Source: Sphingomonas sp. 67-36 (GTDB lineage Bacteria; Pseudomonadota; Alphaproteobacteria; Sphingomonadales; Sphingomonadaceae). Taken from it: 64,000 bases of DNA. The stretch covers positions 111,027 to 175,026 of the forward strand of contig MKSU01000016.1 in NCBI GenBank assembly GCA_001897375.1, in the 5' to 3' direction. Made by a program: the position numbers and the translations under genes. Numbering within the stretch: the first letter of the stretch is position 1; each line of letters opens with the position of its first letter. This document shows positions 1 through 64,000 of this stretch, piece by piece. The notes beneath the pieces were generated by a model. That model was not told the origin of the DNA. It saw only the letters and a list, made by a program, of their open reading frames with translations, and did no database searches.

Positions 1-118
1 TTGATCGTGCACGGCACGCTGCATCTGCTAGGTTACGACCATCTGACCGACGACGAGGGCGATGCAATGGAAGCGATCGAACGCGACGCCCTTGGCGACC
101 TCGGCGTCGCAGACCCCT

Positions 119-138
<20 letters not shown>
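1..138 (+). CDS. ybeY: Endoribonuclease YbeY, C-terminal 45 residues (cut by window edge)
   Basis: This open frame enters from the left edge without a start and ends at a TGA. It reads [11 protein letters not shown], the H-x3-H-x5-H zinc motif of YbeY (His 4, 8 and 14 of the visible part). YbeY is a metal-dependent endoribonuclease for 16S rRNA 3' processing and ribosome quality control. The tail after the motif is short, as in the family. The next gene, corC, starts inside its last codons; the ybeY-corC pair is standard in Proteobacteria. Only the C terminus is visible, but the motif is diagnostic. Confidence 0.93.
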
Positions 139-1051
<913 letters not shown>

Positions 1052-1110
1052 TCGCGGCCCCGAATACCTGCCCCCTTCCGTCGCCGTGATCGCGCGCCTA
1101 TCGTCGCGCG

Positions 1111-2436
1111 ATGCGCAGACATATCCTCATCGTATCGGGCCTCGTCGTGCTGGTGGCGATCGCCATCATCGCATGGATCGCGTGGCCCGACACCGCCCGG
1201 CTCGACATGGCGAGCGTGGAAGGGCAACGCCCCGAGATCACCGATCCCCGCGCCCAGTGGATTCCCACGATGAACGTGGCGAAGGCGGTGGGCTGGCCGG
1301 ACGGCGCGAAGCCGGTCGCGGCGGCGGGGCTGACGGTCGCCGCCTATGCCACCGGGCTGGAGCATCCGCGCTGGCTCTATCGCCTGCCCAACGGCGATGT
1401 TCTCGTCGCGGAAAGCAATTCGCCACCGAGCGAGGGCGGCGGCATCGCCAACAAGGTGATGGGCTTCCTGATGGGCCGCGCCGGCGCCGGCGTCCCCTCC
1501 GCCAACCGCATCACGCTGCTGCGCGACGCGAACGGAGACGGCGTGCCGGAGGTGAAGACGGTGTTCATGACCGGGCTGAACTCGCCGTCCGGCATGGCGC
1601 TGTTCGACGGCCAGCTCTACATCGCGAACACCGACGCGCTGGTCCGCGTGCCCTATGTCGAGGGCATGACGAAAGTGACGGCCAAGCCTGAACTGGTGGT
1701 CAAGCTGAGCGGTGGCGGCAACCATTGGGCGCGCAACGTCATCCCGGCGGAGGACGGCAAGACCTTGTACGTCTCGGTCGGCTCCTCCACGAACATCGCC
1801 GACAACGGATTGGCGGCGGAGCGTTATCGCGCCAACATCCTTCAGGTATGGCCGAAGGAGAAGACCTACCGCATCTACGCGGCGGGCCTGCGCAACCCGA
1901 ACGGCATGGCGCTGGAGCCGCACAGCCATGAGCTATGGACCGTCGTCAACGAGCGCGACATGATCGGCTCCGACCTCGCGCCGGATTACCTGACCGCGGT
2001 GGAGATGGGCGATCACTTCGGCTGGCCGTGGTATTATTGGGGCGGCTATCCCGACCGGCGGGTCGAGCCGGGCAACGCCCCGCTCCAGCAATATTCCAAG
2101 CGGCCGGACTATGCGCTCGGCCCGCACGTCGCGGCGCTGGGGCTGACCTTCGCCGAGGATGCGAAGCTCGGGCCGAAATTCGCCAATGGCGCGTTCATCG
2201 GCGAGCATGGCTCGTGGAACCGCAAGCCGCTCTCGGGCTATAAGGTGGTGTTCGTGCCGTTCGGCGATACCGGCTGGCCGGTGAAGGACGCCAAGCCGAT
2301 CGACGTGCTGACCGGCTTCCTCAACAAGGATGGCGAGGCGCAGGGGCGCCCGGTCGGGGTCATCATCGACAAGACCGGCGCGCTGCTGGTGGCGGACGAC
2401 GTCGGCAACCGCGTGTGGCGGGTGAGCGCGCAGTAA
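1111..2436 (+). CDS. PQQ-dependent sugar dehydrogenase (sorbosone dehydrogenase family)
   Basis: A 441-residue beta-propeller oxidoreductase with one N-terminal membrane anchor or uncleaved signal (residues 6-25, very hydrophobic), so it should act in the periplasm. GLEHPRWLYRLPNGDVLVAE and GLRNPNGMALEPHSHELW are the repeated propeller-blade signatures of soluble PQQ glucose/sorbosone dehydrogenases. The end GALLVADDVGNRVWRV is the typical last blade. The family oxidises sugars or aldehydes with PQQ as cofactor; the substrate here cannot be read from sequence. It separates corC from lnt, which are often adjacent in related genomes, and the next two genes face it on the other strand. Confidence 0.85.
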   Translation: MRRHILIVSGLVVLVAIAIIAWIAWPDTARLDMASVEGQRPEITDPRAQWIPTMNVAKAVGWPDGAKPVAAAGLTVAAYATGLEHPRWLYRLPNGDVLVAESNSPPSEGGGIANKVMGFLMGRAGAGVPSANRITLLRDANGDGVPEVKTVFMTGLNSPSGMALFDGQLYIANTDALVRVPYVEGMTKVTAKPELVVKLSGGGNHWARNVIPAEDGKTLYVSVGSSTNIADNGLAAERYRANILQVWPKEKTYRIYAAGLRNPNGMALEPHSHELWTVVNERDMIGSDLAPDYLTAVEMGDHFGWPWYYWGGYPDRRVEPGNAPLQQYSKRPDYALGPHVAALGLTFAEDAKLGPKFANGAFIGEHGSWNRKPLSGYKVVFVPFGDTGWPVKDAKPIDVLTGFLNKDGEAQGRPVGVIIDKTGALLVADDVGNRVWRVSAQ

Positions 2437-2440
2437 GCCG

Positions 2441-2743
2441 CTATTCCAGCAATTTCGGCGCCTCGCGCTCCAGCTTGGCGCGGATGCGGTCGGAGAACAT
2501 CGACAGGAAGGCGGGCAACGTGAAGATGCAGTGGACGTTGGCGTCGCCGACATCCATTTGCGCCGAAACGCGCTGCCCCAGCCCCTCCACGGTAAAGTGC
2601 AGCGTGTCGCCTTCCCAGCGATGCTCGGTGATCGCACCGCCGGGCACGAAGTCCGCGAGCTTCCCGAAGCCGTTCGAGATCCGCTCCTTGGCCACCGCCT
2701 TGCCCAGCTGGTGCGGCACGTCCACTTCGATCGGGGCGGTCAT
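2441..2743 (-). CDS. Polyhydroxyalkanoic acid system family protein
   Basis: A 100-residue soluble protein matching the PHA_gran_rgn family, small proteins first noted beside polyhydroxyalkanoate granule genes. The pattern is [16 protein letters not shown] at the N terminus, a central sheet region with [21 protein letters not shown], and a C-terminal helix [17 protein letters not shown]. The fold resembles a START-like or polyketide-cyclase half. Its ATG overlaps the TGA of the upstream VOC gene by 4 bases, so the two are translationally coupled. No PHA synthase is in the window, so a role in PHA metabolism is only a family label. Confidence 0.75.
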
Positions 2744-3180
2744 GCGGCGATCTCCTCCTTGCCGGTCGCGAACAGCATCGCGTCATCGGCAAACGCCTTG
2801 AACTCCAGCGCGTTGCCTGAGGGATCTCGGAAGAACATCGTCGCCTGCTCGCCGGGCTGGCCGGCGAAGCGGATATGCGGCGCGATGCCGAACGCGACTC
2901 CCGCCGCCTCCAGCCGCGCGGCGAGCGCGCGCCAGTCCGCCATCGTCAGCACGACGCCGAAATGCGGCACCGGCACGTCATGCCCGTCGACCGGGTTCGA
3001 CGCTTCCGGCGCGCGCAGCGAATCGTCGAGATGGGCGACGATCTGATGGCCGCCGAGATCGAAGTCGATCCAGCGCTCGCTCGACCGCCCCTCGCGGCAG
3101 CCGAGCACCTCGCCGTAGAAGGCGCGCGCGGCGGCAAGGTCATGGACGGGAAAGGCGAGATGGAACGGGCGCAGTGTCAT
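2740..3180 (-). CDS. VOC-family (glyoxalase/bleomycin resistance-like) protein
   Basis: A 146-residue protein starting [23 protein letters not shown], the classic first beta-alpha-beta unit of the vicinal oxygen chelate fold. The C-terminal half has the second module ([21 protein letters not shown]) and [14 protein letters not shown], where the final Glu sits at the usual metal-ligand position. Metal-binding His and Glu residues therefore look intact, but the substrate is unknown. I start at the second Met because the five preceding residues are not family-like. It is the first gene of a two-gene operon and diverges from lnt. Confidence 0.82.
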
Positions 3181-3297
3181 GCCCCGATCATACACCCGGC
3201 ACGATTATTCGTCACCTGCGGACTTGAAGCCTCCCCGCGCCTCCCGCATGAACCGCCGGCGCGGGACAATGTGGCGCGTGATGACGAAGGCTTGACG

Positions 3298-4839
3298 ATG
3301 ATCTCCCTCGCCCGGCGCCCTGCCCCGATCGCCCTCCTGCTCGGCGCGCTCGCGGCCTGCGGCTTCGCGCCGCTGGATTGGTGGCCGCTGACGCTGGCGT
3401 GTTTTGCCGCGTGGATGTGGCTGGTCCGGCGTGCGACGTCGCTGAAGCAGGCGCTGTGGCTCGGCTGGGTGTTCGGGGTCGGGCATTTCACGATCAACGA
3501 CAACTGGTTCCAGCACGCCTTCGATTTCCAGGACAAGATGCCGCCGTTGCTCGGCTATGCCGCGCCGCTCGCGCTGGCGCTGTACCTCGCGGTCTATCCG
3601 GCGCTGGCGGCGGGCTTTGCATGGCGATTGCGCGGGGAGCGGGCGAACGCGGGCTATGTGCTCGGCTTCGGCGCGGCATGGATCGCGAGCGAATGGCTGC
3701 GCAGCGTGATGTTCACCGGCTATGCGTGGGACCCGCTCGGGGTGATCTGGGTGCCGGTGCAGCCGGTCGCGAGCCTCGCGGCGTGGATCGGCACCTATGC
3801 GCTGTCGGGGCTGACGGTGGCGCTGGCGGGGGCGCTCCTGCTGCTGCGCCGGCCATTGACCTGGGCCGGCGCGGGATTGGGGTTGGCGCTGCTCCTGGGC
3901 GCGCAGGCCTTCAGCTATACCCCTCCGGCCGGCAAGGCGGCGGTCGACGCCCCGCGCCTCGTCGTCGTCCAGCCCAACGTCTCGCAGGACCAGCGCGGCG
4001 AGAGCGACGGCGAGCTATTGCTCCGCAAGCTCTCGGCGCTCTCGGGTGTTCCGGGCACCGCGCCGCGCCTGCTGCTATGGCCCGAGGGGGTGGTGCGCGA
4101 CTTCATCGAGGACGGCTATCCCACCTACGCCTACGGCTTCCAGGCCAGCCCCTATTACATCCGCCGCCGCATGGCCGCGCTGCTCGGGCCTTCGGACATG
4201 CTGCTGACCGGCGGCACCGCCCTGCAATTCGACCGCAACGGCAACGTCACCACCGCGACCAACTCGGTGTTCGCGATCGACCCAGCCGCGCGGATCGTCG
4301 GGCGCTACGACAAGGCGCATCTCGTGCCTTATGGCGAATATCTCCCGATGCCGTGGCTGCTGAAGCCGCTCGGCCTCGCACGGCTGGTGCCGGGGGACAT
4401 GGATTTCGCCGATGGGCCGGGGCCGCGCAATCTGACGCTCCCCGGCTTCGGCGCGATCGGAGTGCAGATCTGCTATGAGATCATCTTCTCCGGGCAGGTG
4501 ATCGACCGCGCGCGTCGCCCGCGCCTGCTGTTCAACCCGTCGAACGATGCGTGGTTCGGCAAATGGGGGCCGCCGCAGCATCTGGCGCAGGCGCGGATGC
4601 GCGCGATCGAGGAAGGGCTGCCGATCGTCCGCGCGACCCCCAACGGCATCTCCGCCGTGATCGCCGCGGACGGCCGCCTGATCGCCACCGTGCCCCACGA
4701 GAAGGCCGGCGCGATCGAGGTGGCGATCCCCGCCCCCGCACCGCCGACCCTGTTCTCCCGCACCGGCAACTGGGCAACGCTGCTGATCGCGCTGCTGTTG
4801 GCCGGCGCGGCGGTTGCCTTCCGCCGGCAGCGGCGCTAG
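3298..4839 (+). CDS. lnt: Apolipoprotein N-acyltransferase
   Basis: A 513-residue inner-membrane enzyme that adds the third acyl chain to the N-terminal Cys of lipoproteins. About six to seven membrane helices fill residues 10-215, then a periplasmic nitrilase domain, then one C-terminal helix (LLIALLLAGAAVAF). The catalytic Glu-Lys-Cys triad is readable as E263 (LLLWPEGV), K339 (YDKAHLVPYGEYLP) and C392 (IGVQICYEIIF), matching E. coli E267/K335/C387. ATG 3298 gives the family length and places the first helix correctly; the upstream in-frame extension has no family likeness. Only 47 bases separate its stop from metK. Confidence 0.96.
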   Translation: MISLARRPAPIALLLGALAACGFAPLDWWPLTLACFAAWMWLVRRATSLKQALWLGWVFGVGHFTINDNWFQHAFDFQDKMPPLLGYAAPLALALYLAVYPALAAGFAWRLRGERANAGYVLGFGAAWIASEWLRSVMFTGYAWDPLGVIWVPVQPVASLAAWIGTYALSGLTVALAGALLLLRRPLTWAGAGLGLALLLGAQAFSYTPPAGKAAVDAPRLVVVQPNVSQDQRGESDGELLLRKLSALSGVPGTAPRLLLWPEGVVRDFIEDGYPTYAYGFQASPYYIRRRMAALLGPSDMLLTGGTALQFDRNGNVTTATNSVFAIDPAARIVGRYDKAHLVPYGEYLPMPWLLKPLGLARLVPGDMDFADGPGPRNLTLPGFGAIGVQICYEIIFSGQVIDRARRPRLLFNPSNDAWFGKWGPPQHLAQARMRAIEEGLPIVRATPNGISAVIAADGRLIATVPHEKAGAIEVAIPAPAPPTLFSRTGNWATLLIALLLAGAAVAFRRQRR

Positions 4840-4843
4840 GGCC

Positions 4844-4865
4844 GATATAAAGCTATCTTTATATC
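4844..4865. promoter_or_regulatory. Perfect 9-bp inverted repeat before metK (candidate operator)
   Basis: Arms GATATAAAG (4844-4852) and CTTTATATC (4857-4865) flank CTAT. It is AT-rich in an otherwise GC-rich locus and ends 21 bases before the metK ATG. As RNA the 4-base loop could form a short hairpin, but there is no U-run. The form resembles the operators of winged-helix ArsR-type repressors of methionine/SAM cycle genes (SahR-like) described by comparative genomics in Proteobacteria. That assignment is inference from recalled motif shape. Confidence 0.7.
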
Positions 4866-4886
4866 GTTAAGTTAATCGGAGCGATC

Positions 4887-6092
4887 ATGCGTCAGTCGTT
4901 CATCTTCACCAGCGAATCGGTCAGCGAAGGCCACCCCGACAAGGTTGCCGACCAGATTTCCGACTCGATCGTCGATCTGTTCCTGTCGAAAGACCCCGAG
5001 GCGCGCGTCGCCTGCGAGACGCTGACCACCACCAACAAGGTGGTGCTGGCCGGCGAGATCCGCGGGCGCGGCATCATGGACACCGACGGCAACTGGGCGC
5101 CGGGCATCCTCGATGAGATCGAGCGCACCGTGCGCGAGACGGTGAAGCGCATCGGCTACGAACAGTCCGGCTTCCACTGGAAGACGTTCGATTTCTCGAA
5201 CAACCTCCACCCGCAGTCCGCGCATATCGCGATGGGCGTGGACGAGAGCGGCAACAAGGACGAGGGCGCCGGCGATCAGGGCATCATGTTCGGCTATGCC
5301 ACCGACGAGACGCCCGGCCTGATGCCCGCGACGCTCTATTACAGCCACAAGATCCTCGAGCGGATGGCGGAGGATCGCCATTCCGGCAAGGCGCCGTTCC
5401 TCGAGCCGGACGCCAAGAGCCAGGTGACGCTGCAATATGAGAACGAACTCCCGGTGCGCGCCACCGCGCTGGTCGTCTCGACGCAGCATTCGGCGGAGCT
5501 GTCGAACGACGCGGGGCAGAAGAAGCTGCGCGATTACGTCAAGGGCGTGTTCGCCGAGGTGCTGCCGCAGGGCTGGCTGCCATCAGAGGACAAGATCTAC
5601 GTCAACCCGACCGGGCTGTTCGAGATCGGCGGCCCGGACGGCGACGCCGGCCTCACCGGCCGCAAGATCATCGTCGACACCTACGGCGGCGCGGCCCCGC
5701 ACGGCGGCGGCGCGTTCAGCGGCAAGGACCCGACCAAGGTGGACCGCTCGGCCGCCTATGTCGCGCGCTATCTGGCGAAGAATGTCGTCGCGGCCGGCCT
5801 CGCGCGGCGCGTGACGATCCAGCTTTCCTATGCGATCGGCATCGCCGAGCCGCTGTCGGTCTACGTCGACACCCACGGCACCGGCACCGTGCCGGAAGCG
5901 AAGCTGGAAGAGGTGCTGCCCAAGCTCGTCCGCCTGACGCCGAAGGGCATCCGCGAGCATCTGAAGCTCAACGCGCCGATTTATTCCCGGACCGCCGCCT
6001 ACGGCCATTTCGGCCGCGATTCGGACGGCACGCATTTCACCTGGGAAGCGACCGATCTGGTCGACAAGCTGAAGGAGGCGGTCGCGGCCTGA
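4887..6092 (+). CDS. metK: S-adenosylmethionine synthase
   Basis: A 401-residue cytosolic enzyme that makes SAM from methionine and ATP. The N terminus [20 protein letters not shown] is the hallmark first motif with the catalytic His. [12 protein letters not shown] (about residue 131) and the Gly-rich loop [19 protein letters not shown] (about 273) are the ATP and metal signatures. The length is slightly above the E. coli enzyme and usual for alphaproteobacteria. It has its own upstream inverted repeat (4844-4865), which suggests control by the methionine or SAH pool, and is followed by a GC-rich hairpin. Confidence 0.98.
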
Positions 6093-6104
6093 GGCCCGCC
6101 GCCG

Positions 6105-6135
6105 GGGCGCCCTTTCGCGGGGCGCCCGCCCTTTC
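6105..6135 (+). terminator. Putative metK terminator hairpin
   Basis: Arms GGGCGCC (6105-6111) and GGCGCCC (6121-6127) flank a 9-base loop and are followed by GCCCTTTCCT. The stem is short and the T-run is weak. It sits between convergent metK and the exported protein gene, so it may serve either. Confidence 0.45.
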
Positions 6136-6900
6136 CTATCGCAACGCCGCCGTATAAGCCCCGAACGCCTCGCGCAGTACGTTGCGCCCGTTCTGCGTCA
6201 CCTCGACGCCGCCGCCGGCATGACCCGGCTCCACCGACACCATCACGCGATAGACGAAGCCGCGATTGGCGAATTCGTAGATGCGCCGCCCGCCGCTCTG
6301 ATCGACCAGCCGGCCGCCGTCGATGGTGAGCGAGGCACGCGTGTCCTGTCCGCCCCATGGCTGCGACACCTCGGGCAGGTCGCTGTCGAAATTATAGCTC
6401 GTGTAGCGATAGCCGTTGCGCTCCGTCCGTACGATCTGGATCGAGCGCCGCCCGGTGATGCCCAGCACGCGGGTCTGCGCGGCGAAGCGGCAGTTGGTGG
6501 TCTCCTGCCCCAGCGTGATCGAGGTGACGGTCGGCGTCGTCGCGCCCGGTTCGACCATGCCGGGGTTGATCGCATGGACGTTGCCGACCTGCCGCCCGAC
6601 GAGATTGAACAGCGGGTAATAGATCTGCCCGGCCCCCGGATCGCCCGCGCCTAGCCGCACCGCGATGCGCCGCGCGCTCAGGTCCGGCTTGGCGAAGCTG
6701 ATGAGGTCCATCTGCCGGTCCGGCCCCGGCGCGCCGAGCACCAGCACGCGATCGCGGTTGGTCGCGTCGCAGATCAGCGGCACCGGCGACCAGCGCCCCT
6801 CGCGCTTCACGAACGAGATCGATTTTTCCGAGGCAAGCTGCGCGCCGCCCGCCACCGGAAGCGCCAGTGCGGTTGCCGCCAACACCCAGGCCCAACGCAT
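6136..6900 (-). CDS. Exported protein of unknown function
   Basis: A 254-residue protein I do not recognise. From the Met at 6900 it has a clean Sec signal peptide (MRWAWVLAATALALPVAGGAQ), with probable cleavage after AGGA, so it should be periplasmic or surface-located. The mature part is beta-rich, has two Cys (ICDA about residue 44 and NCRF about 130) that could form a disulfide, and no known catalytic motif. The start at 6921 would add a charged stretch before the signal. It converges on metK and diverges from trmB with about 100 bases between. Confidence 0.75.
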   Translation of the reverse strand: MRWAWVLAATALALPVAGGAQLASEKSISFVKREGRWSPVPLICDATNRDRVLVLGAPGPDRQMDLISFAKPDLSARRIAVRLGAGDPGAGQIYYPLFNLVGRQVGNVHAINPGMVEPGATTPTVTSITLGQETTNCRFAAQTRVLGITGRRSIQIVRTERNGYRYTSYNFDSDLPEVSQPWGGQDTRASLTIDGGRLVDQSGGRRIYEFANRGFVYRVMVSVEPGHAGGGVEVTQNGRNVLREAFGAYTAALR

Positions 6901-6998
6901 CTTCTTCTCCTGCGATTCCATGCTCGCGCGCGTGTTTAGGGGCGTGTCGATGAACGCGGCATTGCCCTTGCCCCGTCGCGCCTTTACCCGGCCTCGCC

Positions 6999-7682
6999 AT
7001 GAACGATCCGACGACGATCCGCCGCCTCTATGGTCGGCGACAAGGCCATGCGTTGCGCGCCGGGCAGGCCGCGCTGGTCGAGGAGCTGCTGCCCCGCCTT
7101 GCCGTCCCCGAAACCGGCGCGCTCTCTGCGCCGGCGCTGTTCGGCGACGATCGCCCGCTGCAACTGGAGATCGGCTTCGGCGCGGGCGAGCATCTCGCCG
7201 CGCAGGCGGAGGCCGCGCCCGGCACCGGCTTCATCGGCTGCGAGCCGTTCCTCAACGGCGTGGTCGGCGCGCTCGGCCATGTCCGCGACCGCGGGCTGGA
7301 GAATGTCCGCATCCACATGGGCGACGCGTTGGAGGTGGTGGAGCGGCTGCCCGACGCCAGCCTGACCCGCGTCTATCTGCTCCACCCCGATCCATGGCCC
7401 AAGGCGCGTCACGCCAAGCGGCGGATGGTCAACCACGGCCCGCTCGACCTGATCGCGGCGAAGCTCAAGCCCGGCTGCGAGTTCCGCCTCGGCACCGACG
7501 ATCCCACTTATTGCCGCTGGGCGATGATGATCATGAACCAGCGCCGCGATTTCGAATGGACCGCGCGCGGGCCGCGGGATTTCCTCACCCGCCCCGCCGA
7601 CTGGCCGGAAACGCGCTATGAGCGCAAGGCCCGCCGGCAGGGGCATGAGGTCTGGTATTTCACCTATCGCCGCGTCGGTTAG
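6999..7682 (+). CDS. trmB: tRNA (guanine-N7-)-methyltransferase
   Basis: A 227-residue SAM-dependent enzyme that methylates G46 of tRNA. The SAM-binding loop LEIGFGAGEHLAAQA is at about residue 53, followed by IGCEPF and the catalytic-region motif YLLHPDPWPKARHAKRRM at about 125. The conserved end WYFTYRR is present. The N terminus RRLYGRRQGHALRAGQ is typical of TrmB. Its last 4 bases overlap the end of the convergent metallo-hydrolase gene. Location close to metK, lnt and ybeY is common in Sphingomonadales. Confidence 0.96.
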   Translation: MNDPTTIRRLYGRRQGHALRAGQAALVEELLPRLAVPETGALSAPALFGDDRPLQLEIGFGAGEHLAAQAEAAPGTGFIGCEPFLNGVVGALGHVRDRGLENVRIHMGDALEVVERLPDASLTRVYLLHPDPWPKARHAKRRMVNHGPLDLIAAKLKPGCEFRLGTDDPTYCRWAMMIMNQRRDFEWTARGPRDFLTRPADWPETRYERKARRQGHEVWYFTYRRVG

Positions 7683-8854
7683 TCCAGCGCGGCGATCTCC
7701 GGCCGCTTGAGGCAGGCGTCGATCAGCGATTCGTCCGGCCGCTTCGTCGGCGCCGACCACGGCGCGATCTCGGTCGGCTTGCCCACCGTCGCGGGCGCGA
7801 AGCGCTCCACGTCGCCGCCGGTGCAGCGCATCAGCGCATCGAGCATCGCCGGCGGCGTATCGCGCGCCTCGTAGCTCAGGCGATAGGTGCCCCAGTGGAT
7901 CGGGATGGCGTGCCCCGCGCCGAGCCGGTCGAACACGCGCACCGCATTGGCCGGGCCGATATGGCTGCCCGAATCCATCTGGTCGGGGACGAATCGGAAC
8001 GCGCCGATCGGGATCATCGCCAGCCGGATCGGCCCGAGCGCGGCGGCCTCCGCCGGCCATTTGCCGTCGCCGAATCCGGTATCGCCCGCGAAGAAGATGT
8101 TTCCGCCCGCCGGCAGCTTCACGACGAAGGCCGACCAGAGCGCGCGATTGCGATCGGTGAACCACCGGCTGCCCCAATGGTGGTTGCGCGCGACGATCAC
8201 CTCAACGCCGGGGCGGATCGCCAGCTTCTGCCCCCAATCGAGCGCGGTGGCCCTCGCGCCGACCGAATCGATCACCGTATCGTTGCCCAGCGAGGTGACG
8301 ATCGTCGGACGGTCGCGCTCCCACAACCGCTTGAGGGTCGGCTTGTCGAGATGGTCGTAGTGGTTGTGGCTGACGAGGATCAGGTCGATCTTCGGCAGGT
8401 CCTCGAACCTCACGCCCGGCGCGGTGACGCGCTTCGGCCCGAACAGGAACGGCCCTGTGCGCTCGGACCAGATCGGGTCGGTCAGGATGTTCAGCCCCTG
8501 CGTCTGGATCAGCACGGTCGCATGGCCGATCCAGGTGGCGACCATCCGCTCGCCTTCGACGCGCGGCTCGGGCTTGCCCTGCGTCACCGGCACGCTGGCG
8601 GGCCATGGCGGGCGGCCATCGCTGCCGGTCAGGTAGCGCCAGAAGAATCCGGCGCGGCTGCCGCTGCCGGTCGGCATGCGGAACGTGTCGTCATCGCCGC
8701 CGGGGTTGAAGAAGCGCGCGCCGTCGAAATGGTCGCTCGCCGGCCCCTCGTAATAGATGCGATCGAGGAAGCGCGGGACGATCGTGATCGCAAGGCACAG
8801 GGCGATGACGGAAAACAGGATCACCGCGCCGGCGATCTTCAGGACTAACGCCAA
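7679..8854 (-). CDS. Membrane-anchored metallo-beta-lactamase-fold hydrolase (UlaG/NAPE-PLD-like)
   Basis: A 391-residue protein with an N-terminal membrane helix (residues 5-28) and a metallo-beta-lactamase domain. The metal motif is SHNHYDHLD (H163, H165, D167, H168), preceded by WIGHATVLIQTQGLNILTDP, which places it with the NAPE-PLD/RomA-like group. Later ligands are in NHHWGSRW, FFAGDTGFGDG and PIHWGTYRLSYEARD. The family hydrolyses phosphodiester or lactone bonds, and the substrate is unknown. The gene converges on trmB with a 4-base overlap. Confidence 0.85.
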   Translation of the reverse strand: MALVLKIAGAVILFSVIALCLAITIVPRFLDRIYYEGPASDHFDGARFFNPGGDDDTFRMPTGSGSRAGFFWRYLTGSDGRPPWPASVPVTQGKPEPRVEGERMVATWIGHATVLIQTQGLNILTDPIWSERTGPFLFGPKRVTAPGVRFEDLPKIDLILVSHNHYDHLDKPTLKRLWERDRPTIVTSLGNDTVIDSVGARATALDWGQKLAIRPGVEVIVARNHHWGSRWFTDRNRALWSAFVVKLPAGGNIFFAGDTGFGDGKWPAEAAALGPIRLAMIPIGAFRFVPDQMDSGSHIGPANAVRVFDRLGAGHAIPIHWGTYRLSYEARDTPPAMLDALMRCTGGDVERFAPATVGKPTEIAPWSAPTKRPDESLIDACLKRPEIAALD

Positions 8855-8911
8855 GAGCAGGCTCCCCGGAAAGGTCGCGCAGAGATAGGGCCGTCCTGTC
8901 CCAAGCGCCAG

Positions 8912-9364
8912 CTATCGCAGCAATTCTTCGCGCACTTCCACCGCGCGGAGCGACATGCGCACCTCGACGAGGAAGGATATCAGCGCCGCGATCAGCAGCA
9001 CCATCGACAGGACGAAGGCGGTCGCCACGAACTGCCCGATGCGCAGCCCGGCAAGCTCCGCGATGAACAGCAGCGCGACCACCGAGCAGGTCATCACGGC
9101 GGAGAAGACGGCGAGGTACAGCGCACGGTTGATGATGACGATGCGCCGGTCGAGCAGGCGCAGCTCCCACACATGGCGGTCATGCTCCGGCCCGTGCGAG
9201 CGCGGGTGCAGCCCCTCCAGCACGCGCGCCCGGTCGATCACGCGCGCCAGCCGCCCGGTCAGCACGTTGAGCAGCGCGCCGATCCCGGCGAGCATGAACA
9301 CGGGGCTGAGCGAAAGCTGGATCGTCTGCGCGATCGTCGAGACGGCGGGGGAATATTGCAGCAC
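8912..9364 (-). CDS. DUF2721-family membrane protein
   Basis: A protein of about 150 residues of the DUF2721 family. The core is SLSPVFMLAGIGALLNVLTGRLARVIDRARVLE (split as SLSPVFMLAGIGALLN plus VLTGRLARVIDRAR), followed by a cytosolic basic segment and two hydrophobic helices, FSAVMTCSVVALLFIAEL and FVLSMVLLIAALISFLV. The function is unknown; the short loop with Arg-rich RARVLEG is conserved in the family. No ATG start fits. I chose GTG 9364; TTG 9400 would add 12 residues. The start is therefore uncertain. It lies head to head with the acetyltransferase gene at 9446. Confidence 0.75.
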   Translation of the reverse strand: MLQYSPAVSTIAQTIQLSLSPVFMLAGIGALLNVLTGRLARVIDRARVLEGLHPRSHGPEHDRHVWELRLLDRRIVIINRALYLAVFSAVMTCSVVALLFIAELAGLRIGQFVATAFVLSMVLLIAALISFLVEVRMSLRAVEVREELLR

Positions 9365-9445
9365 CGCGAACAGGATGCCCGCGGCGACGAATGGAGGCAA
9401 GCGGCAACGGGCTGGTAACCGTGACGTCCTAGAGCGGTCCCCGCG

Positions 9446-10525
9446 ATGACCAAGCCGATGCCGCTCGACCAGTTCGTCCGCCTGCCCCGCCTCCTGCGCG
9501 CCGAGACCGTCGACGGCCTCGCCGCCGCGCTCGATCTGGTGGCGGACGCGGCCGTGCCGACGCATCGCTTCCTGCGCCACCAATGGTTCGCCGGCGCGCT
9601 GCGCGCCTATGGCGGCGAGGCGCGGACGTTGCTGGTCAGCGCGGAGGACGTGCCGGCCCTCGCGCTGCCGATCGTGGCGGTCGGGCCGGCGTGGCTGCGC
9701 GTGGCGGCGGTGCCGGGCTGCTACTGGCCGTTTCGCAGCTTCCCGGTCGCCGAAAGCGCCGGGTTCGAGGTGCTGGACGCGGCGCTCGCGGCGCTGGCGC
9801 GACAGGTCAACGCGTTGCGCATCGGCCCGGTCTATCAGGACGATCCGGCGGCCGCCCCGCTGGTCGAGGCGGCGCGGGCGCGCGGTTGGGCGGTGGTGGA
9901 GCGCACCATCGCGCAGAGCTTCCTGCTCGACATGACCGGCCTGCGCGCGGCGGGCGACTGGCCGCGCAACTCGACGCTGCGCAAGAACCGCAACCACGAG
10001 AAGCACCTCGCGGCGCATGGCGCGCTCGACTGGCGCTTCCTCTCGGCGGCGGACTGGCCCGCCGCCTTCGACACGCTCGCGGCGATCGAGCGGGCGAGCT
10101 GGATCGGCGCGCGCACCGACGGCCGCGACGCCAAGTTCACCGATGATGGCCACGGTGCCTTCTGGCGCGCGCTGGCCGAGGACGAGGCGCTCGCCGCCAT
10201 GATGCGCGGCGCATTGCTGTCGGTGGACGGCAGGCCGGCGGCCTTCTCCTTCGATCTCGACATCGGCGGCCTGCGCTACGCGATCGCCAACAGCTACGAC
10301 CCGGCCTATGCGAAGCACTCGCCCGGCAAATTGCTCTATTACCGCAACCTCGTCCACGCCTTGGCCAGCGGCACGCGGAAGGTCGACTGGGGCGCGGGCG
10401 ATAGCGGCTACAAGGGCGTGATCGGCGCGACGCCGGGGCCGATGATCCGCGACTGGCTGCTGCTGCGCCCCGGCCTGCCCGCCGCGCTCGCGCCGCTCGT
10501 CGGGCTGGCGTGGCGGGGCCGCTGA
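9446..10525 (+). CDS. GNAT-family N-acetyltransferase (CelD/BcsL-like)
   Basis: A 359-residue soluble protein with the BioF2-like/Acetyltransf_6 domain at about residues 165-310. KNRNHEKHLAAHG followed by a WxGARTDGRDAKF loop, and then FSFDLDIGGLRYAIANSYD, mark the second GNAT half. The end KVDWGAGDSGYKGVIGA matches CelD/BcsL proteins, which are often placed near exopolysaccharide genes; no such genes adjoin here. It probably transfers an acyl or amino-acyl group, acceptor unknown. The next gene is also an acetyltransferase, but of an unrelated fold. Confidence 0.8.
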   Translation: MTKPMPLDQFVRLPRLLRAETVDGLAAALDLVADAAVPTHRFLRHQWFAGALRAYGGEARTLLVSAEDVPALALPIVAVGPAWLRVAAVPGCYWPFRSFPVAESAGFEVLDAALAALARQVNALRIGPVYQDDPAAAPLVEAARARGWAVVERTIAQSFLLDMTGLRAAGDWPRNSTLRKNRNHEKHLAAHGALDWRFLSAADWPAAFDTLAAIERASWIGARTDGRDAKFTDDGHGAFWRALAEDEALAAMMRGALLSVDGRPAAFSFDLDIGGLRYAIANSYDPAYAKHSPGKLLYYRNLVHALASGTRKVDWGAGDSGYKGVIGATPGPMIRDWLLLRPGLPAALAPLVGLAWRGR

Positions 10526-10571
10526 GCCGATCGGCCGTGTGATTCCGGCGGTCGCGCGCTATAGTCGCGCG

Positions 10572-11390
10572 ATGTTCGACCTTCCCGCCTATCTCGCCCG
10601 CATCGACCTGCCCGAAGCGCCCGCCCCCGATGTCGCGGGACTGGCGGCGGTGCAGCGCGCGCATCGCCTCGCCATCCCGTTCGAGAATCTCGACGTGCGG
10701 CTGGGGCGCGGCATCGCGGTCGATTCGGCATCGGTGTTCGACAAGCTCGTGACGCGGCGGCGCGGCGGCTATTGCTTCGAGCAGAACCGCCTGCTCGGCG
10801 ACGCGCTGACCGCGCTCGGCTTCGAAACGCGGCCGCTGCTCGCGCGGGTGTGGCTGGGGATGACCGAGCCGCAGCCGCTCACCCACGCGCTGACGCTGGT
10901 CACGATCGACGGCGCGGACTGGATCGCCGACGCCGGTTTCGGCGGCAGCTTCGCGCCAGTCATGCCGCTGGCGGACGGCGCGGAGACCGGGGCGCCCGAC
11001 GGCACCCGGCACCGGCTGGAGCGTAACGAGGAGTTCGGCTGGATGCTGCTGCGCGAAGGAGTGCCGGCCACCACCGTCGCCTCGGGCGCGGGCCCCGGCT
11101 GGCAGCAGCAATACAGCTTCGACCTGCGGCAGGTGTACGAGAACGACATCGGCATGGGCAATCTCTGGGCATCCGTCGCGCCGGAGAGCCGCTTCACCCA
11201 GATCACCATCGCCTCGATCGTGCTGCCGCTGGGCTTCGCGACGCTGGTCGACCGCAACTATCGCCGCGTCTCCAGCGAGGGCGAGACAAGCGGCGAGATC
11301 ACCGATCCGCGCGTCTATCGCATCCGCATGAGCCTGATGTTCGGCATCGACCTGAGCGAGGAGGAAGTCGCCGCGCTCGGCCTTTTCTGA
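10572..11390 (+). CDS. Arylamine N-acetyltransferase
   Basis: A 272-residue cytosolic NAT that moves acetyl from acetyl-CoA to arylamines, hydrazines or hydroxylamines. The Cys-His-Asp triad is visible as C68 (RRGGYCFEQN), H105 (PLTHALTLV) and D120 (IADAGFGG). The early motif LAIPFENLDV is also diagnostic. I start at ATG 10572, because the preceding 11 residues of the longer frame are not part of the family. It follows the GNAT gene by 46 bases and precedes uvrB by 27, so it may be co-transcribed. The physiological substrate is unknown. Confidence 0.93.
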   Translation: MFDLPAYLARIDLPEAPAPDVAGLAAVQRAHRLAIPFENLDVRLGRGIAVDSASVFDKLVTRRRGGYCFEQNRLLGDALTALGFETRPLLARVWLGMTEPQPLTHALTLVTIDGADWIADAGFGGSFAPVMPLADGAETGAPDGTRHRLERNEEFGWMLLREGVPATTVASGAGPGWQQQYSFDLRQVYENDIGMGNLWASVAPESRFTQITIASIVLPLGFATLVDRNYRRVSSEGETSGEITDPRVYRIRMSLMFGIDLSEEEVAALGLF

Positions 11391-11417
11391 GCGGGTCGCC
11401 GGGTCCATATAGGGAAC

Positions 11418-13607
<2,190 letters not shown>

Positions 13608-13627
13608 CGCCCCCGCCGCCCACACTT

Positions 13628-13762
13628 TCAATCCTCGTCCTCATCCTCCGCTTCGATCGTCTGCGGGGGTGTCTTCGACTGGTGGTTCTTTGCTGAATCG
13701 GGATCGGTGAACACTTCGTCCAGTGTTTCCTCGACGAGATTCTCTTTCTTCTTTTCGTCCAT
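13628..13762 (-). CDS. Small acidic protein, 44 residues
   Basis: A short gene reading MDEKKKENLVEETLDEVF..., ending in EAEDEDED before TGA. It has a lysine-rich start, an amphipathic LVEETLDEVF helix, a Pro/Gln linker and an acidic tail, with no Cys and no membrane segment. The codons are ordinary for this genome except for the AT-rich lysine run. Its ATG lies 12 bases after the stop of the PRC-barrel gene, so the two probably form one transcript. I do not recognise a family. It could be an intrinsically disordered partner. Confidence 0.6.
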   Translation of the reverse strand: MDEKKKENLVEETLDEVFTDPDSAKNHQSKTPPQTIEAEDEDED

Positions 13763-13774
13763 CGAACTTCCTTC

Positions 13775-14149
13775 TCAACCCAGCGTCAGGTCTTCCTGCG
13801 CTACCCCGTAATAGCCCGCGACGCGATCGGCATAGGCCTGATCGAACACCGGCGCGTTGCTCGCCCAGCTCGGGCCGCCCTCCAGCATCCGGCGGTCGAT
13901 CGTCACGACATAGACGTCGCGGACCGGATCGAATTGCAGCAGCCCGAATGGCAGCGCGTAGAAGCTCTTGCCCATGCCGAGGAACCCGCCGAGGCTGAGT
14001 ACCGCATGGGTCACGCGCCCGGTGCGCTTGTGGACCATGAACGCGGCGACGCTGCCCAGCCTGTCGCCGTCGCGGCTTTCCACCTTCAGCGTGCCCGCGA
14101 TATCGGCGTGCGCCAGCGCGAGCGTCGCCTCCCCCTTCGATGATTGCAT
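13775..14149 (-). CDS. PRC-barrel domain protein
   Basis: A 124-residue soluble protein with one PRC-barrel fold: LKVESRDGDRLGSVAAFMVH, then THAVLSLGGFLGMGKSFYALPF, FDPVRDVYVV and DRRMLEGGP. PRC-barrels occur in RimM (ribosome maturation) and in photosynthetic reaction-centre H subunits; stand-alone copies like this are often stress-linked in alphaproteobacteria. I start at 14149 because GGAAGGGG lies 9 bases upstream; ATG 14167 is an alternative. It is the first gene of a pair with the 44-residue acidic protein. Confidence 0.82.
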   Translation of the reverse strand: MQSSKGEATLALAHADIAGTLKVESRDGDRLGSVAAFMVHKRTGRVTHAVLSLGGFLGMGKSFYALPFGLLQFDPVRDVYVVTIDRRMLEGGPSWASNAPVFDQAYADRVAGYYGVAQEDLTLG

Positions 14150-14239
14150 CCGCGAAACCCCTTCCATTCACGTTGAACCGATACGTCGCGGCGCCGGTTC
14201 CGGTTGAGTAGCGGCGCTGGCCCGGTCATATCATGGGAC

Positions 14240-14776
14240 ATGCCGTTTCAACCACGTTCCGCCGTTCCCGTCATCGCCATGCTCGCGCTCGCCTCCTGCG
14301 TCGCCGCGCCGGAGCCGAGGCAGCCGCCGGTGATCGCCGCGCCCGCCCCTGCCCCCGCGCCGGTCGTTCCGCCACCGCCGCCGCTGGCGAGCGACTGGAC
14401 CGACTGGCCGGTGACCCCCGGTACATGGCGTTACGCCGCCGACAGCCGGGGCACGCGCGCGATGTTCGGCAACGGCGGGGACGCATTGGTGGTGTTGCGC
14501 TGCGACCGGCTCGAGCGGCGGATGTACCTGTCGCGCGCCGGTGCCGCGACCGCGCCGCTCACGGTGCGCACCAGCAGCGCGAGCCGCGCGCTCGCCGTGC
14601 AGCCGACCGGCGGCGCGCTCCCCTATGTCGCGGCGGCGCTGGCGGTGAACGATCCACTGCTCGACGCGATGGCGTTCAGCCGCGGCCGGGTGGCGCTGCA
14701 GCAGGAGGGCGCGCCGGTGCTGGTCGTCCCGTCCTGGGCCGAGATCGGGCGCGTCGTCGAGGATTGCCGGGGCTGA
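14240..14776 (+). CDS. Putative lipoprotein of unknown function
   Basis: A 178-residue protein beginning MPFQPRSAVPVIAMLALASC. The LASC lipobox predicts cleavage and lipidation at Cys20, so it would be an outer- or inner-membrane lipoprotein. A Pro/Ala-rich linker (about residues 25-55) is followed by a beta-rich domain with DWPVTPGTWRYAADSRGTRAMF and two further Cys. The WxVTPGxWRY start of the globular part resembles small envelope proteins common in Sphingomonadales, but I cannot name a family. Upstream ATG 14204 is in frame but would bury the signal. Confidence 0.72.
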   Translation: MPFQPRSAVPVIAMLALASCVAAPEPRQPPVIAAPAPAPAPVVPPPPPLASDWTDWPVTPGTWRYAADSRGTRAMFGNGGDALVVLRCDRLERRMYLSRAGAATAPLTVRTSSASRALAVQPTGGALPYVAAALAVNDPLLDAMAFSRGRVALQQEGAPVLVVPSWAEIGRVVEDCRG

Positions 14777-14910
14777 GCGAGTCGCCGTCGAAGGACCGGG
14801 CAACAGCCAATGAAGATCGTTGAAAGAGGCCTGAAATACAAGACTTGTTTATCTGCGATTTAACCCCGACATAACGGTCGTGGCTTGAGCCACATTCGTC
14901 TTCAACCAGC

Positions 14911-14925
14911 GAAAGGAGGTGATCC
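14911..14925 (+). promoter_or_regulatory. Exceptionally long Shine-Dalgarno sequence
   Basis: GAAAGGAGGTGATCC is complementary over all 15 bases to the 3' tail of 16S rRNA (GGATCACCTCCTTTC). The AGGAGG core lies 7 bases before ATG 14927, which is an optimal distance. Ordinary genes in the window show 4-6 matching bases. Confidence 0.8.
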
Positions 14926-14926
14926 G

Positions 14927-14983
14927 ATGTCTCATGGTTCAGCAATGGGGTCGGTTCAGTTCGTTCGGGGGACGCGCTTCTAA
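14927..14983 (+). CDS. Mini-ORF of 18 codons behind the extended Shine-Dalgarno
   Basis: The frame reads MSHGSAMGSVQFVRGTRF and stops at TAA. It follows a ribosome-binding site that pairs with the whole anti-Shine-Dalgarno tail, so it should be translated very strongly, or else hold ribosomes. The peptide is basic at its end (R14, R17) and has no membrane segment. A GGTTCAG heptamer occurs twice inside. It may be a leader peptide, a small functional protein or a ribosome-sequestering RNA. I recognise no family, and the function is unknown. Confidence 0.5.
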   Translation: MSHGSAMGSVQFVRGTRF

Positions 14984-14990
14984 GGCCGCC

Positions 14991-15034
14991 GGATCGCGCC
15001 GGGGGGTATCCTCCCCCAATCAACGGCACGATCC
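14991..15034 (+). other. Imperfect long hairpin directly after the mini-ORF
   Basis: Three stacked stems can form: GGATCG/CGATCC (14991-14996 with 15029-15034), GCCG/CGGC and GGGGG/CCCCC. They carry a 6-base loop (TATCCT) and one 6-base bulge (AATCAA). There is no U-run, so it is more likely a structural or mRNA-stability element than an intrinsic terminator. Confidence 0.5.
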
Positions 15035-15052
15035 ACAGGCAAGGAGGCTCGC

Positions 15053-15148
15053 ATGGTCTCCCGGGCTGGAGCTCTCCGGCCGCTGACCATGTTTAGGGGT
15101 TGTCGGGTGCTTCCTCGGGGGCATCCGGCAACCTCTTCTCATATCTGA
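15053..15148 (+). CDS. Second short ORF, 31 codons (doubtful)
   Basis: An ATG preceded by CAAGGAGGCTCGC opens a frame reading MVSRAGALRPLTMFRGCRVL... to TGA 15146. The peptide is Arg-rich, with one Cys and no known motif. Its last third overlaps the 16-bp hairpin at 15095-15136, so translation and folding would compete, as in attenuators. The good ribosome-binding site is the only positive evidence; it may be a chance frame inside an RNA. Confidence 0.3.
   Translation: MVSRAGALRPLTMFRGCRVLPRGHPATSSHI
15095..15145 (+). terminator. 16-bp hairpin, possible terminator or attenuator
   Basis: The arms at 15095-15110 and 15121-15136 pair throughout with a 10-base loop. Three of the pairs are G-U on the plus strand; on the minus strand they would be A-C mismatches, so the structure belongs to a plus-strand RNA. 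It is followed by only a weak pyrimidine tract, TTCTCATATCT. Confidence 0.5.
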
Positions 15149-15225
15149 TCGATAGCGAACTCACCGCTTTCCCCGCCCGCGATCCGGCGTTAGCCTCGCG
15201 CCAGAACAACGCAAAAAGGTGGGGC

Positions 15226-16620
15226 ATGAAAAAAATCGGATTCGCGGCAACCCTCTCCATCCTGCTCGCCGGCGCGGCGCACGCGGCCCCGGCCCCGGCA
15301 TCGAACGCCGCCGCCGACAACGCGCTGGAGATCACCAAGCGCGCGATCGCCTTCCGCAGCGTGCAGGGCCCCGGCAACCAGACGCCCCAGCTCGCCGCCT
15401 ATCTCAAGCAATTGTTCGTCGAGGCGGGCTTCCCGGCCGCCGACGTCACGGTCGAGCCGGTGGACGACACCGCCTATCTGCTGCTGCGCTGGCGCGGCAC
15501 CGATCCCAAGGCGAAGGCGCTGGTCGTCTCCGGCCACATGGACGTGGTGGAGGCCAAGCCCGCCGACTGGCAGCGCGATCCGTTCACCCCGGTGATCGAG
15601 AACGGCTATATCTTCGGCCGCGGCGCCACCGACATGAAGATGGACCTGGCGCTCGTCACCGCCACGGTGATCGACATGAAGCGCGCCGGCTACAAGCCGC
15701 GCCGCGACATCGTCCTCGCCTTCTCGGGCGATGAGGAGACGACGATGAAGACCTCCGCCATGCTCGCCGGCAAGATGAAGGGCGCGGCGGAGATGGTGCT
15801 CAACGTCGATGGCGGCGGCGGGCTGCTGAGCGAGAGCGGCAAGCCCGAATATCTCTCGATCAGCGCGGCCGAGAAGACCTATGCCGATTTCCAGCTCACC
15901 GTGACCAATCCCGGCGGCCATTCCTCCGCGCCGCGCAAGGTGAACGCAATCGTGGAGCTGTCGAAGGGGCTGGTGAAGATCGGCGGCTATCGCTTCACGC
16001 CGCAGATCTCGCCGATCACCAAGGGCTATTTCGAGGGTGTCGCGCCGCTCCAGACGCCGGAGATCGGCGCGGCGATGAAGGCGTTCGCCGCCAACCCGGC
16101 CGACCAGCAGGCGATCGAGACGCTGGCGGCCAATCCCGCCTATGTCGGGCAGATCGGCACCACCTGCGTGCCGACGATGGTGTCGGGCGGCCACGCGCTC
16201 AACGCGCTGCCGCAGCGCGCGACCGCCAATATCAATTGCCGTATCTTCCCCGGCGTGAAGCCGGCGGCGGTGATGGCCGAGCTGGAGAAGGTGGCAAGCG
16301 ATTCCGGCATCAAGTTCAGCGACGTCACCGAAGGCTCCAACCCCACGGACGCCTCGCCGCTGCGCCCCGATCTGGTCAACGCGGTGACCAAGGCGATCCA
16401 TCTCGTGCGGCCCGGCGTGCCGGTGTTCCCGTCGATGTCGGCCGGTGCGAGCGATTCGATGCACTTCCGCGCCGTCGGCATCCCCAGCTACGGGATCAGC
16501 CCGATCTTCATCAAGGAATCGGACGAATTCTCCCACGGCCTCAACGAGCGCACGCCGATCGACAACGTGCCGCTTGGCGTCACCTATTTCCGCTCGCTGC
16601 TGACCGATCTCAGCAAGTAA
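15226..16620 (+). CDS. Exported M20-family metallopeptidase
   Basis: A 464-residue zinc exopeptidase with a Sec signal peptide (MKKIGFAATLSILLAGAAHA, cleavage near residue 20), so periplasmic. Metal ligands are in SGHMDVVEA (H, D), GRGATDMKMDLA (bridging D), GDEETT (catalytic and metal Glu pair) and FSHGLNERTPI (last His). The lid domain starts near PGGHSSAPRKVNA, which has the conserved His. Family members cleave dipeptides, acyl-amino acids or carboxypeptidase substrates. I start at ATG 15226 because it begins the signal peptide and has AAAGGTGGGG upstream. Confidence 0.9.
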   Translation: MKKIGFAATLSILLAGAAHAAPAPASNAAADNALEITKRAIAFRSVQGPGNQTPQLAAYLKQLFVEAGFPAADVTVEPVDDTAYLLLRWRGTDPKAKALVVSGHMDVVEAKPADWQRDPFTPVIENGYIFGRGATDMKMDLALVTATVIDMKRAGYKPRRDIVLAFSGDEETTMKTSAMLAGKMKGAAEMVLNVDGGGGLLSESGKPEYLSISAAEKTYADFQLTVTNPGGHSSAPRKVNAIVELSKGLVKIGGYRFTPQISPITKGYFEGVAPLQTPEIGAAMKAFAANPADQQAIETLAANPAYVGQIGTTCVPTMVSGGHALNALPQRATANINCRIFPGVKPAAVMAELEKVASDSGIKFSDVTEGSNPTDASPLRPDLVNAVTKAIHLVRPGVPVFPSMSAGASDSMHFRAVGIPSYGISPIFIKESDEFSHGLNERTPIDNVPLGVTYFRSLLTDLSK

Positions 16621-16704
16621 CGCATCCGGCCCGGCCGGTCGCTTCCCCGCTCGCGCTTTCATGGCGCGGGCGCTAGGGAGCGGCCGACAGCAAGAGGTTG
16701 CGTT

Positions 16705-17190
16705 ATGCCGGACATATTGGTGCTCACCACCGGGGGCACGATCGACAAGCTCTATTTCGACGCGCTCAGCGAATATCAGATCGGCGACAGCGTGGTGGAC
16801 CGGCTGCTCGCCACCGCGCGGGTGAGCAAGCCGTTCCGCGTCCAGGGGCTGATGCGCAAGGACAGTCTGGAGCTTGACGACGCCGATCGCTCGACGATCG
16901 CCCGCGCCGCCGCCGAGGCGCCCGAGCGGCAGATCGTCATCACCCACGGCACCGATACGATGACCGAGACGGCGAAGGCGCTGGCGGGCATCGCGGGCAA
17001 GACGATCGTGCTGGTCGGCGCGCTCGCCCCCGCCCGCTTCGCGGACAGCGACGCGACCTTCAACCTCGGCATGGCCTTCGCCACCGCGCAGATCGCGCCG
17101 GCGGGGGTGTGGATCGCGATGAACGGCACGATCTTCCCGGCGGACAAGGTGCGCAAGGATCGCGCCGCCAACGCCTTCGTCCCGGCGTGA
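16705..17190 (+). CDS. Short asparaginase-domain protein
   Basis: A 161-residue protein with the N-terminal domain of L-asparaginase: LVLTTGGTIDKLYFD (first catalytic Thr) and VITHGTDTMTETAKAL (second catalytic Thr-Asp pair). ALAPARFADSDATFNLGMA follows. Full-length enzymes are about 330 residues; this one lacks the C-terminal domain that completes the active site in the tetramer. Such stand-alone short forms recur in Proteobacteria, so it is probably not a broken gene. Amidase activity is uncertain. The GTG of the next gene overlaps its stop. Confidence 0.82.
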   Translation: MPDILVLTTGGTIDKLYFDALSEYQIGDSVVDRLLATARVSKPFRVQGLMRKDSLELDDADRSTIARAAAEAPERQIVITHGTDTMTETAKALAGIAGKTIVLVGALAPARFADSDATFNLGMAFATAQIAPAGVWIAMNGTIFPADKVRKDRAANAFVPA

Positions 17191-18692
17191 GCGACCCTGC
17201 CGCCGGGCGGTTGCGCCCGATCAAGGCCAACGAGCGGTTGCGCCCGATCAGGGCCAACGGGCGGTTGCGCCCGATCAGGATCGTGCTGTTCCTGCTCGTC
17301 TGGGCGAGTTGCAGCTGGTTCGGATCGTGGGAGATGAACACCAACAACGCCGTGCGCCTCTACGCCACGCTGGCGATCGTCGAGCGCGGCGAGGCGACGA
17401 TCGACCAGTTCGATTCGGCGACCACCGACAAGGCGCAATTCGGCGACCACATCTATCTCGACAAGGCGCCGGGGATGACGCTGATGGCGATCCCCGCCGT
17501 CGCCGCGCTCCACGCCCTGTCGCCGGCGCGCAGCAACAACTTCCAGCTCATCACGGGAAGCGGCGCCTTCGCGCGCTTCATCCGGGTGCGGACGCGGCTG
17601 GCGGTGGCGACCGGCCCCGCGCTGCTCACCGCGATCGCCGCGCTGTTGCTGTTCGATATGGGGCTGAGCCTCTCCGGCAGCGTTTCGGCGGGGTTGGCGG
17701 CGGCGGTCGCCTACGGGCTGGGGACGCCGGCGTGGGCGTGGTCGACCTCGCTGCTCGGCCATGCGCCGCTTGCCGCGCTCTATGTCATCGCCTTGTGGGC
17801 GGCATTGCGCGCGACGAGCGGGGAGGAGACGCGGCGCTGGCCCGCCTTCCTGCTCGGGCTGGCGCTCGGCTGGGCGGTGGTGGTGGAATATCCCGCCGTC
17901 GTCGCCGGCGGCGCGATCGCCTTGTGGGCGGCATGGCGCGCGTGGCGGCGAGCGGATCGCGTCACGGTCCTCGGCCTCGCCATCGCCGGCGGGCTGATCG
18001 GCCTCGTGCCGCTGTTCGCCTACAACCTGTTCGCCTTCGGCAACCCGTTCCAGCTCGGCTATGAGGGCGTGGTCGGCTTCGACGGCATGAACCAGGGGCT
18101 GTTCGGCGTCGGCCTGCCCGATCCGCTGGTGCTGTGGCGCATCACCTTCGGCCAGCAGCGCGGGCTGTTCTGGTTCGCGCCGGTATTGCTGCTCGGCCTG
18201 TGGGGCGTGGCGCTATTGATCCGCGACCGGCGGACCCGCGACATCGGCCTCGTCGTGCTGGCGGTCGCGGCGATCACCCTGCTCATCAACGCCGGCTATT
18301 TCTACTGGGACGGCGGCTATTCCACCGGCCCGCGCCATTCGGTGCCGATCGTCGGCGTGCTGTCGCTCGGCGTCGCGGCGGCATGGGCGAAGCGCGGGCG
18401 CGGCGTGGGGCGCTATCTTCCCGCGGAGGTGATCGTGCTGTCGATCGCGATCAACGCGTGCATGGCGGCGACCGACATCTACGGCAATCCCGGCGCCGCG
18501 TTCCAGCTTCGCGAGGTGGTGATGGGGCCGTTCGTCGACGGGCATATCCGCAGCTTCGCGAGCGACTGGCTGGGCTGGTCGCCCGGCGCCGGCTTCATCC
18601 TGTGGCAGGCGGTCGCCATCCCCGTGCTATGCTGGCTGGCAACGATGGCCGGGCGGGCTGACAGGATGCCGTCCGATGTGACAAAAGCGTAA
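17187..18692 (+). CDS. Polytopic membrane protein, GT-C glycosyltransferase-like
   Basis: A 501-residue protein with about ten membrane helices after a cytosolic N terminus. The first periplasmic loop has WEMNTNNAVRLYATLAIVERG, TIDQFDSATTDKA and IYLDKAPGMTLMAIP. The acidic residues and the DKxPG pattern resemble the first loop of GT39/ArnT-type transferases, so lipid-linked sugar transfer is plausible but not proven. GTG 17187 overlaps the asparaginase stop (GTGA); without it the next start would be well inside. The N terminus holds three tandem RLRPI repeats that no membrane-protein family needs. Confidence 0.65.
   Translation: MSDPAAGRLRPIKANERLRPIRANGRLRPIRIVLFLLVWASCSWFGSWEMNTNNAVRLYATLAIVERGEATIDQFDSATTDKAQFGDHIYLDKAPGMTLMAIPAVAALHALSPARSNNFQLITGSGAFARFIRVRTRLAVATGPALLTAIAALLLFDMGLSLSGSVSAGLAAAVAYGLGTPAWAWSTSLLGHAPLAALYVIALWAALRATSGEETRRWPAFLLGLALGWAVVVEYPAVVAGGAIALWAAWRAWRRADRVTVLGLAIAGGLIGLVPLFAYNLFAFGNPFQLGYEGVVGFDGMNQGLFGVGLPDPLVLWRITFGQQRGLFWFAPVLLLGLWGVALLIRDRRTRDIGLVVLAVAAITLLINAGYFYWDGGYSTGPRHSVPIVGVLSLGVAAAWAKRGRGVGRYLPAEVIVLSIAINACMAATDIYGNPGAAFQLREVVMGPFVDGHIRSFASDWLGWSPGAGFILWQAVAIPVLCWLATMAGRADRMPSDVTKA
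17208..17279 (+). repeat. 27-bp tandem repeat (2.7 copies) in the GT-C-like gene
   Basis: Copies begin at 17208, 17235 and 17262. Each starts CGGTTGCGCCCGATCA and, in the two full copies, continues with a GGCCAACG core. In frame they encode RLRPIKANE, RLRPIRANG and RLRPIRI. The unit is 9 codons, so copy changes keep the reading frame. The near identity points to recent slippage. Confidence 0.9.
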
Positions 18693-18777
18693 TGCGGCGA
18701 ACACCGCGCCCCCGCCGCATCATGCTATAGGGGCGCGTTCTGCCCGCGGCGAAGCGGCATGATCCGGGAAAAACGAC

Positions 18778-21700
18778 TTGAATACTCCGATCTTCTACGA
18801 TCCCAGCGGCCGGCGCGGAACGCGCGCGCGCCGATCGGTCGCCGTGCTGATCGCGCTGATCGTGCTGGTGGCGATCGCCTTCGCCTCCACCCTGGTCGCG
18901 GTGCCGTCGGGGCCGGACCTGCCGCTGCCTTTCGCGCATCGCCAGGCGGAGCGATTCAACCCGCATGCCACGCCAACCACCAGGTCCGCGTCGCGCTGGC
19001 TGCCGCATCTCGCGCGCACGCCGAAGGCGGCCAAGGGCACCGCCGGCAAGCCGGTGACGATCGGCTTCTACGTCTCTGGCAACGACGGCAGCATCGCCTC
19101 GCTCCAGCGGCATATCAATTCGCTCGACTGGGTGGTGCCGGCGGTGCTGACCACCGACGCTTCGGGCAACGTCATCCAGTCGCGCGCGCCGCGTCTCGCG
19201 CAGGTGATGGCCGCCGCCGCGCGCCCGCCGAAGCTGCTGCCGATGGTGCAGAACATCGTCAACGCGCAGTGGGACGGCAAGGGCGCCGCCACGATGCTGC
19301 GCGACCGCGCCCATCGCAAGGCGGCGATCCAGCGGCTCGTCGCCTTCGTCGCGGACCAGCACGCCGCCGGGCTGGTGATGGACTATGAGAACCTCCCGCC
19401 GGAGGTGCTGCCGGCCTATGTCTCGTTCCTCGCGCAGCTCAACAAGGCGCTGCCCGAAAGCGCGACGCTCGCCGTGACGGTGCCGGCCGGCGAGCCGGAA
19501 TGGCGGCTCGCGAGCTTCGCCCGCGTCGTCGATAACGTCATCCTGATGGCCTATGACGAGCATTGGCAGAGCGGCAAGGCCGGGCCGATCGCCTCGCAGC
19601 CATGGTTCGTGCAGGTGGTCGAGGATGCGCTGCGGCAGGTCGGGCACGACAAGCTGATCGTCGCGCTCGGCAGCTATGGCTACGACTGGCACGACGATTC
19701 CGCCGATGCGATGTCGGTCGGCGAGGCGTGGCTCGCCGCGCGCAACGCCGATACGCCGGTCACCTTCGATCCCGCCAGCGGCAACGCCGGCTACGCCTAC
19801 AACCAGGACGGCACGCAGCATCAGATCTGGATGCTGGACGCGGCGACGAGCTGGAACCAGTTCGTCGCGCTGCGCCGGCTCGGCATCGTCAACATCGCGA
19901 TGTGGCGGATCGGAACGGAAGACCCCGGCTTCTGGAACGCGCTCGCCGCCTTCCGCACGAAGCTGCCGAACAAGGTGCCGGTGCTCGACAAGCTCAAGGC
20001 CGATCTCGACGTGGATGTGGAGGGATCGGGCGAGATATTGCGCATCACCGCCTCCCCCACCGACGGCCAGCGCCGCGTCGCCTACGACAAGGACGCGATG
20101 ATCCGGCGCGAGGAATATGTGTCGCTGCCGACGCCCTATGTCGTCCAGCGCGCCGGCGCGGTGCCGAAGAAGATCGCGCTGACCTTCGACGACGGCCCCG
20201 ACGCGACCTGGACGCCGAAGATCCTCGACATCCTCGAGCGCGAGCATGTGCCCGGCACCTTCTTCGTCATCGGCGAGAACGCCCTGCAGCATCCGCAATT
20301 GCTGCGCCGCATCGTCGCGGACGGTTCGGAGATCGGCAACCACACCTACACCCACCCCAATCTCGCGCTCTCGGGCGAGCGGACGGTGGATCTTGAGCTG
20401 AACACCACGCAGCGGCTGGTGCAGGCCTATACCGGCCGCTCGATGACATTGTTCCGCGCGCCCTATTTCGGGGACGCCGAGCCGACCACCGCCGACGAGA
20501 TCGGGCCGGCGCTGATCGCGCAGCAGCACGGCTATACCGTGGTCGGTCTGCACGTCGACCCGAACGACTGGCAGCGGCCGGGGACGCAGACGATCATCCG
20601 CGAGGTGCTGAGCCAGGTGGATGCCGTCAGCCCCGATCGCTCGGCTAACGTGGTGCTGCTCCACGACGGCGGCGGCAATCGCGAGCAGACCGTCGAGGCG
20701 CTGCCGCAGGTCATCGCCGGGCTGCGCGCGCGCGGCTACAGCTTCGTCACCGCCTCGCAGCTCGTCGGCCTGCCGCAATCGGTGGCGATGCCGGAGGTGA
20801 AGGGGCGCGACCTGCTGGCGGTGCGGACCGACGTCGGCATCTTCATCGCGCTGGCGCTGCTGTCGATCGCGCTGTCGTGGCTGTTCTATGTCGCGATCGT
20901 GCTGGGCATCGCGCGCGCGGTGCTGATGGCCGGGCTGGCCTGGCTCCAGACGGGCCGGCGCCGCGCCGTGCCGCCAGATTTCCACCCGAGCGTGTCGGTC
21001 ATCATCCCCGCCTATAACGAGGAGCGGGTGATCGTCGCGTCCGTTCGCCGCGTGCTCGCCAGCGACTATCCGGGGATCGAGGTGATCGTCGCCGACGACG
21101 GCTCGAAGGACCGCACCAGCGCCCTGGTGGCGGAGGCGTTCGCCGACGATCCGCGCGTCACGCTGATGACGCTCACCAACGGCGGCAAGGCGGCGGCGCT
21201 CAACCGCGCGCTGGCGCAGGCGCACAGCGAGGTGGTGATCGCGCTCGATGCCGATACGCAGTTCGAGCCGGAGACGATCGCGCGACTGACGCGCTGGTTC
21301 GCCGATCCCGCGATCGGCGCGGTGGCGGGCGACGCGCGGGTCGGCAACCGCGTGAACCTCGTCACCCGCTGGCAGGCGATCGAATATATCACCGCGCAGA
21401 ATCTCGAACGCCGCGCGCTCGCCGGGTTCGATGCGATGACGGTGGTGCCAGGCGCGGTCGGCGCGTGGCGGCGCACCGCGCTGGAATCGGTCGGCGGCTA
21501 TCCCGAGAACACGCTGGCGGAGGATCAGGACCTCACCATCGCGATCCAGCGCGCGGGCTGGCGCGTGTCCTATGATCCGCGCGCGGTGGCGTGGACGGAG
21601 GCGCCGGAGACGTTCCGCGCGCTCGCCAAGCAGCGCTATCGCTGGGCGTTCGGCACGCTGCAATGCCTGTGGAAGCATCGCGGCGTCATCGCCAGCGGCA

Positions 21701-22098
21701 AGCCCACGGGGCTGGCGCATATCGGCTTGCCGCAGGCGTGGCTGTTCCAGATCGCCTTCGCCGCGATCTCGCCGCTGATCGATCTCGCGCTGATCCTGTC
21801 GATCGGCGGCACGATCATGCGCGTGCAGCAGCACGGCTGGGCGCAGACCAGCGGCGATGTCGGCAAGATGGGCATCTACTGGCTGTGCTTCACCGCGATC
21901 GACGTGCTGTGCGGCTGGATCGCCTATCGGCTGGACGGGCGGAAGGTGCGCTACCCGGCGTTCCTGCTCGTCGCGCAGCGGCTGGTCTATCGCCAGATCA
22001 TGTATTGGGTGGTGCTGCGCGCGATCAGCTCCGCGATCGGCGGCTGGGTCGTGGGCTGGGGCAAGCTGGAGCGTTCCGGCCGGGTGCAGGCGGCTTAG
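18778..22098 (+). CDS. Trifunctional GH18-like / polysaccharide deacetylase / GT2 synthase
   Basis: A 1106-residue inner-membrane fusion. After one helix (residues 20-40) comes a GH18-like domain (about 80-400) with the active-site segment GLVMDYENLP (D202, E204). A NodB deacetylase (about 455-655) follows with TFDDGPD (D471, D472) and the metal histidines in NHTYTHPN (H522, H526). A helix (about 685-715) leads to a GT2 domain with DDGS (773-776), DAD (824-826), EDQD (around 916) and QRYRW (952-956), then C-terminal helices. Synthesis, N-deacetylation and cleavage of a beta-linked amino-sugar polymer on one chain is the natural reading. The start is TTG. Confidence 0.88.
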   Translation: MNTPIFYDPSGRRGTRARRSVAVLIALIVLVAIAFASTLVAVPSGPDLPLPFAHRQAERFNPHATPTTRSASRWLPHLARTPKAAKGTAGKPVTIGFYVSGNDGSIASLQRHINSLDWVVPAVLTTDASGNVIQSRAPRLAQVMAAAARPPKLLPMVQNIVNAQWDGKGAATMLRDRAHRKAAIQRLVAFVADQHAAGLVMDYENLPPEVLPAYVSFLAQLNKALPESATLAVTVPAGEPEWRLASFARVVDNVILMAYDEHWQSGKAGPIASQPWFVQVVEDALRQVGHDKLIVALGSYGYDWHDDSADAMSVGEAWLAARNADTPVTFDPASGNAGYAYNQDGTQHQIWMLDAATSWNQFVALRRLGIVNIAMWRIGTEDPGFWNALAAFRTKLPNKVPVLDKLKADLDVDVEGSGEILRITASPTDGQRRVAYDKDAMIRREEYVSLPTPYVVQRAGAVPKKIALTFDDGPDATWTPKILDILEREHVPGTFFVIGENALQHPQLLRRIVADGSEIGNHTYTHPNLALSGERTVDLELNTTQRLVQAYTGRSMTLFRAPYFGDAEPTTADEIGPALIAQQHGYTVVGLHVDPNDWQRPGTQTIIREVLSQVDAVSPDRSANVVLLHDGGGNREQTVEALPQVIAGLRARGYSFVTASQLVGLPQSVAMPEVKGRDLLAVRTDVGIFIALALLSIALSWLFYVAIVLGIARAVLMAGLAWLQTGRRRAVPPDFHPSVSVIIPAYNEERVIVASVRRVLASDYPGIEVIVADDGSKDRTSALVAEAFADDPRVTLMTLTNGGKAAALNRALAQAHSEVVIALDADTQFEPETIARLTRWFADPAIGAVAGDARVGNRVNLVTRWQAIEYITAQNLERRALAGFDAMTVVPGAVGAWRRTALESVGGYPENTLAEDQDLTIAIQRAGWRVSYDPRAVAWTEAPETFRALAKQRYRWAFGTLQCLWKHRGVIASGKPTGLAHIGLPQAWLFQIAFAAISPLIDLALILSIGGTIMRVQQHGWAQTSGDVGKMGIYWLCFTAIDVLCGWIAYRLDGRKVRYPAFLLVAQRLVYRQIMYWVVLRAISSAIGGWVVGWGKLERSGRVQAA

Positions 22099-22163
22099 AT
22101 CGGTCCTGGCGCCCGGATCGCGCCCGTCTTGCCAGCGTAACGTTCGCGCCTTATCCGCTGGAG

Positions 22164-23594
22164 ATGATCGCTTCAGAAATCGTCGCCGAGCTTGATCGGC
22201 TCTACACCGCCTCTGTCAGCCGGTTGCAGCAGGCGCTGACCCGCTACCTCACCGACGGCACGCCGCCGCCGCCCGAATCGCGCCACGACGGATCGTTCGC
22301 CTATCCTGAAATCCACCTGCGCTATCGCGGGCAGGAGGATCGCCCCACCCCGCCGCGCTCGTTCGGGCGGCTGGTGACGCCGGGCGAATATCGCATCAGC
22401 GTGACCAAGCCCGCGCTGTTCGCCGATTACCTCACCGAGCAGCTCACCCTGCTGATGGAAGATTATGACATCGAGGTGCAGGCGGTCGCGGGGCGGACGG
22501 AAATCCCCTTCCCCTATGTCCTCGATCCGGGCCATGCGCTCGGCCTCGACGAGGTGTCCGCCGCCGAGCTGGCGCGCTTCTTCCCCGCCACCGAACTGGC
22601 GCATATCGGCGACGAGATCGCGGACGGGCTGTGGACGCCGGTGGACGAGACCCGGCCGCTCGCGCTGTTCGACGGGCTGCGCACCGATTTCAGCCTCGCT
22701 CGGCTGCGTCATTACACCGGCACCCCGCCGGAGCATGTGCAGCGCTACGTGCTGTTCACCAACTACCATCGCTACATCGACGAGTTCGTCCGCTGGGCGG
22801 CGGCGCAGGTCAACGGCGATTCGCGCTTCACCGCGCTGTCCGGCCCCGGCGGGGTGATGTTCCGCCCCGGCGACGATCCCGCGATGCTGGACGACAGCGC
22901 GTGGCGGCGGCTCCAGATGCCGGCCTATCACCTGCTCGCGCCGGATCGCAGCGGCATCACGCTCGTCAACATCGGCGTCGGGCCGTCGAACGCCAAGACG
23001 ATCACCGATCACCTCGCGGTGCTGCGCCCCGATGCGTGGCTGATGATCGGCCATTGCGGCGGCCTGCGCCCGTCGCAGCGGATCGGCGACTATGTGCTCG
23101 CCCATGCCTATCTGCGCGACGATCATGTGCTGGACGACGTGCTGCCGCCGGAAATCCCGGTGCCCGCCATCGCTGAGGTGCAACTCGCGCTGGCCCGCGC
23201 GGCGGAGACGGTCTCCGGCCAGTCGGGCGAGGAGTTGAAGCGGCGGCTGCGCACCGGCACGATCGTCACCACCGACGACCGCAACTGGGAATTGCGCTAC
23301 AGCCGCTCCGCCCTGCGCTTCTCGCTCAGCCGCGCGGTGGGGATCGACATGGAATCGGCCACCACGGCCGCGCAGGGCTATCGCTTCCGCGTCCCCTACG
23401 GCACCTTGCTGTGCGTGTCGGACAAGCCGCTCCACGGCGAGCTGAAGCTGCCGGGGCAGGCCAACCGCTTCTACGAGCGCGCGATCAGCGAGCATATGCG
23501 GATCGGCATCGAGACGTGCGAGGAGTTGCGCCGCGAGGGCGCCCGGTTGCACAGTCGCAAATTGCGGGCGTTCAACGAGCCACCCTTCCGCTGA
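22164..23594 (+). CDS. amn: AMP nucleosidase
   Basis: A 476-residue cytosolic enzyme that splits AMP into adenine and ribose 5-phosphate. The N-terminal domain (residues 1-170) has the Amn-specific HLRYRGQEDRPTPPRSFGR-like segment, and the C-terminal nucleoside phosphorylase fold has VNIGVGPSNAKTITDHLAVL, MIGHCGGLR and GIDMESATTAAQGYRFRVP. The latter supplies the ribose-binding Met-Glu and the purine-site residues. The length matches E. coli Amn (484). ATG 22164 is chosen because the longer open frame upstream is only a shadow of the previous gene. Confidence 0.93.
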   Translation: MIASEIVAELDRLYTASVSRLQQALTRYLTDGTPPPPESRHDGSFAYPEIHLRYRGQEDRPTPPRSFGRLVTPGEYRISVTKPALFADYLTEQLTLLMEDYDIEVQAVAGRTEIPFPYVLDPGHALGLDEVSAAELARFFPATELAHIGDEIADGLWTPVDETRPLALFDGLRTDFSLARLRHYTGTPPEHVQRYVLFTNYHRYIDEFVRWAAAQVNGDSRFTALSGPGGVMFRPGDDPAMLDDSAWRRLQMPAYHLLAPDRSGITLVNIGVGPSNAKTITDHLAVLRPDAWLMIGHCGGLRPSQRIGDYVLAHAYLRDDHVLDDVLPPEIPVPAIAEVQLALARAAETVSGQSGEELKRRLRTGTIVTTDDRNWELRYSRSALRFSLSRAVGIDMESATTAAQGYRFRVPYGTLLCVSDKPLHGELKLPGQANRFYERAISEHMRIGIETCEELRREGARLHSRKLRAFNEPPFR

Positions 23595-23648
23595 GGCAAC
23601 GACCGGGGCGGCCGTGCGTTGATCGGCCGCTATCAGGGAGAATTTCGC

Positions 23649-24089
23649 ATGGCCGACACGCCCGAGACACCCAAGGCCCCCGCGCCGCGCGCGGCCACCC
23701 GCCGCCACGCGCCGCGCAAGACCAGCACCGCCAAGCCGGCGGCGAAGGCCAAAAAGCCCGTAGCCAGCGGCGCCAAGCCCGCCGCCAAGCCGCGCGCCGC
23801 GACCGGGAGGAGCGAATCCAAGCCGGCCACCACCGGCAAGGTCGCCGCCGTCAAGGCGCGCGTGACGAAGGCCAGCGGGAAGGTCGGCGGCAAATGGGGA
23901 TCGGCCGCGATCGCCGGCGGGCTGGCGGTGGTCGGCGCGGCCGCCACCGCCGCGCTGCTCTCGCTGCGCGGCTCGACGCCCCGCAAGGACGAGGCGGAAG
24001 GCGGCGCGCACAGCCCCGACGGCGAGGATGCCTCGGCATCGTTCCGCGCCGGCATCGCCGACGAGAATTCGATCCCCGACAAGGTGTGA
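23649..24089 (+). CDS. Ala/Lys/Pro-rich protein with one membrane helix
   Basis: A 146-residue protein of low complexity. Residues 1-85 are basic (Lys, Ala, Pro, Arg; many AAKP/AKP steps) like histone-H1-type tails. One hydrophobic segment, IAGGLAVVGAAATAALL, lies at about residues 97-113, and an acidic tail ends the protein. Similar proteins in sphingomonads are unannotated. The basic part could touch nucleic acid or the membrane surface. GGGAGAA precedes the ATG. No function is assigned. Confidence 0.65.
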   Translation: MADTPETPKAPAPRAATRRHAPRKTSTAKPAAKAKKPVASGAKPAAKPRAATGRSESKPATTGKVAAVKARVTKASGKVGGKWGSAAIAGGLAVVGAAATAALLSLRGSTPRKDEAEGGAHSPDGEDASASFRAGIADENSIPDKV

Positions 24090-24122
24090 TCCGGCCTCAG
24101 CCGGCGGGGGTCAGACCTGGCC

Positions 24123-24878
24123 TCAGCCGGCGAGGAAATCCGCGATCGCCCGGCCAAGCTCCGGCCTGGTCACGGCGCTCATGTGATTGCCGGGAATCTC
24201 GACATAGCGCGCGTCGGGCAGCACGTCGGCCAGCGCCGCCGCCGAGCCGTTGTCGTCGTCATCCACGCCGTTCACGCAAAGCGTCGGCCATGTGAAGTCC
24301 TCAACCGCCGCGATCGGCGTGCTGACGAACGTGTCGATCACGTTGAGCAAGGCAATCGGATCGCCGCGTGTCGTCTTGAGGAACGCCTCCGCCATCCATT
24401 CGGCGCTGCCGCGCGGATGCCTGCCCAGGTTGGTGAGGATGTTGCGGAAATGATCCGCGCGCCGCCCGGCGGAAACAAGCCCGTCCAGCCCCATGCCGGC
24501 GAAGATCACGCGGCGTGGGCTGGCCCCGGTCGCCAGCATCCGGCTGGTGGTCCGCGCGCCGAGTGAATAGCCGCCGAGATCGTATTCGGTCAGCCCGAGA
24601 TGCGCGACCAGCGCGTGCCCGTCCTTCGTCAGCGCGTCGGGCGGATAGGCGGCCGCCTCGTGCGGCTTCGCGCTTTCGCCATGTGCGCGCAGGTCCGGCA
24701 TGATGACGCGGAAGCCCCGCGCGGCGATCGCGGCGGCATGGCGATAACGAATCCAGTTGGTCTGCGCGTCGGAGAAATAGCCGTGGATCAGGACGACCGG
24801 GCGCCCCTCCCCCATCTCCCGCCACGCGATCCGCGTGCCGTCGAAACTCTCGAAATAATGCGTTTCACTCGGGGACAT
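24123..24878 (-). CDS. Alpha/beta hydrolase
   Basis: A 251-residue soluble hydrolase. VVLIHGYFSDAQTNW supplies the oxyanion HG, GYSLGARTT holds the nucleophile Ser, CVNGVDDDDNGSA marks the acid region, and PGNHMSAV holds the catalytic His. The fold and order match haloperoxidase/esterase-type hydrolases; the substrate is unknown. Its start lies 14 bases inside the end of the GFA gene, so the two are probably translationally coupled. It converges on the Ala/Lys-rich gene. Confidence 0.86.
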   Translation of the reverse strand: MSPSETHYFESFDGTRIAWREMGEGRPVVLIHGYFSDAQTNWIRYRHAAAIAARGFRVIMPDLRAHGESAKPHEAAAYPPDALTKDGHALVAHLGLTEYDLGGYSLGARTTSRMLATGASPRRVIFAGMGLDGLVSAGRRADHFRNILTNLGRHPRGSAEWMAEAFLKTTRGDPIALLNVIDTFVSTPIAAVEDFTWPTLCVNGVDDDDNGSAAALADVLPDARYVEIPGNHMSAVTRPELGRAIADFLAG

Positions 24879-25308
24879 CTTGACCTGCTTCCCGCCAACG
24901 ATCGACCAGCGCCTGATATTCGTCGCACCGATGGCCAGGCAAGCTGCGCGTGTCGAGCCATGCGTCATGGCGATGCTCGATCCCGAAATGCGAGGTCGGG
25001 CGGAAGCGCGAGGGATCGTCGAAGCTGCCGACGGTAATGTCGATCTTGTCCGAGCCGGAGACATATTCGAACGTCAGCGGCGTGCCGCATGTCGAGCAGA
25101 AGCCGCGCCGCGCGATCGGCGAGGAGGCATAACGGTCCGGCTCGCGCTCCCAGCGCACGTCCGCACGCTTCACGTTCGCGAACGCGGCCGCCACGCCCCC
25201 GGTCGCGCGCTGGCACATGCGGCAGTGGCAGAGATAGGCGTCGTCGCTGTCGATCCGGGCCGTATAACGGACGCGGCCGCACTGGCAGCCGCCGGTCATC
25301 TCGGTCAT
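24865..25308 (-). CDS. GFA-family zinc protein (first copy)
   Basis: A 147-residue protein of the GFA (glutathione-dependent formaldehyde-activating enzyme/centromere V) family. Zinc ligands are GGCQCGRVRY, CHCRMCQ and FCSTCGTPL, all intact. The family name comes from Gfa of Paracoccus; most members have no proven activity. I start at MTEMTGG (25308) since the longer frame has a non-family leader. It is divergent from the marR gene, and both promoters share about 105 bases. Confidence 0.88.
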   Translation of the reverse strand: MTEMTGGCQCGRVRYTARIDSDDAYLCHCRMCQRATGGVAAAFANVKRADVRWEREPDRYASSPIARRGFCSTCGTPLTFEYVSGSDKIDITVGSFDDPSRFRPTSHFGIEHRHDAWLDTRSLPGHRCDEYQALVDRWREAGQDVPE

Positions 25309-25387
25309 CGCCTGTCCTTTCGTGCCGGGCAGTTTCGCGCGGCGGCGGAACGATTGCAAATTTCGCACGACGCGGCACTTCCATTAT

Positions 25388-25401
25388 ATAAGCACGCTTA
25401 T
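25388..25401. promoter_or_regulatory. Inverted repeat before marR (candidate MarR operator)
   Basis: ATAAGC (25388-25393) and GCTTAT (25396-25401) flank AC, within the AT-rich run CATTATATAAGC and TTATTATATG. The site ends 13 bases before the MarR start and probably covers the promoter or transcript start. A palindrome there is typical for autorepressing MarR proteins. It could also touch the divergent GFA promoter. Confidence 0.65.
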
Positions 25402-25414
25402 TATATGCGCGCCC

Positions 25415-25864
25415 ATGACAGAGACATTCGGGTTCCTGCTCAGCGATACGTCACGCCTGCTGCGCCGCCGGTTCGACGAACGCGCCCGCACGCACGGCGC
25501 GACTCGCGCGCAGTGGAAGGCGCTGCTCGGTATCAGCCAGCAGGAAGGAATCAACCAGGGCAGCCTCGCCGACATTCTGGAGGTCGAGCCGATCACGCTC
25601 TGCCGCCTGATCGACCGGATGGAGGAATCCGGCCTGGTCGAGCGGCGGCGCGATCCGAACGACCGCCGCGCATGGCAATTGTTCCTCACCGACAAGGCCC
25701 ATCCGGTGATCGACCTGCTTCGCGAGACCGGCATGGAGCTTACCGCTCAAGCACTGCGCGGCATTCCCGATGAATCGATCACCCATCTTTCCGAAGTGCT
25801 GAACCGCATCCGCGAGAATCTCGCCGATGCGCCGCAACAGCAGAAGGACGCCGCTCATGGCTGA
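25415..25864 (+). CDS. MarR-family transcriptional regulator
   Basis: A 149-residue winged-helix repressor. The DNA-binding region is QWKALLGISQQEGINQGS, ADILEVEPITLCRLIDRME and the wing LVERRRDPNDRRAWQLFLT (DPNDRR is the conserved wing). The family binds as a dimer and is released by phenolic or lipophilic ligands. It overlaps the next gene (membrane fusion protein) by 8 bases, so it is the first gene of a MarR-EmrA-EmrB efflux operon and the likely local regulator through the repeat at 25388-25401. Confidence 0.93.
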   Translation: MTETFGFLLSDTSRLLRRRFDERARTHGATRAQWKALLGISQQEGINQGSLADILEVEPITLCRLIDRMEESGLVERRRDPNDRRAWQLFLTDKAHPVIDLLRETGMELTAQALRGIPDESITHLSEVLNRIRENLADAPQQQKDAAHG

Positions 25865-26936
25865 CGCCGATCCGAAGCGCGAATTCGCCGCCGACAAGGA
25901 AATCTCCGTGCTCTCGCAGGAGGATGGCCCCGCCGAGAAGCGGCGCGGCGTGCTGCGGCTGGTGCCGATGCTCGGGGTGCCGCTGCTGATCGCGCTGGTC
26001 GGCGGCTATTTCTACATCACCTCGGGCCGCTATATCTCGACCGACAACGCCTATGTCCGGCAGGACATGATCTCGGTCAGCCCGGACGTGTCGGGCCGCA
26101 TCGTCGAGGTCGACGTGCGCGAGAACCAGCAGGTGAAGGCCGGCGACGTGCTGTTCCGCATCGATCCGGAACCGTACAAGATCGCGCTGGCGCAGGCCGA
26201 CGCCGATCTCGCCACCGCGCGGGTGCAGGTCTCCACCATGGCGACCGACACCGGCAGCGCCGCCGCCGACATCCAGAATGCCAAAGCGGAGCTGACGCTG
26301 GCGCAGGCCACCTATTCCCGCCAGACCGCGCTGATGAAACAGGGCTTCACCACCCGCGCCGCGTTCGATGCGGCGACGCAGGGCGTGGCCGCCGCGAATG
26401 CGAAGCTCGCCACCGCGCAGGCCGCCGCCGCGCGCGCCCGCCAGCAGCTCGGCTCGGGCGGCGGCACCGGCCAGCCCGCCGCGATCCAGGTCGCGCTCGC
26501 CAAGCGCGAGAAGGCCGCGTACGATCTCGAACGCAGCGTGGTCCGCGCGCCGAAGGACGGCATCGTCAGCCAGACGGGGCGGCTTCAGGTGGGCAATATC
26601 ACGCCCTCCGGCGTTCCCGCGCTGAGCCTCGTCGTCAGCCAGCAGGCGTGGGTCGAGGCGAACTTCAAGGAAACCGATCTCAACCACATGCGCGTCGGCC
26701 AGCCCGCCGAACTGTCGTTCGATGCCTATCCGGGGCTGAAGGTGAAGGGCCGCGTCCAGTCGATCGGCGCCGGCACCGGCAGCGAATTCTCCGTGCTGCC
26801 GGCGCAGAACGCCACCGGCAACTGGGTGAAGGTGACGCAGCGCGTGCCGGTGCGCATCGCGATCGACGGCACCCCGCCGCGCGCGATGATCGCCGGCCTC
26901 TCGACCGACGTGACGATCGACACGAAGGCGCGCTGA
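25857..26936 (+). CDS. HlyD/EmrA-family membrane fusion protein
   Basis: A 359-residue periplasmic adaptor anchored by one helix (about residues 35-58, LVPMLGVPLLIALVGGYFYI). The lipoyl/barrel-sandwich halves read STDNAYVRQDMISVSPDVSG and VRAPKDGIVSQTGRLQVGN. Between them is a helical hairpin rich in Ala/Gln (about residues 115-235). The order and YxxTDNAYV match EmrA, which bridges an MFS pump to an outer-membrane channel. It overlaps marR and lies 1 base before the pump gene. No TolC-like gene is in the operon, so the channel must be encoded elsewhere. Confidence 0.93.
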   Translation: MADADPKREFAADKEISVLSQEDGPAEKRRGVLRLVPMLGVPLLIALVGGYFYITSGRYISTDNAYVRQDMISVSPDVSGRIVEVDVRENQQVKAGDVLFRIDPEPYKIALAQADADLATARVQVSTMATDTGSAAADIQNAKAELTLAQATYSRQTALMKQGFTTRAAFDAATQGVAAANAKLATAQAAAARARQQLGSGGGTGQPAAIQVALAKREKAAYDLERSVVRAPKDGIVSQTGRLQVGNITPSGVPALSLVVSQQAWVEANFKETDLNHMRVGQPAELSFDAYPGLKVKGRVQSIGAGTGSEFSVLPAQNATGNWVKVTQRVPVRIAIDGTPPRAMIAGLSTDVTIDTKAR

Positions 26937-26937
26937 T

Positions 26938-28512
26938 ATGGCTTCCGCCGCCGCTCCGGCCGGCGCGGCGCCCGAAGGCGCGCCGCGCGTCAGCCAGCCG
27001 CTTCTGCCGGTCCGGCATCGCGGCGTGCTGACGATCGGCATCATGGGTGCGATGATCATGCAGATCCTCGACACCACGATCGCCAATGTCGCGCTGCCGC
27101 ATATGGAAACCAGTCTCGCCGCCACCGCCGATACGGTGACGTGGGTGCTGACCAGCTATATCGTCGCCACCGCGATCGCGCTGCCGGCGACCGGCTGGCT
27201 CTCGGACCGGCTGGGCAGCCGCAACCTGTTCCTGATCTCGGTCGGCGGCTTCATCCTCGCCTCGATGGCCTGCGGCACCGCCGTCAGCCTGGAGGAGATG
27301 GTGCTGTTCCGCGTCTTCCAGGGCGTGTTCGCCGCCTTCATCAACCCGCTGTCGCAAACCTCGATGCTGGACATTAACCCGCCCGAACATGCGGCGAAGG
27401 CGATGAGCATCTGGGGCATGGGGGTGATGGTCGGGCCGATCATGGGGCCGGTGATCGGCGGCTGGCTCACCGAGAGCTACAACTGGCGCTGGGTGTTCTA
27501 CGTCAACGTGCCGGTGGGCGCGCTGACCTTCGCGATCCTGTGGTTCCTGCTTCCGTCCCGGCCGCGCGCGCATCGCTCGTTCGACTGGCTGGGCTTCATG
27601 TTCATCGGCATCGCGGTCGCCGCCTTCCAGCTCATGCTCGATCGCGGGCAGAACAAGGACTGGTTCTCGAGCTGGGAGATCGTGCTGGAGGGCATGATCG
27701 CCGCCGCCTTCGCATGGATGGCGATCGTCCACCTCGCCACGGCGAAGAAGCCGTTGTTCGACCGGCATCTGTTCGGCAACCGCAATCTCGTGACCGGCAT
27801 GTTCTTCATGGTCGTCATCGGCGTCAGCACGATGGCGCCGATGGCGCTGCTGCCGCCGATGCTGCAACAGCTGTTCAACTATCCGGTGATTGACACCGGC
27901 ATGATGATGGCCCCGCGCGGCGTCGGCGTTCTGTTCACCATGTGGTTCGCCGGCCGCCTCATGACCAGCGGCGCGGATACGCGCTGGGTTATCATGCTGG
28001 GATTGGTCTTGTTCGCGGTCTCGCTGCGCTGGATGGCGGGATACACCCTTGAGATGGATTTCTGGCCGGTGATCACCGCCGGCTTCGTTCAAGGGCTTGG
28101 CATGGGCTTGGTGTTCATGCCGATGAACGCGCTCGCCTTCGCGACGCTCGACAATCGCTATCGCACGGACGGGGCGAGCATGCTCAACCTGATGCGTTCT
28201 ATCGGGCAGTCGGCGGGCATCTCGATGGTGACGGTGTTGCTCGCGCGCAATATCCAGGTCAGTCACGCCGATCTCGTCCAGCACGTGACGCAGGACAAGG
28301 TGCCGGCGATCAACCTGAGCCAGATCGACCAGTTCGGCAGCATCGGGGACAGCATCTTCTCGTTCGCCGACGCGATGATCAACCAGCAGGCTGCGATGGT
28401 CGCCTACATCGATGATTTCTACCTGATGAGCTGGATCAGTATCGCCGCCATCCCGCTCGTGCTGCTGCTGAAACGCCCGAGGGGGAAAATGGAGATCATC
28501 CACGCCGAATGA
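26938..28512 (+). CDS. DHA2-family MFS drug exporter (EmrB type)
   Basis: A 524-residue inner-membrane proton-drug antiporter with 14 predicted helices. Signatures are MQILDTTIANVALPHM (motif D1 in helix 1), WLSDRLGSRNLF (motif A between helices 2 and 3), FRVFQG (motif B) and GPVIGGWLTESYNWRWVF (motif C and antiporter signature). With the adjacent fusion protein it should expel hydrophobic toxins across both membranes. It is the last gene of the marR operon and ends 9 bases before the convergent GFA gene. Confidence 0.95.
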   Translation: MASAAAPAGAAPEGAPRVSQPLLPVRHRGVLTIGIMGAMIMQILDTTIANVALPHMETSLAATADTVTWVLTSYIVATAIALPATGWLSDRLGSRNLFLISVGGFILASMACGTAVSLEEMVLFRVFQGVFAAFINPLSQTSMLDINPPEHAAKAMSIWGMGVMVGPIMGPVIGGWLTESYNWRWVFYVNVPVGALTFAILWFLLPSRPRAHRSFDWLGFMFIGIAVAAFQLMLDRGQNKDWFSSWEIVLEGMIAAAFAWMAIVHLATAKKPLFDRHLFGNRNLVTGMFFMVVIGVSTMAPMALLPPMLQQLFNYPVIDTGMMMAPRGVGVLFTMWFAGRLMTSGADTRWVIMLGLVLFAVSLRWMAGYTLEMDFWPVITAGFVQGLGMGLVFMPMNALAFATLDNRYRTDGASMLNLMRSIGQSAGISMVTVLLARNIQVSHADLVQHVTQDKVPAINLSQIDQFGSIGDSIFSFADAMINQQAAMVAYIDDFYLMSWISIAAIPLVLLLKRPRGKMEIIHAE

Positions 28513-28521
28513 CGCGGCGCC

Positions 28522-28959
28522 TCACCCCTGCATCAGTGCCGCGGCGAACCCGGCGAGCGGGGCCATCTCGGGCCATTGCGGCACGCCTTCGGGAATGACC
28601 ACCCAGCGCTGGCGATAATCGGTGAAGATATGCGCGCGGCACTCCAGTTCCTCGGAGCGGTCGAGCGTGCCCGCGCGCACCACCGCGATGCCGGGCCGCC
28701 GCGTGTTGGTGTTGTACACGCGCGCATGACACGTCCCGCAGAAGCGCTGGATCGAGATCCGGTCCTCAGTCTCGATCTCATGGACCACAATCGGCCCGGT
28801 GACGGTCAGGCTCGCCTCCGGGACGAGCGCCTGCACGCTGAACGCGCTGCCCGAAGCCCGCTGGCAGATATGGCAATGACAGGCATAGACCGGCGGCAGC
28901 GCGTCGAGCGCCAGCTCGTAACGGCAGGCGCCGCAGCGACAGCCGCCGGTGATCGTCAT
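28522..28959 (-). CDS. GFA-family zinc protein (second copy)
   Basis: A 145-residue GFA protein with intact zinc motifs: GGCRCGACRYEL, CHCHICQRASGSA and FCGTCHARVY. It is only distantly similar to the copy at 24865, so it is not a recent duplicate. Its ATG overlaps the asd TGA by 4 bases, which suggests that it is expressed from the asd promoter. No enzyme activity can be assigned. Confidence 0.87.
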   Translation of the reverse strand: MTITGGCRCGACRYELALDALPPVYACHCHICQRASGSAFSVQALVPEASLTVTGPIVVHEIETEDRISIQRFCGTCHARVYNTNTRRPGIAVVRAGTLDRSEELECRAHIFTDYRQRWVVIPEGVPQWPEMAPLAGFAAALMQG

Positions 28960-29984
28960 GCCGCCTTCTTCAGGTGCCGACGGCCAAGCAACTCAGCGAT
29001 CTGCACCGCGTTGAGCGCGGCCCCTTTGCGGAGATTGTCGCTGACACACCACAGCGACAGGCCGTTCTCGATCGTCGAATCCTCGCGCACGCGGCTGACG
29101 AAGGTGGCGTAATCGCCGACGCATTCGACCGGGGTGACGTATCCGCCGTCCTCGCGCTTGTCGACCAGCATCACGCCGGGTGCTTCGCGCAGGATCTTTT
29201 GCGCCTCGGCGGCGGAGATTTCCTTCTCGAACTCGATGTTGAGCGCCTCGGAATGGCCGACGAACACCGGCACGCGCACGCAGGTCGCCGTCACCTTCAC
29301 CTTCGGATCGAGAATCTTCTTGGTCTCCGCGACCATCTTCCACTCTTCCTTGGTGGAACCATCCTCCAGGAAGCTGTCGATGTGCGGGATCACGTTGAAG
29401 GCAATCTGCTTGGTGAATTTCTTTGGCTCGGCCTGATCGCCGACGAAGATGTTGCGGCTCTGCTCGAACAACTCGTCCATGCCTGCCTTGCCTGCGCCGG
29501 ACACCGATTGATAGGTGGCGACGACGACGCGCTTGATCGTGGCGACGTCATGCAGCGGCTTCAGCGCGACGACCATCTGCGCGGTCGAGCAGTTCGGGTT
29601 CGCGATGATGTTCTTCTTGCGATAGCTGTCGATGTCCTGCGGATTGACCTCCGGCACGATCAGCGGAACGTCGGGGTCCATGCGGTAAAGCGACGAGTTG
29701 TCGATCACCGTGCAGCCGGCGGCAGCGAATTTGGGGGCATAGACCTTGGTCGCCTCGCTGCCGATCGCGAACAGCGCGATATCCCAGCCGGTGGGATCGA
29801 AATGCTCGATGTTCTTGACGGTCAGCTTCCTGCCCGTCTCGCCATATTCGATCTGATCGCCGGTCGACCGTGCGCTGGCGACGACCGCGATCTCGTCCGC
29901 CGGGAATTCGCGCTCGGCGAGGATATTCAGCATCTCGCGCCCGACATTGCCCGTCGCACCCGCGACCACCACCCGATAACCCAT
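28956..29984 (-). CDS. asd: Aspartate-semialdehyde dehydrogenase
   Basis: A 342-residue NADP-dependent enzyme that makes L-aspartate 4-semialdehyde for lysine/diaminopimelate, threonine and methionine. The nucleotide loop is VVAGATGNVGREML at the N terminus. The catalytic Cys is C132 in NPNCSTAQM, preceded by the IDNSS segment, and the later VPVFVGHSE region carries active-site residues. The length is typical for the group. GGAGTGAG precedes the ATG. It leads a two-gene unit with the second GFA gene. Confidence 0.96.
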   Translation of the reverse strand: MGYRVVVAGATGNVGREMLNILAEREFPADEIAVVASARSTGDQIEYGETGRKLTVKNIEHFDPTGWDIALFAIGSEATKVYAPKFAAAGCTVIDNSSLYRMDPDVPLIVPEVNPQDIDSYRKKNIIANPNCSTAQMVVALKPLHDVATIKRVVVATYQSVSGAGKAGMDELFEQSRNIFVGDQAEPKKFTKQIAFNVIPHIDSFLEDGSTKEEWKMVAETKKILDPKVKVTATCVRVPVFVGHSEALNIEFEKEISAAEAQKILREAPGVMLVDKREDGGYVTPVECVGDYATFVSRVREDSTIENGLSLWCVSDNLRKGAALNAVQIAELLGRRHLKKAA

Positions 29985-30044
29985 GACTCACTCCTTGCTG
30001 CAACGCGGCATTACAGTGATTGCGCGGGCTGCATCAACCTTATT

Positions 30045-30761
30045 CTAATCGTGCGTTCGCGCTTGCCATGTCGCGTGGGCGATGCCGTGCACCGTCGCGA
30101 GGTGATCGACGATATCATCCAGTTCCCTGGAAGGAACATTGGTGCTGACCAGCGTCGCGACAATATCCACCCTGCCCTCGCCGCGCTCCTCCACGTCCAG
30201 TTCGGCGACGGGCAGGGATTGCGCCTCCAGATGCTCGACCAGCATATCGCCGAGCGGTCCGGCCTGGGTGGCGGAGCCGGTGATCGTCACCGAATAGCTC
30301 GCCTCCAGGCTGCGGCCTTCCAGCGGGATGCGGTTGATCGCGTCGACCAACGGACGCAGGAGGGTATTGGCGACCACCACCAACCCCGCGAGCAGCGCCG
30401 CCTCCGCCAGCATGTCGCTGCCCGCGATCGCGCCGACCGCGGCCGAGCACCACAGGGTCGCCGCGGTGTTGAGGCCACGGACGTTCATCCCCTCCTTCAT
30501 GATAACGCCCGCGCCGAGGAAGCCGATGCCGGACACGACATAGGCGATCACCCGGATCGACTCTACGTCTCCGCCCAGCCGCTGCCCGAGATCGGTGAAC
30601 GCCGCCGCGCCGATCGCCACCAGCGCATTGGTGCGCAGCCCGGCGGTGCGCTGGCGATACTGCCGCTCTGCCCCGATCAGCGTGCCGAGCACGAACGCGA
30701 CGACGTAGCTGACCAACGTGTCGAGGAACGGCCACAGGTGGAAGGTCGTCAGGAAACGCAT
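30045..30761 (-). CDS. MgtC/SapB-family membrane protein
   Basis: A 238-residue inner-membrane protein. The N-terminal domain has about five helices with VLGTLIGAERQYRQRTAGLRTNALVAIGA (read as VLGTLIGAERQYRQRTAG plus LRTNALVAIG), YVVSGIGFLGAGVIM and GLNTAATLWCSAAVG, the MgtC core. The C-terminal domain (about residues 150-238) is an ACT-like fold. MgtC proteins modulate the F-ATPase and Mg starvation survival in some pathogens; the role in a sphingomonad is not established. It lies 10 bases downstream of the S9 peptidase, probably in one operon. Confidence 0.9.
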   Translation of the reverse strand: MRFLTTFHLWPFLDTLVSYVVAFVLGTLIGAERQYRQRTAGLRTNALVAIGAAAFTDLGQRLGGDVESIRVIAYVVSGIGFLGAGVIMKEGMNVRGLNTAATLWCSAAVGAIAGSDMLAEAALLAGLVVVANTLLRPLVDAINRIPLEGRSLEASYSVTITGSATQAGPLGDMLVEHLEAQSLPVAELDVEERGEGRVDIVATLVSTNVPSRELDDIVDHLATVHGIAHATWQARTHD

Positions 30762-30771
30762 CGCCGGTCCC

Positions 30772-32994
30772 TTATCGCGCGGGCTTGTCCTTTACCGTCC
30801 GGTCGAGGAAATCGAGCATCGTCGTCCACGGATGGATTTCGCGCACGGCGCCGTGCGTCTTGCCGGGATAGAGCATCATCTCGAACTTCATGTCCGCCGC
30901 TTGGAGCCGCGCGGCGAAGGCGGTGGTGTTGTCGAGGAACACATTGTCGTCCGCCATGCCGTGCATGATGAGCAGAGGATCGCGGATTCCCGTCGCATCC
31001 GGCAGCGCGCTGGAGGCGGCATAGCCGGCGGCGTCCTTCACCGGATCGCCCATATAACGCTCGGTGTAATGCGTGTCGTACAGCGACCAGTCCGTGACTG
31101 GTGCGCCAGCGACGGCTGCGGCGTAGACGCCAGGGTTCTTCTCCAGCATCTTCAGCGACATATAGCCGCCATAGGACCAACCGTAGGTGGCGATCCGGTT
31201 GCCGTCCACGAACGGCAGCGACTTTAAATAGCGCGCGCCGGCAAGCTGATCCTCCACCTCCACACTGCCCATCGCATGCCAGATCGCATCCTCGAACTTC
31301 TTGCCGCGATTGGGCGAGCCGCGATTGTCGAGCTGGAACACGATCCAGCCCTGCTGCGCGAGATATTGCATCAGCGGCGGGTTCCACGTCCGCGTCACCG
31401 TCTGGCTGCCCGGGCCGCCGTAATGCTGGAAGAACACGGGATATTTCTTACCCGGCTCCAGCGGCGGGGTGATCATCTTCCAGTAGAGCGTCGTGCCGTC
31501 GGCGGCCTTGAGGGTGCCGAACTCGGTGGGGCGCTGCGCCGCCAGATAGGGCGCATAGGGATGCTCGCCCGCCATCTTATTCTCGTTGATCCACGCCAGC
31601 CGCTTGCCGCTCGGGTCGGCGAGATAGGTCTGCGGCGGCTGATCCGGGCTGGAGCGGGTGATGATGAACCGCGAGCCCCGCGCATCGGCGCTGGCGCTGT
31701 TCCACCATCCGGCCTCGGTCAGGCGAGTGATCCCATGGCCGTCGGGTTCGAGCGCGTAGAGGTGTTGCTCCAGCACCCCGTCGCGATTGCCGGTGAAGAA
31801 GATCCGGCCGGAGGCATCGTCCACCCCGACCAGCGCGCTCACCACCCAGTCGCCTTTGGTAAGCTGGGTCCACTTGCCCGTCTTCCAGCGATAGAGGTGC
31901 GCGAAACCGTCGCGCTCCGATCGCCAGAGCAGGCTGCCGTCGGGCATCACGCGATAGGCGTCCGAAAGGTTGATCCAGCTTTTCTCGCCGGCCTTTTCGG
32001 TGAACATCACCGTCGCCTTGCCGGTCGCCGGATCGACGCGCAGCATGTCGAGCGTGCGCTGATCGCGGCTCTCGCGCTGGACGAGCAGCGCCGATCCATC
32101 CGGCAGCCAGCTGACGCGGGCGAGGTAGAAATCGGGATCGCTGCCGAGATCGACCTTCACCCGCCCCGAACCGTCCGCGCGCATCACCCATAGCTCGACC
32201 AGCGCATTGGGCGTGCCGGCGGCGGGATAGCGCTGCTGATAGATATTGGTGCCAGATGCGCCGATTGCCGCGCGGGTAAATACCTTCACTGGCGCTTCGT
32301 CGAACCGCTCGATCGCGAGATGCCTGTCGTCCGGCGACCACCAATAGCCGGTGCGGCGATCCATCTCCTCCTGCGCGACGAATTCCGCCTCGCCGAAGTG
32401 AACCGTGCCCCCGCCGCTGGTCAGCGCGCGCGCCGCACCGCCGGCGAGCGGCTGGACCCAAAGATTCTGGTCGCGCACGAAGCTCAGGAAGCCGCCGCGC
32501 GGAGAGATCGCCGGATTGAGAGCGCCCTTCGTCCCCTCGATCCGGCGCGCTTCGCCGGCGAGGTTTGCGAGGAACAATTCGCCATCGATCGGTACCAGCA
32601 GCGAGCGACCGTCCGGCGACCAGTCGTAGTCGAGCACGCCGGTCTTACCGGTCTTGGAGCGGTCGCGCTCCCGCTGCATCTTCTCGGCCTCGGACAGCGC
32701 CGCGCCGCTGCCGACCTTACGGGAATCGACCAGCATCCGCTCCGCGCCGGTGCGCGTATCGATCGCCCAGAGGTCATAGCGCGTGCGCTCGTCGGCGCGG
32801 TTGCGCACCAGCGTCAGCAGCGAGCCGTCGGGCGAAAGGCGCAGCGCCTGCGGCTGCGGGCCGGACAGGTCCGGGCTGGCGAAGACGCGCTCGAGCGTCA
32901 ATGCCTGCGGCGCGGCGAGCGTCTCAGCCAAGACGGGCACCGCGAGGTTCGCGGCGGAACAGGCAAGGGCAATCGCGAGCGGCCATGCGCGCAT
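30772..32994 (-). CDS. Exported S9-family prolyl peptidase (DPP-IV-like)
   Basis: A 740-residue serine peptidase with a Sec signal peptide (MRAWPLAIALACSAANLAVP), so periplasmic. The N-terminal DPPIV propeller (about residues 50-480) has GYWWSPDDRHLAIERFDEAPV, where the Glu is in the DPP-IV substrate-binding position. The C-terminal alpha/beta hydrolase has the nucleophile S607 in GWSYGGYMSL, Asp in HGMADDNV and His in KTHGAV. It probably removes X-Pro dipeptides. I start at 32994 to begin the signal peptide; the longer frame adds a charged leader. Confidence 0.92.
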   Translation of the reverse strand: MRAWPLAIALACSAANLAVPVLAETLAAPQALTLERVFASPDLSGPQPQALRLSPDGSLLTLVRNRADERTRYDLWAIDTRTGAERMLVDSRKVGSGAALSEAEKMQRERDRSKTGKTGVLDYDWSPDGRSLLVPIDGELFLANLAGEARRIEGTKGALNPAISPRGGFLSFVRDQNLWVQPLAGGAARALTSGGGTVHFGEAEFVAQEEMDRRTGYWWSPDDRHLAIERFDEAPVKVFTRAAIGASGTNIYQQRYPAAGTPNALVELWVMRADGSGRVKVDLGSDPDFYLARVSWLPDGSALLVQRESRDQRTLDMLRVDPATGKATVMFTEKAGEKSWINLSDAYRVMPDGSLLWRSERDGFAHLYRWKTGKWTQLTKGDWVVSALVGVDDASGRIFFTGNRDGVLEQHLYALEPDGHGITRLTEAGWWNSASADARGSRFIITRSSPDQPPQTYLADPSGKRLAWINENKMAGEHPYAPYLAAQRPTEFGTLKAADGTTLYWKMITPPLEPGKKYPVFFQHYGGPGSQTVTRTWNPPLMQYLAQQGWIVFQLDNRGSPNRGKKFEDAIWHAMGSVEVEDQLAGARYLKSLPFVDGNRIATYGWSYGGYMSLKMLEKNPGVYAAAVAGAPVTDWSLYDTHYTERYMGDPVKDAAGYAASSALPDATGIRDPLLIMHGMADDNVFLDNTTAFAARLQAADMKFEMMLYPGKTHGAVREIHPWTTMLDFLDRTVKDKPAR

Positions 32995-33058
32995 ATCTTT
33001 CTCCGTGGGTTGCCACGGGAAAGCCCGGCGGGCGCGAAAAAACAAGCCGGGAAAAGAG

Positions 33059-33092
33059 AAAGGGCGCGGACGGGATGCCGTCCGCGCCCTTT
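33059..33092 (-). terminator. Intrinsic terminator of the ffh-rplS operon
   Basis: Perfect 15-bp arms (AAAGGGCGCGGACGG at 33059-33073 and its complement at 33078-33092) with a 4-base loop. On the minus strand the stem is followed by CTCTTTTCCC. On the plus strand no T-run follows, so it serves rplS, which ends 24 bases upstream. Confidence 0.88.
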
Positions 33093-33116
33093 CGGCAAGT
33101 CAACGCCGGGCGGCGA

Positions 33117-33503
33117 TCACTCGGCGGCGGCAACCGTGGTGCGGTTATCGCGACGCTCGGCGATACGCGCCGCCTTGCCGGTGCGACCACGCAGGTAATA
33201 CAGCTTGGCGCGACGGACCGCGCCCTTGCGCACCACCTCGATCGAATCGATGTTCGGCGAATAGAGCGGGAAGACACGCTCCACGCCCTCACCGAACGAC
33301 AGCTTGCGCACGGTGAAGCTGGAACCCATGCCCTTGTTCGAGCGCGCGATGCACACGCCCTCGTAATTCTGGACACGAGCACGATCGCCTTCGATCACCT
33401 TCACGCCAACCTTCAGCGTGTCGCCAGGGCGGAATTCGGGGATCGCGCGCTTTGCGACCAGTTTCTCGATCTGCTCGGCTTCGAGCTGCTGGATCAGGTT
33501 CAT
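33117..33503 (-). CDS. rplS: 50S ribosomal protein L19
   Basis: A 128-residue ribosomal protein at the 30S-50S interface. Signatures are [54 protein letters not shown] and the basic [19 protein letters not shown]. The C terminus has a short Ala/Glu tail. It is the last gene of the ffh-rpsP-rimM-trmD-rplS operon, 12 bases after trmD, and is followed by a strong intrinsic terminator. Confidence 0.98.
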
Positions 33504-33515
33504 TATGTTACGTCC

Positions 33516-34235
33516 TCAATCCTCGCCGCGCGCCAGAGGGCGATCGACCCGAACGCCGGTGTGGCGTTCCCAAAGGTCCGGCCGCCTTAGCCGTGTGTCA
33601 TCCTCCGCCCGTTGCTTCCGCCAGGCGGCGATCTTCGCATGATCCCCCGATCGCAGCACTTCGGGGATCGTGCGCCCTTCCCATTCATAAGGTCGGGTAT
33701 AATGCGGATATTCGAGGAGGCCGCCTTCGAAGCTTTCCTCGTCCCCGCTGGAAGCCGCGCCCATTACGCCGGGAAGCAGCCGAACGCAAGCGTCGAGCAG
33801 GACGAGCGCACCCATCTCGCCGCCGGAGAGCACATAGTCGCCGATCGAGATCTCCTCGATCGCCCGTGCCTCGAACAGGCGTTCATCGAAACCTTCGAAC
33901 CGGCCGCACAGGACGATCGCGCCGGGACCGGCAGCGAGTTCCCGCACGCGTGCCTGGGCAAGCGGCTTGCCGCGTGGCGTCATCGTCAGGATCGGGCGGC
34001 CGTCCGACACATAATCCACCGCGCGCGCCACGACATCGGCGCGCAATACCATCCCGGCCCCGCCGCCCGCCGGCGTGTCGTCGACCGAACGGTGCCTGTC
34101 GGTCGCGAAGTCGCGGATGTTGACTGCATCGAGCGACCAGCGCCCCTCACCCAGCGCGCGCCCGGCCAGCGACAGGCCGAGTGGACCGGGGAACATCTCC
34201 GGATAGAGCGTGAGGACGGTCGCGGCGAAGGTCAC
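33516..34235 (-). CDS. trmD: tRNA (guanine-N1-)-methyltransferase
   Basis: A 239-residue SPOUT enzyme that methylates G37 of tRNAs and prevents frameshifting. It starts [19 protein letters not shown]; the substrate region is [18 protein letters not shown], and the trefoil-knot SAM site is [12 protein letters not shown]-like ([14 protein letters not shown]) plus [12 protein letters not shown] chose GTG 34235, which overlaps the TGA of the upstream serine hydrolase as GTGA, so translation is coupled to that gene. The length is normal. Confidence 0.97.
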
Positions 34236-35767
34236 GGCGCCGGCTTGAAATCCAGAACCTGCAGGCTCAGCGCGGGCGTCGGGGCGCGCTGGACACGGCC
34301 GGCGACCTTGCCGGTCGCGCAGTTCCACGCGAATGTCCCTTCCATCGCGGAGGTGGGGACGATCGGCTCGCTCATCGCGCACCCGCCGACCTTCGCCTTG
34401 AGCGCCGCGAGATCGGCTCGCCGCCGCGCGAGGTCGCGATCGAGCGGGACGTTCATCGCAAGCGGCGCGCTCGCCGGATCACCGCTCTGCCAACTCGCTT
34501 TGGCCGCACGATAGGCGTCGGCCAGCCCGGGCGAGACCGGGATCGGCCGATCCGCCGCCAGCCCGGCCGCGCGCAATGCGATCAGCGCCTGAAACGCGGG
34601 CAAGCTTGGCGCGCCATAGGTGCGGTTCGCAAAGGCGAACACGCCTACGCCCGCTTCCGGCAGCAGCGCGACGACCGATCCGTATCCCGGATAGCCGCCG
34701 GTATGCGTGGCGACGCGCCCGAGATCGCAATCGGACACTACGAACCAGCCCTTTCCATAGGCGCGCGACTGCCGGCACGGCGCGCCGAGCGCCGCCGCGC
34801 GCTCGCTGGTCTCGACGAAGTTCGCGCCCTCCACGATCTGCCGCACGGTGCCACGTTTGATCGGGCCATTGTCGGCGTCATCGCGCGCGGGCCATGCGGA
34901 AAGAAGGAAGGCGACCCAGCGCCAGTAATCGTTCGCGCTGGTCTGCACGCCGCCCATCGCGCCGAACGCGCCGTCCGCCATGTCCGGCTCGCGCACCCAG
35001 CCCCATTTGCCAGCCGCATCCTCCCGCCAGCGATAGCCGAGCGCACGCTTGCCCTGCGGCAGGCCCGCCACATCATAGCCGGTCGACTTCATGCCAAGCG
35101 GCGCCATGATCTCGCGCCGGATATAGCGCTCGTACGGCATGCCGGAGACGTTCGACACGATCCGCCCGAGCGTCGCATAGCCGAGATTGGAATATTCCAT
35201 CTTCAATTCCGGCGCTCGTGCGAAGGCGACGCCGGCTTTCAGCAGCGCGGTGAAGTCGGCCTCGGGCAGCGGCTGTTGCCGGTCGCCCCAGGGATTGTCC
35301 TCCACGAAGCCGGCGACGTGATGGAGCAGATCCGCCACCGTGATGCGCGGTGAATCCCTGGTCGGATAGCGCCAGTTCGCCATTTCCGGCACGTAGCGTT
35401 CGGCCGGCGCATCGAGCGACAGCTTGCCGGCATCGCGCAGCTTGAGGATCGCGAGCGCGGTGAATGCTTTTGACATGGAGGCGATGCGGAAGCTGCTGTC
35501 CGCCGTCACCGGCGCGCCCGTCGCCGGGTCCTGCACGCCCAGACCACGCACCAATACGAGCCTGCCATCCTTCACCACCCCGAAGACGAGGCCGGGGACG
35601 TGCGCGTCCTTCATCCATGTGTCGAAATAGGCGGTCAGTTGCGGCGCCATCGCCTCGACCGTTTGCGGCGTTTCGGCCGCGGGCACCGGGGCGACGACCT
35701 GTGGTGGCGCGGCGGCGGCGGTTGCCACGGCCAGAACGATCAGCGCAGCGGCGGTCTTACGAATCAT
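34232..35767 (-). CDS. Exported serine hydrolase, class C beta-lactamase family
   Basis: A 511-residue protein with a signal peptide ([20 protein letters not shown]) and a beta-lactamase/transpeptidase fold. The active-site S97xxK100 lies in [11 protein letters not shown], the YxN motif in [10 protein letters not shown], and [10 protein letters not shown] replaces the KTG-type motif. Family members are esterases, D-aminopeptidases or peptidoglycan-acting enzymes; true beta-lactamase activity is unlikely given the length and the C-terminal add-on (about residues 400-511). It sits inside the ribosomal operon between rimM and trmD, and its stop overlaps the trmD start. Confidence 0.88.
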
Positions 35768-35827
35768 CGCCCGGTCCCCCATATGGAATTGTGCAGCCAT
35801 GCCGCCGAATAGCGCGGCAACGATGCT

Positions 35828-36322
35828 TCAATTATCGACGAAAGACGTGGCAACGACCAGCCGTTCGCCGTTCCATTCCGGCACCGCGTCGACGCGCATC
35901 GGCACCATGAAGCGCTTGCCGTTGGCACGCTTGATCTCGATCACGTCGCCCGCGCCGAAATTCTCGACCGCCACAACGCGGCCCAATGCCTCACCTTCGC
36001 TCGAAACCGCCGCGAGTCCGATCAGGTCGCAATGATAATATTCACCCTTGCCGAGCGGGGGCAGCGCCGATCGCGGCACGGAAAGCTCCATCCCGCGCAG
36101 CGCCTCGGCGCGATTGCGGTCCCCCACTTCGGCGAAGCGCGCAATCGCACCGTTCGGGCCGTCACGCAGCGCCTTCAGGGTGAGCGTGCCGCGATTGAAT
36201 GAACGATGCGCGCCGAGATCATCGGCGAACACCTTGAGCCGCACTTCGCCGGTCACGCCATGCGCGCCGATGACGGCTGCGAGGACGACCTCGGGTTCGA
36301 TAGTTGCGGCCTTGTCGCTCAT
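35828..36322 (-). CDS. rimM: Ribosome maturation factor RimM
   Basis: A 164-residue assembly factor that binds S19 in the 30S head. The N-terminal RimM barrel has VVLAAVIGAHGVTGEVRLKVF and NRAEALRGMELSVPRSALP. The C-terminal PRC-barrel has EYYHCDLIGLAAVSSEGEALG, VENFGAGDVIEI and the end MVPMRVDAVPEW. It lies between rpsP and the inserted serine hydrolase, separated by about 50 and 60 bases, so it keeps its usual operon place. Confidence 0.96.
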   Translation of the reverse strand: MSDKAATIEPEVVLAAVIGAHGVTGEVRLKVFADDLGAHRSFNRGTLTLKALRDGPNGAIARFAEVGDRNRAEALRGMELSVPRSALPPLGKGEYYHCDLIGLAAVSSEGEALGRVVAVENFGAGDVIEIKRANGKRFMVPMRVDAVPEWNGERLVVATSFVDN

Positions 36323-36373
36323 CGCGCGGGAACCGGAGGGGTCGCAAGCGAAGCCCGCGACCCTTCCCGCACC

Positions 36374-36826
36374 TTACTGCTCGGAGGTCGCCTCGGCGAC
36401 CTGCTCGGCCTCCGGCGTCGGCTCCTCGGTGGCAGCCTCGACCTCGGCCGCGACGACTTCCACCGCCTCGTTCTGCGCTTCCTCGGCGGCCTTCAGCTTC
36501 TCGGCACGCTCCTCGGCGCGCTCCTTGGCCTTGTCACCCGGCTCGGCCTTCTTCGGGTTATTGCGAGCCGCACGCTCACGCACGCCGGCGGCGTCGAGGA
36601 AGCGGGCGACGCGGTCGGTCGGCTGCGCGCCGACGCCCAGCCAATGCTTCGCGCGATCGGCATCGAGCACGACGCGCTTCTCGTCATCCTTCTTGAGGAG
36701 CGGGTTGTAATTGCCGATCTTCTCGATGAACTTGCCGTCGCGCGGGGAACGCGCATCAGCCACGACGATGCGGTAATAGGGACGCTTCTTAGAACCGCCA
36801 CGCGACAGGCGAATGCTGAGTGCCAT
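36374..36826 (-). CDS. rpsP: 30S ribosomal protein S16 with long acidic C-terminal tail
   Basis: A 150-residue S16; the E. coli protein is 82. The core (residues 1-85) reads [40 protein letters not shown] and [17 protein letters not shown]. The tail (about residues 95-150) is Lys/Glu/Ala-rich, then strongly acidic ([20 protein letters not shown]). Extended S16 tails are usual in alphaproteobacteria, although this one is long. It is the second gene of the ffh operon, 33 bases after ffh. Confidence 0.97.
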
Positions 36827-36859
36827 TGTTAATTCTTCCTTCCAACTATCTAGATTGAT

Positions 36860-38341
36860 TCACTTCTTGAACTTTGGAAACCCCGGCGGAAGCCCGCCTG
36901 CGCCGCCGGGGAGACCCGGCAGGCCGCCGCCCGCCTTGCCCAGCACGTCGCCAAGCTCCGGCCCGCCGAGCGCATTGCCCAGCCCGCCGAGGCCGCCCTT
37001 GCCGAGCATCGCCATCATCCCCTTGATGCCGCCCATCTTCCTGATGCGCTTCATCGCGGTGGACATTTCCTGGTGCATCTTGAGCAGCTTGTTGACGTCC
37101 TGCACGGTCGTCCCGCTGCCCTTGGCGATACGGATCTTGCGCTTGGCGTTGATCAACTCGGGCTTGGCGCGCTCCTTGGGCGTCATCGACGTGATCATCG
37201 CGTCCATGCGGAGCAGGATGCGCTCATCGACCGCGCCGGAGGCCATCGCTGCCTGCGCCTTCTTCATGCCGGGGATCATGCCGGCGAGCGCGCCCAGCCC
37301 GCCCATCCGCCGCATCTGCGCGAGCTGGCCGCGCAGGTCGTTCATGTCGAACTGGCCCTTGGAGAGCCGCGCGGCCATGCGCTCGGCGTCCTCCTGCTGG
37401 ATCGCCTCCGCCGCGCGCTCGACCAGCGACACCACGTCGCCCATGCCGAGGATGCGGCCCGCCACGCGCTCGGGATGGAACGGCTCGATCGCGTCCATCT
37501 TCTCGCCGGTGCCGGCGAACTTGATCGGCTTGCCGGTGACTGCGCGCATCGACAGCGCCGCGCCGCCGCGCGCATCGCCGTCCATGCGGGTCAGCACCAC
37601 GCCGGTCAGCGGCACCTGTGCCGAGAAGCTCTGCGCGACGTTGACTGCGTCCTGACCCGTCAGCGAATCCACGACGAGCAGGATTTCCTGCGGCCGCGCA
37701 ATATCCGCCACGGCCTTCATCTCGTCCATCAGCGCCTGATCGACGTGGAGGCGCCCCGCCGTGTCGAGCATCAGCACGTCGAAGCCTTGCAGCTTCGCCG
37801 CCTGAAGCGCGCGCCGCGCGATATCGACCGGCTGCTGGCCGGCGACGATCGGCAGCGTCTGCACCTCGACCTGCGTGCCGAGCGTCGCGAGCTGTTCCTG
37901 CGCGGCGGGACGATTGACGTCGAGCGACGCCATCAGCACCTTCTTGCGCTCCTTGCCCGCGAGGCGTTTGGCGATCTTGGCGGTGGTGGTCGTCTTGCCC
38001 GAGCCTTGCAGGCCGACCATCATGATGATGGCCGGCGGCGCGGCGTTGAGGTCGAGCTCCGCGTCCTGCGGCTCCTTGCCGCCGAGCATGTCGACCAGCG
38101 CGTCATGGACGATCTTGACGACCTGTTGCCCTGGCGTGATCGAGCGCAGCACGTTCTGCCCGACTGCCTTCTCGGTCGCTTCCTCGACAAACTGCCGCGC
38201 AACCGGCAGCGCCACGTCTGCCTCGAGCAGTGCGATGCGAACTTCGCGCATCGCCTGGCGCACGTCCGCCTCGGTCAGCGCGCCACGGCCGCGCAGCCGG
38301 TCGAACACTCCGCCAAGACGATCACTGAGGCTGTCGAACAT
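36860..38341 (-). CDS. ffh: Signal recognition particle GTPase Ffh
   Basis: A 493-residue SRP protein that targets nascent membrane proteins to FtsY with the 4.5S RNA. It has an N domain, then the G domain with GLQGSGKTTTTAKIA (about residue 108), DTAGRL (about 191) and TRMDGDARGG (about 248). The M domain (about 295-430) is Met-rich with MRRMGGLGALAGMIPG and GSGTTVQDVNKLLKMHQEM, which bind RNA and signal peptides. A Gly/Leu/Pro-rich tail follows. It is the first gene of the ribosomal operon and is preceded by a hairpin and a candidate leader ORF. Confidence 0.98.
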   Translation of the reverse strand: MFDSLSDRLGGVFDRLRGRGALTEADVRQAMREVRIALLEADVALPVARQFVEEATEKAVGQNVLRSITPGQQVVKIVHDALVDMLGGKEPQDAELDLNAAPPAIIMMVGLQGSGKTTTTAKIAKRLAGKERKKVLMASLDVNRPAAQEQLATLGTQVEVQTLPIVAGQQPVDIARRALQAAKLQGFDVLMLDTAGRLHVDQALMDEMKAVADIARPQEILLVVDSLTGQDAVNVAQSFSAQVPLTGVVLTRMDGDARGGAALSMRAVTGKPIKFAGTGEKMDAIEPFHPERVAGRILGMGDVVSLVERAAEAIQQEDAERMAARLSKGQFDMNDLRGQLAQMRRMGGLGALAGMIPGMKKAQAAMASGAVDERILLRMDAMITSMTPKERAKPELINAKRKIRIAKGSGTTVQDVNKLLKMHQEMSTAMKRIRKMGGIKGMMAMLGKGGLGGLGNALGGPELGDVLGKAGGGLPGLPGGAGGLPPGFPKFKK

Positions 38342-38450
38342 CCAAAATCCTAGTCTTGTCGTCCATCACCGGCAACAGCCGGGATGGAGGTCCGGCCCCA
38401 AACGCAAAAGCGCCGGCGGGCGAAACCTCGCCGGCCAGCGTGCACCACAT
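38322..38450 (-). CDS. Candidate 42-codon leader ORF overlapping the ffh start
   Basis: From ATG 38450 a frame reads MWCTLAGEVSPAGAFAFGAG... and stops at a TGA at 38322-38324, 18 bases inside ffh in another frame. GAAGGAAA lies about 8 bases before the ATG. The frame runs straight through the terminator-like hairpin at 38412-38435, the arrangement expected of a translational attenuator. Only the ribosome-binding site, the position and the stop overlapping the ffh start support it; a 42-codon frame can arise by chance at this GC content. Confidence 0.3.
   Translation of the reverse strand: MWCTLAGEVSPAGAFAFGAGPPSRLLPVMDDKTRILDVRQPQ
38412..38435 (-). terminator. Terminator-like hairpin upstream of ffh
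   Basis: Arms GCCGGCG (38412-38418) and CGCCGGC (38429-38435) flank a 10-base loop. On the minus strand the stem runs into GCTTTTGCGTTT, a T-rich stretch, while on the plus strand no T-run follows. An outer pairing AAAGCGCC/GGCGCTTT can replace it. It lies in the ffh leader, so it could attenuate the operon. Confidence 0.5.
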
Positions 38451-38592
38451 GGGCGCTTTCCTTCAGCGTTCAACGTCGGAACGTGGCGCGGCCACTAGTG
38501 GAAAGTGCGTGCGGAAGCAAGCACCTGGCTGTTAACGGCCTCTACACCCCGTCATGCCACATGTCGGCGGGGTGGTCAGGATAAGGTCGTCG

Positions 38593-39972
38593 ATGGAAAT
38601 TTTCCCCATTATCGCTTTGTTGGGGGCGCTTGCGCTGGCCACCGTTCTCATCATCCGGCGCCGCCCGGATTTGCGCGGTGGTCCGCCTTCGCCGCGCCTC
38701 AATCGCGCAATCCCGCGAGATCCGGCGACGGGTCTTTCGAATCGACACGGCTTTATCGAGACGGGAACGAAGGCCCTCACGCGCGCGGGGGATCGCGTCG
38801 TCGCCGTCATCGCCATCGATGTCGGGCCGGAGGCGCCGGCAGGCGCGATCGGCGACGTTGCCCCGGCGATCACCGCAATGCTTCCCACGGATACGCTGGC
38901 CGGCGTCGTCGCCCCCGCGCAGCTCGCCTGTTTGCTGACCGTCGAATCGCATTCGCCCAACGCCCCGGACCAGCTCGCCGGACGCCTCACTTCGCTCCTC
39001 GCCCAGCAGGACCGCGCGGCGGCGCGCACCGCCACGATCGGCCTGGCGCGATCCGATCGCGAAGGCAATTCGATCGAGCGGCTTCTGGAAGCTGCCGATA
39101 TCGCCGCGACAGTCGCCCGCACGCGGGGCGAGCGCAGCCTTTGGTTCGAGAAGGAGATGGCGGTCCAGCGCCGCGCGCGCGATACTATCGCCCACAGCCT
39201 GCCCGAAGCGATCGAGAGCGGCGCGATCGCCCCTTATTTCGAGCCGGTGGTCGATCTTCAGGGTGGCGAACTGCTCGGCTTCGAGGTGCTCGCACGATGG
39301 GAGCATCCTGTCCACGGCACCATCGCGCCGGCGCATTTCATCGATATCGCGCGCGAGAACAACCTGATCTCCGACCTGACGCTCTCGGTGATGCGACAGG
39401 CCCTGGCCGCCGCAAAGGATTGGGACACGCGGTTGGTGCTGTCGGTCAATTTCGCGGTGCCGGAGATGCGCGATCCTTGGCTGGCGCAGAAGGTGATCCG
39501 TCTGCTCACCGAACTCGGCTATCCCCCGTCCCGGCTCGAGATCGAGCTGACCGAGGGCGCGCTGATGGACCCGCACGGCATCGCCCCCTCGATCATCGAG
39601 AGCCTGAAGGCGCAGGGCGTGCGCGTCGCGCTCGACGATTTCGGCACCGGCGTATCGAGCCTCACCCATCTGCGCGCGCTGCCGTTCGACCGCATCAAGA
39701 TCGACCATTCGATCATCACCGCGATGATGGACGATCCCGCGCGCGCCTCGATCGCCGACGCGATCCTGCGGCTCGGCGAGAGCCTCCACCTGCCGATCGT
39801 GGCGGAGGGCGTGGAGAGCACGCGGATCGCAGAGCGGTTGCGCGCGATGGGTTGCACGATCGGTCAGGGCTATCTGTTCGGCCAGCCGATGAGCCTGATG
39901 CAGACGCGGCGAATGCTCGCCGAGCAGCGCCTCATCCCCGCGACGGTCACCAGCCAGCGCCTGGCTGGCTGA
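38593..39972 (+). CDS. Membrane-bound EAL-domain protein with degenerate GGDEF-like region
   Basis: A 459-residue protein. An N-terminal helix (IFPIIALLGALALATVLII) anchors it, then a GGDEF-like segment starts with DPATGLSNRHGF, but no GG(D/E)EF signature is seen, so the cyclase is inactive. The EAL domain (about residues 205-450) reads EVLARW at 231 in place of EALxRW, DDFGTGVSSL at 348 and VAEGVES near 400. The general-base and Mg-binding acids appear present, so c-di-GMP hydrolysis is plausible. It converges on the DUF924 gene with a 26-base overlap. Confidence 0.88.
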   Translation: MEIFPIIALLGALALATVLIIRRRPDLRGGPPSPRLNRAIPRDPATGLSNRHGFIETGTKALTRAGDRVVAVIAIDVGPEAPAGAIGDVAPAITAMLPTDTLAGVVAPAQLACLLTVESHSPNAPDQLAGRLTSLLAQQDRAAARTATIGLARSDREGNSIERLLEAADIAATVARTRGERSLWFEKEMAVQRRARDTIAHSLPEAIESGAIAPYFEPVVDLQGGELLGFEVLARWEHPVHGTIAPAHFIDIARENNLISDLTLSVMRQALAAAKDWDTRLVLSVNFAVPEMRDPWLAQKVIRLLTELGYPPSRLEIELTEGALMDPHGIAPSIIESLKAQGVRVALDDFGTGVSSLTHLRALPFDRIKIDHSIITAMMDDPARASIADAILRLGESLHLPIVAEGVESTRIAERLRAMGCTIGQGYLFGQPMSLMQTRRMLAEQRLIPATVTSQRLAG

Positions 39973-40504
39973 GATATTCTTTCTCCTCGACCGTCGATTT
40001 CCGGCCGAGCGCGTCGTTTCGACTGGGATAGCGGCCGAAGCGCGCGATTACGTCCGCATGATCGCGCGCAAAACGCAGGTTTTCGGCCAGCCCCAGCGCG
40101 GTGTATTTATCGACGCTCAGCGCCTGCATCGCCTCGCTCTCCGCGTGCATCAGCGGCAGATAGAGAAACGCGCGTTCTTCCGGCTTGTAGCGCGTGTCCC
40201 AGCGGTGCTCGATCGCGGACAGCGTCAGCGACAGGGCGAGCGGGTCAGCCTCATAGGCGCGCGGCGAGCCACGATGGATGTTGCGCGAGAATTGATCGAG
40301 CAGGATGACCGCCGCGAGCACGGCGTCCGGCGCATCCCGCCACCCGGAAGCTCCGGAGGCGAGCACCGCATCGCGCAGCGCACCGAACCTTTCCGCTATC
40401 TCGCGATCCAGCGCGGCATCTTTGGCGAAATGCTTATCGGGCGCCAGCCCGAACCAGAAGCGCAGCACCTCCGCGGCCTTTTCGTGGACTTCGGCTTCGC
40501 TCAT
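39947..40504 (-). CDS. DUF924-family protein
   Basis: A 185-residue soluble helical protein of the DUF924 family. Signatures are AAEVLRFWFGLAPDKHF, LDREIAERFGAL, AAVILLDQFSRNIHRGSPRAYEAD (split as AAVILLDQFSRNIHRG plus SPRAYEAD), FLYLPLMHAESEAMQ and FGRYPSRNDALGR. The LDQFxRN and GRYPxRN motifs with their Arg/Asn residues define the family, which has a TPR-like fold and no proven activity. I start at ATG 40504; ATG 40522 would overlap the mtaB start codon. Its end overlaps the EAL gene. Confidence 0.87.
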   Translation of the reverse strand: MSEAEVHEKAAEVLRFWFGLAPDKHFAKDAALDREIAERFGALRDAVLASGASGWRDAPDAVLAAVILLDQFSRNIHRGSPRAYEADPLALSLTLSAIEHRWDTRYKPEERAFLYLPLMHAESEAMQALSVDKYTALGLAENLRFARDHADVIARFGRYPSRNDALGRKSTVEEKEYLSQPGAGW

Positions 40505-40520
40505 CCCTAGATCGCCCTTC

Positions 40521-41705
40521 ATGACCGCCCCGCCCCGACCCGACGTCGTGACCCTGGGATGTCGCCTCAACCTTGCCGAGAGCGAAACGATCCGCGGATT
40601 GATCGACGCGCGCGACATGGTTGTCGTCAACACCTGCGGCGTCACCAACGAAGCGGTCAAGCAGAGCCGCGCGGCGATTCGCCGCGCCCATCGCGCGCGG
40701 CCGGGGGCGGAGATCGTCGCGACCGGCTGCGCCGCGCAGATCGATCCCGAAGGATTCGCGGCGCTTCCCGGCGTTTCCCGTATCGTCGGCAACGCCGCCA
40801 AGCTGCTTCCCGTGACATGGGGTGGCTTCCCGAACCACACGCCGGCGCCGCGCCATGCCCGCGCCTTCCTCGGCGTGCAGAACGGCTGCGACCATGCCTG
40901 CACCTTCTGCGCCATACCCGCCGGGCGCGGGCCGAGCAGGAGCGATCCGGCCGGCGCGGTGACGGCGCGCATATCCGCGCTGGTGGAGGCTGGCGCGCGC
41001 GAGGTGGTGCTGACTGGCGTCGACCTCACCAGCTATGTCGACGGCGAGGTGACGCTAGGCGGGCTGGTCGAGCGGATCCTGCGCGACGTCCCCGCGCTCC
41101 CGCGCCTGCGACTATCCTCGCTCGACACGATCGAGATCGACGACCGCCTGTTCGATCTGGTCACGGGCGAGCCGCGCGTCATGCCGCATCTCCATCTGTC
41201 CTTGCAGGCCGGCGACGACCTGATCCTCAAGCGCATGAAGCGCCGCCACCGACGCGCCGATGCGGTGCGGATGATCGAGCGGCTGAAGGCGAAGCGCGAC
41301 ATCGCGATCGGCGCGGACCTGATCGCCGGCTTCCCGACCGAGGACGAGGCGATGTTCGCCAATACGCTGGCGCTGATCGACGATTGCGAGATCGTCCACG
41401 CCCATGTCTTTCCCTATTCGCCCCGCGCGAACACGCCCGCCGCGCGAATGCCGCAGGTGGCGGGTGAAGTGGCGCGGGCACGCGCGGCGCGGCTGCGCGC
41501 GGCGTCGGCGCGGCTCAAGCGCGCATGGCTTGCCGGCATGATCGGCGCCGAACAGGCGATCGTGCTGGAAAAACCCGGCGATCGCGGCCACACGCCCGGT
41601 TTCGCCGAGCTTCGCCTCGCCGGATCGCTCGACGATATCGGACAAATCCGCACCATGCGCGTCACCGGCGCGACCGACGACCATCTCATCGGAACACCCA
41701 TATGA
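40521..41705 (+). CDS. mtaB: MtaB-like tRNA methylthiotransferase
   Basis: A 394-residue radical-SAM enzyme that adds methylthio groups to N6-threonylcarbamoyl-A37 of tRNA. The N-terminal UPF0004 domain keeps three cluster Cys in TLGCRLN, VNTCGVTNEAV and ATGCAAQ. The radical-SAM motif is CDHACTFC, preceded by FLGVQNG. GVDLTSYVDGEVTLGGL and HLHLSLQAGDDLILKRMKRR are typical of this clade, the last with the MtaB-like SLQAG. A short TRAM-like end follows. Its TGA overlaps the ftsY ATG (ATGA). The gene diverges from DUF924. Confidence 0.93.
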   Translation: MTAPPRPDVVTLGCRLNLAESETIRGLIDARDMVVVNTCGVTNEAVKQSRAAIRRAHRARPGAEIVATGCAAQIDPEGFAALPGVSRIVGNAAKLLPVTWGGFPNHTPAPRHARAFLGVQNGCDHACTFCAIPAGRGPSRSDPAGAVTARISALVEAGAREVVLTGVDLTSYVDGEVTLGGLVERILRDVPALPRLRLSSLDTIEIDDRLFDLVTGEPRVMPHLHLSLQAGDDLILKRMKRRHRRADAVRMIERLKAKRDIAIGADLIAGFPTEDEAMFANTLALIDDCEIVHAHVFPYSPRANTPAARMPQVAGEVARARAARLRAASARLKRAWLAGMIGAEQAIVLEKPGDRGHTPGFAELRLAGSLDDIGQIRTMRVTGATDDHLIGTPI

Positions 41706-42640
41706 GCACCAACCCATCCTGGCACGAAAAGCTGCTCGGCGGCTTCCGCCGCACCTCGGACCGGCTGATCGGCAATCTCACCGGCCTAGGCACAGCGCCG
41801 CTCGACGACGCCACGCTGGACGATATCGAGGAAGCGCTGATCGCCTCCGATCTCGGGCCGCAAACCGCGGGCAGAATCCGCGCGCGGCTGGCCGAAGGCA
41901 GTTTCGAGCGCAACATGGAGGATCTCGGCATCCGCCTCGTCGTCGCGGAGGAGGTGGAGAAGGTGCTGGCGCAGGTCGCCCGGCCGCTGGAGATCGACGC
42001 CTTTCCCCGCCCACAGGTGATCCTCGTCATCGGCGTCAACGGATCGGGCAAGACCACCACAATCGCCAAGCTCGCGCATCTGTTCCTCGAACAGGATTAT
42101 GGCGTGATGCTGGCGGCGGGCGACACGTTCCGCGCCGCCGCGATCGGGCAGCTTGCGACATGGGCGGAGCGGATCGGCGTGCCGATCGTCACCGGGCCGG
42201 AGGGCGGCGACGCGGCGGGCGTGGTGTGGGACGCGGTGAAGCAGGCGACCGCCACCGGCATCGACGTGCTGATCGTCGATACCGCCGGGCGGCTCCAGAA
42301 CAAGCGCGAGCTGATGGACGAGCTGGCCAAGATCCGCCGCGTGCTCGGCCGGCTCAATCCGGCCGCGCCGCATGACGTGGTGCTGGTGCTGGACGCGACC
42401 ACCGGGCAGAACGCGCTGTCGCAGATCGAGGTGTTCAAGGAGGTCGCCGGCGTCACCGGGCTCGTCATGACCAAGCTGGACGGCACCGCGCGCGGCGGCG
42501 TGCTGGTCGCGGCGGCGGAGCGCTATGGCCTGCCGATCCACGCGATCGGCGTGGGCGAGGGCATGACGGACCTGCGCCCGTTCGACGCCAACGAGGTCAG
42601 CCGGATCATCGCCGGGGTGGACGAAGGAGCACGCAAATGA
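41702..42640 (+). CDS. ftsY: Signal recognition particle receptor FtsY (NG core)
   Basis: A 312-residue SRP receptor GTPase. GVNGSGKTTTIAKLA (about residue 113), AAGDTFRAAAIGQL (about 139), DTAGRLQNKRELMDEL (about 197) and TKLDGTARGG (about 257) are the G1-G4 set; the end AIGVGEGMTDLRPF is conserved. The acidic A domain of E. coli FtsY is absent, as in many alphaproteobacteria, and a short N-terminal amphipathic helix (WHEKLLGGFRRTSDRLIG) should bind the membrane. It is translationally coupled to mtaB before it and yciB after it. Confidence 0.97.
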   Translation: MSTNPSWHEKLLGGFRRTSDRLIGNLTGLGTAPLDDATLDDIEEALIASDLGPQTAGRIRARLAEGSFERNMEDLGIRLVVAEEVEKVLAQVARPLEIDAFPRPQVILVIGVNGSGKTTTIAKLAHLFLEQDYGVMLAAGDTFRAAAIGQLATWAERIGVPIVTGPEGGDAAGVVWDAVKQATATGIDVLIVDTAGRLQNKRELMDELAKIRRVLGRLNPAAPHDVVLVLDATTGQNALSQIEVFKEVAGVTGLVMTKLDGTARGGVLVAAAERYGLPIHAIGVGEGMTDLRPFDANEVSRIIAGVDEGARK

Positions 42641-43248
42641 GCGAACCGCGCAACGCTTCGGCCGGTTTCCGGCTCGCGCTGGATTACGGGCCGCTGCTGG
42701 TCTTCTTCGCGGTCAATTTCCTGACGCCCGGCGCGACGATCGCGCGGATCATCGCCGCGACCGTCGCCTTCATGATCGCGATGGTCGTCGCGTTGGCGCT
42801 GTCGTGGTTCAGGACCGGACGCGTCTCGCCGATGCTGCTGATCTCGGCCGTGTTGGTACTGGTGTTCGGCGGGCTGACGATCTGGTTCCACGATGAGCGT
42901 TTCATCAAGATGAAGCCCACGTTCGTCTATGCGATCTTCGCCGCCGTGCTGGGCTTCGGCCTAGCGACCGGGCGGCCGCTGCTCCAGAGCCTGCTGGAAA
43001 CCGCCTATCCGGGGCTGAGCGAGGAGGGCTGGCGCAAGCTCACCCGCAACTGGACGATCTTCTTCGTCCTGATGGCGGTGCTGAACGAGGCGGTGTGGCG
43101 CCACAGCTCGACCGACTTCTGGGTGGGTTTCAAGCTGTGGGGCGCGATCCCCCTCACCCTGTTGTTCGCCTTCGCCAACGTGCCGATGCTGCTCAAGCAC
43201 GGCCTGCAGGCGGCGAGCGCGCCAGACACGATTCCCCCCGAGGGTTGA
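42637..43248 (+). CDS. yciB: Septation protein A (YciB/IspA)
   Basis: A 203-residue inner-membrane protein with five to six helices, of the YciB family. GFRLALDYGPLLVFFAVNFL opens it, and GLATGRPLLQSLLETAYPGLSEEGWRKLTRNW is the conserved central region (GLATGRPLLQSLL plus GWRKLTRNWTIFF). NEAVWRHSSTDFWVGFKLWG and FAFANVPMLLKH close it. YciB interacts with division and elongation proteins and affects envelope synthesis. It overlaps the ftsY stop as ATGA, so it ends the mtaB-ftsY-yciB operon, and it is followed by a strong hairpin. Confidence 0.93.
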   Translation: MSEPRNASAGFRLALDYGPLLVFFAVNFLTPGATIARIIAATVAFMIAMVVALALSWFRTGRVSPMLLISAVLVLVFGGLTIWFHDERFIKMKPTFVYAIFAAVLGFGLATGRPLLQSLLETAYPGLSEEGWRKLTRNWTIFFVLMAVLNEAVWRHSSTDFWVGFKLWGAIPLTLLFAFANVPMLLKHGLQAASAPDTIPPEG

Positions 43249-43252
43249 TGCG

Positions 43253-43290
43253 AAAAAGGGCGGCGCTTTGCGGCGCCGCCTTCCTTCATT
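43253..43290. terminator. Bidirectional terminator between yciB and sodB
   Basis: GGCGGCGC (43259-43266) pairs with GCGCCGCC (43273-43280) around the loop TTTGCG. On the minus strand the stem is followed by CTTTTTCGC, a good U-run for sodB. On the plus strand TTCCTTCATTT follows, weaker but usable for yciB. Confidence 0.8.
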
Positions 43291-43305
43291 TGCGCCGGGC
43301 GGGGA

Positions 43306-43917
43306 TCAGGCGACCGCTGCGTCGTAGCGGCGACCGGCCTCGTCCCAGTTCACCACGTCCCACCACGCCTTCAGATAGCCGGGGCGATCGTTCTTGTAGG
43401 TGAGATAATAGGCGTGCTCCCACACGTCGTTGCCGAGGACGGGCGTGCCCGGCTCCTTGGCGTCGTCCATCAGCGGGTTGTCCTGATTGGGGGTCGAGGT
43501 GACCTTCAGCTTGCCGGACGAATCGACGATCACCCAGGCCCAGCCCGAGCCGAACTGGCCCGCGCCCTTGCCGTTGAAATCCTCTTTCAGCTTGTCCAGC
43601 CCGCCATAGGCGTCGATCGCTTCCTTGAGCTTGCCGCTCGGCTGGGTCGAACCCTTGGGCGCCATGATCTTCCAGAAGAAATCATGGTTCCAATAACCAC
43701 CACCGTTGTTGCGGACAAGCGGCGGAAGCTGGGACATCATGCCCATGATCTCTTCGATCGACTTGCCCGCCAGCTTCGGATCGGCCTCGACGCCCTCGTT
43801 GAGCTTCGCGGTATAAGCGGCGTGGTGCTTGTCGTGATGGAAGGTCATCGTCTCCTTGGAGATGACGGGTTCCAGCGCATCATAGGCATAGGGCAGCGGC
43901 GGCAATTCGAAAGCCAT
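43306..43917 (-). CDS. sodB: Iron superoxide dismutase
   Basis: A 203-residue cytosolic enzyme that converts superoxide to hydrogen peroxide. Metal ligands are His in FHHDKHHAAY, His in NGGGYWNHDFFW, and Asp and His in GNDVWEHAYYL. GSGWAWVIVDSSGKL and the length suit the Fe/Mn dimer class; the MAFELPPLPYAYDALEP start is the usual SodB N terminus. Iron rather than manganese is inferred from the overall pattern. AAGGAGGATCC precedes the ATG, a strong ribosome-binding site, and a terminator follows. Confidence 0.95.
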   Translation of the reverse strand: MAFELPPLPYAYDALEPVISKETMTFHHDKHHAAYTAKLNEGVEADPKLAGKSIEEIMGMMSQLPPLVRNNGGGYWNHDFFWKIMAPKGSTQPSGKLKEAIDAYGGLDKLKEDFNGKGAGQFGSGWAWVIVDSSGKLKVTSTPNQDNPLMDDAKEPGTPVLGNDVWEHAYYLTYKNDRPGYLKAWWDVVNWDEAGRRYDAAVA

Positions 43918-43979
43918 TGGATCCTCCTTGGTCTCGCGTTGGCAAACGCGACGCGGCCCAAATGGCTCCGCGAACCTCG

Positions 43980-45008
43980 TTACGCAACCGCTCCGACCAG
44001 ATCATGGCGACGAAGCGCGTGGCGAAGCTGGTCGTAGCTTAGGCCAAGCGCATCGGCCGTCGCGCGCTGGTTGAAGCGATTCTCGGCCAGCGCGCGGGTG
44101 AGCAACTCCTTCTCGAACCGCGCGACCCGGCTCTTGAAGTCGGACGGCCCGACCTCGCACGCGGCGACCTCCTCGTCCTCGTGATCCGGCATGGACGCGG
44201 TGGTTGCCGGGCGCGGCAGATTTGCCGAACCGGGACGATAGGGCGACTCGAAGGGGTCGAATTCGATCACGTCGATCGGATCGGTCAGGTCCCAGCGATA
44301 GACCGCGCGCTCCACCACGTTGCGCAGTTCGCGCACATTGCCCGGCCAGCGATATTCCAGCATCGCATCGAGCGCCGCCGGCCCGAAGCCGGACCAGCTC
44401 TCCCATCCCAGTTCCGCCGCCATGCGCCGGCCGAAATGATCCGCCAGCACCGGAATGTCCCCGCGCCTGGCGCGCAGCGGCGGCAGCGTCACCACCTCGA
44501 ACGACAGGCGATCGAGCAGATCGGCGCGGAATTCATTACGATCCACCTTGTCGGGCAAGTGCTCATTGGTGGCGGCAACGATGCGCACATCGACCTGCAC
44601 CGGGCGCGAGGCGCCGATCCGCGTCACCTCACCATATTCCACCGCGCGCAACAGCCGCTCCTGCGCGCCCATCGACAGGGTGCCCAGCTCATCGAGAAAC
44701 AAGGTGCCGCCATGCGCCTCCTCGAAGCGCCCGACCCGCGCCTTGGTCGCGCCCGTGAAAGCGCCCGCCTCATGGCCGAACAGCTCGGCCTCGATCAGCG
44801 TCTCGGGCAACGCCGCGCAGTTCATGATGACGAGCGGCTGGTCCCAGCGCGGACTGAGGCGATGGAGGCGTTCGGCGACCAATTCCTTGCCGGTGCCACG
44901 CTCGCCGATCACCAGCACCGGCCGGTCAAGCGCCGCCGCGCGGCTTGCGCGTTCCAGCGCGTCGAGGAACACGCCCGATTGCCCGATGACCTGTGTCGTT
45001 CGCTCCAT
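43980..45008 (-). CDS. pspF: Psp operon transcriptional activator PspF
   Basis: A 342-residue sigma-54 enhancer-binding protein without a receiver domain, as in PspF. The AAA+ core has VIGERGTGKELVAERLH (Walker A), the sigma-54 loop EAGAFTGATKARVG, TLFLDELGTLS (Walker B) and arginine-finger region YRWPGNVRELRN. The C-terminal Fis-type helix-turn-helix reads ENRFNQRATADALGLSYDQL. In E. coli PspA inhibits PspF until membrane stress. It is divergent from pspA and starts at MERTTQVIGQSG; the longer upstream frame has no family likeness. Confidence 0.94.
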   Translation of the reverse strand: MERTTQVIGQSGVFLDALERASRAAALDRPVLVIGERGTGKELVAERLHRLSPRWDQPLVIMNCAALPETLIEAELFGHEAGAFTGATKARVGRFEEAHGGTLFLDELGTLSMGAQERLLRAVEYGEVTRIGASRPVQVDVRIVAATNEHLPDKVDRNEFRADLLDRLSFEVVTLPPLRARRGDIPVLADHFGRRMAAELGWESWSGFGPAALDAMLEYRWPGNVRELRNVVERAVYRWDLTDPIDVIEFDPFESPYRPGSANLPRPATTASMPDHEDEEVAACEVGPSDFKSRVARFEKELLTRALAENRFNQRATADALGLSYDQLRHALRRHDLVGAVA

Positions 45009-45081
45009 CGCCAATATCTGGCGTAATTTCCCAACGCTTGGCAAGTGCGGGGTGGCGACTTTTTCCGGGAAGCGCCGGAAA
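45009..45081. promoter_or_regulatory. Three dyads between pspF and the psp promoter (candidate PspF sites)
   Basis: Inverted repeats: CGCCA/TGGCG with 5-base spacer (45009-45023, touching the pspF start), CCAA/TTGG with 3-base spacer (45031-45041), and TTTCCGG/CCGGAAA with 6-base spacer (45062-45081). The third ends 28 bases before the -24 element. PspF works from upstream activator sites, and the first dyad is placed for autoregulation. Assigning any of them to PspF is inference. Confidence 0.5.
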
Positions 45082-45107
45082 CCCACGCAAATCCGCCAAA
45101 AACGAAA

Positions 45108-45124
45108 TTGGCACGGCTCCTGCA
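45108..45124 (+). promoter_or_regulatory. Sigma-54 promoter of the psp operon
   Basis: TTGGCACGGCTCCTGCA has GG at 45110-45111 and GC at 45122-45123 with exactly 10 bases between, the strict -24/-12 spacing, and a near-consensus TGGCACG half. Transcription should begin near 45135. The 48-codon ORF and pspA follow on the same strand. Confidence 0.93.
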
Positions 45125-45181
45125 AAGCATGTGGCAACCGCTACGAGGCGGAATGTACGGATCAGGATCACGGAGGAAGAC

Positions 45182-45328
45182 ATGACCAAGCTCGACACTA
45201 TCGGCCGCACCTTCGCTGCCATCGCCCTCACCTTCGTCGCCAGTGCGTCTATGCTGATCATGGCGGTCGGCCCGGCCAATCAGGGGAATGCAGCTCAGGC
45301 GAGCGCGATCGCCCGTTCGATCGCGTAA
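45182..45328 (+). CDS. Small single-helix membrane protein, first gene of the psp operon
   Basis: A 48-residue protein starting MTKLDTIGRTFAAIALTFVA, with a hydrophobic helix at about residues 10-30 (FAAIALTFVASASMLIMAVG) and a short tail rich in Ala, Asn, Gln and Ser. It could be one membrane helix or a cleaved secretion signal (SASMLIMAVGP). GGAGGAAGAC precedes the ATG and the gene lies 47 bases after the predicted sigma-54 start, so it is the first translated gene of the stress operon. E. coli has no counterpart in this position, and I know no named family. Confidence 0.65.
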   Translation: MTKLDTIGRTFAAIALTFVASASMLIMAVGPANQGNAAQASAIARSIA

Positions 45329-45413
45329 GTCGCCCCGCCGGGGAGGTGCGCTGCCCCTCGCCCCACCCCGGCGGAAGGTTTATATCGGCAGGGGCAATCT
45401 TGGAGTTTCGTGA

Positions 45414-46082
45414 ATGGGCATCTTTTCCCGCACCCGCGACATCGTCGCCGCGAACATGGCCGAGTTGCTCGACAAGGCGGAGGACCCCGCGAAGATGATC
45501 CGCATGATCATCCTCGAGATGGAGGAGACGCTGGTCGAGGTCCGGGCATCGGCCGCGCGGACGATCGCCGACAGCAAGGAGATGCGCCGCCATATCGCGA
45601 AGCTGGAAGGGCTTGAGGCGAACTGGACGGAGAAGGCGGAACTCGCGCTCTCCAAGGATCGCGAGGATCTGGCCAAGGCCGCGCTGGTCGAGCGCCAGAA
45701 GGCGACCGACATGGTCGACCAGCTTCGCGCGGAGGTGAAGGTGCTCGACGATGCTCTGCGCTCCTCCGAGGAGGATATCGCCAAGCTCCAGGCCAAGCTG
45801 CGCGAGGCGCGGGCCAAGCAGAACAATATCGCGACCCGGCTGGAGAGCGCCAACAATCGGACGCGGTTGCGGGAGATGTGGAACGGGCCGCGGACGCACG
45901 AGGCGTTCAGCCGGTTCGACATGCTGGAGCGCCGCGTGGACGAGGCGGAGGGACGCGCCGACGCGATGGGCCTGGGCGCGCAGCCCAAGACGCTCGAGGA
46001 AGAGATCGCGGAGCTGAAATCCGCCGACAAGATCGATGCCGAACTGGCCGCGCTGAAGGCCCGGCTGAGCAAGGGGAATTGA
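45414..46082 (+). CDS. pspA: Phage shock protein A
   Basis: A 222-residue ESCRT-III-like coiled-coil protein that binds stressed inner membrane and restrains PspF. MGIFSRTRDIVAANMAELLD is the amphipathic membrane helix, AEDPAKMIRMIILEMEETLVEVRAS the PspF-contact and start of the coiled coil. Long heptad-rich helices run to about residue 190 (ERRVDEAEGRADAMGLG). The length matches E. coli PspA (222). It follows the 48-residue protein by 85 bases and is 1 base before pspB. Confidence 0.96.
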   Translation: MGIFSRTRDIVAANMAELLDKAEDPAKMIRMIILEMEETLVEVRASAARTIADSKEMRRHIAKLEGLEANWTEKAELALSKDREDLAKAALVERQKATDMVDQLRAEVKVLDDALRSSEEDIAKLQAKLREARAKQNNIATRLESANNRTRLREMWNGPRTHEAFSRFDMLERRVDEAEGRADAMGLGAQPKTLEEEIAELKSADKIDAELAALKARLSKGN

Positions 46083-46083
46083 G

Positions 46084-46368
46084 ATGGAGGACGTGTTCGT
46101 CCCGATAATGCTATTCGCGTCGCTGTTCGTCGCGCTGCCTTGGATCATTCTGCATTACGTCACGAAGTGGAAGCAGGCTCCCCGCATCACGATCGAGGAC
46201 GAACAACTGCTCGACGAGCTTCACTCGCTCGCCCGCCGGCTGGAGGACCGCATGAACACCGTCGAACGGCTGGTCGCCGCCGATAATCCCGACTTCCGTC
46301 CCGGCCTGAGCGACTACCGCCGCGAACCGGACTATCGGCTGGAAAACCAGACCCAGAGGAGGAACTGA
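46084..46368 (+). CDS. pspB: Phage shock protein B
   Basis: A 94-residue inner-membrane protein with one N-terminal helix (VFVPIMLFASLFVALPWIIL) and a cytosolic coiled coil (QLLDELHSLARRLEDRMNTV, ERLVA). KWK between the two and the heptads match E. coli PspB (74 residues). The C-terminal 20 residues, rich in Arg, Asp and Tyr, are extra. PspB and PspC sense membrane stress and sequester PspA. The stop overlaps the pspC start by 1 base. Confidence 0.93.
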   Translation: MEDVFVPIMLFASLFVALPWIILHYVTKWKQAPRITIEDEQLLDELHSLARRLEDRMNTVERLVAADNPDFRPGLSDYRREPDYRLENQTQRRN

Positions 46369-46751
46369 TGGCTGACGAAAGCCCGACAAGGTTCTATCTC
46401 GACAAGCAGAACGCCAAATGGAAGGGCGTCTGCGCCGGGATCGCGGACTATACCGGGATCGATCCGCTCTGGGTGCGCCTCGGCACCGCCGCAATGGTCT
46501 TCGTCGCGCAGCAATGGTGGATCATCATCGCCTATCTGGTGATCGCCTGGGTGACGCCGAAGAAGCCGATCGGCCTTTACCAGTCCGCCGACGAGGAGAA
46601 ATTCTGGCAGGGCGTGCGCTCCAACCCGAAGCGCACCACCGCCGAGGTCCGCTCCAAGTTCCGCGAGCTGGACCGGCGCCTCGCCGATATCGAACTGCAC
46701 TATACGAGCCGCAACACGCAGCTCGCCAACGAGATCGACAGCCTGCGCTGA
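46368..46751 (+). CDS. pspC: Phage shock protein C
   Basis: A 127-residue membrane protein. The PspC domain reads FYLDKQNAKWKGVCAGIADY, TGIDPLWVRLGTA and a hydrophobic helix WWIIIAYLVIAWVTP. The cytosolic tail has a coiled coil with Arg/Glu heptads (EVRSKFRELDRRLADIELHY). Together with PspB it detects envelope stress and activates the response. It is directly after pspB, and three further small membrane genes follow in the same direction. Confidence 0.94.
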   Translation: MADESPTRFYLDKQNAKWKGVCAGIADYTGIDPLWVRLGTAAMVFVAQQWWIIIAYLVIAWVTPKKPIGLYQSADEEKFWQGVRSNPKRTTAEVRSKFRELDRRLADIELHYTSRNTQLANEIDSLR

Positions 46752-46781
46752 GCACACAGCAGGGCAACGGAGAGACTAACG

Positions 46782-47084
46782 ATGCATGAACTCGGTTTCC
46801 TGGTGCCGGTCGCGATCGTCGCGATCGTATTCGGCAGCCGCGCCTTCCGCACCTGGGTGCAGGCGAAACACGGTTATCCGCTGGACGATTTCCGGCGCGG
46901 CCGGCGCGGCCGCAATGCCTCCAGCCTCGACGACCAGCGGCAGATCATGCTGCTGTCGAACGAGAACGAGAAGCTGACCGGGCAGGTCGGCCGGCTGGAG
47001 GAGCGGATCGCGGTGCTCGAACGGATCGCCACCGATCCCGCCACCCGCACCGCCGCCGAGATCGAGGCGCTGCGCCGCAGCTGA
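46782..47084 (+). CDS. PspB-like small membrane/coiled-coil protein 1
   Basis: A 100-residue protein with an N-terminal helix (LGFLVPVAIVAIVFGSRAF), a basic stretch (FRRGRRGRN) and a coiled coil (LSNENEKLTGQVGRLEERIA, VLERIATDP). It has the same plan as PspB and as the next two genes but little direct identity. It lies 30 bases after pspC with GGAGAGAC before the ATG, so it is in the sigma-54 operon. E. coli has pspD here, which is not similar. The function is unknown; an accessory to PspB/PspC is inference. Confidence 0.7.
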   Translation: MHELGFLVPVAIVAIVFGSRAFRTWVQAKHGYPLDDFRRGRRGRNASSLDDQRQIMLLSNENEKLTGQVGRLEERIAVLERIATDPATRTAAEIEALRRS

Positions 47085-47140
47085 TCGCCGGCGCCGCAGA
47101 ACAGACGTCGCAGAAAAGACGGGACAAGGGAGCCTGGACG

Positions 47141-47386
47141 ATGGGTCCATTTTCGATGGTGGTGGCGATCGTGCTGATCGCAACGCTGGGTAAGATTTTC
47201 TCCGAACGCTACAAGGCGATGGGCCGCGAGCAGGACGGGCAACCACTGCCCCCCGCCGACCTGATCGCCGCGCGCGACGAGATCCGCCAGCTCAAGGAGC
47301 GCGTCGCCGTCCTTGAGCGTGTCATCACCGACAATCACGGCAGCACCGATCTGAGCCGTCAGATCGAAGAACTGCGTGACCGTTGA
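47141..47386 (+). CDS. PspB-like small membrane/coiled-coil protein 2
   Basis: An 81-residue protein: helix FSMVVAIVLIATLGKIFSE at the N terminus, a charged linker, and the coiled coil LIAARDEIRQLKERVAVLER. RVAVLERVITD is close to RIAVLERIATD of the preceding protein, so the two are probable paralogues. GGGAGCC precedes the ATG. It continues the psp operon with a 56-base gap. Role unknown. Confidence 0.68.
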   Translation: MGPFSMVVAIVLIATLGKIFSERYKAMGREQDGQPLPPADLIAARDEIRQLKERVAVLERVITDNHGSTDLSRQIEELRDR

Positions 47387-47402
47387 ACCAGGGAGTCGAA
47401 CC

Positions 47403-47642
47403 ATGTCCGACCCGAGCTTCTACCTCACCATGGCCTCCGCCGCGCTGGCGGGGCTGGCGATGCTGATCGCCGCCGGGCTTTCCGGCTGGCGCGGCTGGCT
47501 CCAGCTCAAGCAGCAGCAGCTCGCCGCCGACCATGATATGCGCGCGCCCGGCACGCCGAGCGCCACCGCGCGGATCGAGATCGCCGACCTCAAGGAACGC
47601 ATCCGCAAGCTGGAGGCGATCGCCGCCGGGGTCGATCTCTGA
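47403..47642 (+). CDS. PspB-like small membrane/coiled-coil protein 3
   Basis: A 79-residue protein with helix FYLTMASAALAGLAMLIAAG and coiled coil ARIEIADLKERIRKLEAIAA. The LKERIRKLEAIAAGVD end again repeats the pattern of the two upstream proteins. I start at ATG 47403 (GGGAGTCGAACC before it); ATG 47376 in frame overlaps the previous gene. It is the last psp-cluster gene; sufE follows after 69 bases and is functionally unrelated. Confidence 0.68.
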   Translation: MSDPSFYLTMASAALAGLAMLIAAGLSGWRGWLQLKQQQLAADHDMRAPGTPSATARIEIADLKERIRKLEAIAAGVDL

Positions 47643-47711
47643 AACGCCGGGGCGCCGCCGCTCCCGCCCGGCGGTTGCGGCGACGCCCCGGAGGTTCTAC
47701 GCGGGCCGGCG

Positions 47712-48125
47712 ATGGCCGACCGCACCGACATTGCCGAGCTTCACGCCGAATATGAGTTCCTCGACCCCGACGACCGCTATCGCCTGCTGATCGATCTCGG
47801 CCGCGCGCTGGAGCCGATGCCCGATGCGCTCAAGACCGATGCGACGCTGGTGCGCGGCTGCTCGGCGGCGGTGTGGGTCTATCCCCAGCAGCGCGAGGAC
47901 GGGACGCTGCATTTCCTCGCGGACAGCAACGCGGCGATCACCAAGGGGATCATCGCGCTGGTGCTGGCGACGGTGCAGGATCGCACCCCGGCGGAAGTGC
48001 GCGCGACCGATATCGACGCCGCGCTCGCGCCGTTCGAGCTGAAGGCGCAGCTCAGCTCGAACCGGACGCAGGGCATTCCGAACATGATCGCGCTGATCCG
48101 CGACACGGCGGCGCGGCTAGCCTAA
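47712..48125 (+). CDS. sufE: SufE-family cysteine desulfurase activator
   Basis: A 137-residue cytosolic protein that takes sulfur from SufS as a persulfide for Fe-S assembly. The acceptor is C50 in LVRGCSAAVWV. Other signatures are YEFLDPDDRYRLLIDLGR at the N terminus, FLADSNAAITKGIIALVL and the end SSNRTQGIPNMIALIRDTA. The length is typical. No suf operon is in the window. Its stop overlaps the convergent ferredoxin-like gene by 4 bases. Confidence 0.94.
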   Translation: MADRTDIAELHAEYEFLDPDDRYRLLIDLGRALEPMPDALKTDATLVRGCSAAVWVYPQQREDGTLHFLADSNAAITKGIIALVLATVQDRTPAEVRATDIDAALAPFELKAQLSSNRTQGIPNMIALIRDTAARLA

Positions 48126-48424
48126 CCTCCGAGCGAGACGAAACGCTCGGCCAGCGCCGCGACATCCTCGCCGCGCTCCACCACCAGCCATTCGCCGGGG
48201 CGGCGCGTGTCGACCACCGTCACGGCATGTTTGGGGCAAAGCCCGAGGCATTTCGTCTCGATTACGCCGATCGCGGCCTTGCGCCCCTTGCCCATGCCGG
48301 GACATTTCCCGAGCAATTTGGCGAGCCGGCTGCGTCCCTTCGGCCCGAAGCCGCCGTCGATCTTGCGGCTGCATTTGCCGCACACCAGCACCGCTCCATG
48401 CCAGTTGGAGCGCGCGCGCTTCAT
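48122..48424 (-). CDS. Thioredoxin-like (2Fe-2S) ferredoxin
   Basis: A 100-residue protein with Cys in VCGKC, GKCPG and KCLGLCPKHAV. Four or more Cys at this spacing in a thioredoxin-like fold match the (2Fe-2S) ferredoxin-domain proteins related to NuoE/HoxE and the CobW-linked group. The partner is unknown. Its ATG overlaps the stop of the J-domain gene (ATGA), so the two are co-translated. It is convergent with sufE. Confidence 0.82.
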   Translation of the reverse strand: MKRARSNWHGAVLVCGKCSRKIDGGFGPKGRSRLAKLLGKCPGMGKGRKAAIGVIETKCLGLCPKHAVTVVDTRRPGEWLVVERGEDVAALAERFVSLGG

Positions 48425-48957
48425 GCCGGGCGCCAGCTTTTCGCCTCCTCCGCGACGCGCAGTACGTCATAGGCGGCCTGGATCGCCTGGAAACGTGTCG
48501 CCGCCTCGGCATCGCCGGGGCGCACATCGGGATGATTGGCCTTGGCGAGCCGCCGCCACGCCGCGCGAACGGCCTCGAAATCGGCGTCCGGCTCCAGCTC
48601 CAGCACCTCCAGCGCGCGCATCTCGTCGCGCGAGCGCGTGCCGTCGCCCGGCCCCGACCAGCGATAGTGCCGCGCCTGCTCGAAGCCGGAGGCGTCGCGC
48701 CGCTCCGCCGCCTCGCGCTCGGCGGCTTCCTCCGCGTTCAGGCCCTCGAAATAGTTCCAGCCGCGATTGTATTCCGCCGCGTGCCGCTCGCAGAAATACC
48801 AGCGATCCGGGCTGTTGGGCGATTTCGGCGCCGGGCAATCCCCCGGCTCGTCGCAGCCGTGGCGATCGCAGATGCGCACCTGCCGCGCCTCCCGGCTGGA
48901 GCCGTAGCCACGCCAGCGAGGGAAACCCCAGTCATTTGATCTGCTCGATCGCGCCAT
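48421..48957 (-). CDS. DnaJ-domain protein with N-terminal Cys cluster
   Basis: A 178-residue protein whose J domain is at the C terminus (about residues 110-175): LEVLELEPDADFEAVRAAWR, NHPDVRPGDAEAATRFQAIQ, AAYDVL. The HPD motif that stimulates Hsp70 is intact. The N-terminal part has Cys and His in ICDRHGCDEPGDCPAP and WYFCERHAAEYNRGWNY, a likely metal site. This type is widespread in alphaproteobacteria. I start at MARSSRSND; the longer frame adds only 12 residues. Confidence 0.85.
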   Translation of the reverse strand: MARSSRSNDWGFPRWRGYGSSREARQVRICDRHGCDEPGDCPAPKSPNSPDRWYFCERHAAEYNRGWNYFEGLNAEEAAEREAAERRDASGFEQARHYRWSGPGDGTRSRDEMRALEVLELEPDADFEAVRAAWRRLAKANHPDVRPGDAEAATRFQAIQAAYDVLRVAEEAKSWRPA

Positions 48958-49005
48958 GTGCGTGCGACATAGGACGATCGTCGCCCGACGCAACCAAGAT
49001 CGAGC

Positions 49006-50982
49006 TCAATGCGGAATCATATAGCGGATACGTTGCGTGCTGCCGCCACAACCTAATCCGCCGTCCGGTCGATAGGATTTGGCGAAGCGCGCCTTGGCGA
49101 AAGTCTGTCGCGAAGATTGATCGAACACGAATGCGGGATAGGCGAACACGATGCGGTCATTGTGGAATTTGCCCTCCGCATCGATATCGCCCTGGACGAT
49201 ATTGATTCCCTCGAACCCCCACATCAGCGCCTCTTGCGGGAACGCGGTGGAGTAGGTCAGCAGGCGCGGCGTCTGATCGACCAGCGCGCATTGCGTTGCA
49301 TCGAGTCCGGATTTGACGAATGCCTCCCGTGCCGCAGCCGTATTGCCGCTGGCCTGTTCCAGCGAGGCGAATTGCGCCCAGGCGGCGGCGCGCAGCGGAT
49401 TGTCCGCTGCCAGCCCGGTTTCGTTCACCGCCGCCTGAAGCCGGGCGCGGGCAGTGCCGCCCTTGTCGTTTATCACGCTCGCGGCGAAAAGTTGCAGGGC
49501 GACCTTCGCCTCCGGATCGCTGGCGAAGGCAGGATCGGCAAGCAGCGCATCGACGCGCGCGATCGTCTTGCGGCGATCCATCTCCGCACCGCGATTCCGC
49601 GCCGCCTGAAGGGTCGCCGCGAGCCGCGCGGAGGCGGGAGCCCCGGCGCGTGCGAGGATATCATCCGCGCGAGTCGCGGTCGCAAACCGCTCGTCGCGCG
49701 GCGCCACCGGGCTGCTCGCGATCTGCAGGAGCACAGGGACGAGCGGCAACGGCGTCGCGGCGCCCTGCGGCTCCATCTTTCGCAACTGCTCGCGCAGCTT
49801 GTCCAGCACCGCCGCATCGACGCCCGTCGCGAAGGCTGGCGGCTCGATGCCTTTCCCGCTCAGCCACGATGCGAGCGAGGCGTTGAGATAGGTAAAGATA
49901 GAGGGGCGCTCAAAGCCGGTCGAGCAGCGCATTTCCACCCGCATGCGGTAGCGATAGAAAACCGGCATCTCCTTGATCTTGTTCGGGTCCCAAAACCAGG
50001 TTCGCGCCATGCGCGCGAATTCCAGCGCGACGCGTCCGCCGCCGGCGGAATAGACCGGCTCGCTTTCCAGCACGCGCCCGTCATCGGCGATGGAGAATTC
50101 GATCACCGCCATGTCCGCCGGTTTCAGTTCCGCCTCTCCCCCGCAGTCGGGAATCGTTATCTCCTCGACGGCAAACGGTCCCTTCGGCAATCGCCCCGCC
50201 CCGGTCATTGCGAGATATTGCCGCGCGACATTCACCTGATCGTTGAGCAATGCCGCGATGGCGACGTCGGAACGCGCACGCACATCGTCCAGCCCGGTCT
50301 TCATCGTCAAACCACCGAGCAGCTTGACGGCCTCGCTCGCCTTCGCCTGTGCCGTCTTGCTGTCGCCAGCATTGAGCAGGCGCTCCGCATCCAGCCGACG
50401 CAATTCGGCAAGCGCGTCGGGCGCGATGCTGATCGAGGCGACCAGCCGCTCCGTATCCGCCACCGAGCGGGCCGCCGCAGCCGGATCGACGAACGTCTCG
50501 GTCTTGATCAGGCCGAGCAAGGCTGTGAGTTTCTCCGATGGAGTGGCGGCGATCGCGCCCGCAGCGCGATAATGTTCGATCGCGGCCGGGTAGTCGAGCG
50601 CGGCCTCCGCGATCTTGCCCAGCATGAGCAGACCAAGCACCCGGTCCGTCAGGAGGCTGGGATCGCCGGCTGGAAGATTGGCCAGACTTTCACCCAGCAA
50701 TTCCACAGCCTCGTCCCGCCGGCCCAACGCCGCGAGGGCGCGCGCCTTGCGTAACCGGACGACCGCCAGGTTGCGCTTGTTTCCGCGCATGCGGGGCTCC
50801 AGGCTCTCCCATGCGGCCAGGCGGGCGGCGGGCGTGCCGGTTTCGTCGAGCGCGGACGCCTGATCGAACGCCTGCTGCACCGTCAGCGTCGGTTGCGACG
50901 CGGAAGGCGGAGCTGCATGTTGATCCTGCGCAGCCCCCGTACCGCTCACCAATGCGCCGGCAAGCGCAACCCACCGCAGCAT
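49006..50982 (-). CDS. Exported TPR-rich protein with TonB-C-like middle domain
   Basis: A 658-residue protein with a signal peptide (MLRWVALAGALVSGTGAAQ). Residues 25-240 are TPR-like helical pairs (RKARALAALGRRDEAVELLG, LDYPAAIEHYRAAG). A middle segment (about 285-365) reads DMAVIEFSIADDGRVLESEP and RYRMRVEMRCS, like a TonB C-terminal domain. Helical repeats follow, and a small Cys-containing end carries CGGSTQRIRYMI. It should be periplasmic. I cannot name a family. Similar TPR/TonB-C proteins occur in sphingomonads, and a scaffold role is inference. Confidence 0.7.
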   Translation of the reverse strand: MLRWVALAGALVSGTGAAQDQHAAPPSASQPTLTVQQAFDQASALDETGTPAARLAAWESLEPRMRGNKRNLAVVRLRKARALAALGRRDEAVELLGESLANLPAGDPSLLTDRVLGLLMLGKIAEAALDYPAAIEHYRAAGAIAATPSEKLTALLGLIKTETFVDPAAAARSVADTERLVASISIAPDALAELRRLDAERLLNAGDSKTAQAKASEAVKLLGGLTMKTGLDDVRARSDVAIAALLNDQVNVARQYLAMTGAGRLPKGPFAVEEITIPDCGGEAELKPADMAVIEFSIADDGRVLESEPVYSAGGGRVALEFARMARTWFWDPNKIKEMPVFYRYRMRVEMRCSTGFERPSIFTYLNASLASWLSGKGIEPPAFATGVDAAVLDKLREQLRKMEPQGAATPLPLVPVLLQIASSPVAPRDERFATATRADDILARAGAPASARLAATLQAARNRGAEMDRRKTIARVDALLADPAFASDPEAKVALQLFAASVINDKGGTARARLQAAVNETGLAADNPLRAAAWAQFASLEQASGNTAAAREAFVKSGLDATQCALVDQTPRLLTYSTAFPQEALMWGFEGINIVQGDIDAEGKFHNDRIVFAYPAFVFDQSSRQTFAKARFAKSYRPDGGLGCGGSTQRIRYMIPH

Positions 50983-51044
50983 AATTCCCCTCCCGTTTGT
51001 CCCGTCGCTGGCGAGCATGCCCTGCCGCCCGTCGAAGGTAAATG

Positions 51045-51424
51045 CGCCAGAGGGCCTGTAAGCCGGGTTCTGTCCATCCCGGCGGACCGGGACTGGGCGA
51101 CCATTCCTCTAGGCCCGCCGTCGCCGACGGGCTCAAGCAACCAACCCGGGCGACCGGCGGGAACACGCCGATTTGCCGCCCCTATTCGGTTTTGCTCCCG
51201 GTGGGGTTTGCCGTGCCGCCGCTGTTGCCAGCCGCGCGGTGCGCTCTTGCCGCACCCTTTCACCCTTGCCGCGCCCGTCGCCGGGCGGATGGCGGTCTGC
51301 TCTCTGTGGCACTTTCCCTGGGGTCGCCCCCGGCGGGCGTTACCCGCCACCGTCGTTCCGTGGAGCCCGGACTTTCCTCGCCCCCCGCTGAAAGCGGAGG
51401 CCGCGGCCGCCCGGCCCTCTGGCG
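51045..51424 (-). ncRNA. rnpB: RNase P RNA (M1 type A)
   Basis: The catalytic RNA of RNase P, which matures tRNA 5' ends. On the minus strand the ends pair as P1 (CGCCAGAGGGCC with GGCCCTCTGGCG). CR-I is GAGGAAAGTCCGGGCTCC (51363-51380). The CR-II/III region includes GGTAACGCCCG and GTGCCACAGAGAGCAGACC. ACAGAACCCGGCTTA sits near the 3' end. The size of about 380 bases fits alphaproteobacterial type A. The 5' end lies only about 10 bases after the amidase stop, so its promoter lies inside that gene or it is processed from a longer transcript. Confidence 0.96.
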
Positions 51425-51433
51425 AAACCGCTC

Positions 51434-52123
51434 TTAGTCGTCTCCCTGCGGCTTGGGAAGCAGCAGCGCGAGCAGGATCATGCGACATTCCGCATCGATC
51501 TCACCGTCGATCAACTCGGGACGGAAGCGGCGCTGGAAGGCCATGATCGCGGCCATCTCGTCGCTCACGTCGTAACCGAAGCGCTCGAGCGCGATCAGGA
51601 AGCCGGATTGGCTCCACATCGGGTCCACGAGGTTCTTCGTCGGGCGCGGCAGCGCCAACCGGAGGCGCGCGAGCCTGCCCCACGGGAACAGCTCGCCCGG
51701 ATCGCGCTTGCGCGCCGGCGCGATATCGGAATGGCCGACGATGTTGCCGCGCGTGATCTCGTGCCGGTCCTTGATGTCGTGGACGAGGCGGATCACCGCA
51801 TCGACCTGCTCGTCAGGGAACGGGCGATAGCCGAATTCGTGGCCGGGATTGACGATCTCGATCCCGATCGAGGCGGAGTTCACGTCATCCACGTCTCGCC
51901 AATGCGACGCGCCGGCGTGCCACGCGCGCAATTCCTCCTCCACCAGCCGCAGGATCGTGCCATCCTCCGCAACGACATAATGCGAGGAAACCTTCGCCGC
52001 CGGATCGCGCAGCCGGGCGATGGCGGATTCGCCGTCCTGCATCCCGGTATAATGAAGCACGATCATCGTGATCGGCAGCGACCGTTCGTCGAAATTGGGC
52101 GACGGCGCCTCGATCACCTTCAT
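51434..52123 (-). CDS. N-acetylmuramoyl-L-alanine amidase, AmpD type
   Basis: A 229-residue zinc amidase of the Amidase_2 family. Ligands are H24 (IVLHYTGM), H131 and D141 (GHSDIAPARKRDPG, with K139). SSHYVVAEDGTILRLV and SIGIEIVNPGHEFG fill the substrate groove. A C-terminal helical segment (about 165-225) resembles a peptidoglycan-binding domain. No signal peptide is seen, so it should act in the cytosol on recycled anhydro-muropeptides like AmpD. It is directly upstream of rnpB. Confidence 0.9.
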   Translation of the reverse strand: MKVIEAPSPNFDERSLPITMIVLHYTGMQDGESAIARLRDPAAKVSSHYVVAEDGTILRLVEEELRAWHAGASHWRDVDDVNSASIGIEIVNPGHEFGYRPFPDEQVDAVIRLVHDIKDRHEITRGNIVGHSDIAPARKRDPGELFPWGRLARLRLALPRPTKNLVDPMWSQSGFLIALERFGYDVSDEMAAIMAFQRRFRPELIDGEIDAECRMILLALLLPKPQGDD

Positions 52124-52165
52124 TGCCTTTCCCCATCATAGGCGGCCGGGCCGCCGGGGATATCG

Positions 52166-53017
52166 CTAGCCCGATGCGGTGACGGAACCAAGCGGAGACT
52201 GGCATGCGCGCGCCGGCGCCAGTTCGTAGAAGCCGCGAAAGCGCGCGCTCGGCACGAACCGGTTCGAGAGGCCGATCACCGTTTCCCCCGCGCCGAGCAT
52301 GAGCAAGCCGCCCGGCCGCATCGCGTCGGCGAGCCGGCTCAGGACCTGCGTGCGCAACAACGGCGTCAGGTAAAACAACACGTTGCGGCACAGGATCGCG
52401 TCGAAGCGCCCGGCCGGCGGCGGGTCGGTCGCGAGATTGTGACGCCGATAGGAAATCTGCGCACGAAGCGCCGGCACCGCCACCCAATCGCTCCCGGCCT
52501 GCTCGAACCAGCGCAGCATCCGCGTGACCGGCAGGCCGCGCTGTATCTCGAACTGGCTATATCGCCCGGCCCGCGCCCGCGCGAGCGCGCCGGGCGAGAC
52601 GTCGCTGGCGATCACCTCGGCCGCCGCGCCACGCTCCGCGAAGGCCATCGCCAGCGACAGCGGCTCCTGCCCGAAGGCGCAGCCGGCGGACCACAGGCGC
52701 AGGCTGCCTGTGCCGCGCGCGAGCACCGCCTCGGCGAAAGTGTCGATGATGCCGGGGTCGCGGAAGAAGGAGGTTTCCTGATTGAGCAGCGCGTCGACGA
52801 TCCGGTCGCCCATCGCCGCATCCTTACCCGCGCGCCAGCGCTGGACGAGCTGGTCGATCGTGGCGAGCCCACATTCCGCGACCAGCGGCTTCAGCGCGAC
52901 GTCGATCCGCCAGGTGCGCGCGGAGGAAAGCTGCTGCCCCGTCCGCTCCGCCAGCAGCGCGGCGAGCGCGTCGATCGAAGGGGGGCTGGCGCTGGCCTGC
53001 TCCGACGGCTGGGTCAT
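52166..53017 (-). CDS. cheR: Chemotaxis protein methyltransferase CheR
   Basis: A 283-residue SAM-dependent methyltransferase that methylates glutamates of chemoreceptors. The N-terminal helical domain contains LLAERTGQQLSSARTWRIDV, the catalytic part SFFRDPGIIDTFAEAVL, the SAM loop LRLWSAGCAFGQEPLSLAMA, ASDVSPGALARARAGRYSQF, and ILCRNVLFYLT. SFFR and NVL(F/I)Y are CheR hallmarks. The start overlaps the cheB stop by 4 bases; it is the last gene of the cluster. Confidence 0.95.
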   Translation of the reverse strand: MTQPSEQASASPPSIDALAALLAERTGQQLSSARTWRIDVALKPLVAECGLATIDQLVQRWRAGKDAAMGDRIVDALLNQETSFFRDPGIIDTFAEAVLARGTGSLRLWSAGCAFGQEPLSLAMAFAERGAAAEVIASDVSPGALARARAGRYSQFEIQRGLPVTRMLRWFEQAGSDWVAVPALRAQISYRRHNLATDPPPAGRFDAILCRNVLFYLTPLLRTQVLSRLADAMRPGGLLMLGAGETVIGLSNRFVPSARFRGFYELAPARACQSPLGSVTASG

Positions 53018-54066
53018 CGCGCCTGCGCGGCGATCATCTCGCCGATCGCCTCCGGCGGCATGACGGCATCGGCATGACCGGCCCCGGCGACCGCGCCAGG
53101 CATCCCCCAGACGACCGACGAGGCCTCGTCCTGCACCACCACGGTGCCGCCCGCGCGGCGAACCGCCTCGGCGCCTTCCAGCCCATCGCGGCCCATACCG
53201 CTCAGGACCACCGCGAGCAGCCGCGGACCAAAGACATCGGCCAGTGACGACAGCATCGGATCGACCGATGGCATATTGCCGTTGGCGACCAACTCGCGCG
53301 ACAGCCGCAGCGCGCAGCCGCTATCCCCCAGCGACACGGCGACGATATGCGCATCGCCCGGCGCGACCACGATCCGCCCCGGATGGAGCCGCATCCGGTC
53401 GCCCGCGACATCGCATGGGCGATTGCCGAGCACCGCCATCTGCGCCGCGAAATAGGGCGAGAAGGAGGCCGGCAGATGCTGGGTGATGAGGATCGGCCGG
53501 TCGAACGTCCGCGGCACCACGCGGAGCAGGGCGGAAAGCGCGTGGATTCCGCCCGTCGAGGCGCCGATCGCCACTATATCGAAACGCCCGATCGCGGGTC
53601 GCTCCACGATCCTTGATGATATCGGCTCGTGCCGGCGCTCGGTCAGCTTGGTCATCCGCTCGCGCAGCACCTCCGCGAAGCGCCCGGCGAAGCCGGCTCC
53701 GCCCGGCTTCACGAGCGTATCGGCCGCCCCCAGCGCGAGCGCCTGCACGGTCGTCGCGGCACCCTGATCGCAGCTCGACGAGACGACCAGCACCCGCGCG
53801 TCGCCGCCGGTCGCAACCAGGTCCGGCAGGCCGGTCAGTCCGTCGATGCCCGGCATCTCCAGATCGAGCAGGATCAGGTCGACCCGCTCTCCGCCGAGAA
53901 AAGCCAGCGCGTCCCCGATGTTCGCGACCGCACCGGCGACCTCGAACTGCCCGCCATCCTCCGTCATCCGCGCCAGAACAGCCCGCGCCACCGCCGAATC
54001 GTCGACGATCAGCACACGCGGCTGAGGCGGCGCGTTCCTTCGCAGGAGACGGGAAGATGCGGGCAT
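53014..54066 (-). CDS. cheB: Chemotaxis response regulator and methylesterase CheB
   Basis: A 350-residue protein. The receiver (about residues 16-135) has the acidic pocket VDDS (D22, D23), the phospho-acceptor D68 in ILLDLEMPGIDGL, and a Lys in LVKPGG. The esterase (about 165-345) has nucleophile Ser in IGASTGGIHAL, His in ITQHLPASFSPYFA and Asp in GMGRDGLEGAEA. It removes methyl groups or deamidates receptors when phosphorylated by CheA. It lies 13 bases after the single-receiver gene and overlaps cheR. Confidence 0.96.
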   Translation of the reverse strand: MPASSRLLRRNAPPQPRVLIVDDSAVARAVLARMTEDGGQFEVAGAVANIGDALAFLGGERVDLILLDLEMPGIDGLTGLPDLVATGGDARVLVVSSSCDQGAATTVQALALGAADTLVKPGGAGFAGRFAEVLRERMTKLTERRHEPISSRIVERPAIGRFDIVAIGASTGGIHALSALLRVVPRTFDRPILITQHLPASFSPYFAAQMAVLGNRPCDVAGDRMRLHPGRIVVAPGDAHIVAVSLGDSGCALRLSRELVANGNMPSVDPMLSSLADVFGPRLLAVVLSGMGRDGLEGAEAVRRAGGTVVVQDEASSVVWGMPGAVAGAGHADAVMPPEAIGEMIAAQAR

Positions 54067-54079
54067 CGGCAGCCGCCGT

Positions 54080-54445
54080 TCAGACGACGCCGACGATCTG
54101 GAGCTTGCTCGCGAGCGCCTCGCGATCGAACGGCTTCATGACATATTCGTCCGCGCCCGCGTCGATCGCCGCGCGGATATGCGCGGTGCCGTTCTCGGTG
54201 GTGCAGAACACCACCTTGGGGCGCGATTCCAGCGTTGTCTCGCGCAGCGCGCGGAGGAATTCCATGCCGCTCATCACCGGCATGTTCCAGTCGAGCAGGA
54301 TCACGTCCGGCGTGGTCGTCACGCAATGATCGAGCGCCTCGCGGCCGTCCGACGCCTCCGCGACGGCGAAATCCATTCCTTCCAGAATGTGCCGCGCGAC
54401 CTTTCGGATCACCTTGGAATCATCGACGACGAGACACGATTTCAT
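54080..54445 (-). CDS. Single-domain response regulator (CheY-like)
   Basis: A 121-residue receiver. The acidic pair is D8/D9 (LVVDDSKVIRK), the phospho-acceptor D52 (ILLDWNMPVMSGME), then T/S at CTTENG and Lys in VMKPFDREAL, so it is fully active in principle. DDSKVIRKVAR is closer to the PilH/CpdR-like and CheY-II group than to the motor-binding enterobacterial CheY. By position it receives phosphate from the CheA of this cluster. No output domain is present. Confidence 0.9.
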   Translation of the reverse strand: MKSCLVVDDSKVIRKVARHILEGMDFAVAEASDGREALDHCVTTTPDVILLDWNMPVMSGMEFLRALRETTLESRPKVVFCTTENGTAHIRAAIDAGADEYVMKPFDREALASKLQIVGVV

Positions 54446-54509
54446 GCCGCAATCCTGTTGAAACGCAATGACATGCCGTCATCGCAGAAAGCGGTAACGG
54501 CAAGGTTAA

Positions 54510-54935
54510 TCACGCCACGCGCGAAACCAGCCGGGGAAGATCGATCACCAGCATCGGCTGGCCGTCGCGCACCGCGCTGCCGGCCGCCACCGCCGACCAG
54601 CGATCGCCGACCGCCACGCCTGGAGCCAGCGGCGCAACCTCGACCGGGGCGACATCCTCCATGCCGTCGACCAGCACGGCGTAGAGTTGCCCTTCCACCG
54701 ACGTTATGACGGCGCGGCGGCGTTCGCCGTCCGGCGCGGGCAACCCCAGCACCTGCCAGCTGTCGATCACCGTCACGACGCGGCTGCGCAAGGCGGTGAG
54801 TCCGCGCACCGCCGGCGCGGCGCCGGGAGCCGGCACGATTTCTCCCACGTCGATCACCGCCTTGACCTGCGCCGCGTCGAACAGGACCCCCCGGTCGCCG
54901 AGGCTACCGATCAGATGAAGCGCGGGTTCGCTCAT
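54510..54935 (-). CDS. cheW: Chemotaxis coupling protein CheW
   Basis: A 141-residue SH3-like adaptor that links receptors to CheA. RGVLFDAAQVKAVIDVGEIV is the first CheW strand set, and GLTALRSRVVTVIDSWQVLG the central one. AVITSVEGQLYAVLVDGMED and the end QPMLVIDLPRLVSRVA complete the fold. The start overlaps the cheA stop as ATGA, so the two are made in fixed ratio. Confidence 0.92.
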   Translation of the reverse strand: MSEPALHLIGSLGDRGVLFDAAQVKAVIDVGEIVPAPGAAPAVRGLTALRSRVVTVIDSWQVLGLPAPDGERRRAVITSVEGQLYAVLVDGMEDVAPVEVAPLAPGVAVGDRWSAVAAGSAVRDGQPMLVIDLPRLVSRVA

Positions 54936-57211
54936 GCCGCACTCCCCAAGGCGTCGACCAAAGCGACGCGATCGTAGCGATAGAGCGGGTCGCCCGGCGA
55001 GCGGCCCAGCCGCAGGATACGCCCCTCCCCCGCGCCGCCGACCTCCTCGTCGTCCATCGCGAGAATCACCTCCGCCACCTCGCCCTCCGCGAGCCGCCGC
55101 ACGACACGATATCCGGCCGCTTCGATCGCCGGTTTCAGGAAGATTTCCATCCAGCCGGCCTCGGCCCCACGCAACAGGCAGAGCGGCGCGTGGCGTGTGC
55201 CCGCGACCCGTTCGGTCAGGGCGAGCGGATCGATCACCTCCACCGGCGCGCCGTCGATCATCGCGATGCCGGCAATGGCGCCGGGCAGCGCGGCGGGCGT
55301 GATCTCCGTCGGCAGCGTCACGATGTCGATCGCCTCGCGCACCGGATAGGCCAGCGCGCCAAGCTCCTCGTCCAGCCGCAGCGCGGACCAGCCGGTCTCC
55401 GCCGCGCGCGGAGTCGCCGCGCAGACCAGACCGATCGCCTGCTCGCCGCTCGTCATCCACCATTGCCCGGCCGCCTCATGCACCGCGTCCGGCGAGAGCG
55501 GCTCGATGCGGTTGATCGCGGCGAGCGCGATCACGCGGCGGCAGCCGTCGATATCGTGGAACAGCAATGCCTGCACGCCCGCCTCCACCGGCACTTCCGC
55601 GACGGGCGGCTCCTCGCGCTCCATCGCGGAGAATTGCAGCCCGGCCACCGCCGCCAGCCCGGCGACGTCGAGCAGCAGCATCGGCCGTCCGCTGTCGGGC
55701 AGCGTCTGTCCGGCATAGACGCCCGCGCGCATCACCGCCGGCGCCGCAGGCTTGATAACCAGTTCCTCGGTATCCAGCACCGTATCGACCGCCAGCGCAT
55801 AGGCGCCGCCCGGCACATCCAGCACCATCAGCAGCCCCGGCGCGGCGCGCGGCAGGCCCAGCACCGCGTCGAGCGCGACGAGCGGCAGCTGACGGTCGCG
55901 AATCGTGGCGAGTCGCCCCTCCCCGATCGGGTCGATCCGCACCATGTCAGCGCGAGCCGAGACGATCTCGTCGATCGCCTGTCGCGGCAGCGCGAACACC
56001 AGCCCGCCGGCTTCGACGATCACGGCGGAGAGGATCGCCAGCGTCAGCGGCACTTCCAGCGTGATGCTCAGCCCGCGCCCAGGATGGTTGGCGATCGCGA
56101 TACGGCCGCCGATCTGCTCGACGTTGGTCCGCACCACGTCCATCCCGACGCCGCGCCCGGAGGTGTCGGTGACGACATCGCGGCTCGACAGCCCCGGCTC
56201 GAAGATCAGGTCGAGCCGTCCGCGCTCGCTCAGCCCGCGAATCTCGCTATCGCGCGCCGGGTTGCGCGCCAGCGCGCGGGCGACGAGCAGGTCGCTATCG
56301 ATCCCGCGCCCGTCGTCGGCGATCTCGACCAGGATGCGGTTGCCGGACTGGCGCGCGGAAACGGTAAGCCGGCCCGCCTCGCGCTTGCCGGCGGCGCGGC
56401 GTTCGGCGGGCGTTTCGAGGCCGTGGTCCAGCGCGTTGCGGACCATGTGAACCAGCGGGTCGCGCAGCAGCTCGATCATCTCGCGATCAAGCTCCACGTC
56501 GCCGCCGTCGATCGTCAGCGATACCTGCTTGCCAAGCGCGGCGGCCGTATCGCGAACCACGCGCGGAAGAGCGGAGAACAGCGCATCGACCGTCTGCATG
56601 CGCGTGCGCGTCACCGTGTCGCGCAATTCGGCAACTGTCTGCGACAGCCGATCGAGCGTGTGGCCAATCGTATCCTCACCGGTCTCGCGCAGGCGGCGCG
56701 CCAGCTCGTTGCGCGCCAGCACCATTTCCGAGACGCCATTCATCATCCGGTCGAGCAGATCGACCGAGAGGCGGATGCTGCGGCTCTGCGCGCGGCCGGC
56801 CGCCACGGTTGGCTGAACAGGAAGCGCGGCAACCGCTGCGTCATCCTGCCGTTCGAGCGCCGCGATCAGCGCGTCCTCGCCGCTGTCGTCCAGCCCGGCG
56901 CCTGCGTCGATCGCCTCGACGATCTCTCCGATCCGGTCGACGATCGACAGCACGGCGTTGACCAGCGCGCGATCCGGCACGCGATCGCCCGCACGCACCG
57001 CCGCCAGCACATCCTCCGCCGCGTGGCTGAGCCGGCCGACGCGCGGCAAATCGAGGAAGCCGCAGCTTCCCTTCACCGTATGCACGAAGCGGAAAATGGC
57101 ATCGAGCCGCGCGCGATCGGCCGGGTCGGCTTCCCACGCGACGATTTCGCCCGCGATCGCCTCCAGCGATTCGCGGGTTTCTGCGATGAATTCCTGCAAC
57201 AGGTCGTCCAT
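54932..57211 (-). CDS. cheA: Chemotaxis histidine kinase CheA with extra C-terminal domains
   Basis: A 759-residue kinase. The HPt domain carries H44 in FRFVHTVKGSCGFL. A dimerisation helix pair (about residues 140-200) leads to the ATPase with MVRNALDHGLETPAERRAAG (N box), IADDGRGIDSDLL (G1), SGRGVGMDVV (G2) and GRGLSITLEVPLT. The first CheW-like domain (about 400-530) is usual. A second CheW-like segment (about 555-675) and a degenerate receiver-like end (about 680-759, RHAPLCLLRGAEAGWMEIFL) are additional. No separate CheY-binding P2 domain is obvious. It heads the operon. Confidence 0.94.
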   Translation of the reverse strand: MDDLLQEFIAETRESLEAIAGEIVAWEADPADRARLDAIFRFVHTVKGSCGFLDLPRVGRLSHAAEDVLAAVRAGDRVPDRALVNAVLSIVDRIGEIVEAIDAGAGLDDSGEDALIAALERQDDAAVAALPVQPTVAAGRAQSRSIRLSVDLLDRMMNGVSEMVLARNELARRLRETGEDTIGHTLDRLSQTVAELRDTVTRTRMQTVDALFSALPRVVRDTAAALGKQVSLTIDGGDVELDREMIELLRDPLVHMVRNALDHGLETPAERRAAGKREAGRLTVSARQSGNRILVEIADDGRGIDSDLLVARALARNPARDSEIRGLSERGRLDLIFEPGLSSRDVVTDTSGRGVGMDVVRTNVEQIGGRIAIANHPGRGLSITLEVPLTLAILSAVIVEAGGLVFALPRQAIDEIVSARADMVRIDPIGEGRLATIRDRQLPLVALDAVLGLPRAAPGLLMVLDVPGGAYALAVDTVLDTEELVIKPAAPAVMRAGVYAGQTLPDSGRPMLLLDVAGLAAVAGLQFSAMEREEPPVAEVPVEAGVQALLFHDIDGCRRVIALAAINRIEPLSPDAVHEAAGQWWMTSGEQAIGLVCAATPRAAETGWSALRLDEELGALAYPVREAIDIVTLPTEITPAALPGAIAGIAMIDGAPVEVIDPLALTERVAGTRHAPLCLLRGAEAGWMEIFLKPAIEAAGYRVVRRLAEGEVAEVILAMDDEEVGGAGEGRILRLGRSPGDPLYRYDRVALVDALGSAA

Positions 57212-57250
57212 GTCGCCGTGACCTTGCCCCGGCGACAGTTAAATCAGCGT

Positions 57251-57895
57251 TTACCGGGCGTTGAGCGTCGCGCCGAACAGCAGGACATTTTCGGCCGGCG
57301 CGCTCACCTGTACCGATCCGCCGGTTTCGGTGACGAGCGAATGGACCATATAGGCGGCCGCGCTGCGCGGCGTCACCTCGCGCCCGCCCGCGCCATCGGT
57401 CAGCGTGGCGCGCAATTCCTCGTCCAGGATGACGCGCGGCCCTTCCGCTTTCAGCACGATCTCGGTGACGCCGGCATTGCTTTCACCGCCGATCGCGAGG
57501 GTGCCACCGCGCACCAGCGCGTCGCCCGCGATCATCGCGAGGTTGAGCAGCACCTTGATCGCCGTCTTGGGCAGTTCCGCTTCCTCGACCAGCCAGTTGA
57601 GGTCGAGCCGCTTGTTCTCGCCGAGCAGCCCGGTGATCGCGGCCTGTGCCTCACGCGTGTCGATGAGGTCGCCGAAGCCGCCCCCGGCCCCGAACGCGAG
57701 ACGGAAGAATTTCAGCTTGTTCGCCGAAACCCGCGCGCTCTCGCTCAGCAGATCGAGGCAGCGCTCGCGCATCGCCGGATCGGTTTCATCGGCGAGCAAT
57801 TCCAGCCCGTTGTTGAGCGCTCCCACCGGCGACAGCAGGTCGTGGCACAGCCGCGAGCACAACAGGCTGGCAAAATCGACCGGGCTGATCGTCAT
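57251..57895 (-). CDS. chpT: Histidine phosphotransferase ChpT
   Basis: A 214-residue protein of the ChpT family. The phospho-accepting H18 lies in SRLCHDLLSPVGALNNGLEL, the hallmark helix, and the C-terminal Bergerat-like domain (about residues 85-210) lacks ATP-binding motifs, as in ChpT. In Caulobacter it passes phosphate from CckA to CtrA and CpdR, controlling cell cycle and motility. I start at MTISPVDFA. It is 40 bases upstream of cheA and in the same direction, linking CtrA signalling to chemotaxis genes. Confidence 0.93.
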   Translation of the reverse strand: MTISPVDFASLLCSRLCHDLLSPVGALNNGLELLADETDPAMRERCLDLLSESARVSANKLKFFRLAFGAGGGFGDLIDTREAQAAITGLLGENKRLDLNWLVEEAELPKTAIKVLLNLAMIAGDALVRGGTLAIGGESNAGVTEIVLKAEGPRVILDEELRATLTDGAGGREVTPRSAAAYMVHSLVTETGGSVQVSAPAENVLLFGATLNAR

Positions 57896-57951
57896 ATTGG
57901 TCCCCCAAGCAGGCGCGGGCCTTTTGGCGAAGCGCGGAGTCGGGCGCAAGC

Positions 57952-58362
57952 CTAGTCAGTCAGGATCGTCAGCGGATCGAAGCGGCCATGCACCGCCCCG
58001 TCGCCGACCGCCCGCCACGCGCGCGCCTCGCCGTTCCCCGCGACGATCAGCCAGATCGCGCCGTCGGCGGTCGCCTGCGCCGCATCGGTGAGCGACGGCA
58101 TGGCGTCACCCGAGGGATGCGAATGGTAATGCCCGACCACCGTATCACCCCCTTTCCGCGCCGCGCGATGCGCCGAGAGCAGCGCCGCCGGATCGAGCTC
58201 GAAACGGGTGGCCGGCATGGGATGGACATTGGCGCACGGCAGGACGACGATGCCGCCGTCCGGCGCGCGGAGCAGCAGGCCGCAAATCTCCTTCTTATTG
58301 GCCCCCGCCTCCGCGACGAGCCATTGGAGCAGCGACCTTGAAATCCGGAGCGTCATATCCAT
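57952..58362 (-). CDS. JAMM/MPN-family metallopeptidase
   Basis: A 136-residue protein with the JAMM zinc motif: E25 (KKEICGLLL), then H80-S-H82-P with S90 and D93 in HSHPSGDAMPSLTD. Bacterial members act as peptidases or isopeptidases on sulfur-carrier or ubiquitin-like proteins; no such partner is adjacent. The central H(S/T)HP and the Ser-Asp pair are intact, so it should bind zinc. Only 10 bases separate its start from the divergent rluD start, so the promoters overlap. Confidence 0.87.
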   Translation of the reverse strand: MDMTLRISRSLLQWLVAEAGANKKEICGLLLRAPDGGIVVLPCANVHPMPATRFELDPAALLSAHRAARKGGDTVVGHYHSHPSGDAMPSLTDAAQATADGAIWLIVAGNGEARAWRAVGDGAVHGRFDPLTILTD

Positions 58363-58372
58363 CTAAGACACG

Positions 58373-59323
58373 ATGCACCGGGGGGCTTCCGTCATTCAAG
58401 CAACGATCGCGCCGACCGCCGATGGCTGGCGGCTCGACCGCGCGCTGGCGGACGCGGTCCCCACCCTGTCGCGCGAGCGGCTGAAGGTGCTGATCGCGGG
58501 CGGCAAGGTCGAGCGCGACGGGCAACTCGTCCGCGAGCCGGCGCGCAAGGCGGCGGCGGGCGAGACGTTCGCCGTCACGGTGCCGGATCCCGCGCCGGCA
58601 CGTAACGAGGCGCAGGACATCCCGCTCCGGATCGCGTTCGAGGACGAGCATCTGATCGTCGTCGACAAGCCGGCCGGGCTGGTCGTCCATCCCGCCGCCG
58701 GGAACCTCGACGGCACTTTGGTCAACGCGCTGTTGCACCATTGCAAGGGCTCGCTTTCGGGCATCGGCGGGGTGGCGCGGCCGGGGATCGTCCATCGTAT
58801 CGACAAGGACACGTCCGGCCTGATGGTCGCCGCCAAGACCGATCGCGCGCATGAAGGGCTGGCGAAGCAGTTCGCCGATCATTCGATCGACCGCCGCTAT
58901 CTGGCGATCGTCTCGGGCCAGCCGACGCCGCCCGCCGGCAGTGTCGACGCCACGCTGGCGCGCAGCCCGCAGAACCGCAAGAAGATCGCGATAGTCGCGA
59001 ATGGCAAGCGCGCGGTCACGCATTATCGCACCGTGGAGCGGCTGAGACGCGACGCCGCGCTGGTCGAATGTCGGCTGGAGACGGGGCGGACACATCAGGT
59101 GCGCGTGCATATGGCCTCGCTCGGCCATGCCCTGCTCGGCGATCCGGTCTATGGCCGGACGAAGCAGGCGCATCGCGCATTGCTCGAAACGCTGGGTTTC
59201 AGGCGTCAGGCCTTGCACGCGGCGCGGCTGGGGTTCATCCATCCGATAACAAAAGTTGCTTTGTCGTTCGAAAGCACGATGCCTGCTGACATGCAGGAAC
59301 TGTTCATTCAGCTCAACGTATAA
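58373..59323 (+). CDS. rluD: RluA/RluD-family pseudouridine synthase
   Basis: A 316-residue RNA-modifying enzyme. An S4 domain at the N terminus (WRLDRALADAVPTLSRERLK) is followed by the catalytic domain with LIVVDKPAGLVVHPAAGN and HRIDKDTSGLMVAAKT, where the Asp of RIDKDTSG attacks the uridine. LETGRTHQVRVHMASLGHAL is the third motif. The S4 domain and the length suit RluD (23S rRNA helix 69) rather than the shorter RluA. It precedes rpoH by 64 bases. Confidence 0.93.
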   Translation: MHRGASVIQATIAPTADGWRLDRALADAVPTLSRERLKVLIAGGKVERDGQLVREPARKAAAGETFAVTVPDPAPARNEAQDIPLRIAFEDEHLIVVDKPAGLVVHPAAGNLDGTLVNALLHHCKGSLSGIGGVARPGIVHRIDKDTSGLMVAAKTDRAHEGLAKQFADHSIDRRYLAIVSGQPTPPAGSVDATLARSPQNRKKIAIVANGKRAVTHYRTVERLRRDAALVECRLETGRTHQVRVHMASLGHALLGDPVYGRTKQAHRALLETLGFRRQALHAARLGFIHPITKVALSFESTMPADMQELFIQLNV

Positions 59324-59387
59324 GACTGGAAACGGCGCGGCGCTTTGGCAAGGCCGCGACTTTCCGCAAAGGGAAAGGGTAAGGATC

Positions 59388-60290
59388 ATGGCAAATCGCA
59401 GCAACGTCCCCGCGACGATCCCTGCGCTCGGCGGGGAGCAGAGCCTCAACCGCTATCTCGCCGAGATCAAGAAGTTCCCCATCCTGGCGCCCGAGCAGGA
59501 ATATATGCTCGCCAAGCGCTTCCAGGAGCATGGCGATACCGAGGCGGCGGCACAGCTCGTCACCTCGCACCTCCGGCTCGTGGCGAAGATCGCGATGGGT
59601 TACCGGGGTTACGGCCTGCCGGTCAGCGAACTGATTTCCGAAGGGAATATCGGCCTGATGCAGGGCGTGAAGAAGTTCGAGCCGGATCGTGGCTTCCGCC
59701 TCGCCACCTATGCGATGTGGTGGATCAGGGCTTCGATCCAGGAGTTCATCCTGCGTTCGTGGAGCCTCGTGAAGATGGGCACCACGGCGGCGCAGAAGAA
59801 ACTGTTCTTCAACCTGCGCCGGATGAAGGCCCGGCTCGACGCGTTCGAGGACGGCGATCTGAAGCCCGAGGACGTGGAGAAGATCGCCACCGATCTCGGC
59901 GTGACCGAGGCGGAAGTCGTCAGCATGAACCGCCGCATGGCGATGGGTGGCGACACCAGCCTCAACGTGCCGATGCGCGAGGACGGCGAGGGCCAGTGGC
60001 AGGATTGGCTTGCCGACGACGCGCCGTTGCAGGACAGCGTTCTGGCGGAGTCGCAGGAAGCCGACGTGCGTCACGAGATGCTCGTCTCCGCGATGGACGA
60101 CCTTAACGACCGCGAGAAGCACATCCTCACCGAACGTCGCCTGACCGACGACCCCAAGACGCTGGAGGAGCTTTCTCAGGTCTATGGCGTCAGCCGCGAG
60201 CGTGTTCGCCAGATCGAGGTGCGCGCGTTCGAGAAGCTGCAGAAGGCGATGATGCGTCTTGCCGGCGAGAAACGGCTGCTGCCGGCCTGA
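59388..60290 (+). CDS. rpoH: RNA polymerase sigma-32 (heat shock sigma factor)
   Basis: A 300-residue sigma-70-family factor. Region 2 has LVTSHLRLVAKIAMGYRGYG, LPVSELISEGNIGLMQGVKK and FRLATYAMWWIRASIQEFIL. The RpoH box QKKLFFNLRR follows at about residue 140 and separates RpoH from RpoD. Region 4 ends with LSQVYGVSRERVRQIEVRAF. It directs transcription of chaperone and protease genes. ATG 59388 has GGGAAAGGGTAAGG before it. The leader of about 64 bases could act as a thermosensor, but I see no clear ROSE element. Confidence 0.97.
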   Translation: MANRSNVPATIPALGGEQSLNRYLAEIKKFPILAPEQEYMLAKRFQEHGDTEAAAQLVTSHLRLVAKIAMGYRGYGLPVSELISEGNIGLMQGVKKFEPDRGFRLATYAMWWIRASIQEFILRSWSLVKMGTTAAQKKLFFNLRRMKARLDAFEDGDLKPEDVEKIATDLGVTEAEVVSMNRRMAMGGDTSLNVPMREDGEGQWQDWLADDAPLQDSVLAESQEADVRHEMLVSAMDDLNDREKHILTERRLTDDPKTLEELSQVYGVSRERVRQIEVRAFEKLQKAMMRLAGEKRLLPA

Positions 60291-60346
60291 AGCATTTCCG
60301 GACCGGGCATTGCTGGCGATCATGATGCTCGGCTAACGACGGGTGC

Positions 60347-61024
60347 ATGATCGCTCGCGTGCTTCGTATCGGCGGCAAGGTTGCCTTGTGGTTCGTCGGC
60401 CTGTCCGTGCTTTGGGTCGTGATCCTTCGCTTCGTGCCGACGCCCATCACCTTCACGATGCTGGGCGATCTACTGTCCGGCCGCTCGGTCACGAAGGAAT
60501 GGCGGCCGTTGAGCCGGATCGATCCCAATATGGCGCGCGTCGCGATCGCCGGGGAGGATGCGCGATTCTGCTCCCATCACGGATTCGACTTCCGGGCCAT
60601 CGCGGGCGCGGCCTATCGCAATGCTGAGGGCGGTCGCATCCGCGGCGGCTCCACGATCAGCCAGCAGACCGCGAAGAACGTCTTCCTGTTCCAGGGTGGC
60701 GGCTATGTCCGCAAGGCGTTCGAGGCATATTTCACCGTCCTGATCGAGACGATCTGGGGGAAGCGGCGGATCATGGAGATGTATCTCAATGTCGCCGAGA
60801 CCGGCATCGGCACCTATGGCGTTGAAGCCGGGGCGATGCGCTATTTCCACCATTCGGCCGCGCATCTGACGCCGCTGGAGGCCGCGCGGATCGCCGCCGT
60901 GCTGCCGCTGCCAAAAAAGCGCGAGGCGATCGACCCCAGCGGGTTCGTCCGCCGCCACGGCAATGCGCTGGCGCGCTATGTCGGCGTCGTGCAACGCAAC
61001 GGGCTGGATAGCTGCCTGAAATAA
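60347..61024 (+). CDS. mtgA: Monofunctional peptidoglycan glycosyltransferase
   Basis: A 225-residue inner-membrane enzyme of family GT51. An N-terminal helix (VALWFVGLSVLWVVILRF) anchors it. The GT51 motifs are IAGEDARFCSHHGFDFRAI (catalytic Glu in EDARF), RGGSTISQQTAKNVFLF (GGSTISQQ), GKRRIMEMYLNVAETG (second Glu, in MEMYLN) and AAHLTPLEAARIAAVLP. No transpeptidase domain follows. It polymerises lipid II glycan chains. It sits alone downstream of rpoH. Confidence 0.95.
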   Translation: MIARVLRIGGKVALWFVGLSVLWVVILRFVPTPITFTMLGDLLSGRSVTKEWRPLSRIDPNMARVAIAGEDARFCSHHGFDFRAIAGAAYRNAEGGRIRGGSTISQQTAKNVFLFQGGGYVRKAFEAYFTVLIETIWGKRRIMEMYLNVAETGIGTYGVEAGAMRYFHHSAAHLTPLEAARIAAVLPLPKKREAIDPSGFVRRHGNALARYVGVVQRNGLDSCLK

Positions 61025-61121
61025 CGGCGTTTCTTCACCTCAGGGATACCGCATCGCTCGCGCGCGTTGAGGGCGGGTCCGCCATGAGACGGACATGACG
61101 GGAACGGAACGGGAGACGGAT

Positions 61122-61670
61122 ATGAAGCTCGCCTATGCGATCGCGCTGGTTCCGCTGGCGCTGGCGGGATGCAATAACAAGCCGGAGGTGAAGGCCGAGA
61201 ACGCCTCCGTCGCGGAAGTCGCCACCGCCGCCGACAGCGCGATACGGATGGAGCCGGGCAAATGGCGCACCGAGGTGTCGGTCGATTCGGTCGAGATCGC
61301 CAACGCGCCGCCGCAGGTCGCCGACATGATGAAGAAGCAGCTTTCCGCGAGCGGCAAGCAGACCGTCGAAGCCTGTGTGACCAAGGAACAAGCCGAGCGA
61401 CCGCCGGAGGAACTGCTCGGCGGCAAGGGCATGAAATCCTGCCGCTACGACACGTTCGAGATCAAGGGCGGCAAGCTCGACGCGCAGATGACCTGCCAGG
61501 GCGGCCCCGCCGGCCAGGGCACGATCCAGAGCAAGCTGTCAGGCGATTTCGGCAGCAAGGGCTATGATCTGGTCAGCGAGACCAAGACCGACATGAACGG
61601 CCAGAGCGTCACCACCAAAACCAAGGTGAAGGGCTCGCGGATCGGTGACTGCACCGTCGCCACGAGTTGA
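61122..61670 (+). CDS. DUF3617-family lipoprotein
   Basis: A 182-residue protein with the lipoprotein signal MKLAYAIALVPLALAGC (LAGC lipobox, Cys17). DUF3617 features are MEPGKWRTEV, ACVTKEQAERPPEELLGGKG, CRYDTFEIKGGKLDAQMTCQ and the end GSRIGDCTVAT. The paired Cys in the mature part probably form disulfides. The function is unknown and members are common in sphingomonads. I start at 61122, since ATG 61095 only adds a charged leader. Confidence 0.86.
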   Translation: MKLAYAIALVPLALAGCNNKPEVKAENASVAEVATAADSAIRMEPGKWRTEVSVDSVEIANAPPQVADMMKKQLSASGKQTVEACVTKEQAERPPEELLGGKGMKSCRYDTFEIKGGKLDAQMTCQGGPAGQGTIQSKLSGDFGSKGYDLVSETKTDMNGQSVTTKTKVKGSRIGDCTVATS

Positions 61671-61680
61671 TCGGCGGGAA

Positions 61681-61712
61681 GCCGGCCTGCGCGATCCGTC
61701 GCGCGGGCCGGC
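61681..61712 (+). terminator. 14-bp hairpin between convergent genes
   Basis: The arms at 61681-61694 and 61699-61712 (GCCGGCCTGCGCGA and its near complement) close a TCCG tetraloop. The single non-Watson-Crick pair is U-G on the plus strand, so the structure favours a plus-strand RNA. No U-run follows, so it may act as a stabilising 3' stem instead of a true terminator. Confidence 0.5.
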
Positions 61713-61726
61713 GCCACACGCGGCGA

Positions 61727-62050
61727 TCAGAACGGCAGCTTGAACCCCGGTGGCAGCGGCAGGCCGCTGGTCATCTTCGCCATCTCGGCGGAGGAGGCAG
61801 CATCGGCTCTCGCCCGCGCATCGTTGAGCGCGGCGGCGACGAGATCCTCCACCATCTGCTTCTCGGATGGCTGGAGTAGCGATTCATCGATCGAAACCGC
61901 GATGATCCGCCCCTTCGCCGATGCCTTCACCTTGACGAGACCGCCACCGGCAGCCCCCTCCACCTCGATCGTGTCGAGGCTCTCCTGCGCCTTGCTCAGC
62001 TCGTTCTGCACGTTCTGGGCCATGGCAAGAATGTCGTTCAAGTCCTTCAC
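61727..62050 (-). CDS. ybaB: YbaB/EbfC-family nucleoid-associated protein
   Basis: A 107-residue DNA-binding dimer of the YbaB family. VKDLNDILAMAQNVQNELSK is the first helix, the middle GLVKVKASAKGRIIAVSIDE the sheet, and DLVAAALNDARARADAASS a helix, with a Gly/Pro/Leu tail ending FKLPF. I chose GTG 62050 (the VKDLND start is family-like and overlaps the dnaX stop as GTGA); ATG 62071 would overlap further. dnaX-ybaB is a classical pair, usually followed by recR, which is not here. Confidence 0.92.
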   Translation of the reverse strand: MKDLNDILAMAQNVQNELSKAQESLDTIEVEGAAGGGLVKVKASAKGRIIAVSIDESLLQPSEKQMVEDLVAAALNDARARADAASSAEMAKMTSGLPLPPGFKLPF

Positions 62051-63675
62051 AATATGCTCCGTTTGGGCCATTCGATGAGTTCGGCGTCAGGGAAAGCGGC
62101 GCGCGCCGCCGCGATGATCGGCGTGTCGAGGATCGCCTGACGCGCCGCTTCCTCCGCCGCGTCGTCCGCCTCCTTCATGGTCGGCTCGCCCGGCTCGTCG
62201 ACCATCGCCACTTTCCACGTGCGGCCGGTCTCGGCCTTCAGCACCTGCGCGAACTCGGCGAGGGTATCGGCCGATACCGGGCGCGATCCACTGAAAGCGA
62301 TCTCGCCCGGCGCGATCCGCACCAGCCGCGCGCTGCCGCGCAGCCGGTGATAGAGCGCGTGGTGGCCGCGTTCCTCCAGCAGCGCCATGACGGCGGCGAA
62401 TTCGTTCGGAGCGCCCTGCGGCGGCGCGGGCGCGGCGGCGACGGCCGGACCGCCGACCGATATCGCGCCGCTCGCGATCTGCCGCGCCAGTTCGCCGGGG
62501 TCGGGCAAGGTCGAGGCGTGGGCGATGCGCAGCAGCGCCATCTCCGCCGCCTCGATCGGCATGGCGGCGCGAGCCACCTCGTCATGCCCCTTGAGCAATA
62601 GCTGCCACAGCCGGTGGAGCATCGCGAAGGAGAGCTTCGTCGCCCAATCGCGATAGGCGGCGCGCTCGTCCTCCGGCTGGGCGGGATCGTCGGGCGCGCC
62701 GACCTTCACCAGCGTCACGCCATGCACCGCCTCCAGCAGCGCGCGGAACACCGATTGCGGATCGACGCCAAGATCATATTGCCGGCGCAACGCCGCAAGC
62801 GCGGCCGGCGCGTCCCCCGCGAGCAGCAACCCGAGCAGGTCGCGCACCGCCCCGCGATCGGACAGGCCGAGCATCTCGCGCACCGCCGCCGCGCGTACCC
62901 CGCCGCCTTCCAGATCGGCATGGGCGATCGCCTGGTCGAGGATCGACAGGCCGTCGCGCGCCGATCCTTCCGCCGCGCGCGCGATCAGCGCCAGCGCCTC
63001 CGGCTCGGCCGCGGCATTCTCCTGCTCGCAGACATTGGCGAAATGCCGGGCCAGCATTTCCGCCGGGATGCGGCGCAGATCGAACCGCTGGCAGCGCGAC
63101 AGCACCGTCACCGGCACCTTGTTCACCTCGGTCGTGGCGAACAGGAACTTCACATGCGCGGGCGGCTCCTCCAGCGTCTTGAGCAGGCCGTTGAAGGCCG
63201 CCTTCGACAGCATGTGCACTTCGTCGATGATGTAGATCTTGTAGCGCGCGGAAACCGCCGCATAGCGCGACGCCTCGATGATCTCGCGGATGTCATCGAT
63301 ACCGGTATGGCTGGCGGCGTCCATCTCGATCACGTCGATGTGACGCCCCTCGGCGATCGCCCGGCACGGCTCGCAGACCCCGCACGGGTCGATCGTCGGG
63401 TTGCCTTGCCCGTCCGGGCCGATGCAGTTGAGCGCCTTGGCGATGAGGCGCGCGGTGGAGGTTTTGCCCACCCCGCGCACGCCGGTCAGCAGGAAGGCAT
63501 GGGCGATGCGGTCGCGCTTGATCGCATTCTCCAGCGTGCGGACCATCGCCTCCTGCCCGATCAGCGCGGAGAAGGTCTGCGGCCGGTACTTGCGCGCGAG
63601 CACGCGATAGGCGTCGCCAGCGCGTTGCGGCTGGGGCGGCTCGTCGAGGCCGAGCGAGGCGGAGAGATCGTTCAC
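62047..63675 (-). CDS. dnaX: DNA polymerase III subunits gamma/tau
   Basis: A 542-residue clamp-loader ATPase. Walker A is TGVRGVGKTSTARLIAKAL (about residue 63) and zinc Cys are in NCIGPDG and CGVCEPC. Walker B is IDEVHMLSKAAFN, and sensor-1 and arginine-finger regions TTEVNKVPVTVLSRCQRF follow. Domain III (about 250-370) and a shorter C-terminal tau-like part (about 430-542) follow. No slippage heptamer typical of gamma production was seen. It overlaps ybaB, and ffs lies upstream. Confidence 0.97.
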   Translation of the reverse strand: MNDLSASLGLDEPPQPQRAGDAYRVLARKYRPQTFSALIGQEAMVRTLENAIKRDRIAHAFLLTGVRGVGKTSTARLIAKALNCIGPDGQGNPTIDPCGVCEPCRAIAEGRHIDVIEMDAASHTGIDDIREIIEASRYAAVSARYKIYIIDEVHMLSKAAFNGLLKTLEEPPAHVKFLFATTEVNKVPVTVLSRCQRFDLRRIPAEMLARHFANVCEQENAAAEPEALALIARAAEGSARDGLSILDQAIAHADLEGGGVRAAAVREMLGLSDRGAVRDLLGLLLAGDAPAALAALRRQYDLGVDPQSVFRALLEAVHGVTLVKVGAPDDPAQPEDERAAYRDWATKLSFAMLHRLWQLLLKGHDEVARAAMPIEAAEMALLRIAHASTLPDPGELARQIASGAISVGGPAVAAAPAPPQGAPNEFAAVMALLEERGHHALYHRLRGSARLVRIAPGEIAFSGSRPVSADTLAEFAQVLKAETGRTWKVAMVDEPGEPTMKEADDAAEEAARQAILDTPIIAAARAAFPDAELIEWPKRSIL

Positions 63676-63940
63676 CCGGAGGTAGATAGGGGGTACGGAG
63701 GGATTCGTCAGCTACAATCCGGGTTGCGCTTATTCGTCATGCCGAACTTGCCCCGGCATCCAGCGCCACGAACATCATCGCCCGAGCTTCGGTGTCCCGG
63801 CATGAGGGGATACGGTTTTTTGACGGGATTTAGGGCGCGGCGCGGCGAAGCCGCGTCGTCGGACGGCGCTGGTAGCGCCACCGGCCGCGCGCGCTGCCGG
63901 TGCGCGCGATGGCTTCGCTATCGCTTGCGCAGCGCGCGGT
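63676..63940. other. Intergenic region between dnaX and ffs, no gene seen
   Basis: The segment holds the palindromic repeat at 63735-63800 and, after it, several GC-rich dyads (GGCGCT/AGCGCC around GGT, GCGCGGC/GCCGCG). Six-frame reading gives no convincing coding region. On the minus strand it is the spacer between ffs and dnaX and should contain the dnaX promoter. The T-run at 63815-63820 next to a GC stem is the only terminator-like element. Confidence 0.5.
63735..63800. repeat. Palindromic intergenic repeat of REP type
   Basis: CGTCATGCCGAACTTG and CCCCGGCATCCAG (63735-63763) form an inner palindrome, ATGCCG/CGGCAT around 9 bases. A second half, TTCGGTGTCCCGGCATGAG, lies 25 bases on and can pair with the first. 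The GTCATGCCG...CCGGCATCC wording is typical of dispersed repeats between alphaproteobacterial genes. Only one copy is in the window, so the repeat class is inferred. Confidence 0.55.
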
Positions 63941-64000
63941 GGGAGCCGGAACGACCCGTGGCGAAATCGTTGTGGCTGCTTCCGTCAGGATCTGACCAGG
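63941..64000 (-). ncRNA. ffs: 4.5S signal recognition particle RNA, 3' part (cut by window edge)
   Basis: Read on the minus strand from 64000, the segment begins CCTGGTCAGATCCTGACGGA, continues AGCAGCCACAACGA and TTTCGCCACGGGTCGTTCCG, and ends GCTCCC. GGTCAGATC...GGAAGCAGCC is the conserved domain IV of bacterial SRP RNA that binds the Ffh M domain. CGACCCGTGGCG closes the adjacent helix. The 5' half lies beyond the window. Its position upstream of dnaX is common. Together with ffh and ftsY this window carries all three SRP pathway components. Confidence 0.88.

Follow-up and report, generated by a model that had tools for sequence, protein, structure and literature searches.

A structured RNA with an 18-codon frame behind a 16S-tail-complementary site in Sphingomonas, related to CC2171

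In the window (the whole stretch of 64,000 nucleotides of Sphingomonas DNA analysed here), a site of 15 bases complementary to the tail of 16S rRNA stands before a mini-ORF of 18 codons, and the two look like parts of an independent RNA unit that is, on alignment, a divergent, sub-threshold relative of the CC2171 family, or a distant branch of it. The start and stop codons of this frame look selected and the peptide does not, its sequence appearing to be held by RNA pairing. The preferred reading, which is given about an even chance of being right, is that of a standalone structured mini-mRNA or riboregulator whose translation itself would remodel the RNA, selection keeping the frame translated and the RNA folded and leaving the peptide free.

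The site, its mini-ORF and their kinship with CC2171

Direct reading of the site GAAAGGAGGTGATCC shows it to be the exact complement of the 16S tail GGATCACCTCCTTTC, with its GGAGG (14915-14919) separated by a spacer of 7 nt from the ATG at 14927, and the frame that follows ends in TAA (14981-14983) and specifies MSHGSAMGSVQFVRGTRF, so that the mismatch-free match, the start codon and the length of 18 codons described in an earlier sequence-only reading were confirmed (Table 1). The tail was taken from a 62-base 16S 3' end that ends in GGATCACCTCCTTTCTAAGGA and matches NZ_CP032828.1 (a Sphingomonas paeninsulae plasmid record) and other alphaproteobacteria at 100%; plasmid-borne rRNA served for this check because the 16S model RF00177 gave matches in none of the six genomes searched, the organism's own among them. 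Across the own genome (4.0 Mb), there is one perfect occurrence of the 14-mer GAAAGGAGGTGATC and two with one mismatch, and the latter were set aside, the starts behind them opening 5 and 33 codons. A second gene start downstream (AAGGAGG at 15041-15047 before an ATG at 15053) is also unlikely, as its Shine-Dalgarno half lies inside a coevolving helix strand; one relative (locus L028) has AAAGCGG where the window has AAGGAGG.

Table 1. Features of the locus, in positions of the window
Feature	Positions	Strand	Basis or remark
Upstream neighbour, lipoprotein-like in the reader's judgement, 178 residues	14240..14776	+	Conserved, same strand
Putative promoter, conserved GACTTG (14842-14847) and ACAT (14869-14872)	14842..14875	+	Type A upstream alignments
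Putative transcript of some 260 nt (type A, related to CC2171)	14880..15140	+	Guessed from conservation and 3' hairpin
Shine-Dalgarno site complementary to the 16S tail	14911..14925	+	Direct reading, comparison with plasmid rRNA
Mini-ORF, 18 codons and TAA	14927..14983	+	Length of 18 in 146/164 copies; stop-type changes on tree
P1 5' strand CATGGTTCAGC, codons 3-6	14933..14943	+	Pairing possible with 15082-15091; CC2171-type copies have CATTGTC:GACAATG as counterpart
P3 5' strand, 3' end of ORF and stop codon	14963..14985	+	Coevolution with region 15042-15066
P4 hairpin GGGGG/CCCCC, AATCAA bulge before CGG	14998..15027	+	Predicted
P3 3' strand	15042..15066	+	Coevolution; a second ribosome-binding site is unlikely here
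CATGGTC, which could pair locally with GACCATG (15085-15091) instead	15052..15058	+	Predicted fold
P1 3' strand GCTGACCATG	15082..15091	+	Invariant in 89-sequence alignment
Terminator-like hairpin, weak T tail	15095..15136	+	Predicted stem of 19 pairs, partly conserved

RF01867 is the Rfam model of CC2171, a Caulobacter sRNA that reportedly goes back to the work of Landt et al. in 2008, and its gathering threshold is 75 bits. At a relaxed threshold, 14903-14952 aligns with this model at 27.1 bits (E 6.4e-4), which is below the cut-off, while intermediate copies from two sister genera reach 46.7 and 41.3 bits, and the 5' core CAAC..GAAAGGAGGTGATCC..TGTCTCAT is almost identical in the window RNA and RF01867. 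In view of this kinship, the previous remark that no named family was known for it is not supported. When 289 genomes of the class were searched with RF01867, matches at E <= 1 were found in 112 and matches over the cut-off in 9; since 6 of 14 control genomes matched as well (one above the cut-off), many of the weak matches are due to chance. One weak match on contig 9 of the own genome was rejected as a second copy, lying inside an apparent long open frame, and a third weak match is found at about 19308-19409 of the window. The only Rfam match in the window at curated thresholds is an RNase P RNA of class A (51043-51422, minus strand, 291.7 bits). A 1106-residue ORF at 18778-22098 (plus strand) has, in the reader's judgement, apparent glycosidase, deacetylase and glycosyltransferase parts.

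Besides sharing the 5' core, the window RNA may have in common with RF01867 a P1 helix that joins the start region to a segment before the 3' hairpin, and it differs in using CATGGTTCAGC as its P1 strand as opposed to CATTGTC, in adding a P3/P4 domain, and in having 18 codons where the CC2171 kind mostly has 21-26. The consulted parts of the Rfam entry class RF01867 as an sRNA gene and mention no ORF; from portions of two further sources, Rfam 15 added one covarying pair for RF01867, and the predicted Mesorhizobium sRNA MH_s33 is tied to RF01867 in its paper's table. Copies were divided into type A, the kind in the window, with CATGGT at codons 3-4 and the start helix CATGGTTCAGC:GCTGACCATG; type B, the CC2171 kind, comprising other copies with CAT at codon 3 and mostly CATTGTC:GACAATG; and type C, which holds the remainder. 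The core pattern occurs twice in 20 of 91 genomes of the genus, where the second copies read GTGGTC (17/20) or GTGATC (3/20); those examined are type B, and GTGGTC keeps a G-U pair with the 16S tail. A CC2171-like type B copy (L046, G010 C1:805104-805255) is found alongside a type A copy.

Evolution of the reading frame and its helices

Comparison was based on 262 distinct cores from 306 loci (164 type A, 87 type B and 11 type C), with duplicates and copies near a locus end omitted. The patterns and models through which most of the loci were obtained favour the Shine-Dalgarno site and the start, and for the majority of the 164 type A copies AAAGGAGGTGRTC was itself part of the search pattern, which makes the presence of GAAAGGAGGTGATCC in 163 of them partly a matter of construction; ORF length and stop codon were absent from the search patterns. 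Read in frame, 146 of the 164 type A copies reach their first stop after 18 codons (range 15-25), 84 of the 87 type B copies after 21-26 codons (the others after 14, 20 and 33) and the 11 type C cores after 20-30 codons, while in frames +1 and +2 the first stops of the 262 cores are scattered broadly. In addition, all 30 loci that a plain DNA similarity search yielded, among them that of the window, have the site and the 18-codon frame, and the length is the same in all of 89 copies (87 from the genus and two from sister genera), which use TAA 47 times, TGA 31 times and TAG 11 times. Conservation of the frame across close relatives, on which the sequence-only reading had been made to depend, was borne out.

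By parsimony counts on one tree, built with FastTree from upstream DNA (157 tips; 158 of the 164 type A rows used), the type of stop codon changed at least 42 times and the ORF length 12 times, where mutation alone would keep a stop in just 18-35% of hits to the stop codon. Within codons 7-18 of copies with 18 codons, 251 of 285 codon changes (88%) alter the amino acid, as opposed to a neutral expectation of 70-73% and to 57% when the upstream neighbour gene is counted in the same way (148 copies, 123 columns). Codons 1-5 and 9 are invariant in the genus, and third codon positions have the lowest variability in the ORF across the 89 copies. As the amino acids are not conserved, classical dN/dS would score this ORF as non-coding, and yet the retention of the stop codon speaks for actual translation.

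These counts speak against the proposal that the strong site serves a high output of a functional 18-residue peptide, which is considered unlikely. Although frame and length are conserved and the N-terminus MSH is nearly constant, this N-terminus tracks the P1 strand, so that copies with another P1 have another N-terminus (MSNEII in locus L052, MSDEII in L058), and although many type B peptides share TW(I/V)xAS by eye, the codons for TWIVAS allow a second reading, as RNA that pairs with its own Shine-Dalgarno site (CUGGAUC...GCCUCC). Two earlier Caulobacter ncRNAs are reported as translated in the consulted part of Schrader et al. 2014, which would agree with a peptide, but the share of altering changes does not. 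Since RNA pairing constrains the codons, a peptide under weak constraint would be compatible with the data; an abundant small peptide, the earlier explanation for the site, is not favoured, and across the copies compared the site and frame recur while the amino-acid sequence does not. Type A peptides are by eye short, polar and arginine-rich. A type I toxin mRNA was rejected, as no hydrophobic membrane peptide was seen by eye.

What appears to be conserved in place of the peptide is pairing. RNAalifold gave a poor consensus fold on the 89-sequence alignment, and arm-swap tests were used for this reason. In type A (162 of 164 copies, thinned to 96 non-redundant ones), the P3 arms pair at a mean of -42.8 kcal/mol, against -28.9 when swapped (sd 0.57, best of 200 permutations -30.3), and the P1 extension of types B and C (65 of 98 copies, 33 having no searched P1 strand, thinned to 49) pairs at -23.6 against -17.7 (sd 0.44, best -18.9). 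These tests indicate that P3 and the P1 extension of types B and C coevolve and that parts of the ORF are strands of long-range helices. The P1 partners differ on both sides across copies (CATTGTC:GACAATG, CATTGCC:GGCAATG, ATGAGATT:AATCTCAT and CGAGATC:GATCTCG), and the window strands are complementary and placed as in RF01867, with no variation inside type A. In an unguided helix search, the best helix was P1 as CATGGTT:GACCATG in 47 of 164 type A copies and as TCATTGTC:GACAATGG in 14 of 87 type B copies, plus variants, the remaining copies giving other helices, some of them by chance. The P4 stem varies on both sides among relatives (by eye, uncounted). In its 3' bulge lies a CAACG that is well conserved, each base at 90% or more across 89 copies, and could possibly be a protein or RNA contact; the P4 hairpin itself did not appear when the two copies from sister genera, L055 and L147, were folded. 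The earlier suggestion of an independent structured RNA thus gains support from fold and conservation.

In the predicted folds of the window RNA, the form with the local 3' hairpin (-135.7 kcal/mol) and the form with P1 forced (-135.1 kcal/mol) are equal within error, and with the ribosome site held open the predicted fold keeps P3 (-119.0 kcal/mol). From 60 copies drawn per type, the predicted probability that GGAGG is unpaired was 0.31 against an RNA mean of 0.31 in the 58 usable type A copies and 0.33 against 0.32 in the 44 usable type B copies; by these models the site is neither specially accessible nor hidden. Pairing between the site and the inside of the ORF has modest strength (mean z of -1.02 in type A, -1.49 in type B and -1.83 in type C), with z < -2 against shuffles in 8% of type A, 38% of type B and 45% of type C copies. 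In several type B and C copies, codons 13-19 mimic the 16S tail (for example CUGGAUCGUCGCCUCC) and are able to pair with their own Shine-Dalgarno site, which together with P1 would make a pseudoknot.

Decoy and leader readings, neighbours and distribution

The site could alternatively act as a decoy that sequesters either 16S tails, as a ribosome sponge, or sRNAs bearing an anti-Shine-Dalgarno stretch. A 16S sponge would need numbers rivalling those of ribosomes, and a pure decoy needs neither frame nor stop, yet both are kept, the kept stop arguing against an RNA that purely holds ribosomes. Complementarity to the 16S tail, together with the G-U pair kept by the GTGGTC variants of type B, agrees with a decoy, as does the case of CrfA, which sponges SisA-D, RNAs that have in common a 10-mer with an anti-Shine-Dalgarno signature, as described in the consulted part of PMC12559287. 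The 'sensor or sponge' put forward in the sequence-only reading may apply, and the decoy in particular is judged quite improbable.

Still more doubtful is that the RNA acts in cis, whether as leader or attenuator for the gene downstream or as an element in the 3' UTR of the gene upstream. The upstream neighbour, which has no Pfam or NCBIfam match, is kept in 152 of 164 type A loci, but it lies at a distance from the RNA that ranges between about 60 and more than 900 bases, and the downstream gene is not conserved, the M20 peptidase of the window being found in 9 of 164 type A loci and the best downstream cluster in 35 of 164. Type B has no fixed neighbour (the largest shared-neighbour cluster covers 8 of 87 loci), from which it follows that this kind stands alone. 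A short ORF with alternative helices does resemble an attenuator, although the downstream conservation expected of one was not found, and a sigma-70 consensus scan returned no promoter at the locus. The conserved GACTTG and ACAT blocks, of unusual spacing, nevertheless suggest a promoter of the RNA's own. At the other end, the 15095-15136 hairpin was not called by the terminator scan, whose sole terminator-like site (14880-14893) is at chance level.

By plain DNA similarity, 35 of 61 relatives match, every one of them in the genus, and these matches gave the 30 loci mentioned above, 5 being without a locus. The core pattern was found in 87 of 150 relatives, corresponding to 87 of 91 genomes within the genus and to none of the 59 that belong to the order's other families; the four genus genomes without it are 81, 82, 84 and 86% complete. 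This pattern of 20 bases recurs through the bacterial family, where 203 of 249 genomes and 86 of 96 genera have it, with no match for a backward-read control pattern among those listed. That the site is antisense 16S or a chance match, as its identity with the complement of the 16S tail might suggest, is regarded as refuted by this recurrence and by the locus itself, where no rRNA is found in the window at the gathering threshold and a mini-ORF follows instead of 16S.

A stricter 24-mer is patchy, with 34 of 385 genomes of the class and 28 of 299 of the phylum matching, all 28 among 86 alphaproteobacteria and none among 213 other genomes of the phylum. Carriers include at least Sphingomonas, Novosphingobium, Sphingobium, Erythrobacter, Bosea, Methylobacterium, Microvirga, Brevundimonas and Roseococcus among the matches listed (80 of at least 120 stretches), and 92 distinct named copies are spread over five orders. 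The phage collection searched gave no match and the plasmid collection one Azospirillum record. On this plasmid of Azospirillum thermophilum (L314, 2519-2695), an annotated hypothetical protein of 58 aa (WP_168220487.1) begins with the same 5' core; this protein has the look of a signal peptide in the reader's judgement and no Pfam or NCBIfam match, and the core leader may drive a secreted product there.

Known systems and a possible mechanism

Dual-function or translated small RNAs such as Spot 42, rnTrpL and SgrS resemble the window RNA in combining a short ORF with a long structure. On evolutionary evidence, the window ORF may be translated too; the difference is that here frame and stop are kept and amino acids are not. 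CrfA and SisA-D of Caulobacter also have anti-Shine-Dalgarno-like stretches that pair between RNAs, whereas a mini-ORF is absent from the consulted parts of PMC12559287. In Staphylococcus aureus, the consulted part of PMC13009471 describes extended Shine-Dalgarno initiation with a similarly long helix to 16S rRNA near the start codon, used by many mRNAs, as opposed to one site per RNA here. In Caulobacter, a member of the same class, a Shine-Dalgarno site is given for 24.6% of CDSs in the portion of the source consulted. Among the titles listed, the CC-licensed PMC literature searched gave no study of the window RNA, its ORF, the 16S-tail match or the Sphingomonadaceae branch; translation of CC2171 may already be recorded in Schrader et al. 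2014 (Dataset S1).

In the mini-mRNA reading, in which transcription, ribosome binding and switching are all inferred, a 30S subunit would dock on the 16S-tail-complementary site and the ribosome would translate 18 codons that double as helix strands (P1 in codons 3-6, P3 in codons 13-18 and the stop). Because these codons are also helix strands, loading and translation would open P1 and run into P3, leading the RNA to unfold or switch, and termination would release it. The output may be a stability that depends on the ribosome, or the unmasking of a segment able to pair with other RNAs, governed by how many free 30S subunits are available; a site matching the full tail could put this RNA among the first to be loaded once free 30S subunits exist. 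More tentatively, and with a good deal less confidence than in the mini-mRNA itself, this could be an RNA kept by many alphaproteobacteria with translation, as opposed to the product, as its function, whose full-tail site reads free 30S subunits with intact tails and whose fold is switched by the ribosome.

The analysis concerns an RNA family that had been catalogued without a function being found, and whose frame is apparently selected for its start and stop and not for a given peptide. If this is right, coding tests that rely on amino-acid conservation overlook a class of translated regulatory RNAs, and the bacteria that carry this RNA would own a possible sensor of translation capacity.
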